In this document: one piece after another, positions 1 through 64,000 of the stretch
Numbering within the stretch: position 1 is the first letter of the stretch
Layout: every line of letters begins with the position of its first letter
NCBI GenBank assembly: GCA_001604585.1
Contig: LVBW01000032.1
Span: 47,798-111,797, forward strand
From: Puniceicoccales bacterium Verruco_02
GTDB lineage: Bacteria; Verrucomicrobiota; Verrucomicrobiia; Opitutales; Oceanipulchritudinaceae
Reading direction: 5' to 3'
Length of the DNA stretch: 64,000 bases
Program-made: the position numbers and the translations under genes
The notes under the pieces: generated by a model
What the model was told of the DNA's origin: nothing
The model's database searches: none
What the model saw: only the letters and a program-made list of their open reading frames with translations

Positions 1-46
1 ATTTCCCGCTTCCTGCCCACAGTTTTTGCCCACAACCCGACAAACC

Positions 47-964
47 ATGCCAGCACTAAGTGCAAACCAGATAGAGGAAGCCCTGCCCAGCCAAGCCCTG
101 CTCCGCGTCCCGGAGCTGCCTTACCGCAAGGTGGGATCGGGCAAGGTCCGCGAGATTTACGACGTTGGCCAGTATCTTCTGCTCATCGCGACAGACCGCA
201 TCAGCGCCTTCGACGTAGTGATGCCCAACGGCGTACCCGGCAAGGGCATACTGCTGACCCAGATCGCGCGCTACTGGTTCGAGCGCACCGCCAGCTGGCT
301 GCCCAACCAACTCCCCGACAACTACGACGCCAGGCTCGAAGAGGTGCTAGGCGAGAACGCATGGCTGGCCCCGCGCTGCACCCTTGCAAAGAAGCTGCGC
401 CCTCTGCCCGTGGAGGCCATCGTGCGCGGCTACCTGTCCGGCAGCGGCTGGAAGGAATACAAAACAACAGGCAAGCTCTTCGGTCAGGATGTGCCAGCGG
501 GCCTAGTCGAAAGCGACAAGCTGCCCCGGCCATACTTTACGCCCACGAGCAAGGCCACCGCCGGACACGACGAGCCGATGAGCCTCGAGGAGTGCGAGGA
601 GCTGCTTACGCCCGGTATTTACCAGCAGGTGCTCGACGCCAGCATGAAGCTCTATGAGATCGGCCACAGCCGCGCAGCCGAGGCTGGCATGATACTGGCG
701 GACACAAAGTTCGAGTTCGGCTTGGACGAGGCGGGCAAGCTCTACCTCATCGACGAGGCCCTTACGCCCGACAGCTCCCGCTTCTGGCCCGCGAACGAGT
801 ACCGCCCCGGTGGAGCACAGCCAAGCTACGACAAACAGTTCGTGCGCGACTATCTAGAAACCCTAGTATGGGACAAGACTCCGCCCGGCCCCGCCCTGCC
901 CGAATCGGTAATCTCCGGCACCCAGGCCCGCTACCTCTCGGCCGCCCGTCAGCTAATTGGTTAA
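47..964 (+). CDS. purC: phosphoribosylaminoimidazole-succinocarboxamide synthase
   Basis: SAICAR synthetase joins aspartate to CAIR in purine synthesis, using ATP, in the cytosol. The protein is 305 aa, the long bacterial/yeast-like form. It has the N-terminal 'GSGKVREIYDVG' nucleotide-binding segment, the central 'VEAIVRGYLSGSGWKEY' signature and the C-terminal 'LIDEALTPDSSRFWP' metal/nucleotide motif. The frame is open from a TTG at 26, but the ATG at 47 starts the natural N-terminus ahead of the conserved core, so I chose it. No other pur gene is adjacent. A hairpin followed by a T-run lies about 60 bp downstream, so the gene probably forms its own transcript. Confidence 0.95.
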   Translation: MPALSANQIEEALPSQALLRVPELPYRKVGSGKVREIYDVGQYLLLIATDRISAFDVVMPNGVPGKGILLTQIARYWFERTASWLPNQLPDNYDARLEEVLGENAWLAPRCTLAKKLRPLPVEAIVRGYLSGSGWKEYKTTGKLFGQDVPAGLVESDKLPRPYFTPTSKATAGHDEPMSLEECEELLTPGIYQQVLDASMKLYEIGHSRAAEAGMILADTKFEFGLDEAGKLYLIDEALTPDSSRFWPANEYRPGGAQPSYDKQFVRDYLETLVWDKTPPGPALPESVISGTQARYLSAARQLIG

Positions 965-1025
965 GCGCCTTGGGCTGTTACGCCACTATATGGCCCCGAT
1001 GCAGGAACGGGAGCCGAGTAATTGA

Positions 1026-1050
1026 CCGCACACACATGCGGGGGTTTTTT
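1026..1050 (+). terminator. probable rho-independent terminator after purC
   Basis: CCGCA (1026-1030) pairs with TGCGG (1037-1041) across a 6-nt loop and is followed by GG and six T residues (1045-1050). The stem is short, but stem plus T-run in the right place fits termination of purC. Confidence 0.6.
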
Positions 1051-1115
1051 ATAGGCCCGGAAGGCTCGGATTTTCTTGCGCGGGCGGCCCGGCTGTTCTT
1101 TTGTTGACCGTTAAT

Positions 1116-2279
1116 ATGCAGACTAGGACCATGTACGACAGACCCGGCGTCATCGCCCTTGAAGACGGCAGCGTATTTCGCGGACGCGCTTTCGGCGCAG
1201 TCGCCGTGAAAGCCGTCGGCGAGGCTGTGTTCAACACCTCGATGACGGGCTATCAGGAAATCCTGACAGATCCCTCCTACCTCGGGCAGATCGTCACCAT
1301 GACCGCCCCACAAATCGGCAACTACGGGGTCAACCCCGAGGACGTGGAAAGCGACGGCCCCAAGGTGACGGGCTTTGTCGTACGCGACCTCTCGCCCCTT
1401 GTCAGCAACTGGCGCGCCGCCGAAAGCCTGCACGAGTATCTGGCCCGCCACGGCGTGCCCGGCGTCACGGGCGTGGACACCCGCGCCATAGCCAAGCGCC
1501 TGCGCGTCACAGGCGTTCAGAAGGCCTGCATAGCAACCGAGGACATTTCCGATGAAGAGGCAGTGCGCCGCGCCCGCGAATGGGTGGGCCTCGAAAACGT
1601 GGACTACGTCAAGGAGGTTTCGACGAAGGTAATCTACGAGTTCGACCCGGACAAGACCCCCGGCGGGCATCCCTTCTTTGTCGAGGGCACAAAGCTGGGC
1701 GACTCCGTCCACACCGGGCCACGCAAACGCTGCGTCGCCTACGACCTTGGCGCCAAGTACAACACCCTGCGCAAGCTCTGGCGCGCCGGGTTCGACGTCA
1801 CCGTGGTGCCCGCCAGCACGCCAGCCAGCGTGGTGCGCTCGATGAACCCTGACGCGATATTCCTATCCAACGGGCCTGGAGACCCCGCGCCCCTGACCTA
1901 CGTCCACGAGGCCGTGCGCGACCTGATGCAGGACTTCCCAATGTTCGGCATCTGCATGGGCAACCACATGCTTTCGCACGCCCTCGGGGCGGACACCTTC
2001 AAGCTCAAATTCGGCCACCGTGGCGCAAACCACCCGGTGAAAAACCTTGAGACGGGGCACGTGTACATCACCTCGCAGAACCACGGCTTCGCGGCCAAGC
2101 CCGAGGATGTCACGGCAAAGGGCGGCGTAGTAACCGAGGTCAACATGAACGACGGCACCGTATCCGGCATCCGCCTCAAGGACAAGCCTGTCTTCGCCGT
2201 GCAGTATCACCCGGAGGCCTCCCCCGGCCCTCACGAGAGCGGCGTGCACTTCCAGACCTTCTTCGATTCCTGCAAGTAG
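1116..2279 (+). CDS. carA: carbamoyl-phosphate synthase small subunit (glutaminase)
   Basis: CarA hydrolyses glutamine and channels ammonia to CarB for arginine and pyrimidine synthesis. The N-terminal CPSase small-chain domain (about residues 5-140) contains 'NTSMTGYQEILTDPSY'. A class I GATase domain follows, with the nucleophile Cys in 'FGICMGNHML' and the catalytic His and Glu in 'QYHPEASPGP'. The usual 'CLGHQ' reads 'CMGNH', so the normally conserved Gln is a His. Start choice is uncertain: TTG 1101, ATG 1116 and ATG 1131 are all in frame, and none has a strong Shine-Dalgarno. carB is not in the window. A 140-bp leader separates it from purC. Confidence 0.93.
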   Translation: MQTRTMYDRPGVIALEDGSVFRGRAFGAVAVKAVGEAVFNTSMTGYQEILTDPSYLGQIVTMTAPQIGNYGVNPEDVESDGPKVTGFVVRDLSPLVSNWRAAESLHEYLARHGVPGVTGVDTRAIAKRLRVTGVQKACIATEDISDEEAVRRAREWVGLENVDYVKEVSTKVIYEFDPDKTPGGHPFFVEGTKLGDSVHTGPRKRCVAYDLGAKYNTLRKLWRAGFDVTVVPASTPASVVRSMNPDAIFLSNGPGDPAPLTYVHEAVRDLMQDFPMFGICMGNHMLSHALGADTFKLKFGHRGANHPVKNLETGHVYITSQNHGFAAKPEDVTAKGGVVTEVNMNDGTVSGIRLKDKPVFAVQYHPEASPGPHESGVHFQTFFDSCK

Positions 2280-2285
2280 GCTTGG

Positions 2286-2361
2286 GACATCGCAAGCGAT
2301 GTCGCAAGAGGCGACATTTCAAAGCCCGCATACCAAGGCAATGCCTCCGAATGCGGGCTTT
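2286..2361. terminator. hairpin pair between convergent carA and proS, including a bidirectional terminator
   Basis: A perfect 8-bp hairpin GACATCGC/GCGATGTC (2286-2303) directly follows carA. A perfect 11-bp stem, AAAGCCCGCAT (2321-2331) with ATGCGGGCTTT (2351-2361), lies beyond it with a 19-nt loop. The second has A/T tracts at both ends and can serve both converging genes. Confidence 0.7.
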
Positions 2362-2405
2362 GTCGTGAATAGGTTCATGGGATTATCCCGCTATCAACCC
2401 ATCCG

Positions 2406-3923
2406 CTAGTAGCTCTTGGCCCAGATAACGCGCTGCTTGCTCGGGCGGCCGCTGAAGGGACAGGTGCCTTCTTCGCTCGGCATGTTGAGCGGGATGCAGC
2501 GGATTGTCACCTTGAGGTCGGCGCTGATTTTGTCCGCCACCTCGTCGGAACCGTCCCAGTGCGTGAAGGCAAATCCGCCGTGGATTTCCGGCTTGTCGGC
2601 GTTCTTCGCCGTGAAAAAGTCGTAGAACTCTTCCTTGGAGTCGATGCGGCGGATGTTGGAGTCGCGGAAGGCCTTGGCGCGCTCTAGCAGGGCGCGCTGC
2701 ATGTCGTCGAGTATGGAGCCGACCTTTGCGACGAACTCCCCGCGGGGCAGCGTGGCCTTTTCCAGAGTGTCGCGGCGAGTGTAGAACACGCCGTTCGAGG
2801 CCACGTCGCGGGGGCCGATTTCGATGCGGATCGGCAGGCCCTTCTTCACCCACTGCCATGCCTTTTCACCGCCGCGAATGTCGCGGTCGTCAATCTGCAC
2901 TTCCAGCGTGCGGCCGTCCCATACGGTGGCCTTCAGCTCCGCCTTCAGGCTTTCGCAGTAGGCGAGCACTTCGGCGCGGCTGTCCTCCTTGGGCGTCACG
3001 GGCAGGATGACGATGTGGACGGGGGCCAGACGCGGAGGCACCACCATGCCGTTGTCGTCGCCGTGGGTCATTATCATGCCGCCGATAAGGCGAGTCGATA
3101 CGCCCCAGCTCGTCGTCCATGCGTGCTCCTCCACACCCCTGTCGGAGAGGAATTTTATCCCGCTGGCCCTGGCGAAGTTCTGGCCAAGGAAGTGGCTGGT
3201 GCCCGCCTGAAGGGCTTTTTTGTCCTGCATCATGGCCTCGATGCAGAGTGTGGACACGGCACCGGGGAAGCGTTCACCGGCGGTCTTTTCGCCCTGAATG
3301 ACGGGCATGGCCATCCAGTTTTCGGCAAAGTCGGCGTACACGGCCAGCATTTTGCGCGTTTCCTCCCATGCTTCTTCGGCTGTGGCGTGCGCTGTGTGGC
3401 CTTCCTGCCAGAGGAACTCTGCGGTGCGCAGGAACAGTCGGGTGCGCATTTCCCAGCGCACGACGTTGGCCCACTGGTTGATGAGGATGGGCAGATCGCG
3501 GTAGCTCTGCACCCACTTGGCGTACATTTCGCCGATGATGGTCTCCGATGTCGGGCGGACGATCAGGGGTTCGTCGAGGGGGCTGGCGGGGATGAGCTTG
3601 CCGTTGCCGTCGGCTTGCAGGCGACTGTGGGTGACAACGGCGCATTCCTTGGCGAAGCCTTCTACGTGGGCTGCCTCTTTTTCAAGGTAGCTGACGGGGA
3701 TAAACAGGGGGAAGTAGGCGTTTACGTGGCCGGTGTCCTTGAACTTCTTGTCCAGCGCGCGCTGGATGTTTTCCCACAGGGCGTAGCCCCAGGGTTTGAT
3801 GACCATGCAGCCGCGCACGGGGGAGTTTTCGGCCATGTCGGCGGCTTTGATGACTTGCTGATACCACTCCGGGTAGTCCTCGGAGCGGGTGGGCGTAATA
3901 GCGGTGCGTTCGGGCTTGGCCAT
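2406..3923 (-). CDS. proS: prolyl-tRNA synthetase (eukaryote/archaeon-like type)
   Basis: Class II aminoacyl-tRNA synthetase that charges tRNA-Pro in the cytosol. The 505-aa length, the absence of the bacterial editing insertion and the C-terminal '...AKSY' ending mark the archaeal/eukaryotic-type ProRS rather than the ~570-aa E. coli type. The N-terminal catalytic core has motif 1 around 'CMVIKPWGYALWENIQ', motif 2 in 'FLRTAEFLWQEGHTAH' and motif 3 in 'SWGVSTRLIGGMIMTHGD'. An anticodon-binding domain begins near 'VHIVILPVTPKED', followed by the Zn-type C-terminal extension. It starts at ATG 3923 and is monocistronic, converging with carA. Confidence 0.95.
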   Translation of the reverse strand: MAKPERTAITPTRSEDYPEWYQQVIKAADMAENSPVRGCMVIKPWGYALWENIQRALDKKFKDTGHVNAYFPLFIPVSYLEKEAAHVEGFAKECAVVTHSRLQADGNGKLIPASPLDEPLIVRPTSETIIGEMYAKWVQSYRDLPILINQWANVVRWEMRTRLFLRTAEFLWQEGHTAHATAEEAWEETRKMLAVYADFAENWMAMPVIQGEKTAGERFPGAVSTLCIEAMMQDKKALQAGTSHFLGQNFARASGIKFLSDRGVEEHAWTTSWGVSTRLIGGMIMTHGDDNGMVVPPRLAPVHIVILPVTPKEDSRAEVLAYCESLKAELKATVWDGRTLEVQIDDRDIRGGEKAWQWVKKGLPIRIEIGPRDVASNGVFYTRRDTLEKATLPRGEFVAKVGSILDDMQRALLERAKAFRDSNIRRIDSKEEFYDFFTAKNADKPEIHGGFAFTHWDGSDEVADKISADLKVTIRCIPLNMPSEEGTCPFSGRPSKQRVIWAKSY

Positions 3924-4087
3924 GTTGATGCGAGGGATGAAAAGGGGAACCGCGTGCGGGTGCAGCGGTGTTGGAAACCGAGGGATTGTGCCAGCTTTCC
4001 GGGGGCGCTCAAGAAAAAGCTGATTACGAAGCGGCGTTCGTCAATAAATGTTTTGCGTTTACGGCAAGCGCGAAGAAAATTATACAA

Positions 4088-4250
4088 GGCTACCACTAAC
4101 AACTGGTTTCGTCGCGAGAACGAGTATTTGCGGATGGATGGCAAGGCTTTGGAAGTGATTAGTAATGTATGAATTACGGCGAACTTCCAAAACGCAGCCA
4201 TCCACCGTAAAGGCCGTTCATAGCAGAAAACAAAGTTATTAGAGGAGGCC
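4088..4250. mobile_element. 163-bp palindromic MITE, copy 1
   Basis: This element has the same length (163 bp) and internal sequence as the copy at 5192-5354, including 'AACTGGTTTCGTCGCGAGAA' and 'GGATGGATGGCAAGGCTTTG'. Its ends are imperfect inverted repeats: GGCTACCACTAACAACT on the left, and the reverse complement of the right end reads GGCCTCCTCTAATAACT. The two halves are also imperfect complements over most of their length, so the whole element can fold into one hairpin. The flanks (ACAA left, AAAA right) do not form a clean target duplication, which suggests an older insertion than copy 2. Its right end lies 15 bp before the next start codon. Confidence 0.8.
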
Positions 4251-4265
4251 AAAAAAGGGAAGCGT

Positions 4266-4877
4266 ATGTGCTGGGAGTATCTGAAGTCAGTTGATGTAAG
4301 CGGGGAGGTGACGGCTATAGCGGCAGCAGTTACAGCTGGAGCTGCCGTTTTTGCCGTAATTATCGCGAAGAAACAGTTAAAGACTTGGCGAGAACAACTG
4401 ATCGGCACGGAAAGACGAAAGCTCGCCGTTGACATGCATAAATCTGCACTCCGGTTTCAATTGGCCATCAGGCAATGCCGTTGTCCCGTTTATGAATGGT
4501 CATTTCAAAAATTCGATGACGCATATTGGAAGATAATTCAGGAGGAGAGAGTCAAACCAGTGGAAGAGGCTTTCCAGAACTTGGTGGACAAGAGTCTCGA
4601 TTTAACAGTGAATCTCAAACGAGACATGGACTCCACCCTTGAACCATTTAACAAATTGCGAACGGAATTGATCCTAGCCATTGGAACAGTTTTTCGTTCC
4701 GAAATGCGACCCACTGAAGCGAATGATGGGAATGCCAACAATCATCACTCAAACAAAGTTGAACAGGCCAGATTAATCTGGAGAAGACCTCTTGAAACAG
4801 AGAATACTGACGAGTATGGAGATCGCGTAAATTCTGCAGTTAATAACCTTGCAGAACAACTCAAAGATTTTATCTAA
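4266..4877 (+). CDS. uncharacterised single-pass membrane protein, low GC
   Basis: 203 aa, family not recognised. A hydrophobic segment at about residues 13-34 ('VTAIAAAVTAGAAVFAVIIA') is followed by a positive 'KKQLKTWREQ' stretch, then a long charged and probably helical region with several acidic/basic repeats. This suggests a membrane-anchored cytoplasmic helical domain. AAGGGAAG just before ATG 4266 can act as ribosome-binding site. Base composition is visibly more A+T-rich than the flanking housekeeping genes. It lies between MITE copy 1 and the RAYT block, so it probably belongs to a recently acquired accessory island. A role as an orphan phage or defence-island protein is possible but unsupported. 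Confidence 0.6.
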   Translation: MCWEYLKSVDVSGEVTAIAAAVTAGAAVFAVIIAKKQLKTWREQLIGTERRKLAVDMHKSALRFQLAIRQCRCPVYEWSFQKFDDAYWKIIQEERVKPVEEAFQNLVDKSLDLTVNLKRDMDSTLEPFNKLRTELILAIGTVFRSEMRPTEANDGNANNHHSNKVEQARLIWRRPLETENTDEYGDRVNSAVNNLAEQLKDFI

Positions 4878-4901
4878 CCGTGCATTTTTTACGTAATTTA
4901 A

Positions 4902-5017
4902 GCCACAACGTGGCGGCATGAGATAGCCCGCGGGTGGAGGCCTGTCAGGCCGGAACCCCGGGGTACACGCCTCACCACCCCACCCCCTCTTTTTTCCAAG
5001 CCCTGCAAGGGCGGCAT
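4902..5017 (+). repeat. REP palindrome block, left flank of RAYT gene
   Basis: The block contains the palindrome GCCACAACGTGGC (4902-4914), then 'GATAGCCCGCGGGTGGAGGC' (4922-4941), then 'GTCAGGCCGGAACCCCGGG', then a second palindrome GCCCTGCAAGGGC (5000-5012). The same series occurs in reverse complement at 5645-5757 beyond the transposase gene. The last palindrome ends 9 bp before the RAYT start codon, so it may also shape translation initiation. Inverted REP pairs bracketing a Y1 transposase are the known signature of REP/RAYT systems. Confidence 0.85.
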
Positions 5018-5021
5018 CAGC

Positions 5022-5641
5022 ATGCCACAATCTCTTTCGCAAATCCTTCTCCACGTTGTGTTCTCCACAAAAAACCGCGAACCGTTCCTTACGGATGCAT
5101 TCCGGGACGAATTGCACGCCATAATCGGTGGCATTGTGCGCGAACACGGCGGCACCTCGCTAGTGGCCGGTTCGGTCAGGGAACATATTCAGGACAGCTC
5201 TAACAACTGGTTTCGTCGCGAGAACGAGGATTTGAGGATGGATGGCAAGGCTTTGGAAGTGAGTAGTATTGAATGAAATCCGGCGAACTTCCAAAACGAA
5301 GCCAGCCGCCGCATAGACCGTTCGTAGCAGAAATCAAAGTTGTTAGAGGTGGCCTTCATCTTCTCATCACACATCCACGAACGGAAACCCCGGCGGACAT
5401 GATGAAGAACATCAAGACGGGTTCGTCCATGTGGATAAACAAGCACGTCGCCACTCAGGGAGGGTTCCATTGGCAGGCTGGTTACGGCATGTTTTCCATA
5501 AGTCCCGCGCATCGTCCCGCATTGGAGAGATACATTTCGTCTCAGCACGATCACCATAAGCGCGTGACGTTTCAGGAGGAATACCGGCGTTTGTTGAAGA
5601 AATACGGCATGGAATACGACGAAAAATATGTGTGGGATTAG
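5022..5641 (+). pseudogene. REP-associated tyrosine (Y1/IS200-like) transposase, interrupted by a MITE
   Basis: RAYT enzymes are single-strand DNA transposases that mobilise REP sequences. The N-terminal part reads 'MPQSLSQILLHVVFSTKNRE...GSVREHI'. The C-terminal part resumes at 'HLLITHPRTETPADMMKNIK' and ends with 'LERYISSQHDHHKRVTFQEE', which carries the probable catalytic Tyr and the family's closing motif. The two halves are in different frames because 167 bp (element plus target duplication) intervene. Removing them restores a continuous protein of about 150 aa, the normal family size, with the HUH metal motif as 'HIH'. The gene is therefore broken exactly inside its active site. REP blocks flank it on both sides. 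Confidence 0.88.
5192..5354. mobile_element. 163-bp palindromic MITE, copy 2, with TTCA target duplication
   Basis: Terminal inverted repeats are GGACAGCTCTAACAACT (left) and, in reverse complement, GGCCACCTCTAACAACT (right), matching at 15 of 17 positions. TTCA at 5188-5191 is repeated at 5355-5358, a 4-bp target-site duplication. The body can fold into one long imperfect hairpin and has no coding capacity, as expected of a non-autonomous element moved in trans. It sits inside the RAYT gene, and precise removal rejoins its reading frame. Confidence 0.9.
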
Positions 5642-5644
5642 GCC

Positions 5645-5757
5645 CATGCCGCCCCGTTGGGGCTTGGTGATAAAAAGGTGGGGGGACCGTATTTCCCGGG
5701 GTTCCGGCCTGACGGCCTCCACCCACGGGCTATCACATTGCGCCCCGTTGGGGCGTT
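5645..5757 (-). repeat. REP palindrome block, right flank of RAYT gene (inverted copy)
   Basis: Read on the minus strand this repeats the left block in order: CGCCCCAACGGGGCG, 'GATAGCCCGTGGGTGGAGGC', 'GTCAGGCCGGAACCCCGGG', then CCAAGCCCCAACGGGGCGGC. The loop bases differ between the blocks while stem complementarity is kept (CAACG versus TGCAA), evidence that the hairpins are under structural selection. Confidence 0.85.
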
Positions 5758-6006
5758 GAAACAGGCTGTTGCCGGATTTGCGCCTCGCTTCCAAATCGTA
5801 TGGGACTCCAAGAACGCAGCTCAATCGCCACTCGAATAATCCGCCGCAATCCACCACATCCACTTGCCAACGACTCTTCGCTTTCGCCCCCTTTGCCCCT
5901 TTTCGAGACTTGGTCTCTTTCCAGATTTGACAAATACGCTGCAATGACCTTCCTGAAGGAAGAGGTGGAACACTTCGTGCATCCACCCATAGGGGGCACA
6001 TACACA

Positions 6007-7248
6007 GTGGCAACACAGACACACACTTTCGACATCGAGGCCGTCCGGGGCGACTTCCCACTCATCATGCGGGAAGCACTGCGCAAGCCTCCCCTGTCCT
6101 ACCTCGACAACGCCGCCAGCACCCAGAAACCTCAGACCGTCATCGACGCCCTCTCGAACTTCTACTCGCAGGACTACGCCAACATCCACCGCGGCGTGCA
6201 CTTCCTGTCCCAGCGTGCCACAGACCTCTACGACAAGGCGCGCGAAACGGTGCGCCGCTTCCTCAACGCCCGCGAAAGCGCCGAATGCATCTTTCTGCGC
6301 GGCGCCACAGAGGGGGTGAACCTCGTGGCCAACTGTTACGCCAAGCCCCTCCTCTGCCGCCCCGGCGCGAACATCGTCATCACAACGATGGAACACCACG
6401 CCGACATCGTCCCCTGGCAACTCGCGATGGAGGACACGGGCGCGCAGCTGCGCGTGGTCCCAATCGACGGACGCGGCGTGCTGGACGAGGAAGCCTTTGA
6501 AAAACTTGTGGACGAAAACACGGTCATCGTCGGCCTCTCTTACGTCTCGAACGTCCTTGGCACCGTGAACCCGGCCGAGCGTCTTATTGCCGCTGCGCAC
6601 GCCAAGGGCGTGCCAGTCCTGCTGGACGCTGCGCAGGCCGCCCCACATGTGGCGCTGGACGTACAGCAGCTAGGCTGCGATTTGCTCGTAATCTCCGGCC
6701 ACAAGATCTACGGCCCAACGGGCATCGGCATACTCTACGGACGGCGCGAAATACTCGAAAAAATGCCCCCCTGGCAGGGCGGCGGCGACATGATCCTGCA
6801 CGTCAGCTTCGCGGGCACCACTTACAAGGGAATACCCGACCGCTTCGAGGCGGGCACCCCGCACATCGCGGGCGCGATGGGCATCGCGGCGGCAATGAAC
6901 TACATCGAGCGCATAGGCATAGGCGCAATCGCAGCGCACGAGCACGAGCTTCTCGAATACGCGAACGCCGCCGTGACGGATATTGCGCAACTGCGCGTCA
7001 TAGGCACTGCTCCGGGCAAGGCAGGCGTACTGTCCTTCGTAATCGATGGGGTACACCCACACGACATCGGGACATTCTTGGACGCGGACGGCGTGGCTAT
7101 CCGCGCCGGGCATCACTGTGCGGAACCGCTGATGAAGCATCTCGGCCTGCCTGGCACGGCAAGGGCGTCGTTTGGCATGTATAACACTTTCGAAGAGATA
7201 GACCGTTTCGCAGCAAGTATCCGCAAGATCGTGAAGTTCTTCCTCTGA
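6007..7248 (+). CDS. sufS: cysteine desulfurase, SufS type
   Basis: PLP enzyme that takes sulfur from cysteine as a persulfide for Fe-S cluster assembly. The sequence begins like SufS ('FDIEAVRGDFPLI') and has 'YLDNAASTQKP', the PLP-lysine motif 'VISGHKIYGPTGIGILYG' and the persulfide Cys region 'IRAGHHCAEPLMKHLG'. The frame is open far upstream, with an ATG at 5944. GTG 6007 gives 413 aa, close to the usual ~406, and has AGGGGG about 10 nt before it, so I prefer it. The extra N-terminal residues from 5944 have no family counterpart. sufU follows about 100 bp later, the usual partner. Confidence 0.92.
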   Translation: MATQTHTFDIEAVRGDFPLIMREALRKPPLSYLDNAASTQKPQTVIDALSNFYSQDYANIHRGVHFLSQRATDLYDKARETVRRFLNARESAECIFLRGATEGVNLVANCYAKPLLCRPGANIVITTMEHHADIVPWQLAMEDTGAQLRVVPIDGRGVLDEEAFEKLVDENTVIVGLSYVSNVLGTVNPAERLIAAAHAKGVPVLLDAAQAAPHVALDVQQLGCDLLVISGHKIYGPTGIGILYGRREILEKMPPWQGGGDMILHVSFAGTTYKGIPDRFEAGTPHIAGAMGIAAAMNYIERIGIGAIAAHEHELLEYANAAVTDIAQLRVIGTAPGKAGVLSFVIDGVHPHDIGTFLDADGVAIRAGHHCAEPLMKHLGLPGTARASFGMYNTFEEIDRFAASIRKIVKFFL

Positions 7249-7355
7249 AGGCCACATGCCATGAGAAAGCAACTTTCGCAATGGCTATTTCTATCGCTTG
7301 CTAATCTGCGAAACTCGGCGTTTATCTGCGGTTCCAAGACTTACCTTATTCAACC

Positions 7356-7802
7356 ATGAACGAGATGGAAGAGCTTTACCGGGAGATCATCCTGGACCAC
7401 AACAAGCGCCCGCGCAACTTTCGCAAGATGGAAGACTGCACCCATCACGCGGATGGGCACAACCCGCTCTGCGGCGACGAGATAGAGGTGTTCGTCAAGA
7501 TCGAGGACGGGCGCATTGCCGACATCAGCTTTCAGGGCGAGGGCTGCGCCATTTCCAAGTCCAGCGCCTCGCTTATGACCAGCGCCCTCAAGGGCAAGAC
7601 CCTCGAAGAGGCCCATCGCGAGGCAGGTATTGTAATTTCTATGCTCACGGGCAAGGGCGCGACTGCGGACGTGGAGGAACTTGGCGACATAGCCGCCCTT
7701 CAGGGCGTGCGCCAGTTCCCGGCCAGAGTCAAGTGCGCAACCCTGTCCTGGCACGCCTTGGAGGCGTCGCTCAAGGGCGAGGCCGGTACCAGCACCGAAT
7801 AG
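7356..7802 (+). CDS. sufU: Fe-S cluster assembly / sulfur-transfer protein SufU
   Basis: IscU-fold protein, 148 aa, that accepts sulfur from SufS. The three Zn/cluster ligand cysteines are in 'NPLCGDEIEV', 'GEGCAISKSSASLMT' and 'VKCATLSWHAL', and the Asp after the first Cys is present. The insertion between the second and third Cys ('LEEAHREAGIVISMLTGKG') and the SufS neighbour distinguish it from IscU. The start is ATG 7356. SufB, SufC and SufD are not in the window. Confidence 0.92.
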   Translation: MNEMEELYREIILDHNKRPRNFRKMEDCTHHADGHNPLCGDEIEVFVKIEDGRIADISFQGEGCAISKSSASLMTSALKGKTLEEAHREAGIVISMLTGKGATADVEELGDIAALQGVRQFPARVKCATLSWHALEASLKGEAGTSTE

Positions 7803-7943
7803 GCTTGCGGGGGCAAAGGCAGGCCGGGCCTTGTCCACGAATCTGCGGGGCGAGCCTGCGTGAGCCTTGGCCCTTGTTTTTCTTGCTCTCTTTGACGCTT
7901 GGGCGCATGTTCATAGTCTGCTTTCACTCATAGGACCGTGCCC

Positions 7944-8861
7944 ATGAACACCCGCCGCCTCGTTATCGCCATCATATCGCTAGCCGCCGCCCTTTTGGCC
8001 GGTTGCAGCAGCTTTGTGCAGAACCTCACGCCCGCCCGTTTCGAGGCGAATGCGTCCGATATCTACACCTTCCGCGTGAAGGTGGACGAAAAGATGCGCA
8101 ACGTCATCAAGGGGACAATGAAGGTGGAACTGGTGACCGACGGCAAGTCCTACAAGATGAAGCCCGACCCGGTGCTGGGCAAATACGTGTGGATGTACGA
8201 GCTTCAGGTGCCGAGCAACGTCTCGACCATTCCCTACTACTTTGTCCTCAACTATCAGAGCGAGGGCAACAGCGGCCCGGTCAACGAAAAGGTCTATTCG
8301 ACCGAGTTTACACCCGAGCACAAGACCTACACATCCACGATCGCCAACCGCTACGTGGCACAGATTTCCAGCTCCCGCGGCCCCGTTGGCTCCACAATCG
8401 GCATACTCGGGCAGGGCTTCACCAGTTACGACAAGGTTGTAATTGGCGATGTAGAGGCCCCCACGGTGTTCGTCTCGCACAGCCAGCTTAACTTCAGCAT
8501 TCCGCCCATCCCCGCCGGCAAGACATACGTCGTCAGCGTGCGCACGGGCGACGGAGACCTCACGGCGGGCCGCCTGCGCGTGGACGCGGCAACCATTGGC
8601 GTACAGCCCACAGCCCTCACATTGGGCGTTGGAGACTCCGTACCACTCACCTTTTTCATCGATGGCGTGGCCCCTGCGGGCGGCCTGCTGATCAACGTGA
8701 CTACGGACATCCCCTCGTCCATCGTGATGCCAGTGGTGGTAATCCCGGCCGGTCAGCGTTCCGTGAGCGTCACTGTAAAGGGCGCGGCTGCCGGAAGGGG
8801 CCATCTCTGGATCTCCGCAGAAGGCTATTCGGAGAACAAGCTGCCGGTGACAGTGCAGTAA
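7944..8861 (+). CDS. IPT/TIG-domain lipoprotein of unknown function
   Basis: 305 aa. The signal sequence ends in a lipobox 'AALLAGC', so the protein should be lipidated at the Cys and held in a membrane facing the periplasm or surface. A beta-rich domain (about residues 30-125) precedes a segment resembling an IPT/TIG immunoglobulin-like fold ('GPVGSTIGILGQGFTSYDKV'), then a third beta-rich region. A GTG at 7938 is in frame, but ATG 7944 has AGGA at suitable spacing. No catalytic motif is seen. A role in envelope binding or adhesion is inference only. Confidence 0.75.
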   Translation: MNTRRLVIAIISLAAALLAGCSSFVQNLTPARFEANASDIYTFRVKVDEKMRNVIKGTMKVELVTDGKSYKMKPDPVLGKYVWMYELQVPSNVSTIPYYFVLNYQSEGNSGPVNEKVYSTEFTPEHKTYTSTIANRYVAQISSSRGPVGSTIGILGQGFTSYDKVVIGDVEAPTVFVSHSQLNFSIPPIPAGKTYVVSVRTGDGDLTAGRLRVDAATIGVQPTALTLGVGDSVPLTFFIDGVAPAGGLLINVTTDIPSSIVMPVVVIPAGQRSVSVTVKGAAAGRGHLWISAEGYSENKLPVTVQ

Positions 8862-8892
8862 CCCCCTCCCCCACAACAGGAGGCAACGCAGC

Positions 8893-9237
8893 GTGGCCGA
8901 CAAGACAATCTTCCAGAAAATTGGCGACGGGGATATTCCAGTCAAAATGGAGTATCAGGACGAGCTTTGCTTCTGCATCCGGGACATCAATCCGCAGGCC
9001 CCCCTGCACCTCTTGGTTATCCCGCGCCGCCTGATAGCAAGGCTGGATAGCGCCGTGGAGGCTGACGAAGCCCTGCTGGGGCACCTGCTCCTAGTCGGAC
9101 GCAAGGTGGCCCTCGGACTGGGCTTCGAGGACGGCTTCCGCATCGTTATAAACAACGGCCCAATGGCTGGCGAGACGGTACCGCACCTGCATGTCCACGT
9201 TCTGGCTGGACGCCAGATGGGCTGGCCCCCGGGTTGA
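8893..9237 (+). CDS. HIT family (histidine triad) nucleotide-binding protein
   Basis: 114 aa, HINT-like phosphoramidase/nucleotidyl hydrolase. It carries 'HLLVIPRRLIARLD', the substrate segment 'GFRIVINNGPMAGETVPHLH' and the triad 'HLHVHVLAG'. The start is GTG 8893 behind a strong AGGAGG. It follows the lipoprotein gene by 31 bp and may be cotranscribed. Soluble and widely conserved; the exact substrate cannot be told. Confidence 0.92.
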   Translation: MADKTIFQKIGDGDIPVKMEYQDELCFCIRDINPQAPLHLLVIPRRLIARLDSAVEADEALLGHLLLVGRKVALGLGFEDGFRIVINNGPMAGETVPHLHVHVLAGRQMGWPPG

Positions 9238-9582
9238 AACAAGGCTTTCTCCTAGGCGCAGTCCGCCCCATAGCCGCCGCACGACGGATTCTACCACAAG
9301 CCCGTTCCGCCCTGTCCGGGCGTGCCGCCTTGCACTGCCGATAACGCACCCTTCCGTGCAGCATTCTGATGCGTGTACAGTAGAAGGCGCCCCCGGCCTT
9401 GGGGGCGCCGTTCCGGGCCTAAATTTTGTTGGCCCGTAGGGATATTTCCCAGTGTCGTGCTGTTCTGCAACCTCTTGGTCCGACCAGTCATCGAGCACAC
9501 TTATTATATCGGAAACTCCGGGGAAAATTTACTCACTTTCGTCCGAAAAACGACGATTTCCGAACGAATAACGCCGCCCGTA
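9238..9582. other. intergenic stretch with one strong hairpin
   Basis: No credible gene. A GC-rich hairpin GGCGCCCCC (9386-9394) with GGGGGCGCC (9401-9409) lies about 150 bp after the HIT gene and may act as a terminator, though no T-run follows. The right part (about 9490-9580) is A+T-richer. No RNA gene was recognised. Confidence 0.5.
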
Positions 9583-10260
9583 TCAGGCGGGTAAAAGCTC
9601 GTCCACCCAACCCTGCTCGCGCATGAAAGCGGGCACATCGGCAAGGCTTGGCAACACCGCATCGGCCGCTGCGCGGATGTGCTCATCGGGAAATATGGAG
9701 TCGGGAATCATGATTATACGCGCTCCAGAGGCTCTTGCCGCCAGAACCCCGTTTGGCGAATCCTCCAACACTAGACAGGCCCCCGCCTCCATGCCCAAAG
9801 CCGAAGCGGTTTTGAGAAATATCTCCGGGTCGGGCTTGCCCTTTGTAACCTCGCTGCCCGTCACGATAGCGTCGAAGCGCCCCTCTATGCCTCCGCTGCT
9901 CAGTTTTACCTCTGCCAACACCCTGCCCGAAGAAGTGCCCACTGCCTTCCTTAGGCCCACCGCGTCGCAGTAGTCCAGCATCTGCATCAGGCCCGGCCTC
10001 TGCGGTATGGGCTGGTGGATATGCTCGCGGTACTGCCAGAGGCAACGCTCCATGTAGGAATCGGCATCAAACTTGCCAGCAAAGGCTTCGCGCAGGATAA
10101 CCTGTATGTCTGCATAGGTTCTGCCGATGAGGCGGCGGTACAGCTCCGGATTCATGGGCACGCCCGATTCGGCAGCCTCTCGCATCCAGATTTCGCGGGC
10201 GATTGTCTCGGTGTCGAGCATCAGCCCGTCCATGTCGAATATCACGGCCTTGACCTGCAT
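9583..10260 (-). CDS. HAD-superfamily hydrolase, beta-phosphoglucomutase/phosphatase-like
   Basis: 225 aa. Motif I 'VIFDMDGLMLDTE' supplies the nucleophile and acid/base Asp, motif II is near 'VGTSSGRVLAEVKL', motif III Lys is in 'SEVTKGKPDPEIFL' and motif IV is 'LVLEDSPNGVLAARASGAR'. The alpha-helical cap lies between motifs I and II (subclass I), as in sugar-phosphate phosphatases and beta-phosphoglucomutases. The open frame extends upstream to 10389, but ATG 10260 is immediately before motif I and is the likely start. The substrate is not predictable. Confidence 0.85.
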   Translation of the reverse strand: MQVKAVIFDMDGLMLDTETIAREIWMREAAESGVPMNPELYRRLIGRTYADIQVILREAFAGKFDADSYMERCLWQYREHIHQPIPQRPGLMQMLDYCDAVGLRKAVGTSSGRVLAEVKLSSGGIEGRFDAIVTGSEVTKGKPDPEIFLKTASALGMEAGACLVLEDSPNGVLAARASGARIIMIPDSIFPDEHIRAAADAVLPSLADVPAFMREQGWVDELLPA

Positions 10261-10439
10261 GTGTCCCGCAGTAAGGTAAAGCAGCCCGTCGGGCAAGATT
10301 AACCAGTCACAGGCCGTGGAATTGACCAGCTGGCTGCAAAGTTGAGGAAAACGACGACAAGCAGGATTACATTGCTTGACACTCGGCACGCAGACGGTTT
10401 TTATCCAGCCTTTCTTCCGAAACAGGAGTAATTTTCACA

Positions 10440-10640
10440 ATGCCCGTAGAAGTCAGAATCCGCAAGGGTGAACCGATGGAGCGCGCTCTGCGCCGCCTCA
10501 AGAAGAAGCTCGACCGCGAAGGCGTCATCCGTGACGTTCGTGCAAAGCGTTATTACGAGAAGCCGTCCGAAATTTCCCGTCGCAAGAAGAAGGTAGCCGC
10601 CTTCTCCGCGATGCTCCGCGCCCGCTACGAGAACCGCTAG
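10440..10640 (+). CDS. rpsU: 30S ribosomal protein S21
   Basis: 66 aa, strongly basic, with the S21 pattern 'RIRKGEPMERALRRLKKKLD' and 'RAKRYYEKPSEIS'. It is a late-assembling small-subunit protein contacting the anti-Shine-Dalgarno region. ATG 10440 has AGGAG upstream. Followed by its own terminator, so monocistronic. Confidence 0.97.
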   Translation: MPVEVRIRKGEPMERALRRLKKKLDREGVIRDVRAKRYYEKPSEISRRKKKVAAFSAMLRARYENR

Positions 10641-10667
10641 CGCGTTCGACAGGGAAACAACTTTCCC

Positions 10668-10699
10668 GCCCCGGTGCCGCATAGGCCCCGGGGCTTTTT
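10668..10699 (+). terminator. rpsU rho-independent terminator
   Basis: GCCCCGG (10668-10674) pairs with CCGGGGC (10688-10694), followed directly by TTTTT. Confidence 0.85.
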
Positions 10700-10846
10700 C
10701 ATGTACAGGAAAGGTGTAGATAAACATCTGTTGCGACGGTGGCGAAATGCATCGACATTCCCCAAGCACCAATACGGACTGCCATGGACAGCAGCCCTAG
10801 GCAATAGCGCGCAAGTCGTCGTTTATCTCACGGGGAGGGATGCTCC

Positions 10847-11080
10847 CTAGCCGCCCGCCACTATGCGGACTATCTCCAGACGGTCGCCATCGCAGAGAAC
10901 AATACTGCGGGCCTCTGCCGGAGACAGGGCCTCGCCATTGCGCTCCACAACCACCCTGCCCGGGGCCTGCCCGCGCTGCGCAAGAAAGGCCGTGAGAGTC
11001 GTGGCAAAGGCTACCTCGAACCACTCGCCGTTGGCACGTATGCGGATATTACCCGGCGCTGGTGCTGCACTGTCCGGCAT
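10847..11080 (-). CDS. thiS: sulfur carrier protein ThiS
   Basis: 77 aa, a beta-grasp (ubiquitin-fold) sulfur carrier for the thiazole of thiamine. 'IRIRANGEWFEV' begins the fold, and the protein ends 'IVRIVAGG', giving the C-terminal Gly-Gly that becomes a thiocarboxylate. ATG 11080 overlaps the thiH stop by one base, so the two are translationally coupled. It is unrelated in sequence to the true ubiquitin encoded at 50695-51444. Confidence 0.9.
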   Translation of the reverse strand: MPDSAAPAPGNIRIRANGEWFEVAFATTLTAFLAQRGQAPGRVVVERNGEALSPAEARSIVLCDGDRLEIVRIVAGG

Positions 11081-12252
11081 CACGAGGCAAGCGCCTCCCC
11101 GTCGCGGCTGACAAAGGAACGGTCGAAGTCCTTCCAAACCGGCTCGTAACCCTTTGAGCGTATCATGGCCGCAATCTCGGCAGGGCCGCGCTCGTCGGCA
11201 ACGTGGAACTGCTCGCCCGGCTGCGGGGTCTTCGGCCTCCAGTTACGTTCGTCAAAGTTGCTGTACCCGCCCGGCTCGGTGCTCGCACCCGCGCTCATAT
11301 GCGTGGCCCCGGTCAGCACCATGCCATCGCGCAGGGCGGGAGCCTCGCGTGTGGTGACTGACATATCCACCCGCGGGAACATCATGCGAAAGGCACACAT
11401 TAGCTGCACTGTCTGCCTATCGCTCATTATGTGCTCCGGCCTCGGGCTGAAACCTCCCGCCGCGGGTCTCATGCGCGTGAGGCCCACGGCAAGCTCCGCC
11501 TTCCAGCACTCCCGCTGAAGATGCCGGGCGTGCGCGGCCACGGCGATGGCCTCGTAGCGCCAGTTGTAGAGGCCGTACAAGGCACTGATGCCAAGGCGGC
11601 GCATCCCGGCCTTGTAGGCCCTCTCCGGGGTGTCCAGACGGAAGGCAAAGTTCTTCTTCGGCCCTGCCGTGTGCATCTGGGCATAGGTAGCCAGGTGATA
11701 GCTCTCCTGATACACCACTATGCCCTCGGCCCCGGCCTCCACCATGGGGATGTATTGCTCGATTTTCGCAGGCCCAAGCTCGATGGAAATGCTCGGCATC
11801 AGGGGCAGACAGCGTCGAATGGCCTCCTGCACGTAGCCGTTACTGACGTATTTGGGATGCTCGCCCGCAACTATCAGCAAGGAGCGAAAGCCCTGCCTGT
11901 GCAACATGCCCACCTCGTGCAGAAGTTGCTCCATCGAGATGGTAAGGCGAGGAATGATGTTGTTGCGCGAGAATCCGCAGTATTTGCAGATATTCACGCA
12001 CTCGTTGGACAGGTATATGGGCGCGAAAAGGTGAATTGTGCGGCCGAAGTTACGCTGGGTAAGAGCCTGCGAAATGCGGGCCATGTGCTCCAGATACGGA
12101 GCGGCCGCCGCCGAGATGAGCGCGGCAAAGTCGTCCAGACTCTCCGCCGCGCCCCGTGCCAGAACACGTTCCACATCGCGGGCCGTTGCTGCCGCCGAGC
12201 GAGCCTCCAGCTCCGCAATGGGCAGAGAGGGCAGAATTTCGGAAAACATCAT
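11080..12252 (-). CDS. thiH: 2-iminoacetate (dehydroglycine) synthase ThiH, radical SAM
   Basis: Cleaves tyrosine by radical SAM chemistry to give dehydroglycine for the thiamine thiazole. 390 aa. The cluster motif CX3CX2C is 'CVNICKYCGF', with BATS-type C-terminal sequence including 'THMSAGASTEPGGYS'. Using ThiH rather than the oxygen-dependent glycine oxidase ThiO fits anaerobic or facultative life. It is coupled to thiS; thiF, thiG and thiE are not in the window. Tandem ATG codons at 12252 and 12249. Confidence 0.93.
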   Translation of the reverse strand: MMFSEILPSLPIAELEARSAAATARDVERVLARGAAESLDDFAALISAAAAPYLEHMARISQALTQRNFGRTIHLFAPIYLSNECVNICKYCGFSRNNIIPRLTISMEQLLHEVGMLHRQGFRSLLIVAGEHPKYVSNGYVQEAIRRCLPLMPSISIELGPAKIEQYIPMVEAGAEGIVVYQESYHLATYAQMHTAGPKKNFAFRLDTPERAYKAGMRRLGISALYGLYNWRYEAIAVAAHARHLQRECWKAELAVGLTRMRPAAGGFSPRPEHIMSDRQTVQLMCAFRMMFPRVDMSVTTREAPALRDGMVLTGATHMSAGASTEPGGYSNFDERNWRPKTPQPGEQFHVADERGPAEIAAMIRSKGYEPVWKDFDRSFVSRDGEALAS

Positions 12253-12347
12253 GATAGCGGCGGAATTTGAACCTCTTCAAACCGCCTTGCAAGCGCAAGC
12301 GGCGGGAAGAAGCACGCGGCTGGCAACGAGAGTCGCCCCCCCTTTAT

Positions 12348-13136
12348 CTAGGGAGCGCCAACAGACGGTGTTTCAGGCAGAGGCGTGGCACGGCATAGTA
12401 TGTCGTCAAAGTCCGCACTCTGGCTCAAAGTCATCACCCCGAGCCGCGCCAGCTCCAGTACGGCTAGAAAACTCGCCGCGAGTAAAAGCCGGGAAATGGC
12501 CCCATCTGCGGGGAAAAGCTCCGTAAAGAGAAAGCTCCCCCTCTCTGCCAGTAGTGCGCGCACACTGTCCATGCAGTCGCTAACGCTGATTTTCTCCGCC
12601 TCCACCCTGCCCTCGCGTGTGCGCTCCTCAAGACGGCGCAGAACGCGATTGAGCGCGCTCCACAGCTCGAAGCGGTCTGCATTCTCCAGCACGGCGTTCT
12701 CCGGCTCCGGTAGTGGCTCGGACGCTATGCGGCGAGGGATGAGGTCCATTGCGGCCACTATCCGGGCGGAAAGCTCCGCCGCGGCATCCTTGAAGCGGCG
12801 GTATTCGAGAAGCATCCGCGTAAGCTCCCAGCGAGGATCCTCCTCATCGGCCGAAGCCTCTTCCGAACGCTCTGGCGCTGGCAAGAGCATCCGGCTTTTT
12901 ATGCGCATGAGCGTGGCCGCCATTACGAAAAACTCGCCCGCCAGCTCCAACCGCCCGTCCCCGGCAGATGAAATGAAGTCCATGTACTGGTCGGCAATCT
13001 GCACGATGGGGATGTCGCAGATGTCTATCTCGTCCCTGCGCACTAGGTGCAGCAACAGGTCCAACGGCCCCTCGAATGCAGCCAGACGCACGGGGCCTTC
13101 GAGCTTGGAACCAAGTGCATCGCGCCCCTGTGTCAT
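12348..13136 (-). CDS. scpA: segregation and condensation protein A
   Basis: Kleisin subunit bridging the SMC ATPase heads in chromosome condensation. 262 aa, starting with the ScpA pattern 'FEGPLDLLLHLVRRDEIDI' and 'ITEY'-like 'PIVQIADQYMDFI', then 'LAGEFFVMAATLMRIKSRML'. The C-terminal winged-helix part is near 'VLELARLGVMTLSQS'. It begins 6 bp after the lptD stop on the same strand, so is likely cotranscribed. scpB is not seen here. Confidence 0.92.
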   Translation of the reverse strand: MTQGRDALGSKLEGPVRLAAFEGPLDLLLHLVRRDEIDICDIPIVQIADQYMDFISSAGDGRLELAGEFFVMAATLMRIKSRMLLPAPERSEEASADEEDPRWELTRMLLEYRRFKDAAAELSARIVAAMDLIPRRIASEPLPEPENAVLENADRFELWSALNRVLRRLEERTREGRVEAEKISVSDCMDSVRALLAERGSFLFTELFPADGAISRLLLAASFLAVLELARLGVMTLSQSADFDDILCRATPLPETPSVGAP

Positions 13137-13142
13137 ACTCTG

Positions 13143-15230
13143 CTAGAAACGGTGAGCCGCCACGGACACCGAGAAAGTCACGTCATCCTGTCGCAGGTCG
13201 CCCTTGCGGTAGGACACGCGGTAGCGAAGCTGCCAGAAGTCGCCAAGCTGCTGGAGAAGACTGAATGAACCGTGGTCGAACTCTCCCGCTCTGGCATCGT
13301 ATCCGATGGTGCTCATGCTGCCCCAGTTGCGGCTCAGCTTGTAGTAAAAGCTGGCGTAGTAGCTCTCGTAATTGTTCACCCTGTAATCGGCATACAGGCT
13401 AAGACGCCAGAGGTCCGCACTCTTCAGGCTAAGGCGCAGACGCTGCCAGCAGGAGCTGACCGAGTCCGAATAAACGCCGCTCTCGTAGTAAAGGCTTATA
13501 AACGATGCGGGGCTTAGGGATGCCTGCACATAGCTCATGTTGTCCGTGTAGTCGCTTAGATAATGGTCCTGAAATATGCCTAGCGAGGCCAGCTCGCGGG
13601 AGCCATGCTCGCCGTCCCTTGTCTGAAGGACGTTCTCCACTCCGTAGCGTACAAGGTGCGGGTTTTCCATGTACATCGAATCGTTGAACATGCTCTCGCG
13701 CAGGTTGAGGCTGGGCATTTGCAGGCTGGGCACAGAAAAGTCGTTGTCCACAATGGACTTGTCCTTGTCCCCGGCAGAGCCGTAGCGGCGCCACTGAACA
13801 AGGGGCCTCACGATGTGGCGCAGCCCGTCTATGCCGAGCAGCTTGTGCTTCCAGTCCCAAGTAGCGTGGAAGTTCGCCTCAAGGTCCAGCCCAAGTTCGC
13901 CAATGTAGTGAACGGCGCTGGACTTGTCCCAGTCGCTGTCATAGGCCACATCGTACCGGGCGACAAAGGCCCCGGCACGCGGGGTGAGGCCTAGCCAGGG
14001 GGCCAGAGCCACCGGGCGCAAGAGGCCGTAATAGGCGTGCAGACGCTGATTGTGAATGGCAAAGCCCACGGTCTTGGTAGAGATGACTGCGTAACTCGCA
14101 TAGCCGGTATGGTAAAGCCCGCCAAAGGGCAGAGGGTTGGCCAGCATGTCGATACGAAGCTCCGGCAGGCGGTTCTGAACCGGGTAGTCGTTGCCAAAGG
14201 CAGAGAAGCGGACAAGGGAGCTGGCCACAATATCCTCGCTGATGGGCATGGTCCACTCGATGAAGCTGTCGGGATACTGATTGCCATCGAAGGCCTCGGG
14301 GCGAAAGTCGCGCAGCATGTCCAGATCGCTTAGTAGATTGATGTAGGCGGTCATGCGGACCCCGCCCTTCAAATCCTGCCGGTGCCTTGCGCTGAAAAGC
14401 CAGCGATTCTGAGAGATATTACGGGCGTAGTAATCGTAACCGGTATTGCCCTGATCGGAAATCCAGGCAAAGTCCACGCTGCCATCAAGCTGCCCCTGCT
14501 CGTCGGAAAGATCGTATTGCAGGGCCGGGCCGACGAGCACTCCGCGCGAGGAATAGATGTCGAGGTTAGCGCCCGCAGACACACCCTTTGTCACGGGTAC
14601 AAGGCTTCGCGAACGCAGGTATGCGCCCAGCTTGCCACGGAAGCCAAGCTCTCCCTCGGTGCTAAGCTCTGGGGCTTCGTCGAGCGAGCCGGAGAACTGC
14701 GGGATGCGCAGGACGCGGAAGCTGCCAAGACCGGGCTGGGCACCGACAACTAGCAGACGCCTGCCGGGGAGAAGATTCACCTTCTCTGCGACAAGGCTGG
14801 GCACGGCCACACCCGGCTCGCCCATCCATGCGCGCACGTTTGTCAGCTCCATGTTGTCGATGTCGCCGCTGGCAGAGTCACCCTCTATGACAAGGGGCGG
14901 ATACCCGGCGCGGAATTTGCCACAGGAAAAGCTGCGCTTGTCGGAGTCGTAGCTCAGGCTCTCGGCCACAAGGCGCAGCCCAGGCCGCGTTACACGCACA
15001 TTGCCGCTGGCACGCGCGACCTTGCTCGTCTGCACGTAGCGAATCTCGTCCGCTTCAAGGCGGAACTCGTCGTGTGTGAACACGGCCCTGCCCCTTGCCA
15101 CGAGGCTGCCGCTGGCTGCGTCGTAAACCAGAGGATCGTCAGCGCTCAGTTCCGGCGCTGCGGCATTCAGCAGCACACAGGGAAGCAGAGTTGCAGCAAG
15201 AAATAGGCTCCGTATGAGTTTGTTGCGCAC
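13143..15230 (-). CDS. lptD: LPS-assembly protein LptD (OstA)
   Basis: Outer-membrane beta-barrel that inserts lipopolysaccharide at the cell surface. 695 aa. It has a signal peptide ending around 'LLNAAAPE', an LptA/OstA-like beta-jellyroll ('LEADEIRYVQTSKVARASGN', residues about 35-120), then a long barrel domain rich in alternating aromatic strands, ending in '...SVSVAAHRF' with the terminal Phe usual for BAM substrates. The start codon is GTG 15230; no nearby ATG offers an alternative. It shows that the organism builds an LPS-type outer membrane. First gene of an apparent lptD-scpA unit. Confidence 0.85.
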   Translation of the reverse strand: MRNKLIRSLFLAATLLPCVLLNAAAPELSADDPLVYDAASGSLVARGRAVFTHDEFRLEADEIRYVQTSKVARASGNVRVTRPGLRLVAESLSYDSDKRSFSCGKFRAGYPPLVIEGDSASGDIDNMELTNVRAWMGEPGVAVPSLVAEKVNLLPGRRLLVVGAQPGLGSFRVLRIPQFSGSLDEAPELSTEGELGFRGKLGAYLRSRSLVPVTKGVSAGANLDIYSSRGVLVGPALQYDLSDEQGQLDGSVDFAWISDQGNTGYDYYARNISQNRWLFSARHRQDLKGGVRMTAYINLLSDLDMLRDFRPEAFDGNQYPDSFIEWTMPISEDIVASSLVRFSAFGNDYPVQNRLPELRIDMLANPLPFGGLYHTGYASYAVISTKTVGFAIHNQRLHAYYGLLRPVALAPWLGLTPRAGAFVARYDVAYDSDWDKSSAVHYIGELGLDLEANFHATWDWKHKLLGIDGLRHIVRPLVQWRRYGSAGDKDKSIVDNDFSVPSLQMPSLNLRESMFNDSMYMENPHLVRYGVENVLQTRDGEHGSRELASLGIFQDHYLSDYTDNMSYVQASLSPASFISLYYESGVYSDSVSSCWQRLRLSLKSADLWRLSLYADYRVNNYESYYASFYYKLSRNWGSMSTIGYDARAGEFDHGSFSLLQQLGDFWQLRYRVSYRKGDLRQDDVTFSVSVAAHRF

Positions 15231-15341
15231 GGGGACCTATTTACCTGCCTGTTCAGGGCTTTGGCAAAGTGAATCTGCAAGAGTGCCTCGACAAGTTCAG
15301 AACATGGGCTATCAATTTTCGTGCATTACTACGAGCATAGC

Positions 15342-17615
15342 ATGTCGGTCCCCGTCCGACGAGCGCACCAAGAGGAACAACATCCCAACATCCTGCATCC
15401 TGTGATAATCTCCGATACAGAACTAAAGAGCTTCATCAATGCCGACAACGCCTCCCCGCATTCGATACTTGGAATGCACGCTGCAAGGGACAGGGAAGGC
15501 AAGGGACTAGTAGTGCGTGCCTTCCTGCGCGGGGCACGCGAGTGCGAGGTGGTGGATCTTGCCGACGCCACCAAGCGCTATGCGATGAAGATGCTGACCC
15601 CGGAAGGATTTTTTGAAGTGAAAATCGGCGACCGGGCAGAACCTTTCCGCTACCGCCTGCGCACGGTGGGCTACAACGAGGAAGTGCGCCAGTTCTACGA
15701 CCCATACTCTTTCCTTCCCACACTGGGGGAACAGGACCTGTACCTTTTCAACGAGGGCAACGAGTACCGTATTTACGAGAAAATGGGCGCCCATGTGCGG
15801 ACTATCGACGGGGTGCCGGGCGTGTCCTTCGCAGTGTGGGCACCGGGGGCAAAGCGCATCAGCGTGGTAGGCGATTTTAACGGCTGGGATGGGCGCTATC
15901 ACCCGATGAGGCCGCTGGGCGCATCGGGTGTGTGGGAGATATTCATCCCCGGCCTGATGGAGGGGCAGAAATACAAGTACGAGATAAAGACGCAGGCCGG
16001 GCACCTGCTGATGAAGACAGACCCCTACGGCACTGCCTTCGAGGCACCGCCAAACAATGCGTCCATAGTGTGCAATGTGCGCAAGTTCCACTGGAGCGAT
16101 GAGGAATGGCTCGCCTCGCGAGAGAAGAACGACTGGCTGCGCCGCCCGATGAATGTGTACGAGGTGCACGCCGCTTCGTGGAAAAGGGTCAGCGAGGATG
16201 GCAACCGCCCCCTGTCCTACCGCGAGATGGCAAAGATACTCGTGCCGTATGTGAAAAAGATGGGCTTTACGCACATCGAGTTCATGCCTCTTGCCGAGCA
16301 TCCCTTCAGCGGTAGCTGGGGCTATCAGGTGACGGGCTTTTTTGCCCCAACACACCGCTTCGGCACACCGGAAGACTTCCAGTATCTGGTCAACGAGTGC
16401 CACAAAAACGACATCGGCGTAATCATGGACTGGGTGCCGGGCCACTTCCCTATGGACAGCTTTGCGCTGGCCGAGTTTGACGGTTCCCATCTCTACGAAC
16501 ATGCTGACCCTCGGCAGGGAATGCATCAGGACTGGGGCACATACATTTTCAACTACGGCCGTCACGAGGTGCGCTGCTTCCTACTTGCCAACGCCCTAGC
16601 ATGGATAGACCGCTACCATATCGACGGGCTGCGCGTGGACGCCGTCGCCTCGATGCTGTATCTGGACTACTCGCGCAAGTCCGGGGAGTGGATACCCAAC
16701 ATCTACGGGGGCAACGAGAACCTCGACGCCATCGACTTTCTGCGCAAGACGAACGAACTGGTCCACACGCTCTATCCGGGCGTTGTGACCATTGCCGAGG
16801 AATCTACGAGCTTTGGCGGCGTCACCAAGCCCGTGAGCGAAAACGGCCTGGGCTTTGACTACAAGTGGAACATGGGCTGGATGCACGACACTCTGCTCTA
16901 CTTCCAGAAAGATCCCATCCACCGCCGCTGGCATCAGAACAGCCTGACTTTCGGCATGATTTACCAGTATTCGGAGAACTTCATGCAGGTCTTCTCCCAC
17001 GACGAGGTCGTGCACGGCAAGGGGTCGATGATGATGAAGATGTCCGCCCCGGACATGAGCGGCAAGGCGGGTACCCTGCGCGCGCTCTACACGCTGATGT
17101 GGACCTGGCCGGGCAAGAACACCTTGTTCATGGGTGCAGAGTTCGGCCAGAGTAACGAGTGGAAGTACGACGGCCAGCTCGACTGGTGGCTGCTCCAATA
17201 CAAGGACCACAGCGGCGTGCAGGCCATCGTGAAAGACCTAAACGAACTGGTGAACGGCGACCCGGCCCTGCACGCTATGGACTGCGACAGCGCAGGCTTT
17301 GAATGGGTGTCCATTGACGACGCCGCATCCAGCGTGTTCGCCTTCCTGCGCAAGGGGGCGGCGGCGCAAGACTGCTACCTAGTCGTAGGGCACTACACGC
17401 CTGTTGCGCGCGGCGGCTACCGGGTGGGCGTGCCCTTCCCCGGCTTCTGGAAAGAGGTGATTAACAGCGATGCCGACGTTTACGGCGGTACGGGCGCGGG
17501 CAACATGGGCGGCCTTTACAGCGACCCCGTCGCGGCGAACGGGCGCAAGCACTCGCTCTGCCTGACCCTGCCGGGCAACAGCACACTCGTCTTCAAATAT
17601 CAGCCCGCCAAGTAA
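15342..17615 (+). CDS. glgB: 1,4-alpha-glucan branching enzyme
   Basis: Makes alpha-1,6 branches in glycogen (GH13). 757 aa. The N-terminal early-set domains include 'FAVWAPGAKRISVVGDFNGW', with the TIM barrel after that. GH13 regions: I 'DWVPGHF', II 'DGLRVDAVASM' with the nucleophile Asp, III 'TIAEES' with the acid/base Glu, IV 'FSHDEVVHGK'. The C-terminal all-beta domain closes the protein. ATG 15342 is preferred over GTG 15321. Other glg genes are not adjacent. Confidence 0.95.
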   Translation: MSVPVRRAHQEEQHPNILHPVIISDTELKSFINADNASPHSILGMHAARDREGKGLVVRAFLRGARECEVVDLADATKRYAMKMLTPEGFFEVKIGDRAEPFRYRLRTVGYNEEVRQFYDPYSFLPTLGEQDLYLFNEGNEYRIYEKMGAHVRTIDGVPGVSFAVWAPGAKRISVVGDFNGWDGRYHPMRPLGASGVWEIFIPGLMEGQKYKYEIKTQAGHLLMKTDPYGTAFEAPPNNASIVCNVRKFHWSDEEWLASREKNDWLRRPMNVYEVHAASWKRVSEDGNRPLSYREMAKILVPYVKKMGFTHIEFMPLAEHPFSGSWGYQVTGFFAPTHRFGTPEDFQYLVNECHKNDIGVIMDWVPGHFPMDSFALAEFDGSHLYEHADPRQGMHQDWGTYIFNYGRHEVRCFLLANALAWIDRYHIDGLRVDAVASMLYLDYSRKSGEWIPNIYGGNENLDAIDFLRKTNELVHTLYPGVVTIAEESTSFGGVTKPVSENGLGFDYKWNMGWMHDTLLYFQKDPIHRRWHQNSLTFGMIYQYSENFMQVFSHDEVVHGKGSMMMKMSAPDMSGKAGTLRALYTLMWTWPGKNTLFMGAEFGQSNEWKYDGQLDWWLLQYKDHSGVQAIVKDLNELVNGDPALHAMDCDSAGFEWVSIDDAASSVFAFLRKGAAAQDCYLVVGHYTPVARGGYRVGVPFPGFWKEVINSDADVYGGTGAGNMGGLYSDPVAANGRKHSLCLTLPGNSTLVFKYQPAK

Positions 17616-17627
17616 CTCCCCAAAACG

Positions 17628-18269
17628 ATGGCAGAAAAGCCGCGCATAATCGACCTTGCGCACCCCCTGTATCACGGCTCGCCCTCTTGGCCGGGAGATC
17701 CGGGCATTGGCATTGCCCCACACTGCATTCTGGATCGCGATGGTTGCCGCGTGCATCGCCTGAGCCTAGGCACGCATCAGGGTACGCACATCGACGCGCC
17801 CTCGCACTTTCTGCCAGATGGCGAAGGGGTGGACGCCCTGCCTCTTGGACGGCTCTTCGGCCCCGCCAGCCTGCTGCGCATAGCTCGCCAAAGAGGGCAG
17901 GCCATCGGCGTTGAAGAACTGCTCCCGCACGAGGCCAAGCTCTGCGAAGGGGCGCGCATCCTCATACACACAGGCTGGGACGCACACTGGGGAGAGGACC
18001 GCTTCTGCCTTGAAGGCCCCTGGCTTACGCGCGATGCGGCCCTCCTTTTGGCCGAGCGGCGCATAGGGCTGCTAGGCGTGGACATGGCCACCCCGGCTGC
18101 GGACGACGCCGAAGCGGTCCACCACATCCTGATGAAGTCGGGCGTAATAATCGTCGAGAATCTGGCGAACCTTGCCCTCTGCCCGGACAACTTCACACTG
18201 GCGGCCTTCCCCTTGCGCCTGCGCGACATGGACGGCTCTCCGCTAAGGCCCGTGGCTATCTGCGGGTAA
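17628..18269 (+). CDS. cyclase-family (kynurenine formamidase-like) metal hydrolase
   Basis: 213 aa. 'GTHQGTHIDAPSHFLPDG' contains the HxGTHxDxPxHF metal-binding signature of the PF04199 family, which includes bacterial kynurenine formamidase and isatin hydrolase. 'GVDMATPAADDAEAVHHILM' is the second conserved block. It begins 12 bp after glgB and is probably cotranscribed. No tryptophan-catabolism genes are nearby, so the substrate is open. Confidence 0.85.
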   Translation: MAEKPRIIDLAHPLYHGSPSWPGDPGIGIAPHCILDRDGCRVHRLSLGTHQGTHIDAPSHFLPDGEGVDALPLGRLFGPASLLRIARQRGQAIGVEELLPHEAKLCEGARILIHTGWDAHWGEDRFCLEGPWLTRDAALLLAERRIGLLGVDMATPAADDAEAVHHILMKSGVIIVENLANLALCPDNFTLAAFPLRLRDMDGSPLRPVAICG

Positions 18270-18274
18270 TAGAG

Positions 18275-19429
18275 CTACACATTCTCAAGAAACTCCGCCC
18301 CCACCGAATCGGCCAGCAGGCGGCCTTGTCTTGTTAGATACAGCCTTTCGCCGTCCATCGCCGCCAATCCCTCCGCGCAAAGCCGTCCGGCCAAGCTCCG
18401 CACCCCGGCCCAGTCGTGGGTTGGGAAGCGCGCCTCCAGTATGTCAAGATCCACGCCCCGCACCATGCGAAGGCCAAAAAGGAGCGAATCGCAGGCAAGG
18501 ATGGTACCGTCCAGCTCGACAATGTCCACCAGTTCCGGGTTGCCACCCTTCACTCCGCCCAGCCAGCCATCGAGCGAGGGCACGTTCGTGAAGCGCCGCC
18601 CGGCATACTGGCTCGATGCCGAAGGCCCCGCGCCCAGCCATTCCTGCATACGCCATGTGTTCAGGTTGTGGACGCACTCGCGCCCAGCACGTGCAAAGTT
18701 CGACACCTCGTACTGCGCCAGTCCGGCAGTGCCAAGTATGTCCCATGTGCGTTCGTAATACTCGGCCTCTTCGGCCTCTCCCCGCTTGCGGGTCTGCCCC
18801 CTGTTGAGGCGAAGCCACAGAGGGGTGTCCTCCTCGAAGGTCAGGCAATAGGTGCTTATGTGCTCCGGTCCGGCTGCGATAGCCTCGCGCAAATCCGCCT
18901 CCCAGTGGGCAAATTCCTGCCCCGGCAGGGCGAACATCATGTCGAGGTTCAGATTGTCGAAGCCTGCTGCGCGGGCCGCCTCGATGGCTCCGTAAACCTG
19001 CGCGCGCGTGTGCATCCGCCCAAGCGCCTCAAGTATTCGCCCGTCAAAGCTCTGCACGCCCATAGAGATGCGATTGACGCCCATATTACGCAACACTTCC
19101 ATCCTGTCGCGCCGCATTGTCCCCGGGGTCATCTCCACTGTCCACTCTGCAGGAGCACCACCGCAGACTTCCAGCACGGCACGGCCAAGTCGTTCCATGT
19201 CCGACGGGGTGAGTATGCCGGGCGTGCCTCCGCCCCAGAACACGGTGTCCACACGCCTGCCCGGCCCGAGAGAGGCCAGCTCGGCAATCACCCCGTCCAT
19301 GTAGCGGGCGATGTCCGCACGGCGAGGCTCGCGCTCGTAAAAGGCGCAAAAGTCGCAACGGCGGGCGCAGAAGGGCACATGAACGTACAGGCCCAGTGCC
19401 AAAGGGGAATTGGGAGCTATGTTCGACAT
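18275..19429 (-). CDS. hemW: HemW-like radical SAM heme chaperone
   Basis: 384 aa, related to coproporphyrinogen dehydrogenase HemN. The radical SAM motif is 'CARRCDFCAF', followed by 'VFWGGGTPGILTP', 'GVNRISMGVQSFD' and 'TYCLTFEEDTPLW'. HemW proteins bind heme and deliver it to respiratory enzymes, and are often mis-annotated as HemN. The length and the N-terminus starting close to the cluster motif fit HemW. The open frame runs to 19591, but ATG 19429 is the natural start. It begins 7 bp after the upstream coiled-coil gene ends. Confidence 0.85.
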   Translation of the reverse strand: MSNIAPNSPLALGLYVHVPFCARRCDFCAFYEREPRRADIARYMDGVIAELASLGPGRRVDTVFWGGGTPGILTPSDMERLGRAVLEVCGGAPAEWTVEMTPGTMRRDRMEVLRNMGVNRISMGVQSFDGRILEALGRMHTRAQVYGAIEAARAAGFDNLNLDMMFALPGQEFAHWEADLREAIAAGPEHISTYCLTFEEDTPLWLRLNRGQTRKRGEAEEAEYYERTWDILGTAGLAQYEVSNFARAGRECVHNLNTWRMQEWLGAGPSASSQYAGRRFTNVPSLDGWLGGVKGGNPELVDIVELDGTILACDSLLFGLRMVRGVDLDILEARFPTHDWAGVRSLAGRLCAEGLAAMDGERLYLTRQGRLLADSVGAEFLENV

Positions 19430-19436
19430 CCCAAGC

Positions 19437-20885
19437 CTAGCGGCGGGCGCCTCCCGCCGGGGTGGAAGGGGCTGCTGGGCGGGCGTCCTCTGGCGGAATA
19501 AGCGGGGCAAGCTCCCGCCCCATCTGAGCAGCTCTGGCCGCGTCGTAGCCCTGCCCAAGGGGCAGTTCCGGCGATGTGGCAAGAGCGCCAAGAAGCACCG
19601 CCCGGCCTCCGCTTACCATGAAGCCGATCAGGTTCCCGTTCTGCGAGAAGACGAGATCCCCCGCATTGGGGGCAAAGGAGCCAAAGAGCCTGTTGGCAAT
19701 GCTGGACTGCACCTCAATGTATCGCTTGGAAAGGGGGCTTACGCGGATTGGCACCTCGCCGTAGCGGTCGCCACCGGCGGTGACGACCACGGCGTTGGCA
19801 AAGCGAAATGGCGAATCTTCTATCTGGAATGCAGCCGTACCGGAGGCGGCAAATGTCGTCTCGTCCAGAGTTACGGCAATAATGCGCGGGTCGGCCAAAA
19901 GGAAGGCCGCTGCTTCGACGCCACGTCCCTTTGCTCCGCGTAGATCCATCTCGGCCCTGACAGAGCGCAAGCCCTCCAGACGCCCAAGGCGCAGAGGCGT
20001 GCCAGAGCTTTCCGCAAGGGCCAGCACGCGGCCCGTGGCATCGCGCACGTACACGGTATAGATTTCGTAAGCAGCGTCGGCCTCGCCAATTAGCTGCGCC
20101 TCGCGGCTGGCAAAGCGCAGGATGCCCCGGTTCTGGCGGAAGTTGTCGTAAATGGTGTTTAGCGAAAGCGGCGTCACCTGCCGTATCTCCTGTTTTATGG
20201 CGTCCTGAGTCACCTGCTGGGCCTGCGCTAGCTCGCCCACGTTTTCGGCAAGGCGGGCCGCAGTCTGGTGGGCAACCTCTTTCTCAGTGCGCAGTATGCT
20301 GACCTCTCCTTCAAGCCGCTGCTGGGCTATCTGCGCACTTTCAAGCCGGGTGGACAGCACAGCGCGGTCCTTTTCAGCTTCGCTCTTCTGCTGCTCTAGG
20401 CTGCGAAGCTCCTTTTGCGCCTGTTCAAGAGCGCCCTCGCGCTTCTGGAGCTGCTCCTGAAGCAGGCGCTGGCGTTCCTGGGCCACGGCCATGTCGGCCA
20501 GCATCTTTTCGCGCTCGGACTGGGTCTGGGCCAGCTGTTGCTGGCTGCTCTGCACCTTGCTTTCCAGCTCCTCGCGCAGGCGACGCAGCCTTTCCTGCTC
20601 ACCCTCCAGACGGGACTTTTCCTGCTCCAGATTCTCGGCACGGGTCTTTTCAAGATCCAGCCTTCGCGCCCTTTCCTCCAGCATACGGGCCAGTTCCTCG
20701 CGGCTCTGGGCCTCGCTTTCGAGCGATGCCTTCAAGCTGTCCACTAGGTCCGCCGCCGCGCTCTGGTGCATCGACACGGGGGCCTCCTGCGCCGGCGGCT
20801 CTGGCAGGTTGCGGTCAAAGCGGGCCAGCGCGAGCATCGAGAGCAGGAGAAAGTCGCAAATGACTATGAGCAGTGTCTTGTTCAT
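19437..20885 (-). CDS. membrane-anchored coiled-coil protein of unknown function
   Basis: 482 aa. One N-terminal transmembrane helix ('TLLIVICDFLLLSMLALARF') is followed by a long coiled coil rich in Glu, Gln, Arg and Leu (about residues 40-230). A globular C-terminal domain without recognised motif follows, and the tail is Pro/Ala-rich. The start overlaps the stop of the upstream membrane protein by one base (20885). The coupled pair plus hemW look like one transcription unit. It may be an envelope scaffold or length-spanning anchor; this is inference from shape only. Confidence 0.75.
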   Translation of the reverse strand: MNKTLLIVICDFLLLSMLALARFDRNLPEPPAQEAPVSMHQSAAADLVDSLKASLESEAQSREELARMLEERARRLDLEKTRAENLEQEKSRLEGEQERLRRLREELESKVQSSQQQLAQTQSEREKMLADMAVAQERQRLLQEQLQKREGALEQAQKELRSLEQQKSEAEKDRAVLSTRLESAQIAQQRLEGEVSILRTEKEVAHQTAARLAENVGELAQAQQVTQDAIKQEIRQVTPLSLNTIYDNFRQNRGILRFASREAQLIGEADAAYEIYTVYVRDATGRVLALAESSGTPLRLGRLEGLRSVRAEMDLRGAKGRGVEAAAFLLADPRIIAVTLDETTFAASGTAAFQIEDSPFRFANAVVVTAGGDRYGEVPIRVSPLSKRYIEVQSSIANRLFGSFAPNAGDLVFSQNGNLIGFMVSGGRAVLLGALATSPELPLGQGYDAARAAQMGRELAPLIPPEDARPAAPSTPAGGARR

Positions 20886-22594
20886 CAGGCCTCTTTGCTG
20901 GCGACTTTTGCGGAGCTTGCCGGGGCCTGCATCTCCAGAATCAGGACGCGGCGAAGAGCGCGAATGTGCACGATTTTCAGGACGGCTGTCACTATGATGC
21001 CAAAGAGTGTCGATGCATAGGCGGCCACAAGGCTGGCCTGCACAATGTTCATCGCCAGCATGACAAGCGATGCAACCGTGCCCGACAGGCCCACGTAAAG
21101 GCCAAGGTCAAATAGGTTGTCCTCGTTCTCTAGCAGCTTCAGCTTCGTGACCGCTGGCACATCCATTGCGCGAAGGCGGGAAATGCGCATCAGGCAGAAC
21201 ACATACACGATTAGCTGAAGGAAAAAGAACAATAGCAGCGAGAGCACCGCCGCCTGATCGAGCGTATTGGCATTCATGTCGTTTGTATCGGGGATGATTG
21301 TCGCCAGAACGGCGGCTGGTTCAAAGACCGGCCTTGCCGGATTCTCTGTTGAAAAACGTAACAGGTTCGGCTCGGCCAGCATCCAGAGCAGTATCGTAAA
21401 GGCCGAGGCCACAAAGATATTCTCAAGGGCGAGCAGGGATCTCTTGCGCCTGTATGCGAGGCCGGTCAAGACTCCGAGTATGCGCAAGAAGCGGGAGATG
21501 GCCAGCGCCAGCGCGTAGCCGGAGCCGAATACGAGCGCAACTTTGAGGTAAAAGGCCGGTCGCGGACTGTGGAGAGTAAAGTCGAGAAGGAAGCCCGGAC
21601 GCAGGCCACCCAAGTGCCCGTCCAGCCAGCGAATGAAGGCCGGGGCTTCGTATAGTTCCTTGCCCTCTTCCAACAGCATGTCCAAGGCACCTCGCCCATA
21701 GGGAAGGCTGGTCTTAAGTGCGACCATGCCCTTGTCGGGGTATTTTTCGAGGTACGCACCTAGCTTTGCATAATCTCCGCATAGTAGCAGCGCCCCGTAA
21801 ACGGTGGGGAAGTTCTGCGGTTCTGCAAGAAGTAGCTTAATCAGCGCGGATGCGTCCTCGGGACTGGCCGTGCAGCGGAATAGTTCCGTCATCTGCGTCC
21901 AATCCATGCGCCTCCCAGCGGCCAGTACGGCCAGAAGAAGCTCTTCCAGTCTGTCCTGAGCGGCACGATCTTGGGCAAAGGCCCTGTCAACAAGCTCCGG
22001 CAACACACGAGCAAGAGAGGGATGCAGGTTGTCTCCCTGCGCCAAGAGAGCGAGCGATAGCAGGGCGGCGTCCAGAGGGTGCCCGGCCGGGCCTGACACT
22101 GGCAAGAAGCTGCGCCAGCCGCCAAGCTCGCGCGCAGAGAGGAGCTTCTGCACAACGAGGCTCGAACTGCCGCCGAGGTACTGCACGAGCACTCTGCGCC
22201 TCTCTGCCGGGAGAATCGTCGTCATGACCCGGCTTTCTTTATCCAGTGCCGGACGAGATGGCAAAAGGCCAAGAAAAGCCTCGAAATACGGGGCAGGTCC
22301 ACCGCTAAGCCAGTATTCCGGGCGCGAGGCAAGAAGCTCCCGCACTCTGGCACGCTCAAGCTCCGAACCCGGCTCTGCACATGACTCCCAGAGCAAACGC
22401 ACGGGGCCAACCTTGCCCGCGAGCACGTAATCCGCGCACATGCCCTCGACACTTCGCGTATCCAGTCCCGCCCTCTCAAGCAACAGGGGCGATACAGCGC
22501 GAAAGTGCAGCGGCACGCCAATGCCCAGCCACGCCAGAAGGGCGGACATTACAAGCAGGGCAAGAGTCTGGGGTATCAGCCAGCGAGCTGACAT
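20885..22594 (-). CDS. multi-pass membrane protein of unknown function
   Basis: About 569 aa from ATG 22594. An N-terminal transmembrane helix is followed by a long alpha-helical soluble part (about residues 45-340, Leu/Ala-rich, repeat-like). At least four more membrane helices follow in the C-terminal third, including 'GLYVGLSGTVASLVMLAMNI'. The C-terminal part is reminiscent of proton-channel (MotA/ExbB-like) architecture, but I see no defining motif. In-frame alternatives exist at ATG 22660 and GTG 22705. Its stop overlaps the start of the coiled-coil gene, so the two products probably work together. Confidence 0.7.
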   Translation of the reverse strand: MSARWLIPQTLALLVMSALLAWLGIGVPLHFRAVSPLLLERAGLDTRSVEGMCADYVLAGKVGPVRLLWESCAEPGSELERARVRELLASRPEYWLSGGPAPYFEAFLGLLPSRPALDKESRVMTTILPAERRRVLVQYLGGSSSLVVQKLLSARELGGWRSFLPVSGPAGHPLDAALLSLALLAQGDNLHPSLARVLPELVDRAFAQDRAAQDRLEELLLAVLAAGRRMDWTQMTELFRCTASPEDASALIKLLLAEPQNFPTVYGALLLCGDYAKLGAYLEKYPDKGMVALKTSLPYGRGALDMLLEEGKELYEAPAFIRWLDGHLGGLRPGFLLDFTLHSPRPAFYLKVALVFGSGYALALAISRFLRILGVLTGLAYRRKRSLLALENIFVASAFTILLWMLAEPNLLRFSTENPARPVFEPAAVLATIIPDTNDMNANTLDQAAVLSLLLFFFLQLIVYVFCLMRISRLRAMDVPAVTKLKLLENEDNLFDLGLYVGLSGTVASLVMLAMNIVQASLVAAYASTLFGIIVTAVLKIVHIRALRRVLILEMQAPASSAKVASKEA

Positions 22595-22687
22595 GGCGTC
22601 AGAAAGGTTCCGTCGTTTTGGGAGAGGGCTGTTTCCATCCAAGCCCTCAAAGGACAACATAGCTTGGTAGCAAGGTAAATCAAAAGC

Positions 22688-22747
22688 GTTCAAAAGGGCA
22701 GCCACAAAGACCGTTCTCAGCAGAAATCAAAGTTGTTGGTGTCGGCC
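22688..22747. mobile_element. degenerate right half of the palindromic MITE
   Basis: 'AGCAGAAATCAAAGTTGTT' followed by 'GGCC', and 'AGACCGTTC' upstream of it, match the right arm of the 163-bp element (compare 5316-5354), with several substitutions and small gaps. The left arm is missing. 33 bp beyond its end, 'CCATGTGGAT' and flanking bases resemble the RAYT coding sequence at 5427-5436 in the same relative orientation. This may therefore be a decayed relic of a MITE-interrupted RAYT gene. Confidence 0.65.
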
Positions 22748-22825
22748 TGAAGCTTTGACATTGGCTTTGGCTTCGGGTTTCCATGTGGATGAAACAGGCG
22801 CCCCGGCGTCTCAGACAGTCAACGC

Positions 22826-23422
22826 ATGTTGTTAAGAGTCACAAAATACGGAGAGTCGATACTACGCAAAAAGGGCCAGCCTGTCAGCAGCTTCGACGCT
22901 GAACTGCGCCGCCTTGCCGCCGACATGGTGGAGACCATGCACGCCAACGACGGGGCGGGTCTGGCCGCGCAACAGATCGGCTCGGACAAACTGCTCTTTG
23001 TCGTGGACCTAAGCTGGAACGAGGAACTGGCCAAAATGCCCTGTGAGCTGGATGGTCGCCGTCCGCCACTGCACCTACTCATGCCGATGGTGTTCGTAAA
23101 CGCGGAGCTGACCCCTCTGCGAGGGCGGATGATCGAGGCCGAAGAGGGCTGCCTTTCCTTCAACGAGATTCGCGGCGATGTGACAAGAGTTGACCATGTG
23201 CGCGTGGAGTATCAGGATCTTGACGGAGCAAAGCATGTGCTCATAGCCGGAGACTGGCTTGCGCGAGTGCTCCAGCATGAGTATGATCATACTCAGGGAG
23301 TGCTCTTCATCGACCGCATGACTCCGGACACCCTGCGCGCCATCGAGCCACGACTTAAGAAGCTTCGCAAGAACGCCCGCAAAGGCCCCTGCGCAGTGGA
23401 AGCGGCAGAGAGCGCCGAGTAG
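22826..23422 (+). CDS. def: peptide deformylase
   Basis: Removes the formyl group from nascent N-terminal Met. 198 aa. The three family motifs are present: 'GAGLAAQQIG', 'EGCLSF' with the metal-binding Cys, and 'LQHEYDHTQGVLFID' with the HEXXH-type His pair and catalytic Glu. Start at ATG 22826. The gene is followed by a small conserved ORF on the same strand. Confidence 0.95.
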   Translation: MLLRVTKYGESILRKKGQPVSSFDAELRRLAADMVETMHANDGAGLAAQQIGSDKLLFVVDLSWNEELAKMPCELDGRRPPLHLLMPMVFVNAELTPLRGRMIEAEEGCLSFNEIRGDVTRVDHVRVEYQDLDGAKHVLIAGDWLARVLQHEYDHTQGVLFIDRMTPDTLRAIEPRLKKLRKNARKGPCAVEAAESAE

Positions 23423-23480
23423 GCAGGAGGTCTCGCAGCCGGGCATGGGCAAAGTCCCGAATCTTCAACATATTACAAGC

Positions 23481-23762
23481 ATGAAAAGCGCATACGAACT
23501 GGCACTGGCCAGAATGGGCCTTGGCAAGGACGAGCCGACCCGCACGCTTAGCGACGCCCAGCGCGCGGAGATTTCCGACATCGACCGCCGCTTCGCCGCA
23601 AAGATTGCCGAGCGAGAGATATTCATAAAGCAGGACATAGACCGGGCAAGAGCCGCCGGTGACCGCGAGGGAGCAGAAAGGGCGCAGGAGGCTCTTCGCG
23701 CCGAACGGGCAGCGCTGGAAGAAGAGCGAGAGCTGGCCAAGGAGCAGATAAGACAGGGCTAA
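23481..23762 (+). CDS. small charged helical protein, function unknown
   Basis: 93 aa, highly charged, with an Ala/Glu/Arg-rich helical pattern ('RAERAALEEERELAKEQIRQ') that is probably one or two coiled-coil helices. No signal peptide or membrane segment. ATG 23481 is preferred over an upstream in-frame start at 23445. It follows def by 58 bp, and its end overlaps the end of the convergent ArsR gene by 4 bp. Family not recognised. Confidence 0.7.
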   Translation: MKSAYELALARMGLGKDEPTRTLSDAQRAEISDIDRRFAAKIAEREIFIKQDIDRARAAGDREGAERAQEALRAERAALEEERELAKEQIRQG

Positions 23763-24082
23763 GTCACATCCGCCTCTTCCTTGGGAGCGTGTTCCTTCAC
23801 GTAGTCGCAGAGGCGCTTGGCCACGTCGTGCGCGGCATTTTCGTCCAGCCAGTAGTACACGTCGCGGCACATCCGCTTGTAGGAAACAAGTTCCGCCTGC
23901 CTTAGCACGCGCAGGTGGTGCGAAAGAGTCGGCTGGGGCATACCCATGTCCTCGGCCAGTTGAGACACGTTGTTGCGGTGCTTGCAGTCGGGGTTGCGCG
24001 GCAGGCGCGCCAGAATGCGCAGTCTTGCCGTATCGCCAAGCGCCCAAAGCTGCCGGGCCAGAATATCGTCGCTGTCAGTCAC
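23759..24082 (-). CDS. ArsR-family winged-helix transcriptional regulator
   Basis: 107 aa. 'LWALGDTARLRILARLP' begins the fold, and the recognition helix region is 'MGMPQPTLSHHLRVLRQAEL'. Cysteines at 'DCKHRN' and 'RMCRDVYYWL' could bind metal or sense redox, but the classic alpha3 CxC metal motif is absent. The start is GTG 24082. The gene is divergent from kamA with a 156-bp A+T-rich gap, suggesting it may regulate kamA and/or itself. Confidence 0.88.
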   Translation of the reverse strand: MTDSDDILARQLWALGDTARLRILARLPRNPDCKHRNNVSQLAEDMGMPQPTLSHHLRVLRQAELVSYKRMCRDVYYWLDENAAHDVAKRLCDYVKEHAPKEEADVT

Positions 24083-24116
24083 GGATGGGGCGGAACCTTT
24101 CAGACAAATTAGCTAT

Positions 24117-24144
24117 CCATTTATTGACATTTTTAAATACATGG
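24117..24144. promoter_or_regulatory. candidate operator in the arsR-kamA divergent region
   Basis: An A+T-rich imperfect dyad, CCATTTA (24117-24123) opposite TAAATACATGG (24134-24144), overlaps a TTGACA hexamer at 24124-24129. Position and symmetry suit an ArsR-type site, but no matched -10 box is clear. Confidence 0.3.
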
Positions 24145-24238
24145 AAAGGTTTTCTGTATCGTAGGAGGTATGGAGCAGACTTCTATGAGAAACTGGCGGG
24201 AATAGCGCTACTCTTGGTAACATCAAAAGGGATTAACG

Positions 24239-25438
24239 ATGTATCCGCAAGACCGACTCGACAACTGGAAGCGTGGGCAGGGCCATTGGGCCGATGTGGA
24301 GCCGGAAAAATGGAACGACTGGGTGTGGCAGCTCCAGAACAGGCTGCGCTCATTGGAGGATATAGAGCGTTACATGCCACTTTCTCCATCCGAGCGGGAA
24401 GGCTGCCGTCTTGCGGGCAGCAAGCTGGCACTGGCAATCACGCCGCACTTCTTCAACCTAATTGACGCAGACGACCCCGAAGACCCCATACGCAGGCAGG
24501 TCATCCCGAGGGCCGAGGAAATGGAAATCGCCCCCGAGGAGCGCGACGACCCTCTTGGCGAAGAGCACGACATGGTGGCCCCCGGCCTAGTCCACCGCTA
24601 CCCGGACAGGGTGCTATTCCTTGTTACAGACCGCTGCGCCTCCTACTGCCGCTACTGCACGCGCAGCCGCCTCGTATCCAACGCCAAGGGCTACGACTTT
24701 CATGCAGAGTTCGCCGCTGCCCTTGCCTACATCCGCGCCCACCAAGAGGTGCGCGATGTGCTTCTCTCGGGCGGAGACCCGCTCCTACTCTCAGACCGCA
24801 AGCTGGACTACCTGCTTGGCGAGTTGCGCAAGATAGAGCATGTGGAATTCATACGCATCGGCTCTCGCATACCCGTATTTCTCCCCCAGCGCATCACACC
24901 TGCGCTCTGCGAGATATTGAAAAAGCACGGGCCGATTTTCCTAAGTATCCACGTAAACCACCCGCGCGAATGCACTCTGGAGCTGCGCGCCGCCTGCGAA
25001 AGGCTGAGCTATGCGGGCCTAGTGATTGGCAACCAGAGCGTGCTGTTGCGGGGGGTCAACGACGAGCCGGACATCATGAAGAGTCTGGTTCACCGCCTGC
25101 TGATGATGCGGGTGCGGCCCTACTACATTTATCAGGGAGATCTTGTGGCTGGCAGCGCGCACCTCAGGGCGGACGTTGCGCGAGGGCTGGAAATTATCCG
25201 CTCCCTGCGCGGGCACACAAGCGGCTACGCTGTGCCGCAGTACGTTATCGACGCTCCCGGCGGAGGGGGCAAGATACCCGTTAACCCCGAATACGTGCTG
25301 GCAATGAACGAGGACGAGGTGCTACTGCGCAATTACGAGGGGCGGACCTTCCGCTACCCAAGAGGAGGCACACCAGCGGAAACAGCCGCTGATTCATACG
25401 AGGCAAGTGCCGAGCCATGCTCCTGCATAGGGGGATAA
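24239..25438 (+). CDS. kamA: lysine 2,3-aminomutase family, radical SAM/PLP
   Basis: 399 aa. The radical SAM motif is 'CASYCRYCTR', and the PLP-binding Lys lies in 'DAPGGGGKIPVNPEY'. 'FLVTDRCASYCRYCTRSRLV' and 'LLSGGDPLLLSDRKLDYLL' are typical. The enzyme interconverts L-lysine and beta-lysine. In anaerobes it starts lysine fermentation; elsewhere beta-lysine is an osmolyte or modifies EF-P. No ablA/ablB-type acetyltransferase or later fermentation gene is adjacent, so the role is undecided. The length and full C-terminus separate it from the shorter EpmB, which lacks this extension. Confidence 0.88.
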   Translation: MYPQDRLDNWKRGQGHWADVEPEKWNDWVWQLQNRLRSLEDIERYMPLSPSEREGCRLAGSKLALAITPHFFNLIDADDPEDPIRRQVIPRAEEMEIAPEERDDPLGEEHDMVAPGLVHRYPDRVLFLVTDRCASYCRYCTRSRLVSNAKGYDFHAEFAAALAYIRAHQEVRDVLLSGGDPLLLSDRKLDYLLGELRKIEHVEFIRIGSRIPVFLPQRITPALCEILKKHGPIFLSIHVNHPRECTLELRAACERLSYAGLVIGNQSVLLRGVNDEPDIMKSLVHRLLMMRVRPYYIYQGDLVAGSAHLRADVARGLEIIRSLRGHTSGYAVPQYVIDAPGGGGKIPVNPEYVLAMNEDEVLLRNYEGRTFRYPRGGTPAETAADSYEASAEPCSCIGG

Positions 25439-25498
25439 TTGCAGTCTCCAGTTTCTCATGATTGACAGCGAAGCCGCGTTTGCGCCAATCATCTGCTT

Positions 25499-26209
25499 GT
25501 GGAAAACGCTGACGATCCATCAAATACCTTACTTGGGACGATATTGCTTATATACATCTCGGCTTTTTGTGCGCTCATCTTGTATAGGATTTGGCGCAAA
25601 TACGCTGTCAACAAGAAGCTTCTGAAACTTGCCGGAGAACTGGGCTTACCGATCTACGACGAACATCCGGACAAGAACCACGACTACCGGAGCATGCCAT
25701 ATCTGGAAGGCCGCATCGACGGGCGCAAGACCCGCGTAATCGCCCTGAAGGTCAACTCATTCACGGGCAGCCAACCCGGCCACGCAATCCAGATGCTGGT
25801 AAACGACCTACCCGAGCTGCGCTTTCACATATGCGCGAAAGCTGGCCCCAAGAGCAAGCCCAAGGACAAGAGCTTGGTGCGCACCTACACCGGCCATGCG
25901 GTCTTCGACAACACCCTAATCCTGCGCAGTAACGACCCGACTCTGGCCGCAGCCATATTCTCCTGCCCCCATCTTGGCGAACGCATCAGCCAACTGTTCA
26001 GCTCCTACAAGATCAAGAACCCGATAGAACTATTGAACGGCTTTCTGCACTACGAGAGCAGAGGATTCATAACGAATGAAGCCTCAAGGAACAGGGCAAG
26101 AGAGATTACTCTGGCAATGGCGGACATTTCACTCGCTCTGCAAGCCTTGGGCAAGACAAGTCCGGACGGTATGCAAGTGCAGAGCAGTCAGGCGTCCGGC
26201 ATTTCGTAG
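25499..26209 (+). CDS. single-pass membrane protein of unknown function
   Basis: 236 aa. An N-terminal transmembrane helix ('LLGTILLIYISAFCALILYR') precedes a soluble domain of about 190 residues with no recognised motif. The predicted start is GTG 25499; no good ribosome-binding site is seen. It lies 60 bp after kamA on the same strand and converges with menD (32-bp gap). Codon use looks like the neighbours, so it is probably native. Confidence 0.65.
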   Translation: MENADDPSNTLLGTILLIYISAFCALILYRIWRKYAVNKKLLKLAGELGLPIYDEHPDKNHDYRSMPYLEGRIDGRKTRVIALKVNSFTGSQPGHAIQMLVNDLPELRFHICAKAGPKSKPKDKSLVRTYTGHAVFDNTLILRSNDPTLAAAIFSCPHLGERISQLFSSYKIKNPIELLNGFLHYESRGFITNEASRNRAREITLAMADISLALQALGKTSPDGMQVQSSQASGIS

Positions 26210-26241
26210 CGAAAGCTCTGACAGGGCATCCAGCGGCCACC

Positions 26242-27918
26242 TCAAGTTGTGCGAAGGTGCAATATTCGCAGGCCATCCTTCATAGGTCCTGTAATCAGTT
26301 CACGCAGTTGCGACAGGCTCTTCACCGCTACGTATCCGGCCCCGTAGGCCGCCGCCAGCAAAGCGAAGTCCACCTTCTGCGGGGTAAGGAAAAAGCGTTC
26401 AAACGCTGCCCCATCGGCCACTCTGGCCACTGGCAGATGGCGGAATATGCCTCCGCCCCCGTTGTCCACCAGCACTACGTCGAGGACGCCCCTTAGCTGC
26501 GTAGCGCACAGCAAAGATGCAGCGTCGTGCAACAGGGCCAAATCCCCGCAAAGAAGCACTCCCCTGCCCCCCTGCGCCATCCCAAGGGCACTAGCCAAAG
26601 TGCCGTCTATGCCATTGGCCCCACGACTGAAGAACACCCTGAAAGGCGCGTGCCCGCTGGCGGCGTAAAGCTCGGCATGGCGCACGCTCATGCTGTTGGC
26701 AACGAAGAGGCGGCCATCCGCCGCAAGGGAGCGGAAAAGCTCTCTTGCCACAGCCCCTTCGTCAATACCCGGCGCAGTGTCAAGAGCGGCATCCAGCGCG
26801 GCCCGACACCTGCGGTTAGCCTCGGCCCACGAGGCAGCGTATGCTGCATCGGCCCCGCGGGGAAGAGGCAGAAGGTGCACAAGTTCCGGCACGAGCTGAA
26901 CCTGCGACGCGGAGGCGTGCAAAGGATCGATATTCGCAAAGCCCGGCGAAACAACGAGCGTTGGCAGGTCCAGCAACTCCAACCACTGGCGCAGGGCCTT
27001 GCTGGTAGGAAGAGGGCCGACTTGAAGGACAAAGTCCGGCCTCAGCGCATCGGCAGTCTCCCTGTCCTTCAATATGGCGGCATAGCTGTCCACCCGCACG
27101 ACGCCTTCCGGCAGATCCCCGGCACGCCAAGGCCCCAGGGCATCGCACAAGACGGGCCAGCCGCTGCGGGCGGCAAGAGTCATCAGCGAATGCCGCGCCG
27201 CCGCGTCGTCATCCGCCATCAGGGTTCCCGCCACGATGAGGCCGCGCCGAACCTCGCCGGGCAGGGAAATAGCGGAGAAGTCCGGCAAGGCTGGTCCTAC
27301 AGCAACAGGACCCATGCCTTCCAGAAGGGCCGCGGGGTCAAAGTCGAGCTTCAGACGCTCTTGCGGCTGCGGTGCCAGAGGTTCGCGGAATGGGCAGTTG
27401 ACATGCACCGGTCCGCGTTCCGGGGCCATGCAACGCATCAGGGCATGCCTCATGGTCTGGCGGAGCTGGCGAAGGCAGGCAGAGGTCGGCTCCGGGCAGG
27501 GAAGTTCAAAGAAGTCCCTGGCAAAGCTGCCATACATGCGCGTCTGGTCTATGGCCTGGCCGGCGGCGCAACGGCGCAGTTCCTGCGGACGGTCCGCCGT
27601 AAGAACAAGTAGAGGCGTCCCGCTTTCCGAAGCCTCCACGAGAGCAGGCAGGTAGTTTGCCGCAGCACTGCCCGAAGTGCAGACTAGTAGGACGGGCTGG
27701 CGCGAACTACGGGCCAGTCCCAACGCGAAAAAGCCCGCGCTTCGCTCGTCCAGTATTACGAAGGACTCTATCTGTTCACACGCGGCAAGGCCCAAAGCAA
27801 TGGGCGTCGAACGCGAACCGGGCGAAACCACGGCCTGCTTCAAACCCATGCGCGCCAGTGCAGAGGCCAGAAAGGCCCCCCATAGGCTGTTGGCGTTGCT
27901 GTGTGCGGACCAGTCCAT
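26242..27918 (-). CDS. menD: SEPHCHC synthase MenD (menaquinone biosynthesis)
   Basis: ThDP-dependent enzyme adding a succinyl semialdehyde unit from 2-oxoglutarate to isochorismate. 558 aa from ATG 27918. 'VVSPGSRSTPIALGLA' and 'ERSAGFFALGLA' are MenD N-terminal signatures, with 'TSGSAAANYLPALVEA' next. The ThDP/Mg site is 'GDLALLHDAAS' with 'VDNGGGGIFRHLP'. Other men genes are not in the window. It shows the organism probably uses menaquinone. It follows the histidine-kinase gene on the same strand (89-bp gap). Confidence 0.93.
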   Translation of the reverse strand: MDWSAHSNANSLWGAFLASALARMGLKQAVVSPGSRSTPIALGLAACEQIESFVILDERSAGFFALGLARSSRQPVLLVCTSGSAAANYLPALVEASESGTPLLVLTADRPQELRRCAAGQAIDQTRMYGSFARDFFELPCPEPTSACLRQLRQTMRHALMRCMAPERGPVHVNCPFREPLAPQPQERLKLDFDPAALLEGMGPVAVGPALPDFSAISLPGEVRRGLIVAGTLMADDDAAARHSLMTLAARSGWPVLCDALGPWRAGDLPEGVVRVDSYAAILKDRETADALRPDFVLQVGPLPTSKALRQWLELLDLPTLVVSPGFANIDPLHASASQVQLVPELVHLLPLPRGADAAYAASWAEANRRCRAALDAALDTAPGIDEGAVARELFRSLAADGRLFVANSMSVRHAELYAASGHAPFRVFFSRGANGIDGTLASALGMAQGGRGVLLCGDLALLHDAASLLCATQLRGVLDVVLVDNGGGGIFRHLPVARVADGAAFERFFLTPQKVDFALLAAAYGAGYVAVKSLSQLRELITGPMKDGLRILHLRTT

Positions 27919-28006
27919 GCGAAAGGTGGATTGTGCAGAGCCAAACGGCTTGGCCAAGGCCCGAGGATATGCAAAGGCCGTGCAAAGAAGCCAGTAAGAA
28001 AACAAC

Positions 28007-29416
28007 TTAAGACTGCTCCGAACACCGGAAAAGTATCGAGAACTCCGTGCCCTCTGGGCCGCTCTTCTCAAGCTTCAGCTCGGCTTCCATCTGTTTGACA
28101 AGCTGTGCTGCAATGGCGAGCCCTACGCCCGAACAACCGGGCTTGCTGCTGCGCACAGGAAGGAAAGGATCGCCCAGCATGTGCTCCGGCAGCCCCGGAC
28201 CATTGTCACACACCAGAAGGCTCACAGCCCCATCGCCGCGCAGTCCCCATTCCATGCGCACCTCCTGCCCGACCTTGGACGCCTGAACGGCGTTCTGAAC
28301 AAGGTTCACCGCTGCCAGCGCCAGCAGATTGCCCCGGCGATTGTCGAGCGTCAGCTCCGGGCAGCCTTCGCTTACAATCTTCACCCCGTTGCGCGCTGCC
28401 AGAGGGCCGCAACGGGCCATTACCACATCTGCAATTTCGCCCAGTGCATAGTCGAAGCGTTCCCCGCCCTCTTCCTGCGCAAGTATGGAGATGCTGTCCT
28501 CTATCATGCGCGCCATGCGCCTTGCTGCCTCTCCGGCATCGTCCAGTCCCTCTTCTGCCGCTCCGGCGCGGCGGCGCTCCTCCACATACATGCTCAGGGC
28601 TGCGAGCGGGTTCTTCAGCCCGTGCAGCAGATTGGCCGTAACCGCGCCGATGGCCGACACTCTGGAGCGCAGGGCCAGCTCCCGGTTTGCGCGCACAAGC
28701 TCCCTTGTGCGCGCGTAGAGAAGCTGATTGCCACGGTGCAGGTTCCAGAAAGCCCAGCCCGTAAGCCCGCCGCCAAGTATCAGCGCGGCCAGCAGGGCCA
28801 ACCCAGCCTGAGTGATAAGATTGCGGTCCAGCTCTGCAAAAGCGGCCAGAGTAGGCGTGCCATCCAGCAGGAACTGCCCTACGCCAATGAGCTTGTCGCC
28901 GCCACGCTTGTGCAGGGGGACCAACACCTCCAAGAGCGGCGGCCCCTCGCCCTCACGTATCAGTGAGCTGACAAAATACTCCCCCAGAGCCGCGTGCCTG
29001 TGGAAGCGCCCAAGAGGCTGCATGGTCCCCATCTTTGCAAGGTCTTCGGCAGATAGGCCACCGCCAATGAAAAACGAGGGAGCCGCGTCGAGCAGATTGC
29101 CGCTCGTATCGAATACGCGGAAAGCCACCACTCCGTCCAACCTGGACACATCCAAGAGGGCGTCGAGCAGGTATTCTCCGGCCACGCCCATGCCGTAAAA
29201 ACCGGAGGCGTAACTAGCCGCCTTTTCCAGCTCGAAAAGAGTCACCGAATGCAGCACAGCGGCGTCTCGTGCGCATATCTGCGCCCTTAGCCTCTGGCGC
29301 AAGGAAAAAGTCACGGTGGCCAGTACGGCCACAAACACACATAGCCCCAGAAGGGCCGAGGCGAACGCCTTGCCCGAGCGTTGCACCCCGTCCTTGCCTT
29401 GGGAGATTACGATCAT
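28007..29416 (-). CDS. membrane sensor histidine kinase
   Basis: About 469 aa. One transmembrane helix near residue 20-40 ('ALLGLCVFVAVLATVTF') and a second before 'FWNLHRGNQLL' enclose a periplasmic sensing domain of about 170 residues. The phospho-acceptor His is in 'LLHGLKNPLAALSMYVEE', the N box is 'AVNLVQNAVQASK' and the G boxes are 'DNGPGLPEHM' and 'GCSGVGLAIAAQL'. In-frame start alternatives are at 29425 and further upstream to 29536. No response regulator is adjacent; the nearest orphan regulator is at 49460. The signal is unknown. Confidence 0.88.
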   Translation of the reverse strand: MIVISQGKDGVQRSGKAFASALLGLCVFVAVLATVTFSLRQRLRAQICARDAAVLHSVTLFELEKAASYASGFYGMGVAGEYLLDALLDVSRLDGVVAFRVFDTSGNLLDAAPSFFIGGGLSAEDLAKMGTMQPLGRFHRHAALGEYFVSSLIREGEGPPLLEVLVPLHKRGGDKLIGVGQFLLDGTPTLAAFAELDRNLITQAGLALLAALILGGGLTGWAFWNLHRGNQLLYARTRELVRANRELALRSRVSAIGAVTANLLHGLKNPLAALSMYVEERRRAGAAEEGLDDAGEAARRMARMIEDSISILAQEEGGERFDYALGEIADVVMARCGPLAARNGVKIVSEGCPELTLDNRRGNLLALAAVNLVQNAVQASKVGQEVRMEWGLRGDGAVSLLVCDNGPGLPEHMLGDPFLPVRSSKPGCSGVGLAIAAQLVKQMEAELKLEKSGPEGTEFSILFRCSEQS

Positions 29417-29712
29417 CGACTCCATGAATACTTGGCCTATGGCCTGCACCCATATGTAACGCGCAAATGTCTTCTGTGCCAGCCAATCAGTAACCTTGAT
29501 ATAGGGCAGGCGGAACAATGAAGCGCCAGTTTGCACAACTGCTTGCCACCTGCGGGCTTGATTCCTGTCTGATTATCGGGAACTATTGCACTTCGACACC
29601 AGTTTGGGCATCTGCAAGGACCGGACTTGTTGCGATTGCGAGGCCTGCCTGAATCCGTTCGCAACATGAATGTTGGTCGCAGCCTTCGCCAAAGCATCAC
29701 GGGGACATAATC

Positions 29713-30150
29713 ATGAAGCGTTTCCTTATCCTCAACGGACCGAATCTCAACCGCCTTGGCAAGCGCGAGCCGGGCGTGTACGGCGCCGACGGGCTGGATG
29801 TTCTGGAGGCCATGATCCGCAAAGAGGCTGCCACGCTGGGTGTCTTGGTCAGCTTCCTTCAAAGCAATCACGAAGGGGCCTTGATCGAGGCCATACATGC
29901 GGCCCATGACGAGGCCTTGGACGGGATCGTGTTCAACCCGGCCGCCTTCACGCATACGAGCGTTGCCCTGCGCGATGCAATAAGCTCCGGCACAGTGCCA
30001 GTAGTGGAGGTGCATATCAGCAATGTTCACGCACGCGAAGAGTTCCGCCATACGACAGTGACGGGGGCTGTGAGTCGGGCCGTGATTTCGGGACTGGGTT
30101 TCGAAGGCTACCTTGCGGCCCTGCGCTTCCTTGCGGCCAACAAGTCGTAG
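29713..30150 (+). CDS. aroQ: type II 3-dehydroquinate dehydratase
   Basis: Shikimate-pathway dehydratase, 145 aa, forming the usual dodecamer. The conserved blocks are 'LILNGPNLNRLGKREP' with the catalytic Tyr in 'GVYGADGL', 'QSNHEGALIEAIHAA', 'FNPAAFTHTSVALRDAI' and 'EVHISNVHAREEFR'. Start ATG 29713. The next gene converges, ending 2 bp beyond it. Confidence 0.96.
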   Translation: MKRFLILNGPNLNRLGKREPGVYGADGLDVLEAMIRKEAATLGVLVSFLQSNHEGALIEAIHAAHDEALDGIVFNPAAFTHTSVALRDAISSGTVPVVEVHISNVHAREEFRHTTVTGAVSRAVISGLGFEGYLAALRFLAANKS

Positions 30151-30151
30151 C

Positions 30152-30508
30152 CTAGCGACGCTTGCGCTGGGCGTACAGGCTGGATATGGCGCTTTCCTGC
30201 TCGCCCTCTATCTCACCGCTGATTTTCAGCCCATCGGTGACCCTTGTCATGAACCCGAACACCGGATAGGAGGCCCAGCCTAGAAACAGCCCGCAAAGGC
30301 CAAGCACCGGGGGCAGAAACAAGAGGCAGGCAAGCCCCGAGGGCAGGCCCGCCACCAGATCTTCGGGCAGCATGGCATTTACTGCGTCGCTAAGGAAACT
30401 GCCCGCGAACAGCAGCACCCCAAGCAAGACACCCCAGGCAGTGCCCACATACGCCGACAGGAGCATGTAGGAGCCGAGAGTCAGACTCTTGATTGTATTG
30501 TTCTGCAT
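30152..30508 (-). CDS. small membrane protein of unknown function
   Basis: 118 aa with two to three hydrophobic helices ('GVLLGVLLFAG', 'LACLLFLPPVLGLCGLFLGW') and a basic C-terminal tail ending '...YAQRKRR'. ATG 30508 is preferred; a TTG at 30535 would add nine residues. No recognised family. It is adjacent to and convergent with aroQ. Confidence 0.65.
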   Translation of the reverse strand: MQNNTIKSLTLGSYMLLSAYVGTAWGVLLGVLLFAGSFLSDAVNAMLPEDLVAGLPSGLACLLFLPPVLGLCGLFLGWASYPVFGFMTRVTDGLKISGEIEGEQESAISSLYAQRKRR

Positions 30509-30892
30509 TGTGCGAAGTATATCTATCTTGTTCAACCTTGCGGGATGAACTCAGAAGCAAATATCATGCCCAGACGGCAGAGCGAATGTTCATCATATGC
30601 CAATATGCCTTGCATCAAGGGTTTGCTAATGACACATAATTCGATCCCAGTATTCGCACCTGCGTTATACCCCTTTAAGGGTATGGCGATTGGAGGTTAT
30701 TGCCTACGATGAGTGGGGCAAAGTGCCCAAATGTTCCGCCACACGCAACACAATCTTAACGAAGGCAGATTATTCCACGACAAAGCAGCCCAGTATCCTC
30801 GCGCTTGCCATTCGCACGCATCCTGGGCATATTCTCCCGCTTAACAGACACTCCGCGCACATTCTGCCGGGACTTGTGCCACACTTTTTCCG
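30509..30892. other. intergenic region upstream of prfA
   Basis: 384 bp without a credible gene. It is A+T-richer than average and contains the short palindrome ATACCC-CTTTAA-GGGTAT near 30666-30683. It presumably carries the divergent promoters of prfA and the small membrane-protein gene. No riboswitch fold recognised. Confidence 0.5.
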
Positions 30893-31975
30893 ATGCCCAC
30901 ACTTCCAGACACAGCACCTTTCAAAGCCCGCCACAAGGAACTGGACTCCCAGATGGCAGAGCCGGACTTTTACGGCGACCGCCGCCGTGCCGCCTCCGTC
31001 ATGCGCGAGCATCAGAAGCTGAGCACCCTGCTCGACATGGCCGAAAAGTTCCGCTCCGTCGAAAAGCAGATTGCCGACAACCGCGAACTGGCCAAGGCCG
31101 AAGACGATGCAGAGCTGCGCGCAATGGCGCTGGAGGAAATCCCATCGCTTGAGGAGGACTTGACCCGCATCTACGAGGAAATCCTGACGGCCATGATACC
31201 GCCGGACCCCTCCGACTCACGCAACACCATCGTCGAAATCCGCGCTGGAACAGGTGGCGACGAAGCCTCGCTCTTTGCCGCAGACCTATTCCGCATGTAC
31301 TCACGCTACTCCGAGGAAAAGGGCTGGAAGATCGAGATGATGGGCGCAAGCGAGTCCGAAGCCGGTGGCTGGAAGGAAATCTCCTTCCTCGTCGTGGGCG
31401 ACGAAGTTTACAAACAGCTCAAGTTTGAAAGCGGGGTCCACCGCGTGCAGCGCGTCCCTGCCACCGAGGCTCAGGGCCGCATCCACACAAGCGCCGCCAC
31501 CGTGGCCGTGCTGCCCGAGGCCGAGGAAGTCGATGTCGAAATTAAGCCAGATGAAATCGAAATAAGCGTGGCCCGCGCCAGCGGCCCCGGCGGACAGGGC
31601 GTCAACACCACCGATAGCGCCGTGCAGATACTGCACAAGCCCACGGGCATGATCGTGAAGTGCGCCGACGAGCGCAGCCAGATTAAGAACAAGGCCAAGG
31701 CCCTCAAAGTGCTGCGAAGCCGCCTGCTCGAAAAGCGCGAAGAGGAGGAAAGGGCCAAGTACGCCGCGAACCGCAAGGCCCAGATTGGCAGCGGAGACCG
31801 CTCCGAGCGCATCCGCACTTACAATTTCCCCCAAGGACGCATCACCGACCACCGCATCGGCCTTACCCTATACAACCTATCAGAGGTCATGGAAGGACAG
31901 TTGGACGAAGTCATCTCCGCCCTCCAGCAGGCAGACCGCGAGATGAAGGTAAAGGCACTCGGCGAAAGCGAATAG
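30893..31975 (+). CDS. prfA: peptide chain release factor 1
   Basis: RF1 reads UAA and UAG stop codons. 360 aa. The tripeptide anticodon is PAT in '[15 protein letters not shown]', distinguishing it from RF2 (SPF), and the catalytic GGQ motif is in '[14 protein letters not shown]'. Start ATG 30893. Downstream genes (NfeD-like, RidA) follow on the same strand. Confidence 0.96.
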
Positions 31976-32074
31976 ACACCCCTGCCGAGAGCTGCGAAGC
32001 GCGGGGCGGCCAACATCTGCAAATGCCTCTTCGCTCTTGAACCCGGTCTATTGCGCGTCATACTCTTCTTACAT

Positions 32075-32548
32075 ATGGACCCGATAGCCACGACGCTCTT
32101 TCTTGCAGGACTCATACTACTGGGCTTTGAAATAATCGTGCCGGGCGGAATACTCGGCGGCATAGGCGGACTCTGTATGCTCGCAGGCGCTGTCGATATA
32201 TGGATAAACCACGGCAACGGCTGGGGCCTGACGGCGGTCTTTGGCAGCATACTCGTCGCCTTCTTGTTCTTCTTTCTGGAGATACGCCTGCTCAAGACCG
32301 GCCCTCTGGCGCGGCGCTTCCTTCTTAGCGGGCAGACTCCGCCAGCCGAGGCCCATGTAGCGGCAGGCATGGCCCCCGGCAGCAAGGGCCGCAGCCTTAC
32401 GCGCCTAAACCCATCGGGCCTAGTCGAAGTGGAAGGTCGCAGCCTCGAAGCCCTCTCGCGCGATGGCATGATTGAGGAAGGCGCAGAGGTTGAAATCATT
32501 TCCGACGACTCTTTCCGCGTGCTAGTCCGCCGGGCAAGACAGGGCTGA
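32075..32548 (+). CDS. NfeD-like membrane protein
   Basis: 157 aa. Two or three transmembrane helices ('TLFLAGLILLGFEIIVPGGI', 'AVFGSILVAFLFFFLEIRLL') precede a C-terminal soluble OB-fold-like domain ('GRSLTRLNPSGLVEVEGRSL'), as in short NfeD proteins that partner membrane proteases or SPFH proteins. The 'GRxLTxLxPSGxVxVxG' pattern is the family hallmark. ATG 32075 is preferred over a GTG/ATG a few codons upstream. No SPFH gene is adjacent. Confidence 0.85.
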   Translation: MDPIATTLFLAGLILLGFEIIVPGGILGGIGGLCMLAGAVDIWINHGNGWGLTAVFGSILVAFLFFFLEIRLLKTGPLARRFLLSGQTPPAEAHVAAGMAPGSKGRSLTRLNPSGLVEVEGRSLEALSRDGMIEEGAEVEIISDDSFRVLVRRARQG

Positions 32549-32578
32549 CGCGAAACAGCAAACCTCGAAAACTGCGCC

Positions 32579-33040
32579 ATGATCGAAAACCGCCTAGCAG
32601 AACTCGGTATCACCCTTCCAGAGCCACCCAAGGCCGTCGGGGCCTATGTGCCCGCCCTTCGCAGCGGCAACCTTCTCTACGTATCCGGCCAGCTCCCTTT
32701 GCGAGAAGGCAGGATACTGGCCCAAGGCCCCGTGGGCAGCGCATGCACGCCCGACGAGGCACGCGAAGCCGCCCGCCAGTGCATACTGAACATGCTGGCC
32801 ATAGCCCGCCGTGAGGCAGGCAGTCTCGACGCCATTGCCCGCGTTGTGCAGTTGCAAGGCTTTGTCCATGTAAGCGCTGGAGAGTCCGCGAACATCGTGC
32901 CCACGATAAACGCGGCCTCGGAGCTACTCTTTGAGATATTCGGTGAAACGGGCCGTCACAGCCGCGCAGCCATCGGCGTGGCGGCTCTGCCGCTTGGAGC
33001 TGCGGTGGAAATCCTTGCCACTCTGGAACTAGACAAATAG
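32579..33040 (+). CDS. RidA family (YjgF/YER057c/UK114) protein
   Basis: 153 aa, the longer RidA subgroup. 'LLYVSGQLPLREG' and the C-terminal 'HSRAAIGVAALPLGAAVEI' contain the substrate Arg that binds the imine carboxylate. These proteins hydrolyse reactive enamine/imine intermediates from PLP enzymes. It starts 30 bp after the NfeD-like gene and may be in the same operon. Confidence 0.92.
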   Translation: MIENRLAELGITLPEPPKAVGAYVPALRSGNLLYVSGQLPLREGRILAQGPVGSACTPDEAREAARQCILNMLAIARREAGSLDAIARVVQLQGFVHVSAGESANIVPTINAASELLFEIFGETGRHSRAAIGVAALPLGAAVEILATLELDK

Positions 33041-33235
33041 CCGTCCGCCCGAAAGACCCCCTTTGTAAGAAACATCACCCAAGCCTGTGAGCTTGAGAAA
33101 TTTTGGACAAATCGCTGAATTAGTAAAGCATGGTCTCAACTTTGATAGACGTTGACCGATCCAGTCCTTGGATGTGAATACCCCTGCGAAAGGACACTCC
33201 TTCGCCAAACGCCTCATCCTCGGCATGCCCATCAA

Positions 33236-34432
33236 ATGAAGACGAGCACACTGGCCTGCGCCCTCGCCCTTGCAGCACCCCTTTTCACCAGCGCGGCGGA
33301 AAAGATGCCCAAACTAATCGACACCAAGGCCACGGCGCAGACCGTAGCCCTCTTTGAAAACCTGCACAAGACGGGCACAAAGCACGTCCTCTTCGGCCAC
33401 CACGACACCCTTGCCTACGGGCACGACTGGATAGGCGAGCCGAACCGCTCCGACATCAAGGATGTGACCGGCGACTACCCAGCCGTGTATGGCTGGGATC
33501 TGGCCCCACTGGAGCCTGCGGACATGAACCCGCACCCTGGCCGCGAGCGCATGAACGAAACGCGAATGCTAGCCTTCGCCAACCAGGCATTCGGGCGCGG
33601 GGGAGTTGTCACCTACTGCTGGCACGCTGCCAACCCCGTTACAAAGAAGAGCTTCTACGACCTTACCCCCGCACTGCACACCCTGCTCCCCGGCGGCGAG
33701 CAGCACGGCTATTACCTCACGATGCTGGACCGCTTTGCGGAATATTTCGGCAAACTCTCGCCCATGCCCGTCATCTTTCGCCCATTCCACGAACACAACG
33801 GCGAATGGTTCTGGTGGGGCAAGACGCATTGCAGCGAAGAGGACTACATCGCCCTATGGCGCTTCACCGTGAAGTATCTGCGCGATGTAAAGGGCGTCCA
33901 CAACCTCATTTACGCGTTCTCGCCCGACCGCGGACGGATAGACCTATCCAAGGGCGACACGGACTACTTCTACGGATGGCCGGGCGATGACTACGTGGAC
34001 ATTATCGGGCTGGACGACTACGTGGACGTGAGAATGCCGCGCGAGAACCCTGCCCTAGGCGAAACGCCCGAAAAGTCCCTTGAAGGCAAGATGCAGGACC
34101 TAGTCACAAGCCTTGAGATGATAGCCCGCATTGCCGAAGAGCGCGGAAAAGTGCCCGCCCTCACCGAGACTGGCAACGATCAGCAGACAATCCCCAACTG
34201 GTGGACAAAGGTTCTGCTGCCATGCCTCGACGCAAGCGAGCTGACCCGCCGCACGGCATGGGTGGAAGTGTGGCGCAACGCCAATGCCGAGCTTGAAGGA
34301 CACGAACACTTTTTCGCCCCCTACAAAGGGCACCCGATGGCTGAGGACTTCATCGAATTCTGCAACAGCGACCTAATACTGCTGGAAAACGACCTGCCCT
34401 ACATGTACAGGCCTGCGTCAAATTGCGACTAG
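33236..34432 (+). CDS. secreted glycoside hydrolase family 26, probable endo-beta-1,4-mannanase
   Basis: 398 aa with an N-terminal signal peptide ending near 'LFTSAAEK', so exported. The GH26 acid/base Glu is in 'FRPFHEHNGEWFWWG', and the nucleophile Glu is in 'VPALTETGNDQ' near residue 315. 'VLFGHHDTLAYGHDW' near the N-terminus is typical of mannanases. It is a single-domain enzyme with no carbohydrate-binding module. The start is ATG 33236; upstream in-frame sequence to 33152 does not look coding. It stands apart from the galactan locus at 54-64 kb. Confidence 0.9.
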   Translation: MKTSTLACALALAAPLFTSAAEKMPKLIDTKATAQTVALFENLHKTGTKHVLFGHHDTLAYGHDWIGEPNRSDIKDVTGDYPAVYGWDLAPLEPADMNPHPGRERMNETRMLAFANQAFGRGGVVTYCWHAANPVTKKSFYDLTPALHTLLPGGEQHGYYLTMLDRFAEYFGKLSPMPVIFRPFHEHNGEWFWWGKTHCSEEDYIALWRFTVKYLRDVKGVHNLIYAFSPDRGRIDLSKGDTDYFYGWPGDDYVDIIGLDDYVDVRMPRENPALGETPEKSLEGKMQDLVTSLEMIARIAEERGKVPALTETGNDQQTIPNWWTKVLLPCLDASELTRRTAWVEVWRNANAELEGHEHFFAPYKGHPMAEDFIEFCNSDLILLENDLPYMYRPASNCD

Positions 34433-34515
34433 CCCCACCCCACCAGTCGGTTCGCAAAAACTTGCCCGATTACATATGCCTCTCTATCTTGCGGACAAGG
34501 AAGGGATTGCACCAT

Positions 34516-35448
34516 ATGTTGCTCGTTGCAGGCAGTCTGGCTCTGGACCGCGCTTACCGCTGCGCCAGCCTTCCGTTATCCGGCAGCGTGCAGGGCAGCG
34601 CCTCGCTCCAAATCGGCGCACTGGGCGGCATCGAGGCCCTTGCCGCAAGACGCTCCGGGGCGGAAGTGGCCCTGTATGCAGCAGTGGGCGATGATGCCGA
34701 CGCCGTCTCTCTTCGCCGCCTACTATCTCAGAACGGCATCGAGGCCGTGTTACAAACTGTGCCCGACGCGCCCAGCGGCAACTCTGCCAGCATTATTGCC
34801 GACGATGGAGCATTTGTGAGCAGTCAGGCCAGCGCCGCCAACGCCCTGCTGGAAGTAGGGCAAGAGGCCATGCAGCTACTGGAAAGGTGCAGCCTGCTGC
34901 TATGCCAGTGCGAGGCTGCCTCCCCCGCCAGCGCCCAGTTAATGGCAAGAGCCGGCGCAAGGGGTATACGCCGCGTCCTGCACGCCAGCCCCGCCCGAAC
35001 GGATGCGCTAAGCGTACTGGCCCCTCTGGCGGACTTAATCATATGCTCGCCGGACGCCCTCTGCGCCATAGCCCGCATGAACGGCGGCCCCGAATGGCAG
35101 GAAGGAATGGACGAGGGGCACATACACGCCCTGCCCGACGCCCGCCTGCACCAACTCTGCCGCTGCGTGACAGGCGACCTTGTCGTGCTTCTTGGGGCAA
35201 GAGGGGCCTTCCTATCCCCTCGCGAAGGCCCATTCCGCCTGCTGGGCGATGTCCGCGCCCCGGCCACGCTCCACGGACTGCGCTGCGCGGACGAGGCATT
35301 CGTCGGTGCCTTGTGTGCGGCTCTGGATACCGACGGCGAGCTTAACGCCGCCGTCCGCATAGCTGTGACAGCCAGCGCCCTGCTGCCAAGGCCCGGGGGG
35401 CAGGAAGCACTATTACGCAAGGCGGATATTCAAGCCGCAATCCTGTAG
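34516..35448 (+). CDS. PfkB-family carbohydrate kinase-like protein with degenerate catalytic motif
   Basis: 310 aa from ATG 34516. The ribokinase-like fold is suggested by 'LLVAGSLALDRAY' at the start, 'GAEVALYAAVGDDADAVSLR' and the C-terminal 'HGLRCADEAFVGALCAAL'. In active kinases the last block reads GAGDxFxGAL. Here it reads CADEAFVGAL, so both glycines of the anion hole and the catalytic Asp are replaced (Asp to Glu if aligned without gaps). It may be an inactive regulator or a changed enzyme. Next to rpiB, consistent with pentose metabolism. Confidence 0.75.
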   Translation: MLLVAGSLALDRAYRCASLPLSGSVQGSASLQIGALGGIEALAARRSGAEVALYAAVGDDADAVSLRRLLSQNGIEAVLQTVPDAPSGNSASIIADDGAFVSSQASAANALLEVGQEAMQLLERCSLLLCQCEAASPASAQLMARAGARGIRRVLHASPARTDALSVLAPLADLIICSPDALCAIARMNGGPEWQEGMDEGHIHALPDARLHQLCRCVTGDLVVLLGARGAFLSPREGPFRLLGDVRAPATLHGLRCADEAFVGALCAALDTDGELNAAVRIAVTASALLPRPGGQEALLRKADIQAAIL

Positions 35449-35482
35449 CGCAGGCGGCAAGCGGCAGGGACAAATCAAAGCC

Positions 35483-35926
35483 CTACATGGCGTCCACTTT
35501 GTCGAGCCGGGGCTGGTGGCGCCCGCCCTCGTAGCTGGCGTTGAGCCAGGCCTCCACAATGGCAAAAAGCTGATCCTCGGGGAACATGCGCTCACCTAGC
35601 GAGATGATGTTGGCGTTGTTGTGCTCCTTGCACAGGCGGGCGCTGTCCACATTCCAACACACTGCGCAGCGAATGCCGCGCACCTTGTTGGACACCATTG
35701 CCTCGCCATTGCCACTACCGCCAAGGACAATGCCCAGATCATACTCTCCCCTTGCCACGGCCTCGGCCGCCGGACGCACAAAGTCCGGATAGTCGCACCT
35801 TTCGGAACTAAACGTACCAAAGTCGCCCACGCGATGACCGCGCGCGGCCAGTCCTTCGCGAAGTAGTTCCTTGTAGCGGAACCCGGCGTGATCCGAACCA
35901 AGAGCAATGGAGGGCTTGTCTGCCAT
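35483..35926 (-). CDS. rpiB: ribose-5-phosphate isomerase B
   Basis: 147 aa from ATG 35926. 'ALGSDHAGFRYKELLREGL' opens the RpiB/LacAB fold. The active-site loop is 'LGGSGNGEAMVSNKVRGIR' rather than the E. coli 'CGTGIG' type, so the Glu-based catalytic subgroup known from Mycobacterium tuberculosis RpiB is likely. 'ANIISLGERM' is also conserved. It converges with the PfkB-like gene (34-bp gap). Confidence 0.93.
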   Translation of the reverse strand: MADKPSIALGSDHAGFRYKELLREGLAARGHRVGDFGTFSSERCDYPDFVRPAAEAVARGEYDLGIVLGGSGNGEAMVSNKVRGIRCAVCWNVDSARLCKEHNNANIISLGERMFPEDQLFAIVEAWLNASYEGGRHQPRLDKVDAM

Positions 35927-36121
35927 ATGTCGGTTAGACGAAAACAAAGCCACGAAGAGCGCAACAAAGAAACTGCTCAAACAATTGAGGAGGACAGCCC
36001 TGTATGCGGCAGCGAAGGGCATGGCCTGCGAAGATCAAGTTACAAGCGGCCCAGCTTTGGAATTGCCAAAGACCCATGCAACATGCATCTTCTCCCAGTC
36101 TGAAGCGCCGTGCGCTACAAT

Positions 36122-36195
36122 GCGGGCATAGTATAGTGGTAATACGTGAGCTTCCCAAGCTTGAATCGTCGGTTCGATCCCGACTGCCCGCACCA
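36122..36195 (+). tRNA. tRNA-Gly (anticodon CCC)
   Basis: Acceptor stem GCGGGCA pairs with TGCCCGC, and the D arm, anticodon loop TTCCCAA (anticodon CCC), T loop GGTTCGATCC and encoded CCA end (36193-36195) are all present. 74 nt. Confidence 0.95.
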
Positions 36196-36367
36196 GATAT
36201 TTCCAGAGCATCACTCTCCGCATAACCACATGCTTGTTGGGCTATCTGAACGTAAGGCTGTTGAGCTTTCCACATAGCAAAGCCAAGCCTCAACAATTGC
36301 ACCAAGTGCCAATACCTTGGCGAAGACCTCGATTGCGCACATTTCCACGCAGGGAAGGTGAGAAAAA

Positions 36368-36443
<76 letters not shown>

Positions 36444-36794
36444 GTGCCGTTTTGGCGAAAGCGCGATAAAGCCATGTAGCAAGGCACCCGTCAACAAAAA
36501 CCAGTGTTTTCTGGCGGAAAAATGTGCTGCGCTGCTTACAGGGTTAAGCAAGTGCCAGATTGCTGGACATGTACCCTGTGGTGCACAGCCAGACATGTAC
36601 AACAGGACGCCTCGGAGTCTGCATATCTCCGAGGCGTCCTTCCCCTTATCCGTATTCCGAGCGAACTGTAACAACAACAATAATCACTGCAAAGAGGCGG
36701 CGGTCCGCCCCCGGCGGCACGGCTCAGGGCCGGGAATGGGAGGCAGCCCTGATATTACATCGCACCCTCCGGGGACAGGCCCCGTCAAAGTCGA
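36444..36794. other. intergenic region with strong terminator
   Basis: No gene seen. The main feature is the hairpin at 36605-36639. GACATGTAC occurs twice (near 36568 and 36591) as a short direct repeat of unknown meaning. The left end presumably carries the tRNA-Phe promoter. Confidence 0.5.
36605..36639 (-). terminator. strong hairpin downstream of the DUF3034 gene
   Basis: A perfect 13-bp stem: GGACGCCTCGGAG (36605-36617) with CTCCGAGGCGTCC (36627-36639) and a 9-nt loop. It lies about 155 bp beyond the stop of the minus-strand outer-membrane protein gene and probably ends its transcript. Confidence 0.65.
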
Positions 36795-37727
36795 TCAAAG
36801 TTCGTATTTATACTGTAAGTACCAGGCTCCGTCCTCCTTGGTGTTGGCCAAGGTGCCGAGCTTGCCCCAGCCGACAACGAGGGTTGAATTGCCGTTTATT
36901 AGCCAGCTTACATCAACGGCGTGCCAGTCGTCCTCGCGCCCTACTAGGTCCGGTATGCGCCCGTATGGGTCGGGCTTCTGCCTGTATTCATAAGCAACGA
37001 GCAGCCAGCTTGTTGGAATGAACACTATATTGCCCTCGAAAGTCGTCTTGCGCTTGTCGGCGAAGCCGAGAAGCCCCAGATGCGAGGCCTCGCTGCTGCG
37101 TAGGCCCGCCGACACTATCAGCGGATGCCCGCCGGGGGTGAAGAGCTTGCTGGCGGTCAGCGTAAGGTCAACGCCGCTTGCGGAGTCCAATCCTATCGAG
37201 CTTAAGGCACCGCCCAGGCGGGAATCTATTTCTTTGATGCCCTCGTTCTTCTTGTAATGCACACCCGCTGTGATGGCAGGTAGCGATGCGCTCTCTTTGT
37301 GGAGCAGAACGCGTAGGTTCAGGTTGTGCAGGCTCACATGGTCGCGCCCAATGTCCACGCCTGTCGCGGCAAATATGTCGTCGTCAAGGGTTCCGACGCC
37401 GAAGCGGTTATATGCGTAGCCCAGCTCTACCCTGCCCCACAGGGTCTCGGTTATGGTCAACGCGTGAAGGTTCTTTTCCCCTGCCTGCACATAGGAATAT
37501 GCAAACGAAGGCAGGCCAACCGGGTTCGACTCATCCGCCGACGGGTTAACAAGGTATGCGATTGGCGTAATGGCACCGCCGCCGTAGCCCTCTATGGTGT
37601 GGAATGGCAGCGGCGGCGCGGATTGCGCGGCGGCATCGCCGGATTCTTGCTCTGCGCCAACGGACGCATGTATGAGGGCGGCGGAAAGAGCCGCAGTGAG
37701 CAGTAGCTTGGCAGTCTTGGTATTCAT
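36795..37727 (-). CDS. DUF3034-type outer-membrane protein
   Basis: 310 aa with a signal peptide ending near 'IHASVGAEQ'. 'EGYGGGAITPIAYLVNP' at the mature N-terminus and the repeated amphipathic strands resemble DUF3034 proteins, which are predicted beta-barrels. The C-terminus '...AWYLQYKYEL' has the alternating aromatic pattern of a last strand but ends in Leu rather than Phe. ATG 37727 has a good AGGAG about 10 nt upstream. It is monocistronic and its function is unknown. Confidence 0.7.
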   Translation of the reverse strand: MNTKTAKLLLTAALSAALIHASVGAEQESGDAAAQSAPPLPFHTIEGYGGGAITPIAYLVNPSADESNPVGLPSFAYSYVQAGEKNLHALTITETLWGRVELGYAYNRFGVGTLDDDIFAATGVDIGRDHVSLHNLNLRVLLHKESASLPAITAGVHYKKNEGIKEIDSRLGGALSSIGLDSASGVDLTLTASKLFTPGGHPLIVSAGLRSSEASHLGLLGFADKRKTTFEGNIVFIPTSWLLVAYEYRQKPDPYGRIPDLVGREDDWHAVDVSWLINGNSTLVVGWGKLGTLANTKEDGAWYLQYKYEL

Positions 37728-38300
37728 ATGTTTACAACTCCTGAGTCAAAATATGTTACTGGTCAAAAAATGCTGCATAAGCGCGTCACGGATATGCAGA
37801 TAGTTAAACTGCAAGCGCATGACGCAGAAAGAAGTGCCCTGAATGGGTCTTCAGCTAGGACGGTCACGTTTCCGTCCATCATTGGCGAATAATCTCAACG
37901 CCGGGCACAGGCCTCTACCGGCCCCCCTGCCCCTTCCCTCGTCCCAAAGGAGACGCTAGGGAATGGCCCCATCACATTCGGGCCTGCATACAGGATACTT
38001 GGCACATGCACGAGGCTGGAGCCACTTCGCGCCACCCTGCACCTTTGCCTGTATTGACTGTTCCTGTTGCGTTCATCTGGAACTGAGCATCCCACGTCAT
38101 CTTTACTATGTCAACCATAATAGTAAAGATTGTCCCGAGATTTTTCAGATTCTCGAAATTACCCAAATCTGCACCATTATCCATCGCCGAACGCAGGGGA
38201 ATACAAGCCACCTGTACGGCGGCAAATACCGTCCGAAACTGGAAAGTAGCAAGGCTTGGCACTAGAATGAAATATCGCAAGCGACCTAGCAAACAACACC
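37728..38300. other. 573-bp intergenic region with an inverted repeat
   Basis: No credible gene in this stretch between two divergent genes. It holds the perfect inverted repeat at 38099-38130 (listed separately) and otherwise irregular sequence without recognised RNA. Confidence 0.5.
38099..38130. promoter_or_regulatory. perfect 11-bp inverted repeat, possible operator
   Basis: ATCTTTACTAT (38099-38109) and ATAGTAAAGAT (38120-38130) are exact complements separated by 10 bp. The A+T-rich arms, spacing of about two helical turns and position 170 bp before the next start codon suit a dimeric regulator site. A hairpin RNA is the alternative. Confidence 0.45.
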
Positions 38301-38702
38301 ATGAACGCACTAATTAGAACCGCAGGCGCTATATGCCTGATATTCACAGCCTTCCACATCTGGCTCGGCATTGCCATAGCCCGTATGCCCCTGCCGGCCT
38401 CGCCGCTGGCACTGATGAAGATGCTCAATACGGGAGGGACGATATTCATCCTCTTCCTTGGCGTCACACTTACTTTCATGGCCAGCGAGGTGCGCAAGAG
38501 CCGCCTCGGGTCCATGATACTTCTTCTCGGAGCGGCGACATTCATCGTCCGCGCGGTGGAGGAAATCGTCGTTTCCCCGCATACAAACATAGTAATCCTT
38601 GCCGTGTGCGCGCTTACGGGCCTCTTGCACGCGGGTCTGTTCATGGTGCTGCGCTGCCCCTGCCACATGAAAGACGCAGAGCTGCCCGAACAGTCGATGT
38701 AA
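38301..38702 (+). CDS. four-helix integral membrane protein of unknown function
   Basis: 133 aa, almost entirely hydrophobic, with about four transmembrane helices (for example 'TGGTIFILFLGVTLTFMASE' and 'IVILAVCALTGLLHAGLFMV'). It has a short Cys-containing cytoplasmic tail, 'LRCPCHMKDAE', whose CPC could bind metal. The start is ATG 38301. It is followed by a hairpin terminator and has no close partner. Confidence 0.7.
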   Translation: MNALIRTAGAICLIFTAFHIWLGIAIARMPLPASPLALMKMLNTGGTIFILFLGVTLTFMASEVRKSRLGSMILLLGAATFIVRAVEEIVVSPHTNIVILAVCALTGLLHAGLFMVLRCPCHMKDAELPEQSM

Positions 38703-38734
38703 CAAGGCGACTGACATTTTCTTCGGAAAACTGA

Positions 38735-38765
38735 ACGGGGTGGGCCAGTTGATGGACCACCCCGT
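38735..38765. terminator. hairpin between the membrane-protein gene and pilQ
   Basis: ACGGGGTGG (38735-38743) pairs perfectly with CCACCCCGT (38757-38765). It lies between converging genes and may serve either. Confidence 0.6.
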
Positions 38766-38833
38766 ATTCATGCCCCTAGGCGGGGCTATTTCAGTAATAT
38801 CGCAGCCACTGAGCCGGCTAAGTAGCAATCACC

Positions 38834-40393
38834 TCACTTGCCCTTGGCCTGCCTGCGCTGGGCATCCTCAAGGAGCAGGCGGGCGCGAGCCTCGGAATTG
38901 GCCCTCTGGGCATCGTCCCGGGCCTGCTGAATGCGCCGGTAGAGATCCTTTTCTTCCGCACTTGGGACATAGCCCGGTATCTCGCTGCGGCTAAGGCCCA
39001 TGTCCAAGATGTTCTTCTCCGAAATAATGTCCTGATAGGTACTGCCTTCGGGGTCCAGAATCTTTGCCGTTATGAAGATTACAAGGTTGCGCCGGTCCTG
39101 CTTGTCCGAATCGGTAGTGAAAAGGCGGCCCAAGAGGGGTATGTCGCCGAGCAAAGGCACCTTCTTCTCCGTCTTGCCGGTGCTAGTCTCGATAAGTCCG
39201 CCGATGGCCAGCGTGAAGCCGCTCTTGATTGTCACGGTGCTGCTTGTGCGCCTCTGGGTGATGATCGGGATCTCCGCTCCGGAAGCGCCGCCAAAGTTCA
39301 CAGTGCCGCTCTTGCTGGAAATCTCGGGCTTAATCTGAAGATTGATGAGGCCCGTGTTATTGACCTGTGGGATGACATCGAGACTTATGCCAATGGGCTT
39401 GAACTCAAAACCGCTGACCTCGAAAGTGCCCGTCTCCTGATTGTAGGAGTAGTTCGGGATCGGGTATTCGACGCCGATGTGGATATTGGCCGCGGTGTTG
39501 TTCATCGTCACTACCGTGGGGTTGGAGACGAGCTGAACCTTGTCGTCGGTGCGCAAGGCGTTGAGCACCATGCTGAATGTGTCGGTGCTAAGCACAGCGG
39601 TATCCACCTTGTGAAGGTCCGAAAGAATGTTCGGGCGCACGTCGTCCTCGTTGTTGTCGTGGGTGCGCGTAACTGTACGGCTGAAAGACCCCTTGCCACC
39701 GAACGCACTCAGGCTGGACCAGTCCAGACCTAGGTTCGTCAACTGATTGTCCGTCACCTCGATGAACTTGGACTCAATCATAACCTGCTCGGTCGGGCGG
39801 TCCAGACGGGCAATTATGCCGCCTATCTGCACTATCTGCGCCGAACGCTCCGTCACGATCAGGCAGTTCGTGCGCGTATCCACCTGCACGCGTCCTCCGA
39901 GAGTCTCGTCCACAAGCGGGGCAACGGCAGCGCGCAGCTCTGCGGCCTTGGCAAAGTTGACGAGGAATACCTGCGTCTGCATCGGCTCGGCGAGCAGCTC
40001 CTTTATGCTGCGAATCTTGATGATGTTGCCATCCTTTACGTACGTGTAGCCCAAAGGCTCCAGCACTACGTCAAAGACCTGCTCCCAGGTGACGTTGCGC
40101 AGCTTGATGGACACGTTGCCGACGAGTGTTTCGGGTATAACGACGTTGAGATCGTTCATGTCCGCCACGCTGCGGATAATGTTGCGCACCTCGTCGTTGG
40201 GAAAGTTGACGTCGATAAGCTCCGACTCGGCAGCCGTGCGTATGCGTCCTGTTGGCTGCTGTGGCACAGGGCCGTATGGAAGGGCCACCTCTGGCCCAGC
40301 CGTGGCCTCAACTGGTGCCGGTGCCGCGCCCGCTGGGAGCATGAAGTAGAGGGACGCCAGGAAGAAGAGTATGATGCTCATGGGTTTTCTCAT
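38834..40393 (-). CDS. pilQ: type IV pilus secretin PilQ-like
   Basis: 519 aa from ATG 40393, with a signal peptide ending near 'MLPAGAAPAP'. An STN-like N0 domain ('LIDVNFPNDEVRNIIRSVAD') and N1 domain ('AKAAELRAAVAPLVDETLGG') precede the secretin domain with 'LVSNPTVVTMNNTAANIHIG' and 'VPLLGDIPLLGRLF'. No AMIN domains, so it is shorter than proteobacterial PilQ. A charged helical tail follows the barrel. Last gene of the pilM-N-O-P-Q series; it forms the outer-membrane pore for pilus or pseudopilus passage. Confidence 0.87.
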   Translation of the reverse strand: MRKPMSIILFFLASLYFMLPAGAAPAPVEATAGPEVALPYGPVPQQPTGRIRTAAESELIDVNFPNDEVRNIIRSVADMNDLNVVIPETLVGNVSIKLRNVTWEQVFDVVLEPLGYTYVKDGNIIKIRSIKELLAEPMQTQVFLVNFAKAAELRAAVAPLVDETLGGRVQVDTRTNCLIVTERSAQIVQIGGIIARLDRPTEQVMIESKFIEVTDNQLTNLGLDWSSLSAFGGKGSFSRTVTRTHDNNEDDVRPNILSDLHKVDTAVLSTDTFSMVLNALRTDDKVQLVSNPTVVTMNNTAANIHIGVEYPIPNYSYNQETGTFEVSGFEFKPIGISLDVIPQVNNTGLINLQIKPEISSKSGTVNFGGASGAEIPIITQRRTSSTVTIKSGFTLAIGGLIETSTGKTEKKVPLLGDIPLLGRLFTTDSDKQDRRNLVIFITAKILDPEGSTYQDIISEKNILDMGLSRSEIPGYVPSAEEKDLYRRIQQARDDAQRANSEARARLLLEDAQRRQAKGK

Positions 40394-40448
40394 TGTATTG
40401 CACCTAGCTGTTTGCCTGTCATTCTGGCTGGAATACTGCGGCGTCGTT

Positions 40449-40970
40449 TCAGTTAGACGACTCGCTTGATGGCGCCGCCTTTGGTGCGGCAGCCCTGTCG
40501 TTGTAGGGAGAATAAAGGGATGCATCGGCAATGCCCAAGGTGTAGCCCTCGCCATCGGACGAAATGACTGTGAACTGCCTCGCCTGCCCGGCCACATTCA
40601 CCTGCACAGTGCCGCCTACGCGCAGTAGCTGCCCACCGGCGCAGGCCACAAAGGCGCGCCCGCCGCTTACGATGTGCCCACTTGCCTGCAACTTGAAAGC
40701 CGCTGCGCGAAGAAGGACCGCGTGGTCCTCGCCGGCCGCCTTCGCGGCGTCCGCATCGCCACCCTGCGTCACGACGACGAGGGGGGGCGGAAAGAAAGGA
40801 TCGCGCCCAGCCGCTAGCATCGCCTCAAGGTCGGGCCTTGGGGCATCAAACACCTCGGCAAGCTCCGCAAGCCGGGTCTGCCTTGCCTTGTCGGCCACGA
40901 CCTGCGCAGCGCAGTCCAAGGCCGCAAAGGAACAAAAAAACAGTAACAGTATGCGCAGTGCGGCTCTCAT
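40449..40970 (-). CDS. pilP: PilP-like pilus assembly lipoprotein/periplasmic protein
   Basis: 173 aa. An N-terminal signal segment has a Cys in 'SFAALDCAAQ', which could be lipidated, though the lipobox is poor. 'AGRDPFFPPPL' is the DPF-type motif found in PilP. The C-terminal half is beta-rich and ends in a Pro/Ser/Ala tail. The start overlaps the pilO stop (ATGA). Identified mainly by position in the pilMNOPQ order; the sequence alone is divergent. Confidence 0.7.
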   Translation of the reverse strand: MRAALRILLLFFCSFAALDCAAQVVADKARQTRLAELAEVFDAPRPDLEAMLAAGRDPFFPPPLVVVTQGGDADAAKAAGEDHAVLLRAAAFKLQASGHIVSGGRAFVACAGGQLLRVGGTVQVNVAGQARQFTVISSDGEGYTLGIADASLYSPYNDRAAAPKAAPSSESSN

Positions 40971-41563
40971 TTCTTTGGCTCCGGCTTGGCTGAGAGTACT
41001 GTTATGACAATGTCGGCGGATTCAACCCGGCCGGAGAGAATATCCCCCTGCTTGACGGAAAGGCTGTCGTAACGGATTAGGAAACGGTCCCTGCCAAGGG
41101 CGTCGAGAAAGCGCACCAGATCCGGGAAAGCCCCCTCCACGCCAAGCTCGAAGGAAAAGGGCACATAGTTTTCAAACTCCGGCTTGGGGCCTTTCTTGTC
41201 ATCGGCAGGCGCCTTTGGCAGATCCTTCTGGTCCGCCCTGCGCACTGTCACATTGCGACGGCTGCCTAGTTCGTAAATGTAGGCGAGGTTGGACGCCTTG
41301 GCATCAGGCTCCACGATTGAGGCCGCTATACGAGCGGAATATGCGTCCAGATGAGCAAGGTCGTCTGCAAGACTGAGGGAGTAGCGACTATTGCGCGAAA
41401 TCTGCTCCAGCTTGTCCTGCTGCTCCTGCATACCTTCCTGAATCTCGCCGATGCGGCCATGCCGGTAAACGGCGGCCACGATGCATACAAGGCTCGCCAG
41501 CGCACAGGCAAGGGCGAGCGGATAGCTGCGGACAAAGCGTGGAAGGGCTGCCTGCGGACTCAT
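40967..41563 (-). CDS. pilO: PilO-like inner-membrane pilus protein
   Basis: 198 aa. A single N-terminal transmembrane helix ('YPLALACALASLVCIVAAVY') is followed by a coiled-coil stretch and a ferredoxin-like periplasmic domain ('FSFELGVEGAFPDLVRFLDA'), as in PilO/GspM relatives. It overlaps both neighbours by 4 bp. It would pair with PilN to link the cytoplasmic PilM ring to the secretin. Confidence 0.78.
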   Translation of the reverse strand: MSPQAALPRFVRSYPLALACALASLVCIVAAVYRHGRIGEIQEGMQEQQDKLEQISRNSRYSLSLADDLAHLDAYSARIAASIVEPDAKASNLAYIYELGSRRNVTVRRADQKDLPKAPADDKKGPKPEFENYVPFSFELGVEGAFPDLVRFLDALGRDRFLIRYDSLSVKQGDILSGRVESADIVITVLSAKPEPKK

Positions 41564-42213
41564 TTTTTCGCCTCCTCCATGCTGCGGTAGAGCTTCATCT
41601 CTATGTTGAAATTGAAGTAATCGAGGTCTCTATCCTTGGTGTGCGAAACAAGCTCCACGGAGTAGCCGCCGCTTCGGAATATGTCCATCGAGCGCAAGGT
41701 GGCGACAAAGTCACCAATTAGCAAAGGCGCGCTGCGCTCGACCGACGGGGCCATCGTCCCCTTGAGCGTTATCACGCTTCGCAGGAAAGGCTTGCCATCG
41801 ACCAGCTCTCGGCGGCGCTGAAAGTCCAGCGACGAATAAATGCACTGCTCCGGCTGGGCCGCGGACAACTTGACAAGAAGCAGGGGGATATCCATTGGCT
41901 GCTTTGCAAAGCTGGCCACCTCCAAAGCCTTGCGGGCATCGCGCATGAAGCGGGCACTATCGGCCACGTTCTTCTGGTCTGCGAGGCGCACTGAGGACAC
42001 ATTTGCCTGCATCTCGCCCAGCACCTGCGCACGGGCAGAAATCTCGTATTCCTGATACACGCAGACTCCGGCGCTAATCAACAGCACCATGCCTGCCACA
42101 AGATTGAGCAGAAAGTGCGTGCGGACTATCTTCAGGTCCGGCAACAGTTGCGCGTCCCTGAAATCCGGCCTCCAGGGCTTCTGAACCAGTTTGCTCTTTC
42201 TGCCGATAGACAT
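41560..42213 (-). CDS. pilN: PilN-like inner-membrane pilus protein
   Basis: 217 aa from ATG 42213. A cytoplasmic N-terminal segment is followed by one transmembrane helix ('FLLNLVAGMVLLISAGVCVY') and a periplasmic helical-plus-beta domain. In PilN the N-terminal tail binds PilM. The start lies 2 bp after the pilM stop. Assignment rests on topology plus operon order. Confidence 0.75.
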   Translation of the reverse strand: MSIGRKSKLVQKPWRPDFRDAQLLPDLKIVRTHFLLNLVAGMVLLISAGVCVYQEYEISARAQVLGEMQANVSSVRLADQKNVADSARFMRDARKALEVASFAKQPMDIPLLLVKLSAAQPEQCIYSSLDFQRRRELVDGKPFLRSVITLKGTMAPSVERSAPLLIGDFVATLRSMDIFRSGGYSVELVSHTKDRDLDYFNFNIEMKLYRSMEEAKK

Positions 42214-42215
42214 TG

Positions 42216-43253
42216 TCAATTCTTTGCCCCCGTCAGCTCGGGCAACATGCCGAGAACCCCCATCCAGCCCTCACCAATCGCCCCAAGGTCCAAGCCTGCC
42301 GCCTTTTGCACTCCCTTTGCACCCAGCCAGCCTGCGAAGTCGAACACCTGAAGCTCCACGCCAAGCGAACGGGCAATGCACTGGCGCGTCCAGTCCAAGC
42401 TGGGCGGGATTAGGTGCACGAACACCGAGCCTATGCTCTGCCCGGTCTGCACCTCGTAAAAACCTGTCGATGCGCGCATCTCGCGCAGCAGGCGGCCCAA
42501 CAGCACCGGCCCCATCTCGGTAAAGTCGAAGGTGTTGGAATAGAGGAGCCGGGCCGCTGATTCGGGATCCTTAACCCCCAGCTCCGCGGCCAGAACGGGC
42601 AACATGCTGTCCAACCCGTGCGGGATTGTGCGGCAAAGGTCCAGCCTGTCCGCATTCACGATGAAAATGCTGCTGCTAGCCTGCCCAAGCTCTATGTGGA
42701 GTATGGGCTTGCGATTACCCGAATGCCGGACGTAGTCCATGAGCGCCCCTATGCAGGATAGGGAGCCGAGCTGCATATGCTCTGGGTATATGCCGTGGGT
42801 AAGCAGATCTTCCTGCGCAGCCCGTATTTCCGCCGTTGGTGCGCCGCAAAAAAGCAGCTCCTTTTGTGCGGACAGATTGCGCGCGGGGTCAAAGGGGAGG
42901 CCGTCCGCAGCGTTGAGTATGGAGACACTGGACGAAGCGATATCTATCCCCACGGCCTTAACCTGCTCCTCAAGATATCCCGGCTCCTTCAGCTTCACGG
43001 GAGTATCCACACTGTAGCGGGCGAAAAAGCGCCCCAAGGGGTACACGCTGGCTACCGAAGGAATGAAACGGGCGTTCTTGCCCCCCTCGCCCATCTCAAG
43101 GATGAAGTTCTGAATCTTCTCCCTCCCGGCCTCGACTGGCAATTGCTCCAGTCGCTCAATACATGCTGTGCCCGAAGCCTGCGACACAAGGGCCACCATG
43201 AGCCGGAACGGCCCCCTGTCCACATATACCGTCTTTGTCCTAGAAGATCGCAT
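42216..43253 (-). CDS. pilM: PilM-like actin-fold pilus assembly protein
   Basis: 345 aa, cytoplasmic, without signal peptide or membrane helix. An ASKHA-type fold is suggested by 'VKAVGIDIASSSVSILNAAD' and 'ILHIELGQASSSIFIVNADR' (a phosphate-2-like segment) and the C-terminal 'AAGLDLGAIGEGW'. First gene of the five-gene set, with a roughly 200-bp upstream gap before plsY. The ATPases PilB/PilT, PilC and pilins are not in the window. Confidence 0.78.
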   Translation of the reverse strand: MRSSRTKTVYVDRGPFRLMVALVSQASGTACIERLEQLPVEAGREKIQNFILEMGEGGKNARFIPSVASVYPLGRFFARYSVDTPVKLKEPGYLEEQVKAVGIDIASSSVSILNAADGLPFDPARNLSAQKELLFCGAPTAEIRAAQEDLLTHGIYPEHMQLGSLSCIGALMDYVRHSGNRKPILHIELGQASSSIFIVNADRLDLCRTIPHGLDSMLPVLAAELGVKDPESAARLLYSNTFDFTEMGPVLLGRLLREMRASTGFYEVQTGQSIGSVFVHLIPPSLDWTRQCIARSLGVELQVFDFAGWLGAKGVQKAAGLDLGAIGEGWMGVLGMLPELTGAKN

Positions 43254-43460
43254 GGGTTCAGAGCCGGAGCGAGCGCGACAGGCATGATACCCGAAGCCCT
43301 ACGCTCTTGGAAGTCATGCGTTTATGATACTCCATCCAACAAGGCTTCCACAAGGGAAAAAGGACAGGTAACTACCCCTGCAAGGCACCGGGAAAACACC
43401 TCGAAAGAGTGTAAGAAAAATGTGCGGAGTATCTCCGCCAGCCTTCTGCCACCGCCACTC

Positions 43461-44075
43461 TCAGCCCTTCTTGACGAAGCGGTTTTCAGTACCCCTGCAC
43501 AGTCGCACTATGTTCGAGCGGTGCCGGACTACGAGTGCCACGGCTAGGAGCAGGCATATACCGCGGATTACGCCCGGCTCGTCCAAGAGCCACGCAGCCA
43601 GGGGCAGGCAGAGACCAAGCACTATCGAGGCAAGCGACACGTAGCGAGTCGAGTAAAACACGGCAAGCCATGCGGCAACGCCAATCAGTATGACCACGGG
43701 GCAAAGCGCAAGCAGGCCCCCTATGGTGCTTGCCACACCCTTGCCGCCGCGAAAACCGATGAACACCGAGAAGGAATGTCCGACGAGCGCTGCCACAAGG
43801 CCCGCCACGCCAAGTTCAACTGCCCAGGGTTGCCCGTGGAAGATCATCTGCGGCAGAGCAGCCGCCAGCGCGCCCTTGAGCGCATCGAGGACGAAGCAGA
43901 GGTTGCCAGCGCCTTTGCCCACGACGCGCTTGACGTTCGTGGCACCGGGATTGCCGCTGCCCGCCTTGAGAATGTCCACGCCGTGCCGCTTCGAGATTAT
44001 GACCGCAAAGGACACAGAGCCGAGCAGGTAGCCCGCAACAAGGACAAGCACAAGGTAAAGGATGGGCGGAAACAT
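43461..44075 (-). CDS. plsY: glycerol-3-phosphate acyltransferase PlsY
   Basis: Membrane enzyme using acyl-phosphate to make lysophosphatidic acid, the first step of phospholipid synthesis. 204 aa. Signature loops are 'LKAGSGNPGATNVKRVVG' and 'FRGGKGVASTIGGLLA', with 'ALVGHSFSVF' between. About seven hydrophobic segments. Start ATG 44075. Confidence 0.95.
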   Translation of the reverse strand: MFPPILYLVLVLVAGYLLGSVSFAVIISKRHGVDILKAGSGNPGATNVKRVVGKGAGNLCFVLDALKGALAAALPQMIFHGQPWAVELGVAGLVAALVGHSFSVFIGFRGGKGVASTIGGLLALCPVVILIGVAAWLAVFYSTRYVSLASIVLGLCLPLAAWLLDEPGVIRGICLLLAVALVVRHRSNIVRLCRGTENRFVKKG

Positions 44076-44108
44076 GTTGGCGAATCTGTGAAACTGTCAG
44101 TTCATGCA

Positions 44109-44144
44109 ACGGCCCGCGAGTCGTGATTCAGACTCGCGGGCCGT
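44109..44144 (-). terminator. serA terminator
   Basis: A perfect 14-bp stem: ACGGCCCGCGAGTC (44109-44122) with GACTCGCGGGCCGT (44131-44144), 8-nt loop, 50 bp after the serA stop on the minus strand. Confidence 0.8.
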
Positions 44145-44194
44145 AAACTATCTGTGCGGCAAACGGCTCTGGTCAAGCCTCGCCGCGCAATTCT

Positions 44195-45784
44195 CTACGC
44201 GAGGTCAACGAGCTGCACGCCCTTTATGTCCTTGTGCGCCATAAGCTCGGAAATGGCCTTCTCGCAGGGCCTGCTGTCCAGAGTGCAGATGTTCAGGGCA
44301 AGGCCGCCCACGTTGTTGCGCGATAGCGACATGTTGGCGATGTTCAGGCCGTTCTTAGCGAGGACGGTGCCAATGTGGCCGACTATTCCGGGCACGTCGT
44401 TGTTCTCTACTACGAGCAGGAAGCCCGAGAGGACCGCCTCCACGTCGCGCCCGTTGAGCGAGACCATGCGGGACTTCTGGCTCTTGCCAAAGAGGGTTCC
44501 CGCCACGCAGAACTTCGCACCGCTGGAGCTTTCGGCCTCCACGGCCAGAAGGTCTGTGTAATCGGTGTCCGTGTTGGAGCTGTGGGCCTGCACCTCGATG
44601 CCGAGGCGCTTCATGGCACGCGGGGCGTTGATGTCGTTTATGTCCTGAGCGATCTTGCGCAGGTAGCCGCGCTGAACGGAGCGGACGACAGGCAAATTGT
44701 CGTAAGAGGTCATCTTGCCCCAGCCGCGAATAGTAATCTTGGTCACGTCCTTGGCCGAAACCTGTTGCAGGACGCTGCCCAAGAGTTCGCCAAGGCGCAG
44801 ATAGGGGGCAAGGATCTTGAGAGTGGCCGGGTCAACGGCAGGCGCGTTGATGGCGTTGCGAATCATGCCGCCCTTCAAGACGGACGCGATTGCCTCGGCC
44901 ACTTCGATGCCCACGCCCTCCTGAGCCTCCACCGTGGACGCACCAAGGTGGGGGGTCATGATGACGTTGGGCAGGCCGCGCAGGGGACTGTCGGCCTGAA
45001 GAGGCTCGGCGTCGAACACGTCGAGTCCGGCAGCGGCCACCTTGCGGCTCTTGAGAGCCTCGGCCAGTGCCGCTTCGTCGATAAGGCCGCCACGGGCGCA
45101 GTTCACGATGCGCACCCCGTCCTTCATCCTGGCGATGGCGGCGGAGTTGATCATGTTCTTTGTCTCTGCGGTCTTGGGCATGTGGATGGAGATGTAGTCC
45201 GCCTGCGCGAACAGGGTGTCCAGCTCCACCTTCTCGACGCCCATCTGGTGCGCCTTTTCCTCGGTCAGGTAGGGGTCGTAGGCCAGAACGCGCATGTTGA
45301 AGGCGAGCGCCCTCTTGGCGAGGTTGCCGCCGATGCGGCCAAGGCCTATTACGCCCAGAACCTTGCCGTTAAGCTCTATGCCTTCAAAGCTCTTCTTGTC
45401 CCACTTGCCAGCGCGCATCGAGGCGTCTGCCTGCACGACGGGGCGCGCGGTGCAGAGCATGAGCGTGAAGGCCAGCTCGCAGGCGGCAATGGTGTTGCCT
45501 CCGGGAGTGTTCATGACGATGACGCCGCGCTCTGTGGCTGCGTCCACGTCGATGTTGTCCACGCCGACACCGGCGCGGCCAACTGCCTTGAGCTTCGGGG
45601 CGGCCAGGATCACCTCGCGGGTGATCTTCGTCGCGCTGCGAACGATGATTGCGTCCACATCGGACACGAACTCGATGACCTTGTCAGGGGAGGAAGACTT
45701 GAAAGCCTCCACCACTTCAAAGCCCTGCTCACGGAGCATGGCGACGCCCGATTCTGCAATCTTGTCTGCTACGAGGATTTTCAT
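44195..45784 (-). CDS. serA: D-3-phosphoglycerate dehydrogenase
   Basis: First step of serine synthesis. 529 aa, the long three-domain form. NAD-binding 'GVIGLGRIGGNLAKRA', the substrate Arg/catalytic region 'NCARGGLIDEAAL' and the catalytic His in 'VIMTPHLGASTVEAQ'. An ASB domain follows, then a C-terminal ACT domain ('NNDVPGIVGHIGTVLAKNGL') that would allow serine feedback. ATG 45784 is preferred over TTG 45793. Monocistronic with its own terminator. Confidence 0.96.
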   Translation of the reverse strand: MKILVADKIAESGVAMLREQGFEVVEAFKSSSPDKVIEFVSDVDAIIVRSATKITREVILAAPKLKAVGRAGVGVDNIDVDAATERGVIVMNTPGGNTIAACELAFTLMLCTARPVVQADASMRAGKWDKKSFEGIELNGKVLGVIGLGRIGGNLAKRALAFNMRVLAYDPYLTEEKAHQMGVEKVELDTLFAQADYISIHMPKTAETKNMINSAAIARMKDGVRIVNCARGGLIDEAALAEALKSRKVAAAGLDVFDAEPLQADSPLRGLPNVIMTPHLGASTVEAQEGVGIEVAEAIASVLKGGMIRNAINAPAVDPATLKILAPYLRLGELLGSVLQQVSAKDVTKITIRGWGKMTSYDNLPVVRSVQRGYLRKIAQDINDINAPRAMKRLGIEVQAHSSNTDTDYTDLLAVEAESSSGAKFCVAGTLFGKSQKSRMVSLNGRDVEAVLSGFLLVVENNDVPGIVGHIGTVLAKNGLNIANMSLSRNNVGGLALNICTLDSRPCEKAISELMAHKDIKGVQLVDLA

Positions 45785-45888
45785 GATGGCCAAAAGTTGG
45801 ACAATTAAGCCTCTTGCCGCCTCATTGCAACGAAAAGAAAACCCAATGGCAGAATCCGATCTGATGAAAGCCTGCCGCCGAAAAAGAA

Positions 45889-45920
45889 AAGGGCCGCACT
45901 CGTTGCCGAGTGCGGCCCTT
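45889..45920 (-). terminator. dnaK rho-independent terminator
   Basis: A perfect 14-bp stem: AAGGGCCGCACTCG (45889-45902) and CGAGTGCGGCCCTT (45907-45920), TTGC loop, followed on the minus strand by a T-rich run (complement of 45881-45890). Confidence 0.9.
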
Positions 45921-45934
45921 GAAAACCGGATTGA

Positions 45935-47866
45935 CTACTTGCGCTTGTCGTCCACGTCCTCGACCTCGGCATCAACCACATTGTCGTCTGCCGGGGCGCC
46001 CTGCTGCGGCTGCGGGCCGGACTGTGCTCCGCCGGGCTGCTGCCCCTGTGCGTTGGCCTGCTGATACATGCGCGAAACGGCCTCCTGCATCTCCTTGTTG
46101 TTCTGGATGGACTCCAGAGCAGCGGCGATGCGCGTTGCGTCGTTTGACTCCAGCGCGGCCTTGCCCTCTTTGATAAGGCTTTCGGCGGTGTCCTTTGCGC
46201 TGCCCAGCTTGTCGCCGTTCTCCTTTACTAGCTTTTCAGTCTGGTACACGAGCGTGTCTAGCTGGTTGCGCTTTTCGACGGCCTCGCGGGCCTTGCGGTC
46301 CTCCTCGGCATGGGCTTCGGCCTCCTTGCGCAGGCGCTCCACCTCGGCCTTGTCCAAACCGCTTGCGCCCGTGATGGATATTTTCTGCGCCTTGCCCGTG
46401 CCAAGATCCTTGGCCGAGACGTTGAGGATGCCGTTTACGTCGATGTCGAAAGTGACCTCGATCTGCGGAACTCCGCGGGGCGCGGGCGGGATGCCGTCAA
46501 GGTGGAAGGTGCCCAGCACCTTGTTGTCGCGCGCCATCGGGCGCTCGCCCTGAAGGACGCGGATTTCCACGCTCGGCTGATTGTCCGAGTAGGTCGAGAA
46601 AGTGTTGCTGCGCTTGGTGGGAACTGTGGTGTTGCGCTCGATCATGGGGGTGGCGACGCCGCCAGCCGTCTCGATGGAGAGCGTCAGCGGAGTGACGTCC
46701 AGAAGGAGCACGTCCTTGACCTCGCCCTTGAGCACGCCGCCCTGAATGGCAGCGCCCACGGCAACGACCTCGTCCGGATTCACACCCTTGTGCGGCTCCT
46801 TGCCAGCCAGCTCGCGGGCCACTTCCACCACCCGGGGCATACGGGTCATGCCGCCCACGAGCACAAGCTCGTTGATGTCCTTGGCGGAGAAACCGGCGTC
46901 CTTAAGACAGTTCTGGAACGGGGTCTTGGTGCGCTGAATGAGTTGATCTGTAATCTGCTCAAGCTTGGCGCGGGTCAGGTTCACCATCAGGTGCTTCGGC
47001 CCGGTGGCATCGGCAGTGATGAAGGGAAGGTTGATGTCTGTAGTCTGCGCGCTCGAAAGGGCGATCTTGGCCTTTTCGGCCTCTTCCTTGAGGCGCTGCA
47101 CCGCGGTCTTGTCCTGCTTAAGGTCGATGCCGTTCTCCTTCTTGAACTCGGCCACGAGCCAGTCGATTATGGTGCTGTCCCAATTGTCGCCGCCCAGGTG
47201 GGTGTCGCCGTTTGTCGCCTTCACCTCGAAGACGCCTTCGCCGATTTCGAGGATCGAAATGTCGAAAGTGCCGCCGCCAAGGTCGTAAACGGCGATAGTC
47301 TCGTCGCTCTTCTTGTCGAGGCCATAGGCGAGCGATGCCGCCGTTGGCTCGTTTATGATGCGCAGCACCTCAAGACCGGCTATCGTGCCCGCATCCTTGG
47401 TCGCCTGACGCTGAGCGTCGTTAAAGTAAGCCGGGACGGTGATGACGGCCTTTGTAATCTTTTCGCCAAGGAAGGCCTCGGCGTCGGCCTTTAGCTTGGC
47501 CAGCACCATCGAGGAAATCTGCTCTGGGGCGAACTTCTCCACCTTGCCGCCCACGCTGCACTCTATCCATGCGTCGCCGTTACGGCCCTCGACCACCTTG
47601 TAAGGCAGGTTGCGCGCCTCTTCTAGCACCTCGTTGTACTTGCGGCCAATTAGGCGCTTGGCCGAGAATATCGTGTTCTGCGGGTTTGTTACCGCCTGAC
47701 GCTTGGCAGCCTGCCCCACGAGGCGCTCGCCGTCCTTGGTGAATGCAACGATGGATGGTGTCGTGCGCGCGCCCTCGCTGTTGGGAATGACGACAGGCTC
47801 GCCGCCTTCCATGACAGCCATGCAGGAGTTTGTTGTGCCCAGGTCTATGCCAAGAATCTTGCTCAT
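45935..47866 (-). CDS. dnaK: chaperone protein DnaK (Hsp70)
   Basis: 643 aa from ATG 47866. The nucleotide-binding domain opens with '[20 protein letters not shown]' and includes '[19 protein letters not shown]' and '[13 protein letters not shown]'. The linker is '[15 protein letters not shown]', followed by the substrate-binding beta domain, a helical lid and a Gly/Gln/Pro-rich tail ending '[10 protein letters not shown]'. grpE and dnaJ are not adjacent. I looked for a CIRCE operator upstream and found none. Confidence 0.97.
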
Positions 47867-48207
47867 TATGTATATTGGTTTAACCAACAGATGCAGGGCC
47901 TGTGCCGAATTGCCGCGCAGCGATTCATTCCGCTGTGAAACAACAAGATAGGCAATAATTAACACATGCCGCGCAAGGCTGGAAGCAGGCAATTTCGTGG
48001 CACAATGTCACAGTTGAGACAGAGTGCTGGCGCCCTGCTGGCGCAGTGTGGAGGTGCTTGGCTAGGAACGCGCAATAGCGACTCTTGCGCCAAGTGGCAT
48101 CAAGTCTCGCATACAAGGGGTTGACGTAGGGATGCACCGGGGGCATTCTATCGAGAACAGGGCTCCCAAGCCCCCACCCACCCCATACCCACGCGAGCAT
48201 CAAGGCA
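47867..48207. other. divergent promoter region between dnaK and mreB
   Basis: 341 bp with no gene. It contains the repeated motif CTGGCGC (near 48028 and 48039), but no complete heat-shock operator or recognisable RNA. Confidence 0.45.
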
Positions 48208-49230
48208 ATGTTAGGCAAGGCACTAGGCTTCTTTTCCACAGACATAGGCATCGACCTTGGGACGGCCAACACTCTTGTTTACGTCAAGGACAAGGGCATT
48301 GTGCTCAAAGAACCCACCGTCGTTGCCATAGACGTGGAGACTGGCGAGCCAAAGGCCGTGGGCATCGAGGCCAAGAACATGCTTGGCCGCACCCCGATGG
48401 GCATCAAGGCCGTGCGCCCGATGAAGGACGGCGTCATATCCGACCCCGTGCTCACCGAGGCCATGCTGCGCGTGTTCATCGGCAAGGTGGTCAACTCCGT
48501 TCGCTTTCCCCCGCCCCGCGTAGTCATTGCAGTTCCGAGCGGCATCACCCAGGTGGAGCGCCGCGCAGTGAGCGAAAGCGCCATGCACGCCGGTGCGCGA
48601 GAGGTACACCTATTGCCAGAGACCATGGCCGCGGCGATAGGCGTGGGCCTGCCCGTGGACGAACCTGCCGCAAGCATGATAGTGGACATCGGCGGTGGCA
48701 CGACGGAAGTGGGCATCATATCCCTTTCAGGCACTGTCTATGCAAAGAGTCTGCGCACCGGAGGCGACAAGTTTGACGCTTCCATAATCAACTACATGAA
48801 GCGCGCCTACAACCTGAACATTGGCGAGCGCATGGCCGAAGAAATCAAGATACGCATCGGCAGCGCTGCCCCCCTCGACAAGGAGCTGACAATGGAGGTG
48901 AAGGGCAGCGACTCTGTGGCGGGCCTGCCCAAGACCCTGCACATATCCTCGCACGAAATCCGCGAGGCGCTGATGGAGTCTCTTAGCGCAATTGTGGGCG
49001 CTGTGCGCGCAGCTCTGGAAAACTGCCCCCCGGAACTTTCCGCCGACCTTGTGGACCGCGGCTTTGTCATGGCCGGGGGCGGCTCGATGATACGCAACAT
49101 CGACCGCCTGCTATCCGACGCCACGGGCCTGCCCGTAATCGTGGCCGACGAGCCGCTCAACGCCGTTGCAAACGGCACCGGACGCGTGCTTCAGGACATG
49201 GACTGGTACATGAACACCAATCGCGGCTAG
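48208..49230 (+). CDS. mreB: rod-shape-determining protein MreB
   Basis: Bacterial actin that organises lateral wall synthesis. 340 aa. 'DIGIDLGTANTLVYVKDKGI' is phosphate-1, 'MIVDIGGGTTEVGIISLSG' phosphate-2 and 'GFVMAGGGSMIRNIDRLL' the adenosine motif. Start ATG 48208. mreC and mreD do not follow; a response regulator comes next after 229 bp. Confidence 0.96.
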   Translation: MLGKALGFFSTDIGIDLGTANTLVYVKDKGIVLKEPTVVAIDVETGEPKAVGIEAKNMLGRTPMGIKAVRPMKDGVISDPVLTEAMLRVFIGKVVNSVRFPPPRVVIAVPSGITQVERRAVSESAMHAGAREVHLLPETMAAAIGVGLPVDEPAASMIVDIGGGTTEVGIISLSGTVYAKSLRTGGDKFDASIINYMKRAYNLNIGERMAEEIKIRIGSAAPLDKELTMEVKGSDSVAGLPKTLHISSHEIREALMESLSAIVGAVRAALENCPPELSADLVDRGFVMAGGGSMIRNIDRLLSDATGLPVIVADEPLNAVANGTGRVLQDMDWYMNTNRG

Positions 49231-49459
49231 GCCAACAAGCCCCAATAAAGCGGCTGGACGGCGATACAATAAGAACCTTCGCCACGCACCCACCCGGTCA
49301 CCGCTTTGACGCATTTGAAACGCATTATTTACGTCAAATAATTATCAAAAAGAGAAATGGGTGCTTTCGGGTTGATAGAGTAGAGGAAATCCATACTGTT
49401 TTCAGGTGTGAATGCCCCATAATCAGGCATAAACGACCCCTCATCTCCTAATCCAAGCC

Positions 49460-50119
49460 ATGATTCGCACCGTCATAATTGAAGATCAGACAGCCGTCCG
49501 GGAAATGGTGGCCCAGGTGGTGCGTCTCGATCCAGAGCTTGAGGTGGTGGGCGAAGTGGGAGACGGGCACGAGGCCTGCGAAGCCTGCCTTCGCCTGAAG
49601 CCTGACTTTGTAATACTCGACGTAATGCTGCCCGGCCTCAACGGAACCGAGGTGCTACGCCGCTTTTCCCGCCAGTTGCACGACACGCGCGTTCTGGTGT
49701 TCTCCGGCTACGAAGACCCGATGCTGTTGCGCGAGCTGCTCGAAGCAGGCGCGCATGGCTTTGTGGGCAAGAACGCACCTCTTTCCGAACTCAAGCGCGG
49801 CATCAACGTGGTGTCACGCGGTGGCAGCTATTTCGGCCCGGAAATTGCCCGCATACTGCGCGAGGTGATGACCGGCCCCATGCTGGGCCAGCGCAGCGCC
49901 CTTGGCCTACTGACAAGCCGCGAGCGCGAGATTCTCCAGCTAATAGCCGAGAGCTACAGCACCAAGGAAATAGCCTCGAAGCTAGGCATAAGCGTTAAGA
50001 CTGCGGAAAACCACCGCACAAACCTTATGCGCAAGCTGGACCTGCACGACGTGGCCAGCATCACGCGTTTTGCCATAGAGCAGGGCCTTATACAGGCCCC
50101 GCCTCGCCCTCTGGGTTAA
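49460..50119 (+). CDS. NarL/LuxR-type response regulator
   Basis: 219 aa. The receiver domain has the phospho-Asp in '[17 protein letters not shown]', the Thr/Ser in '[10 protein letters not shown]' and the Lys in 'GFVGKNAPL'. A LuxR-type HTH follows: '[20 protein letters not shown]' and '[16 protein letters not shown]'. There is no adjacent histidine kinase. The next gene, on the other strand, encodes an Hpt phosphotransfer protein, so a phosphorelay may link them. Confidence 0.93.
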
Positions 50120-50156
50120 AGAAAACCCTCTCCGAGGGCAGGATGCATAACACTCC

Positions 50157-50540
50157 TTAGCCTAGAGCGGCGATCTCAACCTTCATCTGGACTATCGCCA
50201 CATGATAGGCCTTTTCGATGAGGGCCGCGCCGCTTTCCAGATCCTCGCGCGACATGTCCGAACGCGCTCCATGCTCGTATGCACGGCAGACCTGCGAAAG
50301 CCGCAGAAGCCCGAGGTTGGCACTGGCCCCTGCAAGGGCATGGGCGATGCGGTTGCACTTGTGCCTGTCAACCTCTGCTGCGGCCTGATACAGCTCGATG
50401 AACTTCGGCTCCGCCTCCTGGGTGTACAGGTCGAGCAGCTCTTCCAGCATTGCCTTGGCCTCGTCCTCGCCGGTAGCCACAAGCATCTCGAACTGCTCAC
50501 GATCAATAATCTCTACGTTGGAAAAGTCAGATATGGGCAT
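50157..50540 (-). CDS. stand-alone Hpt (histidine phosphotransfer) protein
   Basis: 127 aa, all-helical. The phospho-accepting His lies in 'NRIAHALAGASANLGLLRLS', matching the HxLxGxSxxxG pattern. Single Hpt proteins shuttle phosphate between hybrid kinases and response regulators. Converges with the response regulator at 49460-50119 (37-bp gap), a likely partner. Start ATG 50540. Confidence 0.87.
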   Translation of the reverse strand: MPISDFSNVEIIDREQFEMLVATGEDEAKAMLEELLDLYTQEAEPKFIELYQAAAEVDRHKCNRIAHALAGASANLGLLRLSQVCRAYEHGARSDMSREDLESGAALIEKAYHVAIVQMKVEIAALG

Positions 50541-50649
50541 GGCATGAAACTACTTGGGCGCGAGCATACGCTCGACACGGGGAGACTACATATTACGGGG
50601 GCCAATCAGCTTCCATTCTAAGCCTGCAATCTCCTTGGGCAAGTATAAA

Positions 50650-50672
50650 GGCCAGTTCTAACAACTTTGAGT
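50650..50672. mobile_element. solo terminal repeat of the palindromic MITE
   Basis: GGCCAGTTCTAACAACTTTG (50650-50669) matches the MITE end GGCCACCTCTAACAACTTTG at all but two positions, then continues two to three bases. The rest of the element is absent or decayed. It lies between the Hpt gene and the stop of the ubiquitin gene. Confidence 0.6.
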
Positions 50673-50694
50673 TGATATACCAGGATGCAATACC

Positions 50695-51444
50695 TTACCT
50701 AGGCCTCTTACGCCGCCGCAGCCACAAGCTTACGCCAATAGCCCCCAGCGAGGCCAAGCCCGCCACATGTGCAGGTTCTGGAACTGCTGTATAGATGAGG
50801 TCTATTGTCGAAACCCCGACTCCAAGCGAAAAGCTGCCCCCGTAGCTGTTGGTAAAGTCAGTCATGTCCAGCACGAGGCTCCCCTCGGTCCAGCCGAGCA
50901 GCGAACCACTCGCAGTAACAAGATTCCACTGGTAATCCTGCGTGGGGTCGAAATTTGCCGCATCGGCCACAAGACCGGTGCTCACGCTCGTGATGCGAAT
51001 GGCAAAGGGGTTGGCACTGGTGGCTTCAATACTGATGTCCTCATCGGCAAGAAGATTTGTCCAGCCAATTCCCGGCTCGCCTGCGGCATCGAGCATGTAA
51101 AAGTCCAACCCCTCGCCGCCAATCCATGTCGTTGGCGAGGTATATGTCCCGCCTGAGGCCCTAAGAACAAGGTGCAGGGTAGATTCCTTCTGAATGTTGT
51201 AATCGGAGAGCGTTCGGCCATCTTCGAGCTGCTTGCCCGCAAAGATCAGGCGCTGGAAATACGGCAGAAGCTCTTCCTTGTCCTGAATCATGGCCTTGAC
51301 GTTCTCGATGGAGTCCGAAGTCTCGACTTCCAAAGCGATGGTCTTACCCGTGAGGGTCTTCACAAATATCTGCATCGCGCTGACGGAATGAGCTGACACA
51401 AAGGCCAAGAGAGCGGCCATGACGAGGTAGCGAATGGGGTGCAT
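50695..51444 (-). CDS. secreted ubiquitin domain-PEP-CTERM protein
   Basis: 249 aa from ATG 51444 (a TTG at 51468 is less likely). Residues 1-23 are a signal peptide ending 'FVSAHSVSA'. Residues 24-99 (nucleotides 51375-51148) are a full 76-residue ubiquitin, 65 of 76 identical to human by my alignment. Changes are at 14, 19, 22, 29, 35, 36, 37, 39, 40, 73 and 74. Leu8, Ile44, Val70, Arg72 and Gly75-Gly76 are kept; Lys6, 11, 27, 33, 48 and 63 are kept, Lys29 is Met. A beta-rich domain follows (100-220), then '[17 protein letters not shown]', a membrane helix and a terminal RRRKRPR, a PEP-CTERM signal recognised by exosortases. Monocistronic, no ubiquitin-conjugation gene nearby. Presumably horizontally acquired. 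Confidence 0.93.
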
Positions 51445-51647
51445 ATGTGTGTGTGTAATATAATCCAAACGACAAAACGCACCAACAGGATAAGCCCTAA
51501 TTCAAGCGCAAGAAGCGCAAGTCGCGGCAAATGCGCTTGCAAAGCGGCCACTAGTCCCTAGTTTCTTCCCTTTCCGCTCTTCGCGGGGAAGCAAACAACA
51601 ACCACAACAAGCATTAGAAAGTAAAGCCGCCGACAAAGGGCGACTTG

Positions 51648-51663
51648 CCCCGGAAAGCCGGGG
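51648..51663 (+). promoter_or_regulatory. stem-loop in the rpsB leader
   Basis: CCCCGG (51648-51653) and CCGGGG (51658-51663) form a tight hairpin with an AAAG tetraloop, 14 bp before the rpsB start. It may be part of an S2 autoregulatory leader as known in other bacteria; inference from position. Confidence 0.4.
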
Positions 51664-51677
51664 TGCAACTGACATAC

Positions 51678-52505
51678 ATGAACATCACGATCAAAGACCT
51701 CCTCGACGCTGGCGTACACTTCGGCCACCAGATGCGCCGCTACAACCCGCGCAGCAAGAAGTTCGTTTTCGACAACCGCCACGGCATCTCGATCATCGAC
51801 CTTGAAAAGACCTACGCCCAGCTCGAAAAGGCAGCCGCGTTCGTCGAGGACACCGTCGCCGCAGGCGGCAAGATTCTCTTCGTCGGCACCAAGCGTCAGG
51901 CTCAGGAAGTCCTGCGCGAAGCCGCCACACAGTGCCAGATGCCCTACTGCGTCACCCGCTGGCTGGGCGGCACGCTGACCAACTTTGCCACAGTCAAAGG
52001 CTCCATCGAAAAGTACAAGAAGTTCCTCTCGATGGAGGCCGACGGCTCGATGGACAAGCTCCCCAACAAGGAAGCTGCCGCCAACCGCCGCGACATGCTG
52101 CGCATGAACCGCAATTTCGAGGGTATGCTCGAAATGAAGGACCGCCCCGCCGCAATGTTCGTTGTGGACACCCGCTGCGAGGAAATCGCCGTTGCCGAAG
52201 CAATCCGCCTTGGCATCCCGGTCGTGGGCCTTGTCGATACCAATTCGGACCCGACAATCCTCACCCACCCCGTCCCCGGCAATGACGACTCGATAAAGAG
52301 TATCCGCATAATCGTGGAAACACTCATCGACGCCATTCAGGCCGGTGCCGCCCGCCGCGAAGTGAGCGTCCCCGCTCAAGGTCGCAACATCGTGGTGAAC
52401 CGCTACGACAGCGTGAAGGAAGAGCAGCTCCCCGTCACCGCCCGCGCAATCAGCGTGCCCGGCAAGAGCGACGTTCCCGAGACCTTCTCCAGCGACGCCG
52501 AATAG
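51678..52505 (+). CDS. rpsB: 30S ribosomal protein S2
   Basis: 275 aa from ATG 51678. 'MNITIKDLLDAGVHFGHQMR' and 'YNPRSKKFVFDNRHGISIID' open the protein, with 'RWLGGTLTNFATVKGSIEKY' and 'VVGLVDTNSDPTILTHPVPG' further in. A longer C-terminal tail than E. coli S2 is present. The frame is open to 51645, but ATG 51678 is the conserved start. Followed by tsf, the standard gene pair. Confidence 0.97.
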   Translation: MNITIKDLLDAGVHFGHQMRRYNPRSKKFVFDNRHGISIIDLEKTYAQLEKAAAFVEDTVAAGGKILFVGTKRQAQEVLREAATQCQMPYCVTRWLGGTLTNFATVKGSIEKYKKFLSMEADGSMDKLPNKEAAANRRDMLRMNRNFEGMLEMKDRPAAMFVVDTRCEEIAVAEAIRLGIPVVGLVDTNSDPTILTHPVPGNDDSIKSIRIIVETLIDAIQAGAARREVSVPAQGRNIVVNRYDSVKEEQLPVTARAISVPGKSDVPETFSSDAE

Positions 52506-52539
52506 GGCCGGCCCCGACAGCTACACAGCCTCATTTACA

Positions 52540-52571
52540 ACGGGGGCCGCCCGATACGCGGCGGCCCCCGT
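52540..52571 (+). terminator. terminator/attenuator between rpsB and tsf
   Basis: A perfect 12-bp stem, ACGGGGGCCGCC (52540-52551) with GGCGGCCCCCGT (52560-52571), 8-nt loop, followed by TACATTTTC. It likely reduces read-through into tsf, setting the S2 to EF-Ts ratio. Confidence 0.75.
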
Positions 52572-52615
52572 TACATTTTCGGAAAACCCTTAATACGCGA
52601 AAGATTCATAGACCA

Positions 52616-53206
52616 ATGAGCGAAATTACCGCAAAGATGGTGGGCGACCTCAGGGCCAAGACCGGAGCCGGTCTGGTTGACTGCAAGAACGCCTTGAAAG
52701 ACACCAACGGCAACATCGAGGAAGCCATCACCATTCTCCGCAAGAAGGGTGTGGCCTCTGCCGAAAAGAAGGCTGGCCGCAACGCCGGTCAGGGCATCAT
52801 CGAGAGCTACATCCACATGGGTGGCAAGGTCGGCGTCATGCTCGAAATCAACTGCGAGACGGACTTCGTGGCCAAGACCGACGAATTCCACCAGCTCGCA
52901 AGGGACATCGCCATGCACATTGCCGCCAGCAGCCCCGTCTCCGTGGGCCGCGAGGAGGTCCCCACCGAACTCATCGCCAAGGAGCGCGAAATAGCCGCCG
53001 AACAGGTCAAGGGCAAGCCCGCCGCGATCGTCGAAAAGATCGTGGACGGCAAGATGGAGAAAATCTACTCCACACTCTGCCTGCTCGAACAGCCCTTCGT
53101 AAAGAATCAGGACCAGACCGTCAAAGACCTCATCACCGAGAAAATCGCCAAGATGGGCGAAAACATCGTCGTGAGGCGCTTCACCCGCTACCAGCTCGGC
53201 GAATAG
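52616..53206 (+). CDS. tsf: elongation factor Ts (short form)
   Basis: Nucleotide exchange factor for EF-Tu. 196 aa, the short form with one core subdomain, as in Thermus and some other phyla, instead of the ~280 aa of E. coli. 'KMVGDLRAKTGAGLVDCKNA' is the UBA-like N-terminus, and 'LEINCETDFVAKTDEF' contains the TDFV exchange motif. Start ATG 52616. Confidence 0.95.
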   Translation: MSEITAKMVGDLRAKTGAGLVDCKNALKDTNGNIEEAITILRKKGVASAEKKAGRNAGQGIIESYIHMGGKVGVMLEINCETDFVAKTDEFHQLARDIAMHIAASSPVSVGREEVPTELIAKEREIAAEQVKGKPAAIVEKIVDGKMEKIYSTLCLLEQPFVKNQDQTVKDLITEKIAKMGENIVVRRFTRYQLGE

Positions 53207-53228
53207 CGCGTTTTGTCAATATAGTTTT

Positions 53229-53265
53229 AAAGCCCCGCCTGCGGAACCATTCCCGGCGGGGCTTT
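53229..53265 (+). terminator. tsf rho-independent terminator
   Basis: AAAGCCCCGCC (53229-53239) pairs with GGCGGGGCTTT (53255-53265), with a further T after it. Confidence 0.85.
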
Positions 53266-53346
53266 TCCGTAAGAAGAGTCCTGGCTGGACACGAACGCCC
53301 CAATTGGTTTGTCAGCGCGAGGAACACCCTGTATTGCCCACATAAC

Positions 53347-54009
53347 ATGACTTTCAGAACCATCGCCCTGCTTCTAGCCAGCTTCGCAGCCCTGCCCCTG
53401 CACGGCGCGCTATCCTGGGAGAGCACTGTTTACAAGGAACAGGCCAGCGCCACATCAGTCGCCACCGTGGCCAAATTCCGCTTTACAAACAAAGGCAAGG
53501 ACAGCGTGCAGATCAGCTCGCTTAAGTCCAGTTGCGGCTGCACGACGGCCGAGCTCGAGAAGCGCCTGTATGCCCCCGGCGAAGGCGGCACAATAACAGC
53601 CGAATTCACATACGGGGACCGCGTCGGCAAACAGCACAAGGTGATAACAATCACCAGTCAGGACGGCGAAGGAACGCACAACACGATGCTGGAAATCTTT
53701 GTGGACATACCAGAATCGATAAACGTATCGCCTCGCATCCAGTTCTGGAAACAGGGCGAGGCACTCGAAGGACGCCCCATAGTCATCAAAATGGCCGAAG
53801 GCTTCCCCGGAACCCCGATAAGCGCCCGCATGTTCGACAAGGACAGCAAGTTCCGCCTCGGGGAAATCACGATGACAGCCCCCGGAGAGTATGTGCTGGA
53901 GGCCGTCCCGCTGACAACGGACAAGACAATGACAGAGGCCGGAGAGCTGCTCTTCGAGGTGGAAGGCAAGGAACACCGAAAGCTGATTTTCTACCTAAGC
54001 GTCCGCTGA
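53347..54009 (+). CDS. DUF1573-domain secreted protein
   Basis: 220 aa with a signal peptide ending near 'ALPLHGALSW'. The DUF1573 signature is 'LKSSCGCTTAELEKRLYAPG', in an Ig-like fold with a CxC pair ('SCGCT'), followed by a second beta-rich half. Such proteins are common in Bacteroidetes and Verrucomicrobia envelopes; function unknown. It converges with the GH2 gene (25-bp gap). Confidence 0.85.
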   Translation: MTFRTIALLLASFAALPLHGALSWESTVYKEQASATSVATVAKFRFTNKGKDSVQISSLKSSCGCTTAELEKRLYAPGEGGTITAEFTYGDRVGKQHKVITITSQDGEGTHNTMLEIFVDIPESINVSPRIQFWKQGEALEGRPIVIKMAEGFPGTPISARMFDKDSKFRLGEITMTAPGEYVLEAVPLTTDKTMTEAGELLFEVEGKEHRKLIFYLSVR

Positions 54010-54034
54010 AGCGCTGGCGCAACTGCCCATCTAT

Positions 54035-56272
54035 TTACAAGCGTAGGCTGGCTTGCGCCAATCCACCGGAGTGCGCGGTAAACGACCCGCGGCCACTGCC
54101 CCTGACTACAAACGAGGCTACGCCTGCCTCCGTCTCCACACGGGCTGCACCCACACAGCGCCAGCCGGGGGGGCAAGAGTCCAGCTCCACCAAGGCCCCG
54201 CTGCAAACGCAGATAGATCCAGAGACATCCCGTAGCTCGGCGTGCAAAAAGAGCAAATCGTCGGCGGCATCCGGCGAAATGCCCAGAGTATCCGCCCAGA
54301 GGTGCAGGGCAACAGGCTCGCCGTGGCTACGGACAATATGCTCTGCAACAGACCTGCCACCGACATATGCCAGCGCCCTCAACTGTCCGGGGCGGAAAGT
54401 GCCAGCGTCGAACTCAAAAGGCGGATATGGCAGATGCGGATAGTCGGCACACATTGGCCGCTCCCTTCCAAGCGATACCCCGTCCAGGAACAGTTCCACC
54501 TCTTCGGCATTGCTGAATACCCGCACTATTGGCGAAGAGCCGGGCATCCAGTCCGAGGCGATGAACAGCTCCACCCCGCCTCGCCAGCCCGGCCCGCCCT
54601 CGCGAATGTCACGCTGGCTGCGGTAGAAATGATAGGCATACTTGGGCAGACGAAAATGGTCCATCACCCCACAGGCGGCCTGACGCGGATTGTAACCGCG
54701 CGGATAGTCGAACATTGCCCATTGCCCGTCGCAAATTGCAGGGCTGGAAAGAGTGTCGTCCAAGGCGATTGCAAAATTCTCCGCTTGCCGGAGCAGCTTT
54801 GCCTCCCCATCAATGCGACGCGCACGGCTGTTATGCGCCTCCGGCAGTAGCCCGGCACCCGTTGCCTGATCGAAGCCCTCGTTCTCGGCGTAAAACTCCC
54901 AGTCGCCGTATTCGGATACCACCAGCGCCCGCTCGCCGTTAAGCCAACTGTGTATGCGCCCATGCTGGCGGGCGTGTATGAACACATCGTAGGCATCCAT
55001 CCAGCCACAGGTGAACATCTGCCCGCCGGGGAATTCCTCGTGCCCGATGGCCCGCATCCGCTCCATAAAGGCCTCGCTCATCTGCGTTTCGTTGAGCGAC
55101 AACTCCCAGAGTATCACACAGGGATGGTTGCGGTCCCGCCGCACAAGCTCCCGCGCAGCCTCTGCACAAGCGTCCTCGAAGGCCGCTCCGCCGCAGTACT
55201 GCCAGCCGGGGATGCAGTTCATTACGAGGATGCCCAGCTCGTCGCAGGCGTCCAGAAAGTCCGGCGACTGCGGGTAATGCGACAGACGCACGTAGTCGAA
55301 GCCCGCCTCCTTTATGCGCACAGCGTCGCGCCTCTGCGCGGCCGCTGGCAGTGCGTAGCCAGCGTATGGGTGATCCTGATGCCGGTTCGTGCCTCGAGGA
55401 CGGACGCGACGCCCGTTGATTTCCAGCCCTCCGCTGCGCGACATCTTCAGCGTGCGTATGCCGAAGCGTTCGCAGCGCCTATCCAGCACTTCGCCCTCAG
55501 GGCCGCGCAAGGTCAGTTCAAGGGTGTGCAATGCAGGGCTATCGGGACTCCACAGGGCGGGATTGGCGATGCAGGGCGAAAAGCTGACATGCTCCCCAGT
55601 CCCGGCCTCCAGAACGCCACTCAGCGCAATGCCGCGCGCAAGCTCCACATCGCCACGCAAAACGCGCATCTCCAGGCTCCCGGCAAGGGCCTTGGCCGAG
55701 CCGTTGCAGACATGCACGCGCACAGCCAGCTCCGCCATCTGCCCATCGGCGCGAATGGTCCGAACAAACACCCCTCCCCCCGCTACCAGACCCGCCGTGG
55801 CGGCGTCGCTGATGTGCAGGGCAGCAAGCCTGCGTAGCTCCACAGGGCGGTACAGCCCGCCGAACCAGCAGAAATCAAGTTCCGCGAGGGGCTTTCCAGG
55901 AGGCACATCTGGGGCGTCGCGATTGTCTAGAACGACGATCAGCTCGTGTTCCGCCCCGTCGGCAAGAGCTTGCGTTACATCCACTTCAAAAGGCAGGTAG
56001 CCGCCGCTGTGCCGGGCCAGTTCCACCCCGTCCAGCAGCACCCGCGCCGTGTGCATGGCGCCGTGGAAATGCAGGGCAAAGCTCTCGCCAGCTTGCGGGT
56101 TCTCCGCGCGTATGCAGCGCCTGTACTCGCAAAGGCCCTGCCAGTGAGGCCCGCCCTCGGGGTCGGTGACAAATGGCGTGTGCGGAATGCGTACGTCTTC
56201 CCAGTGCGCTGCGCCACAGAGGCGGAAGCTCCACTCGGAAAGAGTCTGCGTCTTGGATGAAAAATCTGTCAT
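54035..56272 (-). CDS. glycoside hydrolase family 2, probable beta-galactosidase
   Basis: 745 aa from ATG 56272, without an obvious signal peptide. Jelly-roll sugar-binding domain, Ig-like domain, then TIM barrel: 'GTNRHQDHPYAGYALP' is the GH2 barrel entry, the acid/base Glu is in 'ILWELSLNETQM', and the nucleophile Glu is in 'ALVVSEYGDWEFY'. C-terminal beta domains follow. Its place at the end of a GH53/TonB/transporter/LacI series makes cytoplasmic or periplasmic cleavage of galacto-oligosaccharides likely, though GH2 also covers other activities. Confidence 0.85.
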   Translation of the reverse strand: MTDFSSKTQTLSEWSFRLCGAAHWEDVRIPHTPFVTDPEGGPHWQGLCEYRRCIRAENPQAGESFALHFHGAMHTARVLLDGVELARHSGGYLPFEVDVTQALADGAEHELIVVLDNRDAPDVPPGKPLAELDFCWFGGLYRPVELRRLAALHISDAATAGLVAGGGVFVRTIRADGQMAELAVRVHVCNGSAKALAGSLEMRVLRGDVELARGIALSGVLEAGTGEHVSFSPCIANPALWSPDSPALHTLELTLRGPEGEVLDRRCERFGIRTLKMSRSGGLEINGRRVRPRGTNRHQDHPYAGYALPAAAQRRDAVRIKEAGFDYVRLSHYPQSPDFLDACDELGILVMNCIPGWQYCGGAAFEDACAEAARELVRRDRNHPCVILWELSLNETQMSEAFMERMRAIGHEEFPGGQMFTCGWMDAYDVFIHARQHGRIHSWLNGERALVVSEYGDWEFYAENEGFDQATGAGLLPEAHNSRARRIDGEAKLLRQAENFAIALDDTLSSPAICDGQWAMFDYPRGYNPRQAACGVMDHFRLPKYAYHFYRSQRDIREGGPGWRGGVELFIASDWMPGSSPIVRVFSNAEEVELFLDGVSLGRERPMCADYPHLPYPPFEFDAGTFRPGQLRALAYVGGRSVAEHIVRSHGEPVALHLWADTLGISPDAADDLLFLHAELRDVSGSICVCSGALVELDSCPPGWRCVGAARVETEAGVASFVVRGSGRGSFTAHSGGLAQASLRL

Positions 56273-56343
56273 GGAAAAATGGTGCAGCCGCACGGAAGGC
56301 CCGCGCGCTCTTGAAACAGGCAGGTTTCGCTCATCCGCTCGCT

Positions 56344-57336
56344 CTAGCGTACGGAATTACGGGAAATGAGGCGCAGTGGCAGGACAAGACTGCGCTCCCT
56401 TGGCGGCTCCTCGCCCGTACAACGGTCCAGCATGTCCACGGCGGCCTCGGCCATGTCCCTTAGCGGCTCCTCTATGGTCGTCAGCGGGGGGCACTGGATG
56501 GCGGAAATGCCCTCGTTCTCGCCACCGATAAGCGACACATCCTCGGGCACGCGAAGCCCCATTACGTATGTCAATAGGTGCAGGCACTCCATGGCCTGAA
56601 AACTCGTCCCCGGAACGAATACCGCATCCGCACCGTTGCGCACAAGACGGGTTACGACAGCCTGATGCGTTCCCGGCCCGGCCTGCACCAGCAGACGCTC
56701 GTCCAGCGCGTACCCGGCGGCTGAAAGCCCGTCGCGATACCCGCGCAACCTCTCCGCAAATGCCTGCCCTTCGCCGCCGAAAAACGCCGGATGCTTCATG
56801 CCTCGCGTCGCAAAGTGCTCCGCCGCAATGAGGCCCGAACGGTAATGGTCCGAACATACCCGGTACTGCTCCGGGCCAGCGTCGAAACGATCCATGTAAA
56901 CAACCGGGATACGGCTCTCCATGCGCGAAAGAAGCTCCAGAAGGCGGGAGTCGAAGGTGACGGCCACTATGCCGTCAAGAAACAGGCTAGGTAGCTGCTC
57001 GAAGGGGTCCGAAGGCAGGACAACGCCAATGTTTCGCCGCGAAAATGCAAAGGCCAAATGCGCCGTCAGGGTGGCTGCGTAACCCTCGATACGGTCCGTG
57101 TAAGTAGGCTCGGAGAGTATGGCCACCTGCCTTGTGCGCGGGGCCACCTGCGGCTTCAGGTCCAGCTCTCGTGCGGCCATGAGGATGCGCTCGCGCGTCT
57201 CCGGCCGGACCTTGTCCCGGTTGTTGAGGACGCGGCTGACAGTTCCCGGCGAAAAGCCCGTATGGCGGGCAAGATCGTAGATGGTGGACTTTCTCGCCCC
57301 GTCCCTGTTCTGTGTGCTGTTTTCCGTAAGATTCAT
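56344..57336 (-). CDS. LacI-family transcriptional regulator
   Basis: 330 aa. The HTH is 'TIYDLARHTGFSPGTVSRVL', the hinge helix region follows, and the C-terminal periplasmic-binding-like domain ends with 'PPLTTIEEPLRDMAEAAVDM'. ATG 57336 lies 4 bp after the transporter stop and 71 bp before GH2. Most likely it represses the galactan operon and responds to galactose or a galacto-oligosaccharide. Confidence 0.93.
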   Translation of the reverse strand: MNLTENSTQNRDGARKSTIYDLARHTGFSPGTVSRVLNNRDKVRPETRERILMAARELDLKPQVAPRTRQVAILSEPTYTDRIEGYAATLTAHLAFAFSRRNIGVVLPSDPFEQLPSLFLDGIVAVTFDSRLLELLSRMESRIPVVYMDRFDAGPEQYRVCSDHYRSGLIAAEHFATRGMKHPAFFGGEGQAFAERLRGYRDGLSAAGYALDERLLVQAGPGTHQAVVTRLVRNGADAVFVPGTSFQAMECLHLLTYVMGLRVPEDVSLIGGENEGISAIQCPPLTTIEEPLRDMAEAAVDMLDRCTGEEPPRERSLVLPLRLISRNSVR

Positions 57337-57340
57337 AGCC

Positions 57341-58801
57341 TTATACAGTTCCGCGGCGGGCCTCAAGAGCGTCGCGTATTTCGTAGGCGCGTTTCTGCGT
57401 CAGGGGGTAGAATTGCAAAAGGATGATGGCCGCCGCGGCCCACACCGCCGTGGATACGGCAAGGAAAAGGCGCAGCGTAAGTATGCTCTCCGGGGACTGT
57501 GCCCCGCCAAGGGCGGAGTTGAAGCCCGATATGTCCAGCGCGATGCCCATGCCGAGCATCGAGAGCGAAAAGCCCATCTTCTGTATCCACGAAAAAATGG
57601 ACCCGAGCATACCCTCGCGCCGCTTTCCGCAGCGCAGCTCGTCGTCGTCGCAGACATCGGCCAGCATCGAGGGCATCAGCACGTTCAGCGCCGTCCACAC
57701 AGGGCCGCAAAGAAGAGGGTCCAACAGTATCTTCCACGGGTTGCCGGGCGCGAAGAAGAACCACTTGCCGAATGCGCCTGCAAATACCATGCCGAAGATT
57801 AGAGACAGGGTTTTGCGCTTGCCGATGCGGTTCGCCAGCCAGTTGACCGGGTATATCGTCGTAACACCCACTATCGCGTAACCGACCGAGAGGTTGCCCT
57901 TCCATAGGGAGCCAGTCGCCACGTCGCCGTCGAACATGTAATATACGATAAGGTAATAGTCCGTGCTACTGGCCAGCATACCCGCCAGCACCTGACAGAC
58001 GGTAAGCCCAATGAGCACGACAAAGGCCTTGTTGCGCATCGAGGACGCGAGGCTGGGCCAGAAGCGTATCTTTTCCTGCTTTGCGCTGATGCGCGTAAGG
58101 TAGCGTTCCTTGACAAAGATCGCGGGCAAGAGGCCCACCATGCCGAAGAATATGAGGCCCGTTGCCCAGCCCACGACCCGCACTCCCGTGATGACACCGC
58201 CGAAGATGGCCAGCCCGGCCAGCGGGAACAGGTAGGAATAGCCAATCTCGCCCACCTTGTTGAACAGCCCGGCAAAGGCCGTCACGCGGGTGCGCTCCTT
58301 GTAGTCGGGCGTCATCTCGTAGGTCAGCGCGTATAAAGGCACGGAGAACACCGTGTAGCAGGTGTAGAAAAGGAGCAGCGCGCCCAGAAGGAATGCGGCC
58401 TTGCCCCAGTCGCCCCACTCTGCCGGGGCCATCCATATCAGCCCGAAGGACAGGGCCTGCAAAATGGCCCCGATGAATATCATGGGCCTGCGCCTGCCCC
58501 AGCGGCTGCGCAGGTTGTCCGAAAAGTAGCCCGCCGCCGGGTCCGTGACAGCGTCCCAGAGCCTGGGCAGCGCCAGCACAGTGGCCAGGAGCGACGGGTT
58601 CATGTGCATCGTCATCTGGTAGAAGGGCATGGCGATGCTGTTTACCGCGGCGTTGCCAAGGAACACGGGTAGATAGCCGGAACCCAGGGCGAGCTTTTCG
58701 CCAAGGCCCACGCGGTCCTCCCTGCGCGTATCCCCGGCGGCGGGCGCCGGGCCACCCTCGTGATGACCCGACGCCCCGATGTTTGCTGTGTCAGAAGACA
58801 T
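57341..58801 (-). CDS. MFS sugar:cation symporter, GPH (MelB-like) family
   Basis: 486 aa with about 12 hydrophobic segments. 'ALPRLWDAVTDPAAGYFSDN' contains the Asp pair used for cation coupling in MelB relatives, and 'SRWGRRRPMIFIGAILQALS' is the following loop. Expected to carry galactose or galacto-oligosaccharides over the inner membrane. ATG 58801 follows the TonB receptor stop by 11 bp. Confidence 0.9.
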   Translation of the reverse strand: MSSDTANIGASGHHEGGPAPAAGDTRREDRVGLGEKLALGSGYLPVFLGNAAVNSIAMPFYQMTMHMNPSLLATVLALPRLWDAVTDPAAGYFSDNLRSRWGRRRPMIFIGAILQALSFGLIWMAPAEWGDWGKAAFLLGALLLFYTCYTVFSVPLYALTYEMTPDYKERTRVTAFAGLFNKVGEIGYSYLFPLAGLAIFGGVITGVRVVGWATGLIFFGMVGLLPAIFVKERYLTRISAKQEKIRFWPSLASSMRNKAFVVLIGLTVCQVLAGMLASSTDYYLIVYYMFDGDVATGSLWKGNLSVGYAIVGVTTIYPVNWLANRIGKRKTLSLIFGMVFAGAFGKWFFFAPGNPWKILLDPLLCGPVWTALNVLMPSMLADVCDDDELRCGKRREGMLGSIFSWIQKMGFSLSMLGMGIALDISGFNSALGGAQSPESILTLRLFLAVSTAVWAAAAIILLQFYPLTQKRAYEIRDALEARRGTV

Positions 58802-58812
58802 TCGCCGTGCAA

Positions 58813-61635
58813 CTAGAAGTTGACCTTTGCCGAGAGGGTGAACTTGCGCGGCTCCTGAAGGCCGATGCGCTCCGGGATGGAGGAGTTCCACCATGCAACG
58901 GTGTAGATCTGGTAATCGTCGTTGTCCAGCAGGTTGCTGATATTGAGCTGCAAGCTCGCCGTGATGGGCCTGTCTCCGCCGCGCAGCTTGAAGTCGTAGC
59001 CCGCCATGAAGTCGAACAAGGTCAGGTCGTTGCCCTTGATGAGGGTATCGCCATCGTAGTCCACACTGTTGGCGCTCTGGTAACGGGCACCGCCACCGAT
59101 GTAGAGGTTCTTGAGCACGGTGTTGGTGAACAGGTAGCGCACGTAGAGACTGCTGCCGTACTTACGCTCGCCGCGTGCCTGCCTGCCGTTGAAGGCCGTC
59201 TCGCCGTCTATGTAGTCCTGCATCCAGCCGATGTTGTCGCCCAGAACGTCCCAACTTTCGGCGCTGAGCATGTAGGAGGCTCCTCCGGCCTTGGAGAGCC
59301 AGAAGGCTGTAGCCTCCTTGGCCCAGGCATCGACCTCGCTCATGATGTTGCTCTTCTTGACGTTGTTGATCGAGAAGTTCGCCGTGATGCGCCAGTTCTC
59401 GTTGGGATTGGCGACAAGTTCGAACTCCCAGCCGTCGCTCTTGCGGTCTTCGAGATAGGCGTCGGCGTCGAGATGGCGGGCGTCTGCCTCGGACTGCGAG
59501 ATGAGACCGTCGGATACGAGCTTCTCTAGGACGCGGTTGTTGAGCGTTGTGCAGGAGGCGTTTATGTTGCCCCACTCTGTGGTGTTCTTGAAGTCGGTCG
59601 TGTAGTAGTTGATCGTGGCGTAGAGCTTGCCGCCGAACAGGTCCAGCTTCACGCCAATGTCCGAACCCACGCCCTCGGGCATGGGCGGCACGTCGTAGCC
59701 GATTAGGTGCTGGCTGAGGTTGGGCAGCTTGCGCGTGTTGGAGTGGTTGGCGAAGAGCGAGATGGCGTCCGTTACGTGGTACACAGCGCCGACGGACATC
59801 GTGTCGGCGTTGAACACCTTGCTGCGGCGGCTGTCCGGGTCCAGACGCAGCACTCCGTCGGCCCCGCGCACGGTGTCGAGCGAGCTGTTGTCCAAGCGGT
59901 CGTGACGCACGCCAAGGGTGGTCACGAGGCGGTCGCGGAAGAAGAAGCTCTGAAGGGCGAGCATCGCTGTGTCCAGAGTGTCGTCGGAGTTGTCTATGGC
60001 CTGATTGGGCACCCAGCCGGAGCTGTACGTGACGCCAGACCAAGGCACTGTGTAGCTGACTGGGGTCTCCCAGCTTGGGACGCGGATGCTGGCGGCATCG
60101 CCCTGCGTGATGTAGGAGCGGCGGAACACACGGTTGGAGTCGAACTCTGCGCGGTAGTCGAAGGGGCTGCCAAGGAGCACTTCGCTCTCTTCCACGCTGA
60201 GGCTCTCGTCCTTTGTGCGGCCCAGCATCATGGCTATGCGGTGGTTGCCGGCTTTGCCAAGGTCGAGCTTGTAGGACGCTGTTGCGCGGAAGTTGTCCAC
60301 CTCGCGCCTGTTCGTGCGGCGGGTCCAGTTGTTCTCAAGGTAGTACTGCCCGGCGTATTCGTTGGCCGTCCATACCTCGGGGGTCCAATTGCTGGCATCG
60401 GCGAATAGCCCGCTAGCATCGCCCAGGTATGCGTAGCGGGTCATGTTGCCTGCGTTCGGGTCGTAACCCTCGAAGTGGCTGTACTGATGGTTGTAGGCCA
60501 GCTCGATATTGAGGTTTTCAACAGGCGACACCTCGTACCAGAGCGAATAGTTGTTATAGTTGGTCTTGCGCTTGGCACCCAGACCGGCGACGTTCGTCTC
60601 CACAGGGTACAGGGCCAGATTCTCGTCCGTCATGGCTAGGTGGGACCAGCTCTGCGAGCCGGAATAGGAATAGGGTCTGCCGTTCCAGTCGCGCACAGAG
60701 CCGTCGTTTTCGATGTAAACGATGTGCTCGCTCCATGTCTGCGATACTATGTCGCTGCCCCACTGGGCGTCGTCGTAGGTGGGGCTGCCAGCGTTGCGCC
60801 AAGCGTAGGCCTGATCGATCAGCAGCCAGGTGCGGGCCACGCTGTCGGCCACGCGGCCGTTCTCGAATTCGAAGCGGATGCTGGACTTTTTGCCAATCTT
60901 GTAGGTGCCCGCCAGGTGTATGCGCTTGCTGCCGTAGTATTCGTATTCGCGCCAGGAGTTGCCGTCCTCGTACATGGCGTTCACGCGCAGGGCAGCCTTC
61001 CCATCGCCGAATATTTGGTTGTGGTCCAAGGTCGTGCGGGTGCGGTCCCAGCTTCCGACTGTGAAGCTCAGCTCGCTGTCTATCGGGACAAGGCTGGCCT
61101 GCTTGGTCGTCGTGTTGACTATGCCGCCCGCCGAGGCAAAGCCGAAGAGAATTGAGTTCGGCCCACGGCTCTGGTCGATGCGGTCCACGTTGTAGAAGTC
61201 CGTGGGAGTGGAGCTTTCAAAGTAGTTGCGCGCATAGCTGGCAGGCAGGCCGCGGATGCGCAGGAGCCACTCGCTGTTGCCCACCATCGGGTTGCCGTTG
61301 TAGTTGGGGGCAGAGTCTCCATATTCGGGCACCGAGTTGTTGGAGAAAAGGATGATGTCCTTCATGCTCGTGGCGCCGATGTCGCTCAGGAACTCCTTGG
61401 TCATCACGGATATGGAGGCACTGGTGTCCTTGAGGCTCGTGTTGAGGCGGCTGCCGGAGAGGGAGTTTTGCGCCAGGTAGCCAAGGTCGCGACTGGTCTC
61501 TACGGCGAAGGGGGAAAGGACTACTACGTCCTCGTCTATGCTGCCTTGTTGCTGCGCAAATAGCGGGGTCGTGGCGACCACGCCAAGGCAGAGGCTGGGC
61601 AGTAGCCATGCTATGCGTATCGGGTGCTTGTTCAT
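58813..61635 (-). CDS. TonB-dependent outer-membrane receptor
   Basis: 940 aa with a signal peptide ending near 'TTPLFAQ'. 'DVVVLSPFAVETSRDLGYLA' and 'LSGSRLNTSLKDTSASISVM' are the Opitutae-type plug start, and 'VDRIDQSRGPNSILFGFASA' is the conserved plug block. A 22-strand barrel follows, ending 'PRKFTLSAKVNF' with a terminal Phe. No SusD-like lipoprotein accompanies it, unlike Bacteroidetes loci. Its neighbours suggest that it imports galactan fragments. Confidence 0.92.
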   Translation of the reverse strand: MNKHPIRIAWLLPSLCLGVVATTPLFAQQQGSIDEDVVVLSPFAVETSRDLGYLAQNSLSGSRLNTSLKDTSASISVMTKEFLSDIGATSMKDIILFSNNSVPEYGDSAPNYNGNPMVGNSEWLLRIRGLPASYARNYFESSTPTDFYNVDRIDQSRGPNSILFGFASAGGIVNTTTKQASLVPIDSELSFTVGSWDRTRTTLDHNQIFGDGKAALRVNAMYEDGNSWREYEYYGSKRIHLAGTYKIGKKSSIRFEFENGRVADSVARTWLLIDQAYAWRNAGSPTYDDAQWGSDIVSQTWSEHIVYIENDGSVRDWNGRPYSYSGSQSWSHLAMTDENLALYPVETNVAGLGAKRKTNYNNYSLWYEVSPVENLNIELAYNHQYSHFEGYDPNAGNMTRYAYLGDASGLFADASNWTPEVWTANEYAGQYYLENNWTRRTNRREVDNFRATASYKLDLGKAGNHRIAMMLGRTKDESLSVEESEVLLGSPFDYRAEFDSNRVFRRSYITQGDAASIRVPSWETPVSYTVPWSGVTYSSGWVPNQAIDNSDDTLDTAMLALQSFFFRDRLVTTLGVRHDRLDNSSLDTVRGADGVLRLDPDSRRSKVFNADTMSVGAVYHVTDAISLFANHSNTRKLPNLSQHLIGYDVPPMPEGVGSDIGVKLDLFGGKLYATINYYTTDFKNTTEWGNINASCTTLNNRVLEKLVSDGLISQSEADARHLDADAYLEDRKSDGWEFELVANPNENWRITANFSINNVKKSNIMSEVDAWAKEATAFWLSKAGGASYMLSAESWDVLGDNIGWMQDYIDGETAFNGRQARGERKYGSSLYVRYLFTNTVLKNLYIGGGARYQSANSVDYDGDTLIKGNDLTLFDFMAGYDFKLRGGDRPITASLQLNISNLLDNDDYQIYTVAWWNSSIPERIGLQEPRKFTLSAKVNF

Positions 61636-61682
61636 GGGTGGGGGTATATTCAGTGTTTGGGGTTACGCTTGGGAAACTCGTT

Positions 61683-62849
61683 TCATCGTCTGGGGATCAG
61701 CGCGGAGGCCGCGGGCAGTATCCGCCCTTCGTCGTCGAAGAGCGCACAGTCTCCGCCCAGCCACACATGGACGCCGTCCACGAGGACGGACTCCGGGTGC
61801 CACCATATGACGCCGCAGCCCCGCCCTTCAGGCACGGCCTTCACCGCGTCAACGACTGCGCGCGTAAAATCCCGCTGGCCCTTTGGACTTGGCGCAAAGG
61901 CGAGGTTCTCCGCCCCCTCGCTCCAGTCTGCGCTCTTCTTCCAAGGGTAGGCGGTTTCGACAACCATCACGGGCCTGCCGCTCTTTTCGGCGGCAAGGTT
62001 CAGCGTGGCGGATAGATCGGCCAGCGTTCCGTGCCATTGCGGATAGTAGCTTAGGCCCAGTATGTCGTAACGCACGCCGTTGGCAGCCGCGCTTTCGATG
62101 TACCAGGCCGTGCGGGGAAGGTTGCCCGTGCTCTCTATGTGCAGGATAATCTTCGGAAATGGGCCGGAGGAACAGGCGGCATCAAAGCCTTCGGCCGCCG
62201 CTCTTTGCAGGGCGCCGAGACGCTGCCAAGCGTCTAGGTCGTCCTTTTCGGCAAACTCCACCCTGCCCTGCGGCCAGAGCATCCCGTTCGTAATCTCGTT
62301 GCCTAGCTGCACGTAGTCGGGTCGCAGGCCCTCTTCTATAAACCGGGCCAGCACATCGCAGGTGTAGTCGCGCACCTGTGCGCAAAGCGCGTCGAAGTCC
62401 AGCCCCTCCCATGCCTTGGGCAGGAACTGCTTGGAGGGGTCGGCCCAGGTGTCGGAATAGTGTATGTCCAGCATTAAGGCCGCACCGCTCGCCTTGACGC
62501 GCCGGGCAAGGGCAAGGGTGTAGTCCAGATCGTTGCAGACTACGCCGCCTTCTGTCGGGTCCACAAACAGGCGCAGGCGAAAGCAATTCAGGCCCTCGGC
62601 GCGAAATATGCGCAAGGCATCGCCCTGTACGCCGTCGCGATAGCGGTAAGCCGCACCACAGCGTTCGAAGACAGGCAGGGCGGACATGTCCGCGCCGCTG
62701 ACAAAGCTGGTATCGCCCTTCCCTTCTTGAGCAGGGCTGACGCAGGATGCAAGGAACAAAGAAGCGCAAACATACGTCGCGCCAATGGACAGCATGGCTA
62801 ATAGCCTTCTGTAAGGTGAAACGTGACGGGGGGTATGCCGTTCGCTCAT
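61683..62849 (-). CDS. GH53 endo-beta-1,4-galactanase lipoprotein
   Basis: 388 aa from ATG 62849 (ATG 62795 also possible). The lipobox 'SLFLASC' suggests lipid anchoring. GH53 landmarks: 'FVSGADMSALPVFE', 'MLDIHYSDTWADPSKQ', the acid/base Glu in 'YVQLGNEITNGMLWP', and the nucleophile Glu in 'VMVVETAYPW'. Cuts the beta-1,4-galactan side chains of rhamnogalacturonan I (type I arabinogalactan). First gene of the five-gene minus-strand unit. Confidence 0.93.
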   Translation of the reverse strand: MSERHTPRHVSPYRRLLAMLSIGATYVCASLFLASCVSPAQEGKGDTSFVSGADMSALPVFERCGAAYRYRDGVQGDALRIFRAEGLNCFRLRLFVDPTEGGVVCNDLDYTLALARRVKASGAALMLDIHYSDTWADPSKQFLPKAWEGLDFDALCAQVRDYTCDVLARFIEEGLRPDYVQLGNEITNGMLWPQGRVEFAEKDDLDAWQRLGALQRAAAEGFDAACSSGPFPKIILHIESTGNLPRTAWYIESAAANGVRYDILGLSYYPQWHGTLADLSATLNLAAEKSGRPVMVVETAYPWKKSADWSEGAENLAFAPSPKGQRDFTRAVVDAVKAVPEGRGCGVIWWHPESVLVDGVHVWLGGDCALFDDEGRILPAASALIPRR

Positions 62850-63140
62850 CGAAGCCTGTGCATGAGGGGTTGAAACATGTGCACGGGAAATACGTGCAGT
62901 GGGCCGATGCTGTATCAATCAAACCTTGTGCATGAAAATGTCAAGAGTTACACAAAGAATAAAACAGTTTAATTGATGGACGTATCGCAAGCCTGCCTGA
63001 CGCCATCAAGCGGGTCCGCCCTCAAATTCGGACGGAGTTAACGTTTGCACCTGCGAAAGCTTGTGAAATACTTGTACGCGACAGGAGGGCCACCCGGACC
63101 TTCCAATCACAACTCTTTTGGGAACATACCCTTGCATAAC
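62850..63140. promoter_or_regulatory. divergent control region of the galactan locus
   Basis: 291 bp between the GH53 and esterase starts, A+T-rich around 62935-62980. It should hold both promoters and the LacI operator. A short dyad TGCAC...GTGCA around 62879-62898 is a candidate, but not convincing as a classical LacI palindrome. Confidence 0.4.
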
Positions 63141-64000
63141 ATGCTCAGCACATTGTCCAAGACTCCTTCCGTCCTAGTCGCCCTTCTCTTGCTAGCCTTT
63201 TCAAGCACAACTTCGCTGAACGGCCGCGTAGTCGAAGGGCTTTCCATCGACAGCGCCGTACTTGGTCGCGCCGTTCGCTACGCGGTGTATCTCCCCCCGG
63301 ACTACGACAGCTCCGCTCGGGCCTACCCCGTGGTGTATCTTCTTCACGGCCTTGGCGACGACGAGACGGGCTGGATACAGTTCGGAGAGATCCAACACTA
63401 TGCCGACAAGGCCATAGACGAAGGGCGCATAGCGCCGATGGTAATCGTAATGCCAGACGGAGGCCGCACTTTCTACATCAACAACCACGACGGCAGCGTA
63501 CGTTACGAGGACTTTTTCTTTCAGGAATTCATCCCGCAGGTCGAGGCGCGCTACCGAATCCGTTCCGAGAAGCGTTACCGCGGCGTGGCCGGGCTTTCGA
63601 TGGGCGGCTACGGCTCGCTCGTTTACAGTATGCGCCACCCGGACATGTTCGCCGCCTGCGCCGCGTTCAGCTCCGGCATCGAGACAGAAGAGAACGTGCT
63701 AAGCTGGGACACCGGGCACTGGAACTACGCCTTCGGGCCGGTATTCGGGCAAGATCTCGAAGGCGAGGCACGCATCGGCAAGCACTTCCAAGATTTCAGC
63801 GTCCTGAACATGGCTGCCACGCTCGACGCCAAGGCCCTCTCCAGCGTGCGCTATTACCTCGACTGCGGGGACGACGATTTCCTCTACCGCGGCAACGCCC
63901 TGCTGCACATCACACTGCGCGAGCGCAACATCCCGCACGAGAACCGCATGAGGGACGGCCAGCACAGCTGGTCCTACTGGCGCAGTGGCATAACGGACGG
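63141..64000 (+). CDS. secreted esterase (esterase D/feruloyl esterase-like), 3' end cut by window
   Basis: At least 286 aa, open at the window edge. Signal peptide 'PSVLVALLLLAFSSTTSLNG'. Alpha/beta-hydrolase: oxyanion region 'PVVYLLHGLGDDETGW', nucleophile elbow 'GLSMGGYGSLVYSM', a likely catalytic Asp near 'YYLDCGDDDFLY', and His in 'DGQHSWSYW'. Similar to PF00756 esterases that remove feruloyl or acetyl groups from pectin and arabinoxylan. Divergent from the GH53 gene, so likely part of the same galactan/pectin response. Confidence 0.88.
   Translation, partial: MLSTLSKTPSVLVALLLLAFSSTTSLNGRVVEGLSIDSAVLGRAVRYAVYLPPDYDSSARAYPVVYLLHGLGDDETGWIQFGEIQHYADKAIDEGRIAPMVIVMPDGGRTFYINNHDGSVRYEDFFFQEFIPQVEARYRIRSEKRYRGVAGLSMGGYGSLVYSMRHPDMFAACAAFSSGIETEENVLSWDTGHWNYAFGPVFGQDLEGEARIGKHFQDFSVLNMAATLDAKALSSVRYYLDCGDDDFLYRGNALLHITLRERNIPHENRMRDGQHSWSYWRSGITD

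What the first reader, a model, noticed from the sequence alone, without database searches (positions are those of the whole stretch)
50695..51444. Bacterial gene for an exported, near-canonical ubiquitin fused to a PEP-CTERM surface-sorting module
Seen: a 76-residue ubiquitin, 65/76 identical to the human sequence in my manual alignment, sits between an N-terminal signal peptide and a C-terminal PEP-CTERM signal. Known: true ubiquitin is a eukaryotic protein; Bacteroides fragilis has a secreted ubiquitin homologue (BfUbb), a precedent for horizontal transfer. Inference: this organism displays or releases ubiquitin outside the cell, where it could act on host or protist ubiquitin enzymes, act as molecular mimicry, or be a neutral fold used for adhesion. 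The fusion to an exosortase signal is, to my knowledge, an unusual architecture.
Basis: partly seen in the sequence, partly recalled or inferred. Interest (0 to 1): 0.97.

Follow-up and report, generated by a model that had tools for sequence, protein, structure and literature searches.

The report
Bacterial ubiquitin worn on the surface
This bacterium has a gene in which a nearly eukaryotic ubiquitin sits directly behind a predicted export signal and ahead of a predicted surface-sorting tail, and related genes with many different tails occur in several bacterial phyla, so bacteria likely use ubiquitin outside the cell as a displayed head that is not conjugated.

Summary
Window 50695-51444 (-) encodes 249 aa: predicted signal peptide, ubiquitin (65/76 identical to human), about 120 linker residues, and a PEP-CTERM match over cut-off; the genome encodes an exosortase. 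It is no chimera: bacterial genes flank it on a 120-kb contig, and two other genomes of the order encode full-length homologues (37%, 33%). Nor is it a one-off: a scan of named prokaryote genomes found 425 ubiquitin-encoding stretches; of the 80 kept loci, 62 have a predicted signal peptide directly before ubiquitin, including 15 of 17 not labelled MAG, from four phyla. Tails vary: autotransporter barrels (21 of 85 proteins), SLH, IPTL-CTERM, PEP-CTERM, dockerin, T9SS. Residues 1-72 evolve slowly (pN/pS 0.084, 14 chosen pairs) while residues 73-76, needed for conjugation, are mostly lost (GG in 8 of 83). Likely role: an anchored, non-conjugating ubiquitin head that would bind partners outside the cell. 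Whether those are eukaryotic is untested; the two closest homologues have lost most lysines and the I44 patch. Known precedent: BfUbb of Bacteroides fragilis; my searches listed no paper on anchored forms.

The parts
50695..51444 (-). whole gene, 249 aa: predicted signal peptide, ubiquitin, linker, PEP-CTERM
   Evidence: open frame; full-length homologues L014 and L158
51376..51444 (-). predicted signal peptide, residues 1-23, ending SVSA just before ubiquitin Met1
   Evidence: own hydrophobicity and cleavage-site score; not run through SignalP
51148..51375 (-). ubiquitin body, residues 24-99, 65/76 identical to human
   Evidence: PF00240 86.2 bits; tblastn; fold model
51256..51273 (-). changed loop, ubiquitin positions 35-40 (ELLPYF here, GIPPDQ in human); L014 has GLLPMF
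50785..51147 (-). linker of about 120 residues, low-confidence strands, no family match
   Evidence: aligns with L014 and L158
50698..50784 (-). PEP-CTERM sorting signal, residues 221-249 (VPEP, hydrophobic stretch, RRRKRPR)
   Evidence: TIGR02595 21.0 bits, cut-off 16

Best explanation
The gene encodes a ubiquitin body placed right behind a predicted signal peptide and joined through its C-terminus to a PEP-CTERM tail, so the protein is likely exported, likely handled by the genome's exosortase and held at the cell surface or in the matrix, where the ubiquitin would serve as a non-conjugating binding head. Shown: the architecture, full-length homologues in the order, the exosortase gene, many bacterial relatives with the same head and different tails, and slow evolution of residues 1-72 beside loss of residues 73-76. 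Inferred: export, cleavage before Met1, sorting, display at the outer tip, and binding of a partner outside the cell. Across the family the likeliest partner is a ubiquitin-binding protein of a eukaryotic grazer or host, because the lysines and the F4 patch are about as constrained as the core. For the window's own subfamily this is weaker, because its two homologues have lost most lysines and the I44 patch.
For: Architecture and family scores. Exosortase 139 bits and 22 of 27 listed PEP-CTERM matches over cut-off. Full-length homologues. Of 80 named-genome loci, 62 pass the export score; residues -1 and -3 fit a signal-peptidase site in 74 of 83 proteins. Known anchors are C-terminal and vary by lineage. 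GG kept in 8 of 83. Ubiquitin more conserved than tail in 27 of 31 pairs. pN/pS over 14 chosen pairs: all 0.084, core 0.064, F4 patch 0.056, lysines 0.039 (site classes recalled). In Ruminococcus albus 7 two neighbours share the tail domain but carry no ubiquitin.
Against: No protein-level evidence. Signal peptides rest on a crude score. Tail conserved as much or more in 4 of 31 pairs (1 equal, 3 more). The I44 patch (0.134) and D58 face (0.139) are less constrained than the core. None of the 14 pairs includes the window's subfamily. In that subfamily L014 keeps only K27 and K29 of seven lysines and L158 only K27 and K63; both lost I44 (alignment). The window keeps six of seven lysines and the I44 patch but changes loop 35-40. 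The window gene still has G75 and G76. Linker and PEP-CTERM ends resemble ordinary sorted proteins, so the ubiquitin could be a passive cap. Named loci were picked by similarity, which inflates their conservation.
Confidence: 0.5

Rival explanations
1. Passive head: the ubiquitin fold would be a stable, fast-folding, protease-resistant cap on a surface protein, with no specific ligand.
For: The window's two homologues keep mainly fold positions (SD[ST]IENVK, DGR[ST]L[SA]DYNIQ) and lost most lysines and the I44 patch. Tails are ordinary surface modules.
Against: Lysines (0.039) and the F4 patch (0.056) are as constrained as the core (0.064) in 14 pairs outside the subfamily.
Confidence: 0.25
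2. A weapon against other bacteria like BfUbb: the processed or surface-held ubiquitin would inhibit sensitive neighbours.
For: Synthetic mature BfUbb, an exported ubiquitin, inhibits other B. fragilis strains (PMC5705921, parts 1-3 of 6 read). Patchy distribution. Stand-alone exported ubiquitins exist, e.g. L021, L080, and four in a row in L084.
Against: The window protein has a PEP-CTERM tail and would be held at the producer. Bovine ubiquitin is inactive on B. fragilis (PMC5705921), and BfUbb is only 63% identical to human ubiquitin (PMC3352274), unlike the near-human heads here.
Confidence: 0.2
3. The ubiquitin is conjugated inside the bacterium by an E1/E2 system of its own.
For: The window gene keeps G75 and G76, and K48 and K63.
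Against: Predicted export. None of six neighbours scanned is an E1, E2 or JAB protein. GG is lost in 75 of 83 relatives. E2 model: 0 of 19 genomes, but no control rang, so inconclusive.
Confidence: 0.02
4. Assembly chimera or eukaryotic contamination.
For: Absent from both other genomes of the genus, where the region upstream of rpsB differs. Lower GC in the ubiquitin part (0.53) than in nine neighbours (0.58-0.63), and GC3 of the whole gene 0.66 against 0.71-0.83.
Against: 119,756-base contig with bacterial genes on both sides. GC3 of the ubiquitin part 0.71, at the low edge of the neighbours. Full-length homologues on a 1.28-Mb contig of G181 and an 11-kb contig of G1481. The protein is counted on 3 contigs.
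Confidence: 0.02

Closest known systems
BfUbb, secreted ubiquitin of Bacteroides fragilis (PMC3352274 passages; PMC5705921 parts 1-3 of 6)
   Same: Bacterial ubiquitin with a signal peptide that ends exactly before Met1; patchy in relatives; likely acquired by transfer.
   Different: BfUbb is a free 76-aa protein, 63% identical to human ubiquitin, without GG. The window protein is 86% identical over 76, keeps GG, and has a linker and PEP-CTERM tail.
PEP-CTERM/exosortase surface proteins (TIGR02595)
   Same: C-terminal PEP, hydrophobic stretch and basic end; exosortase in the genome.
   Different: No PEP-CTERM protein with a ubiquitin head appeared in the papers I listed.
Secreted ubiquitin extension protein of the nematode Globodera rostochiensis (as told in PMC5705921)
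   Same: Signal peptide, ubiquitin, C-terminal extension.
   Different: Animal protein with a 12-residue extension that is cleaved in the plant; no anchor.
Bacterial ubiquitin-like conjugation operons (PMC11354881, passages)
   Same: Ubiquitin-fold protein in a bacterium.
   Different: Those sit with E1, E2 or JAB genes and act inside the cell; no such neighbour here.

Membership tests
Ubiquitin family (PF00240) | match over the curated cut-off | tested here: met
   86.2 bits, cut-off 25.4; the genome search rang in 0 of 14 control genomes
Ubiquitin family (PF00240) | ubiquitin fold | tested here: met
   predicted model, pLDDT 91-97 over residues 21-90; Foldseek hits to ubiquitin
Ubiquitin family (PF00240) | conjugation through a free C-terminal GG | not testable with these tools
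   GG is present but followed by 150 residues; L73A and R74S
PEP-CTERM protein | C-terminal signal over the cut-off | tested here: met
   21.0 bits, cut-off 16
PEP-CTERM protein | exosortase in the same genome | tested here: met
   PF09721 139.1 bits, cut-off 25.7
PEP-CTERM protein | processing and surface or matrix location | not testable with these tools
   needs cell fractions
BfUbb-type secreted ubiquitin | signal peptide ending just before Met1 | tested here: met
   own score only
BfUbb-type secreted ubiquitin | free mature protein of 76 aa without GG | tested here: not met
   150-residue tail, GG present
BfUbb-type secreted ubiquitin | antibacterial activity | not testable with these tools
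   needs an assay
Bacterial Ubl conjugation operon | E1, E2 or JAB genes beside it | tested here: not met
   six neighbours: Hpt, response regulator, S2, EF-Ts, MreB, DUF1573
Bacterial Ubl conjugation operon | an E2 elsewhere in the genome | tested here: inconclusive
   PF00179 in 0 of 19 genomes, but no control genome rang

The most novel reading that the evidence does not exclude
Bacteria of many phyla wear a genetically pre-ubiquitylated surface: ubiquitin is joined through its C-terminus to an anchored protein, the geometry of a mono-ubiquitylated protein, with Met1 free, acceptor lysines kept under selection and the donor GG lost. The head acts as a permanent ubiquitin mark or chain acceptor that eukaryotic grazers and hosts read or extend, and each lineage supplies its own anchor (PEP-CTERM, autotransporter, SLH, dockerin, T9SS).
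Probability: 0.16. Interest if true: 0.93.

Novelty: new variant of a known kind. Interest (0 to 1): 0.74.

Why it matters
The BfUbb paper of 2017 calls B. fragilis 'one of a few bacteria' with a eukaryotic-like ubiquitin (PMC5705921). Here one scan finds 425 ubiquitin-encoding stretches in prokaryote genomes (some surely contamination), and most of the 80 that could be read look exported, many with lineage-specific C-terminal anchors. If borne out at the protein level, this makes a question directly testable: what recognises ubiquitin outside bacterial cells, and why is its body kept while its conjugation tail is lost. It would also mean that anti-ubiquitin signals in microbial samples can be bacterial.

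Tried and rejected
The homology search with the whole protein was swamped by eukaryotic polyubiquitin (7947 hits, best 120 listed). A search with the window's tail found only itself among 690 candidates. The tail of L014 found 5 proteins among 1210 candidates: a 98% copy with ubiquitin and four others, three of them named autotransporter-associated beta strand protein. A clean empty site could not be shown: in both genus siblings rpsB and tsf are conserved but the DNA upstream differs. A tree of 83 bacterial and 45 eukaryotic units needs 18 label changes but does not rule out one origin; few columns, bootstrap not settled. Haplotypes at eight variable sites pointed to no single donor. Phage records: no match. 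Plasmid records: 3, one covering over 80% of the query. Viral contigs: 15 loci, 9 passing the export score. Promoter and terminator scans gave near-chance numbers; no tRNA at 44000-58000. No shared neighbour stood out by eye in 12 loci listed without family search. Dropped before counts: L005 (no signal peptide, LRLRGG, near a contig end, suspected eukaryotic), duplicate loci L015, L017, L067 and L078, viral loci, and L011 and L013 (gapped) from the 83. Alignment A4 used L158 coordinates that were off at both ends; one search used the right ones.

Literature searches. No listed title or abstract start describes anchored bacterial ubiquitins. PMC10947273 (passages) mentions ubiquitin-like proteins with signal peptides in a sponge symbiont. 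PMC3482391 (passages) and PMC11354881 (passages) do not describe them in what I saw. A later report of a PPIase target of BfUbb is recalled, not found in the library.

Full report
What is there. Window 50695-51444 on the - strand is one open frame of 249 aa from an ATG. Residues 1-23 look like a signal peptide (own score). Residues 24-99 are ubiquitin, 65/76 identical to the human sequence and 86.2 bits to PF00240. Residues 221-246 match PEP_CTERM at 21.0 bits, cut-off 16. Between them lie about 120 residues with no family match, modelled as low-confidence strands. The ubiquitin body is modelled with block pLDDT of 91-97 over residues 21-90 and the 50 best PDB hits shown are ubiquitins.

It belongs to this genome. 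The contig is 119,756 bases long in a 2.70-Mb, 96.6% complete assembly. Neighbours are MreB, a response regulator, an Hpt protein, ribosomal protein S2, EF-Ts and a DUF1573 protein. The genome encodes one exosortase, and 22 of 27 listed PEP-CTERM matches lie over the cut-off, this gene included; at that lax E-value the model also rings in 12 of 14 control genomes, over the cut-off in 2. The last 30 residues resemble another PEP-CTERM end of the genome (57%, L115). Composition: GC3 is 0.71 in the ubiquitin part and 0.66 in the whole gene against 0.71-0.83 in nine neighbours; GC is 0.53 in the ubiquitin part against 0.58-0.63. So it is somewhat AT-richer than its surroundings.

It is part of a small subfamily. 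Ubiquitin matches occur in 14 of 387 genomes sampled from the phylum, in 11 of 372 from the order, 9 of them over the cut-off, and in 1 of 17 from the family, the window's own; both other genomes of the genus lack it. No control genome of 14 rang. Two genomes of the order, G181 (L014) and G1481 (L158), encode homologues of the entire protein, 37% and 33% identical. Kept in all three are SD[ST]IENVK in the helix and DGR[ST]L[SA]DYNIQ. L014 shares the changed loop (GLLPMF against ELLPYF). Both homologues have lost I44 and most lysines: L014 keeps K27 and K29, L158 keeps K27 and K63 (read from the alignment). The order is probably Opitutales: L156, from G1360 of the same order, matches L063 from a named Opitutae MAG over the stretch printed; this is my inference.

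It is also part of a large family. One scan of named prokaryote genomes gave 506 pattern matches, of which 425 encode a ubiquitin relative; the best 80 were kept, so the rest is unread. Of the 80 loci, 62 have a predicted signal peptide running into ubiquitin. The other 18 include likely eukaryotic contaminants (for example L018, four head-to-tail ubiquitins), loci whose hydrophobic stretch lies further from ubiquitin (L051, L060, L072, L075, L097), and three with tandem genes and no signal peptide (L046, L077, L083). Seventeen of the 80 titles do not say MAG: two Dyella, Denitrificimonas, Conexibacter, Paracidovorax, Sphingomonas, two Saccharibacillus, Pseudohaliea, Ruminococcus, Cohnella, Rhodobacter, Pedobacter, Paradonghicola, Pseudovibrio, Loktanella and a Clostridiales bacterium; 15 of 17 pass the export score. 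Phylum samples suggest enrichment in the window's phylum: 14 of 387, against 2 of 398 in the phylum of Dyella (one the chosen centre, the other weak) and 5 of 378 in that of R. albus (one the centre, one below the cut-off). A Bacteroidota sample did not complete.

One head, many tails. Eighty-five non-redundant proteins were scanned (A2): the 80 frames that pass the score plus L051, L060, L072, L075 and L097. By Pfam 21 carry an autotransporter barrel, 4 SLH, 4 IPTL-CTERM, 2 a T9SS tail and 2 dockerin (first 25 of 59 families shown); by NCBIfam 2 carry PEP-CTERM and 1 VPDSG-CTERM (first 25 of 50 shown). Others carry Ig, SdrD or fibronectin domains. These known anchors are C-terminal, which would put ubiquitin at the outer tip. 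On plasmid pRUMAL01 of Ruminococcus albus 7 a gene annotated 'ubiquitin family protein' lies among small proteins with signal-like starts; two neighbours share its tail domain (38% and 27%) but have no ubiquitin. There ubiquitin looks like a head added to one subunit of a set.

What selection keeps. In 83 gapless proteins residues 1-72 are on average 90% human-like and residues 73-76 only 32%; GG is kept in 8 of 83 and exact LRLRGG in 6. The first figure is inflated by how the loci were found. In pairs of relatives ubiquitin is more conserved than the tail in 27 of 31, equal in 1 and less in 3; four further pairs have no tail. The pairs overlap and are not independent. Synonymous sites are near saturation in several (L049/L066: 97% identity, pS 0.98). 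Pooled over 14 chosen pairs, pN/pS is 0.084 for 1-72, 0.064 for the core, 0.056 for the F4 patch, 0.134 for the I44 patch, 0.139 for the D58 face and 0.039 for the lysines (site classes recalled; no pair from the window's subfamily). So the folded body and its lysines are under purifying selection in those lineages while the conjugation tail is not. In 19 Verrucomicrobiota genes found by family model the picture is softer: core 0.88 human-like, F4 patch 0.89, D58 face 0.78, lysines 0.73, I44 patch 0.68, residues 73-76 0.18.

How it most likely works. Export by the signal peptide (inferred), cleavage before Met1 (predicted), exosortase handling of the PEP-CTERM end (inferred), and display of a ubiquitin that is not conjugated but can bind (inferred). 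The kept sites argue for a partner; a eukaryotic partner is my leading guess for the family and weaker for this subfamily. The rivals are a passive stable cap and a BfUbb-like weapon. BfUbb shows that both outward uses are possible: synthetic BfUbb inhibits other B. fragilis strains (PMC5705921, parts 1-3 of 6 read), and recombinant BfUbb was reported to bind human E1 covalently and inhibit ubiquitination in vitro (PMC3352274, passages).

Origin. A eukaryotic or viral donor is likely because ubiquitin of this identity is otherwise eukaryotic, but the tree cannot count transfers. One starred clade mixes Halieaceae, Roseobacteraceae and Verrucomicrobiota (L057, L058, L063, L092), which suggests spread between bacteria.

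Verdict. A real bacterial gene for a probably exported ubiquitin fusion; a new variant of the BfUbb kind and the entry point to an under-described family. Function is inferred.

Noticed in passing
L084:4186-5585 (Pedobacter cryoconitis S3M1): Four exported stand-alone ubiquitin genes in a row, each of 96-97 aa and ending near residue 72 of ubiquitin.
   Followed up: no
L166:3372-5761 (Ruminococcus albus 7 plasmid pRUMAL01): A ubiquitin-headed protein lies between two proteins that share its tail domain but have no ubiquitin, on a plasmid typed as mobilizable.
   Followed up: partly
L046, L077, L083: Tandem ubiquitin-headed genes with a shared tail and no signal peptide by my score, in MAGs titled Bifidobacterium breve (two) and Acidimicrobiales.
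   Followed up: no
L138-L140, L147, L148 (IMG/VR contigs): Contigs filed as viral hold exported ubiquitins; L138-L140 end in an IPTL-like signal and L147 in a PEP-CTERM-like one (by eye).
   Followed up: no
L160 (G1399:C11:32734-32799): A signal-like start and the first 23 ubiquitin residues only, in a frame of 53 aa: possibly a decayed copy.
   Followed up: no
L005 (G345:C7, near the contig end): Ubiquitin with LRLRGG and no signal peptide on a 14-kb contig: suspected eukaryotic contamination of that assembly.
   Followed up: no
L020, L026, L036, L043: A similar stretch (GI.FTS) lies well before the hydrophobic part of the signal peptide in autotransporter-like ubiquitins: perhaps an extended signal region.
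   Followed up: no
L029: A contig titled Methanothrix (archaeal MAG) encodes a signal-like start, ubiquitin and a long tail in a frame of about 1500 aa; binning not checked.
   Followed up: no
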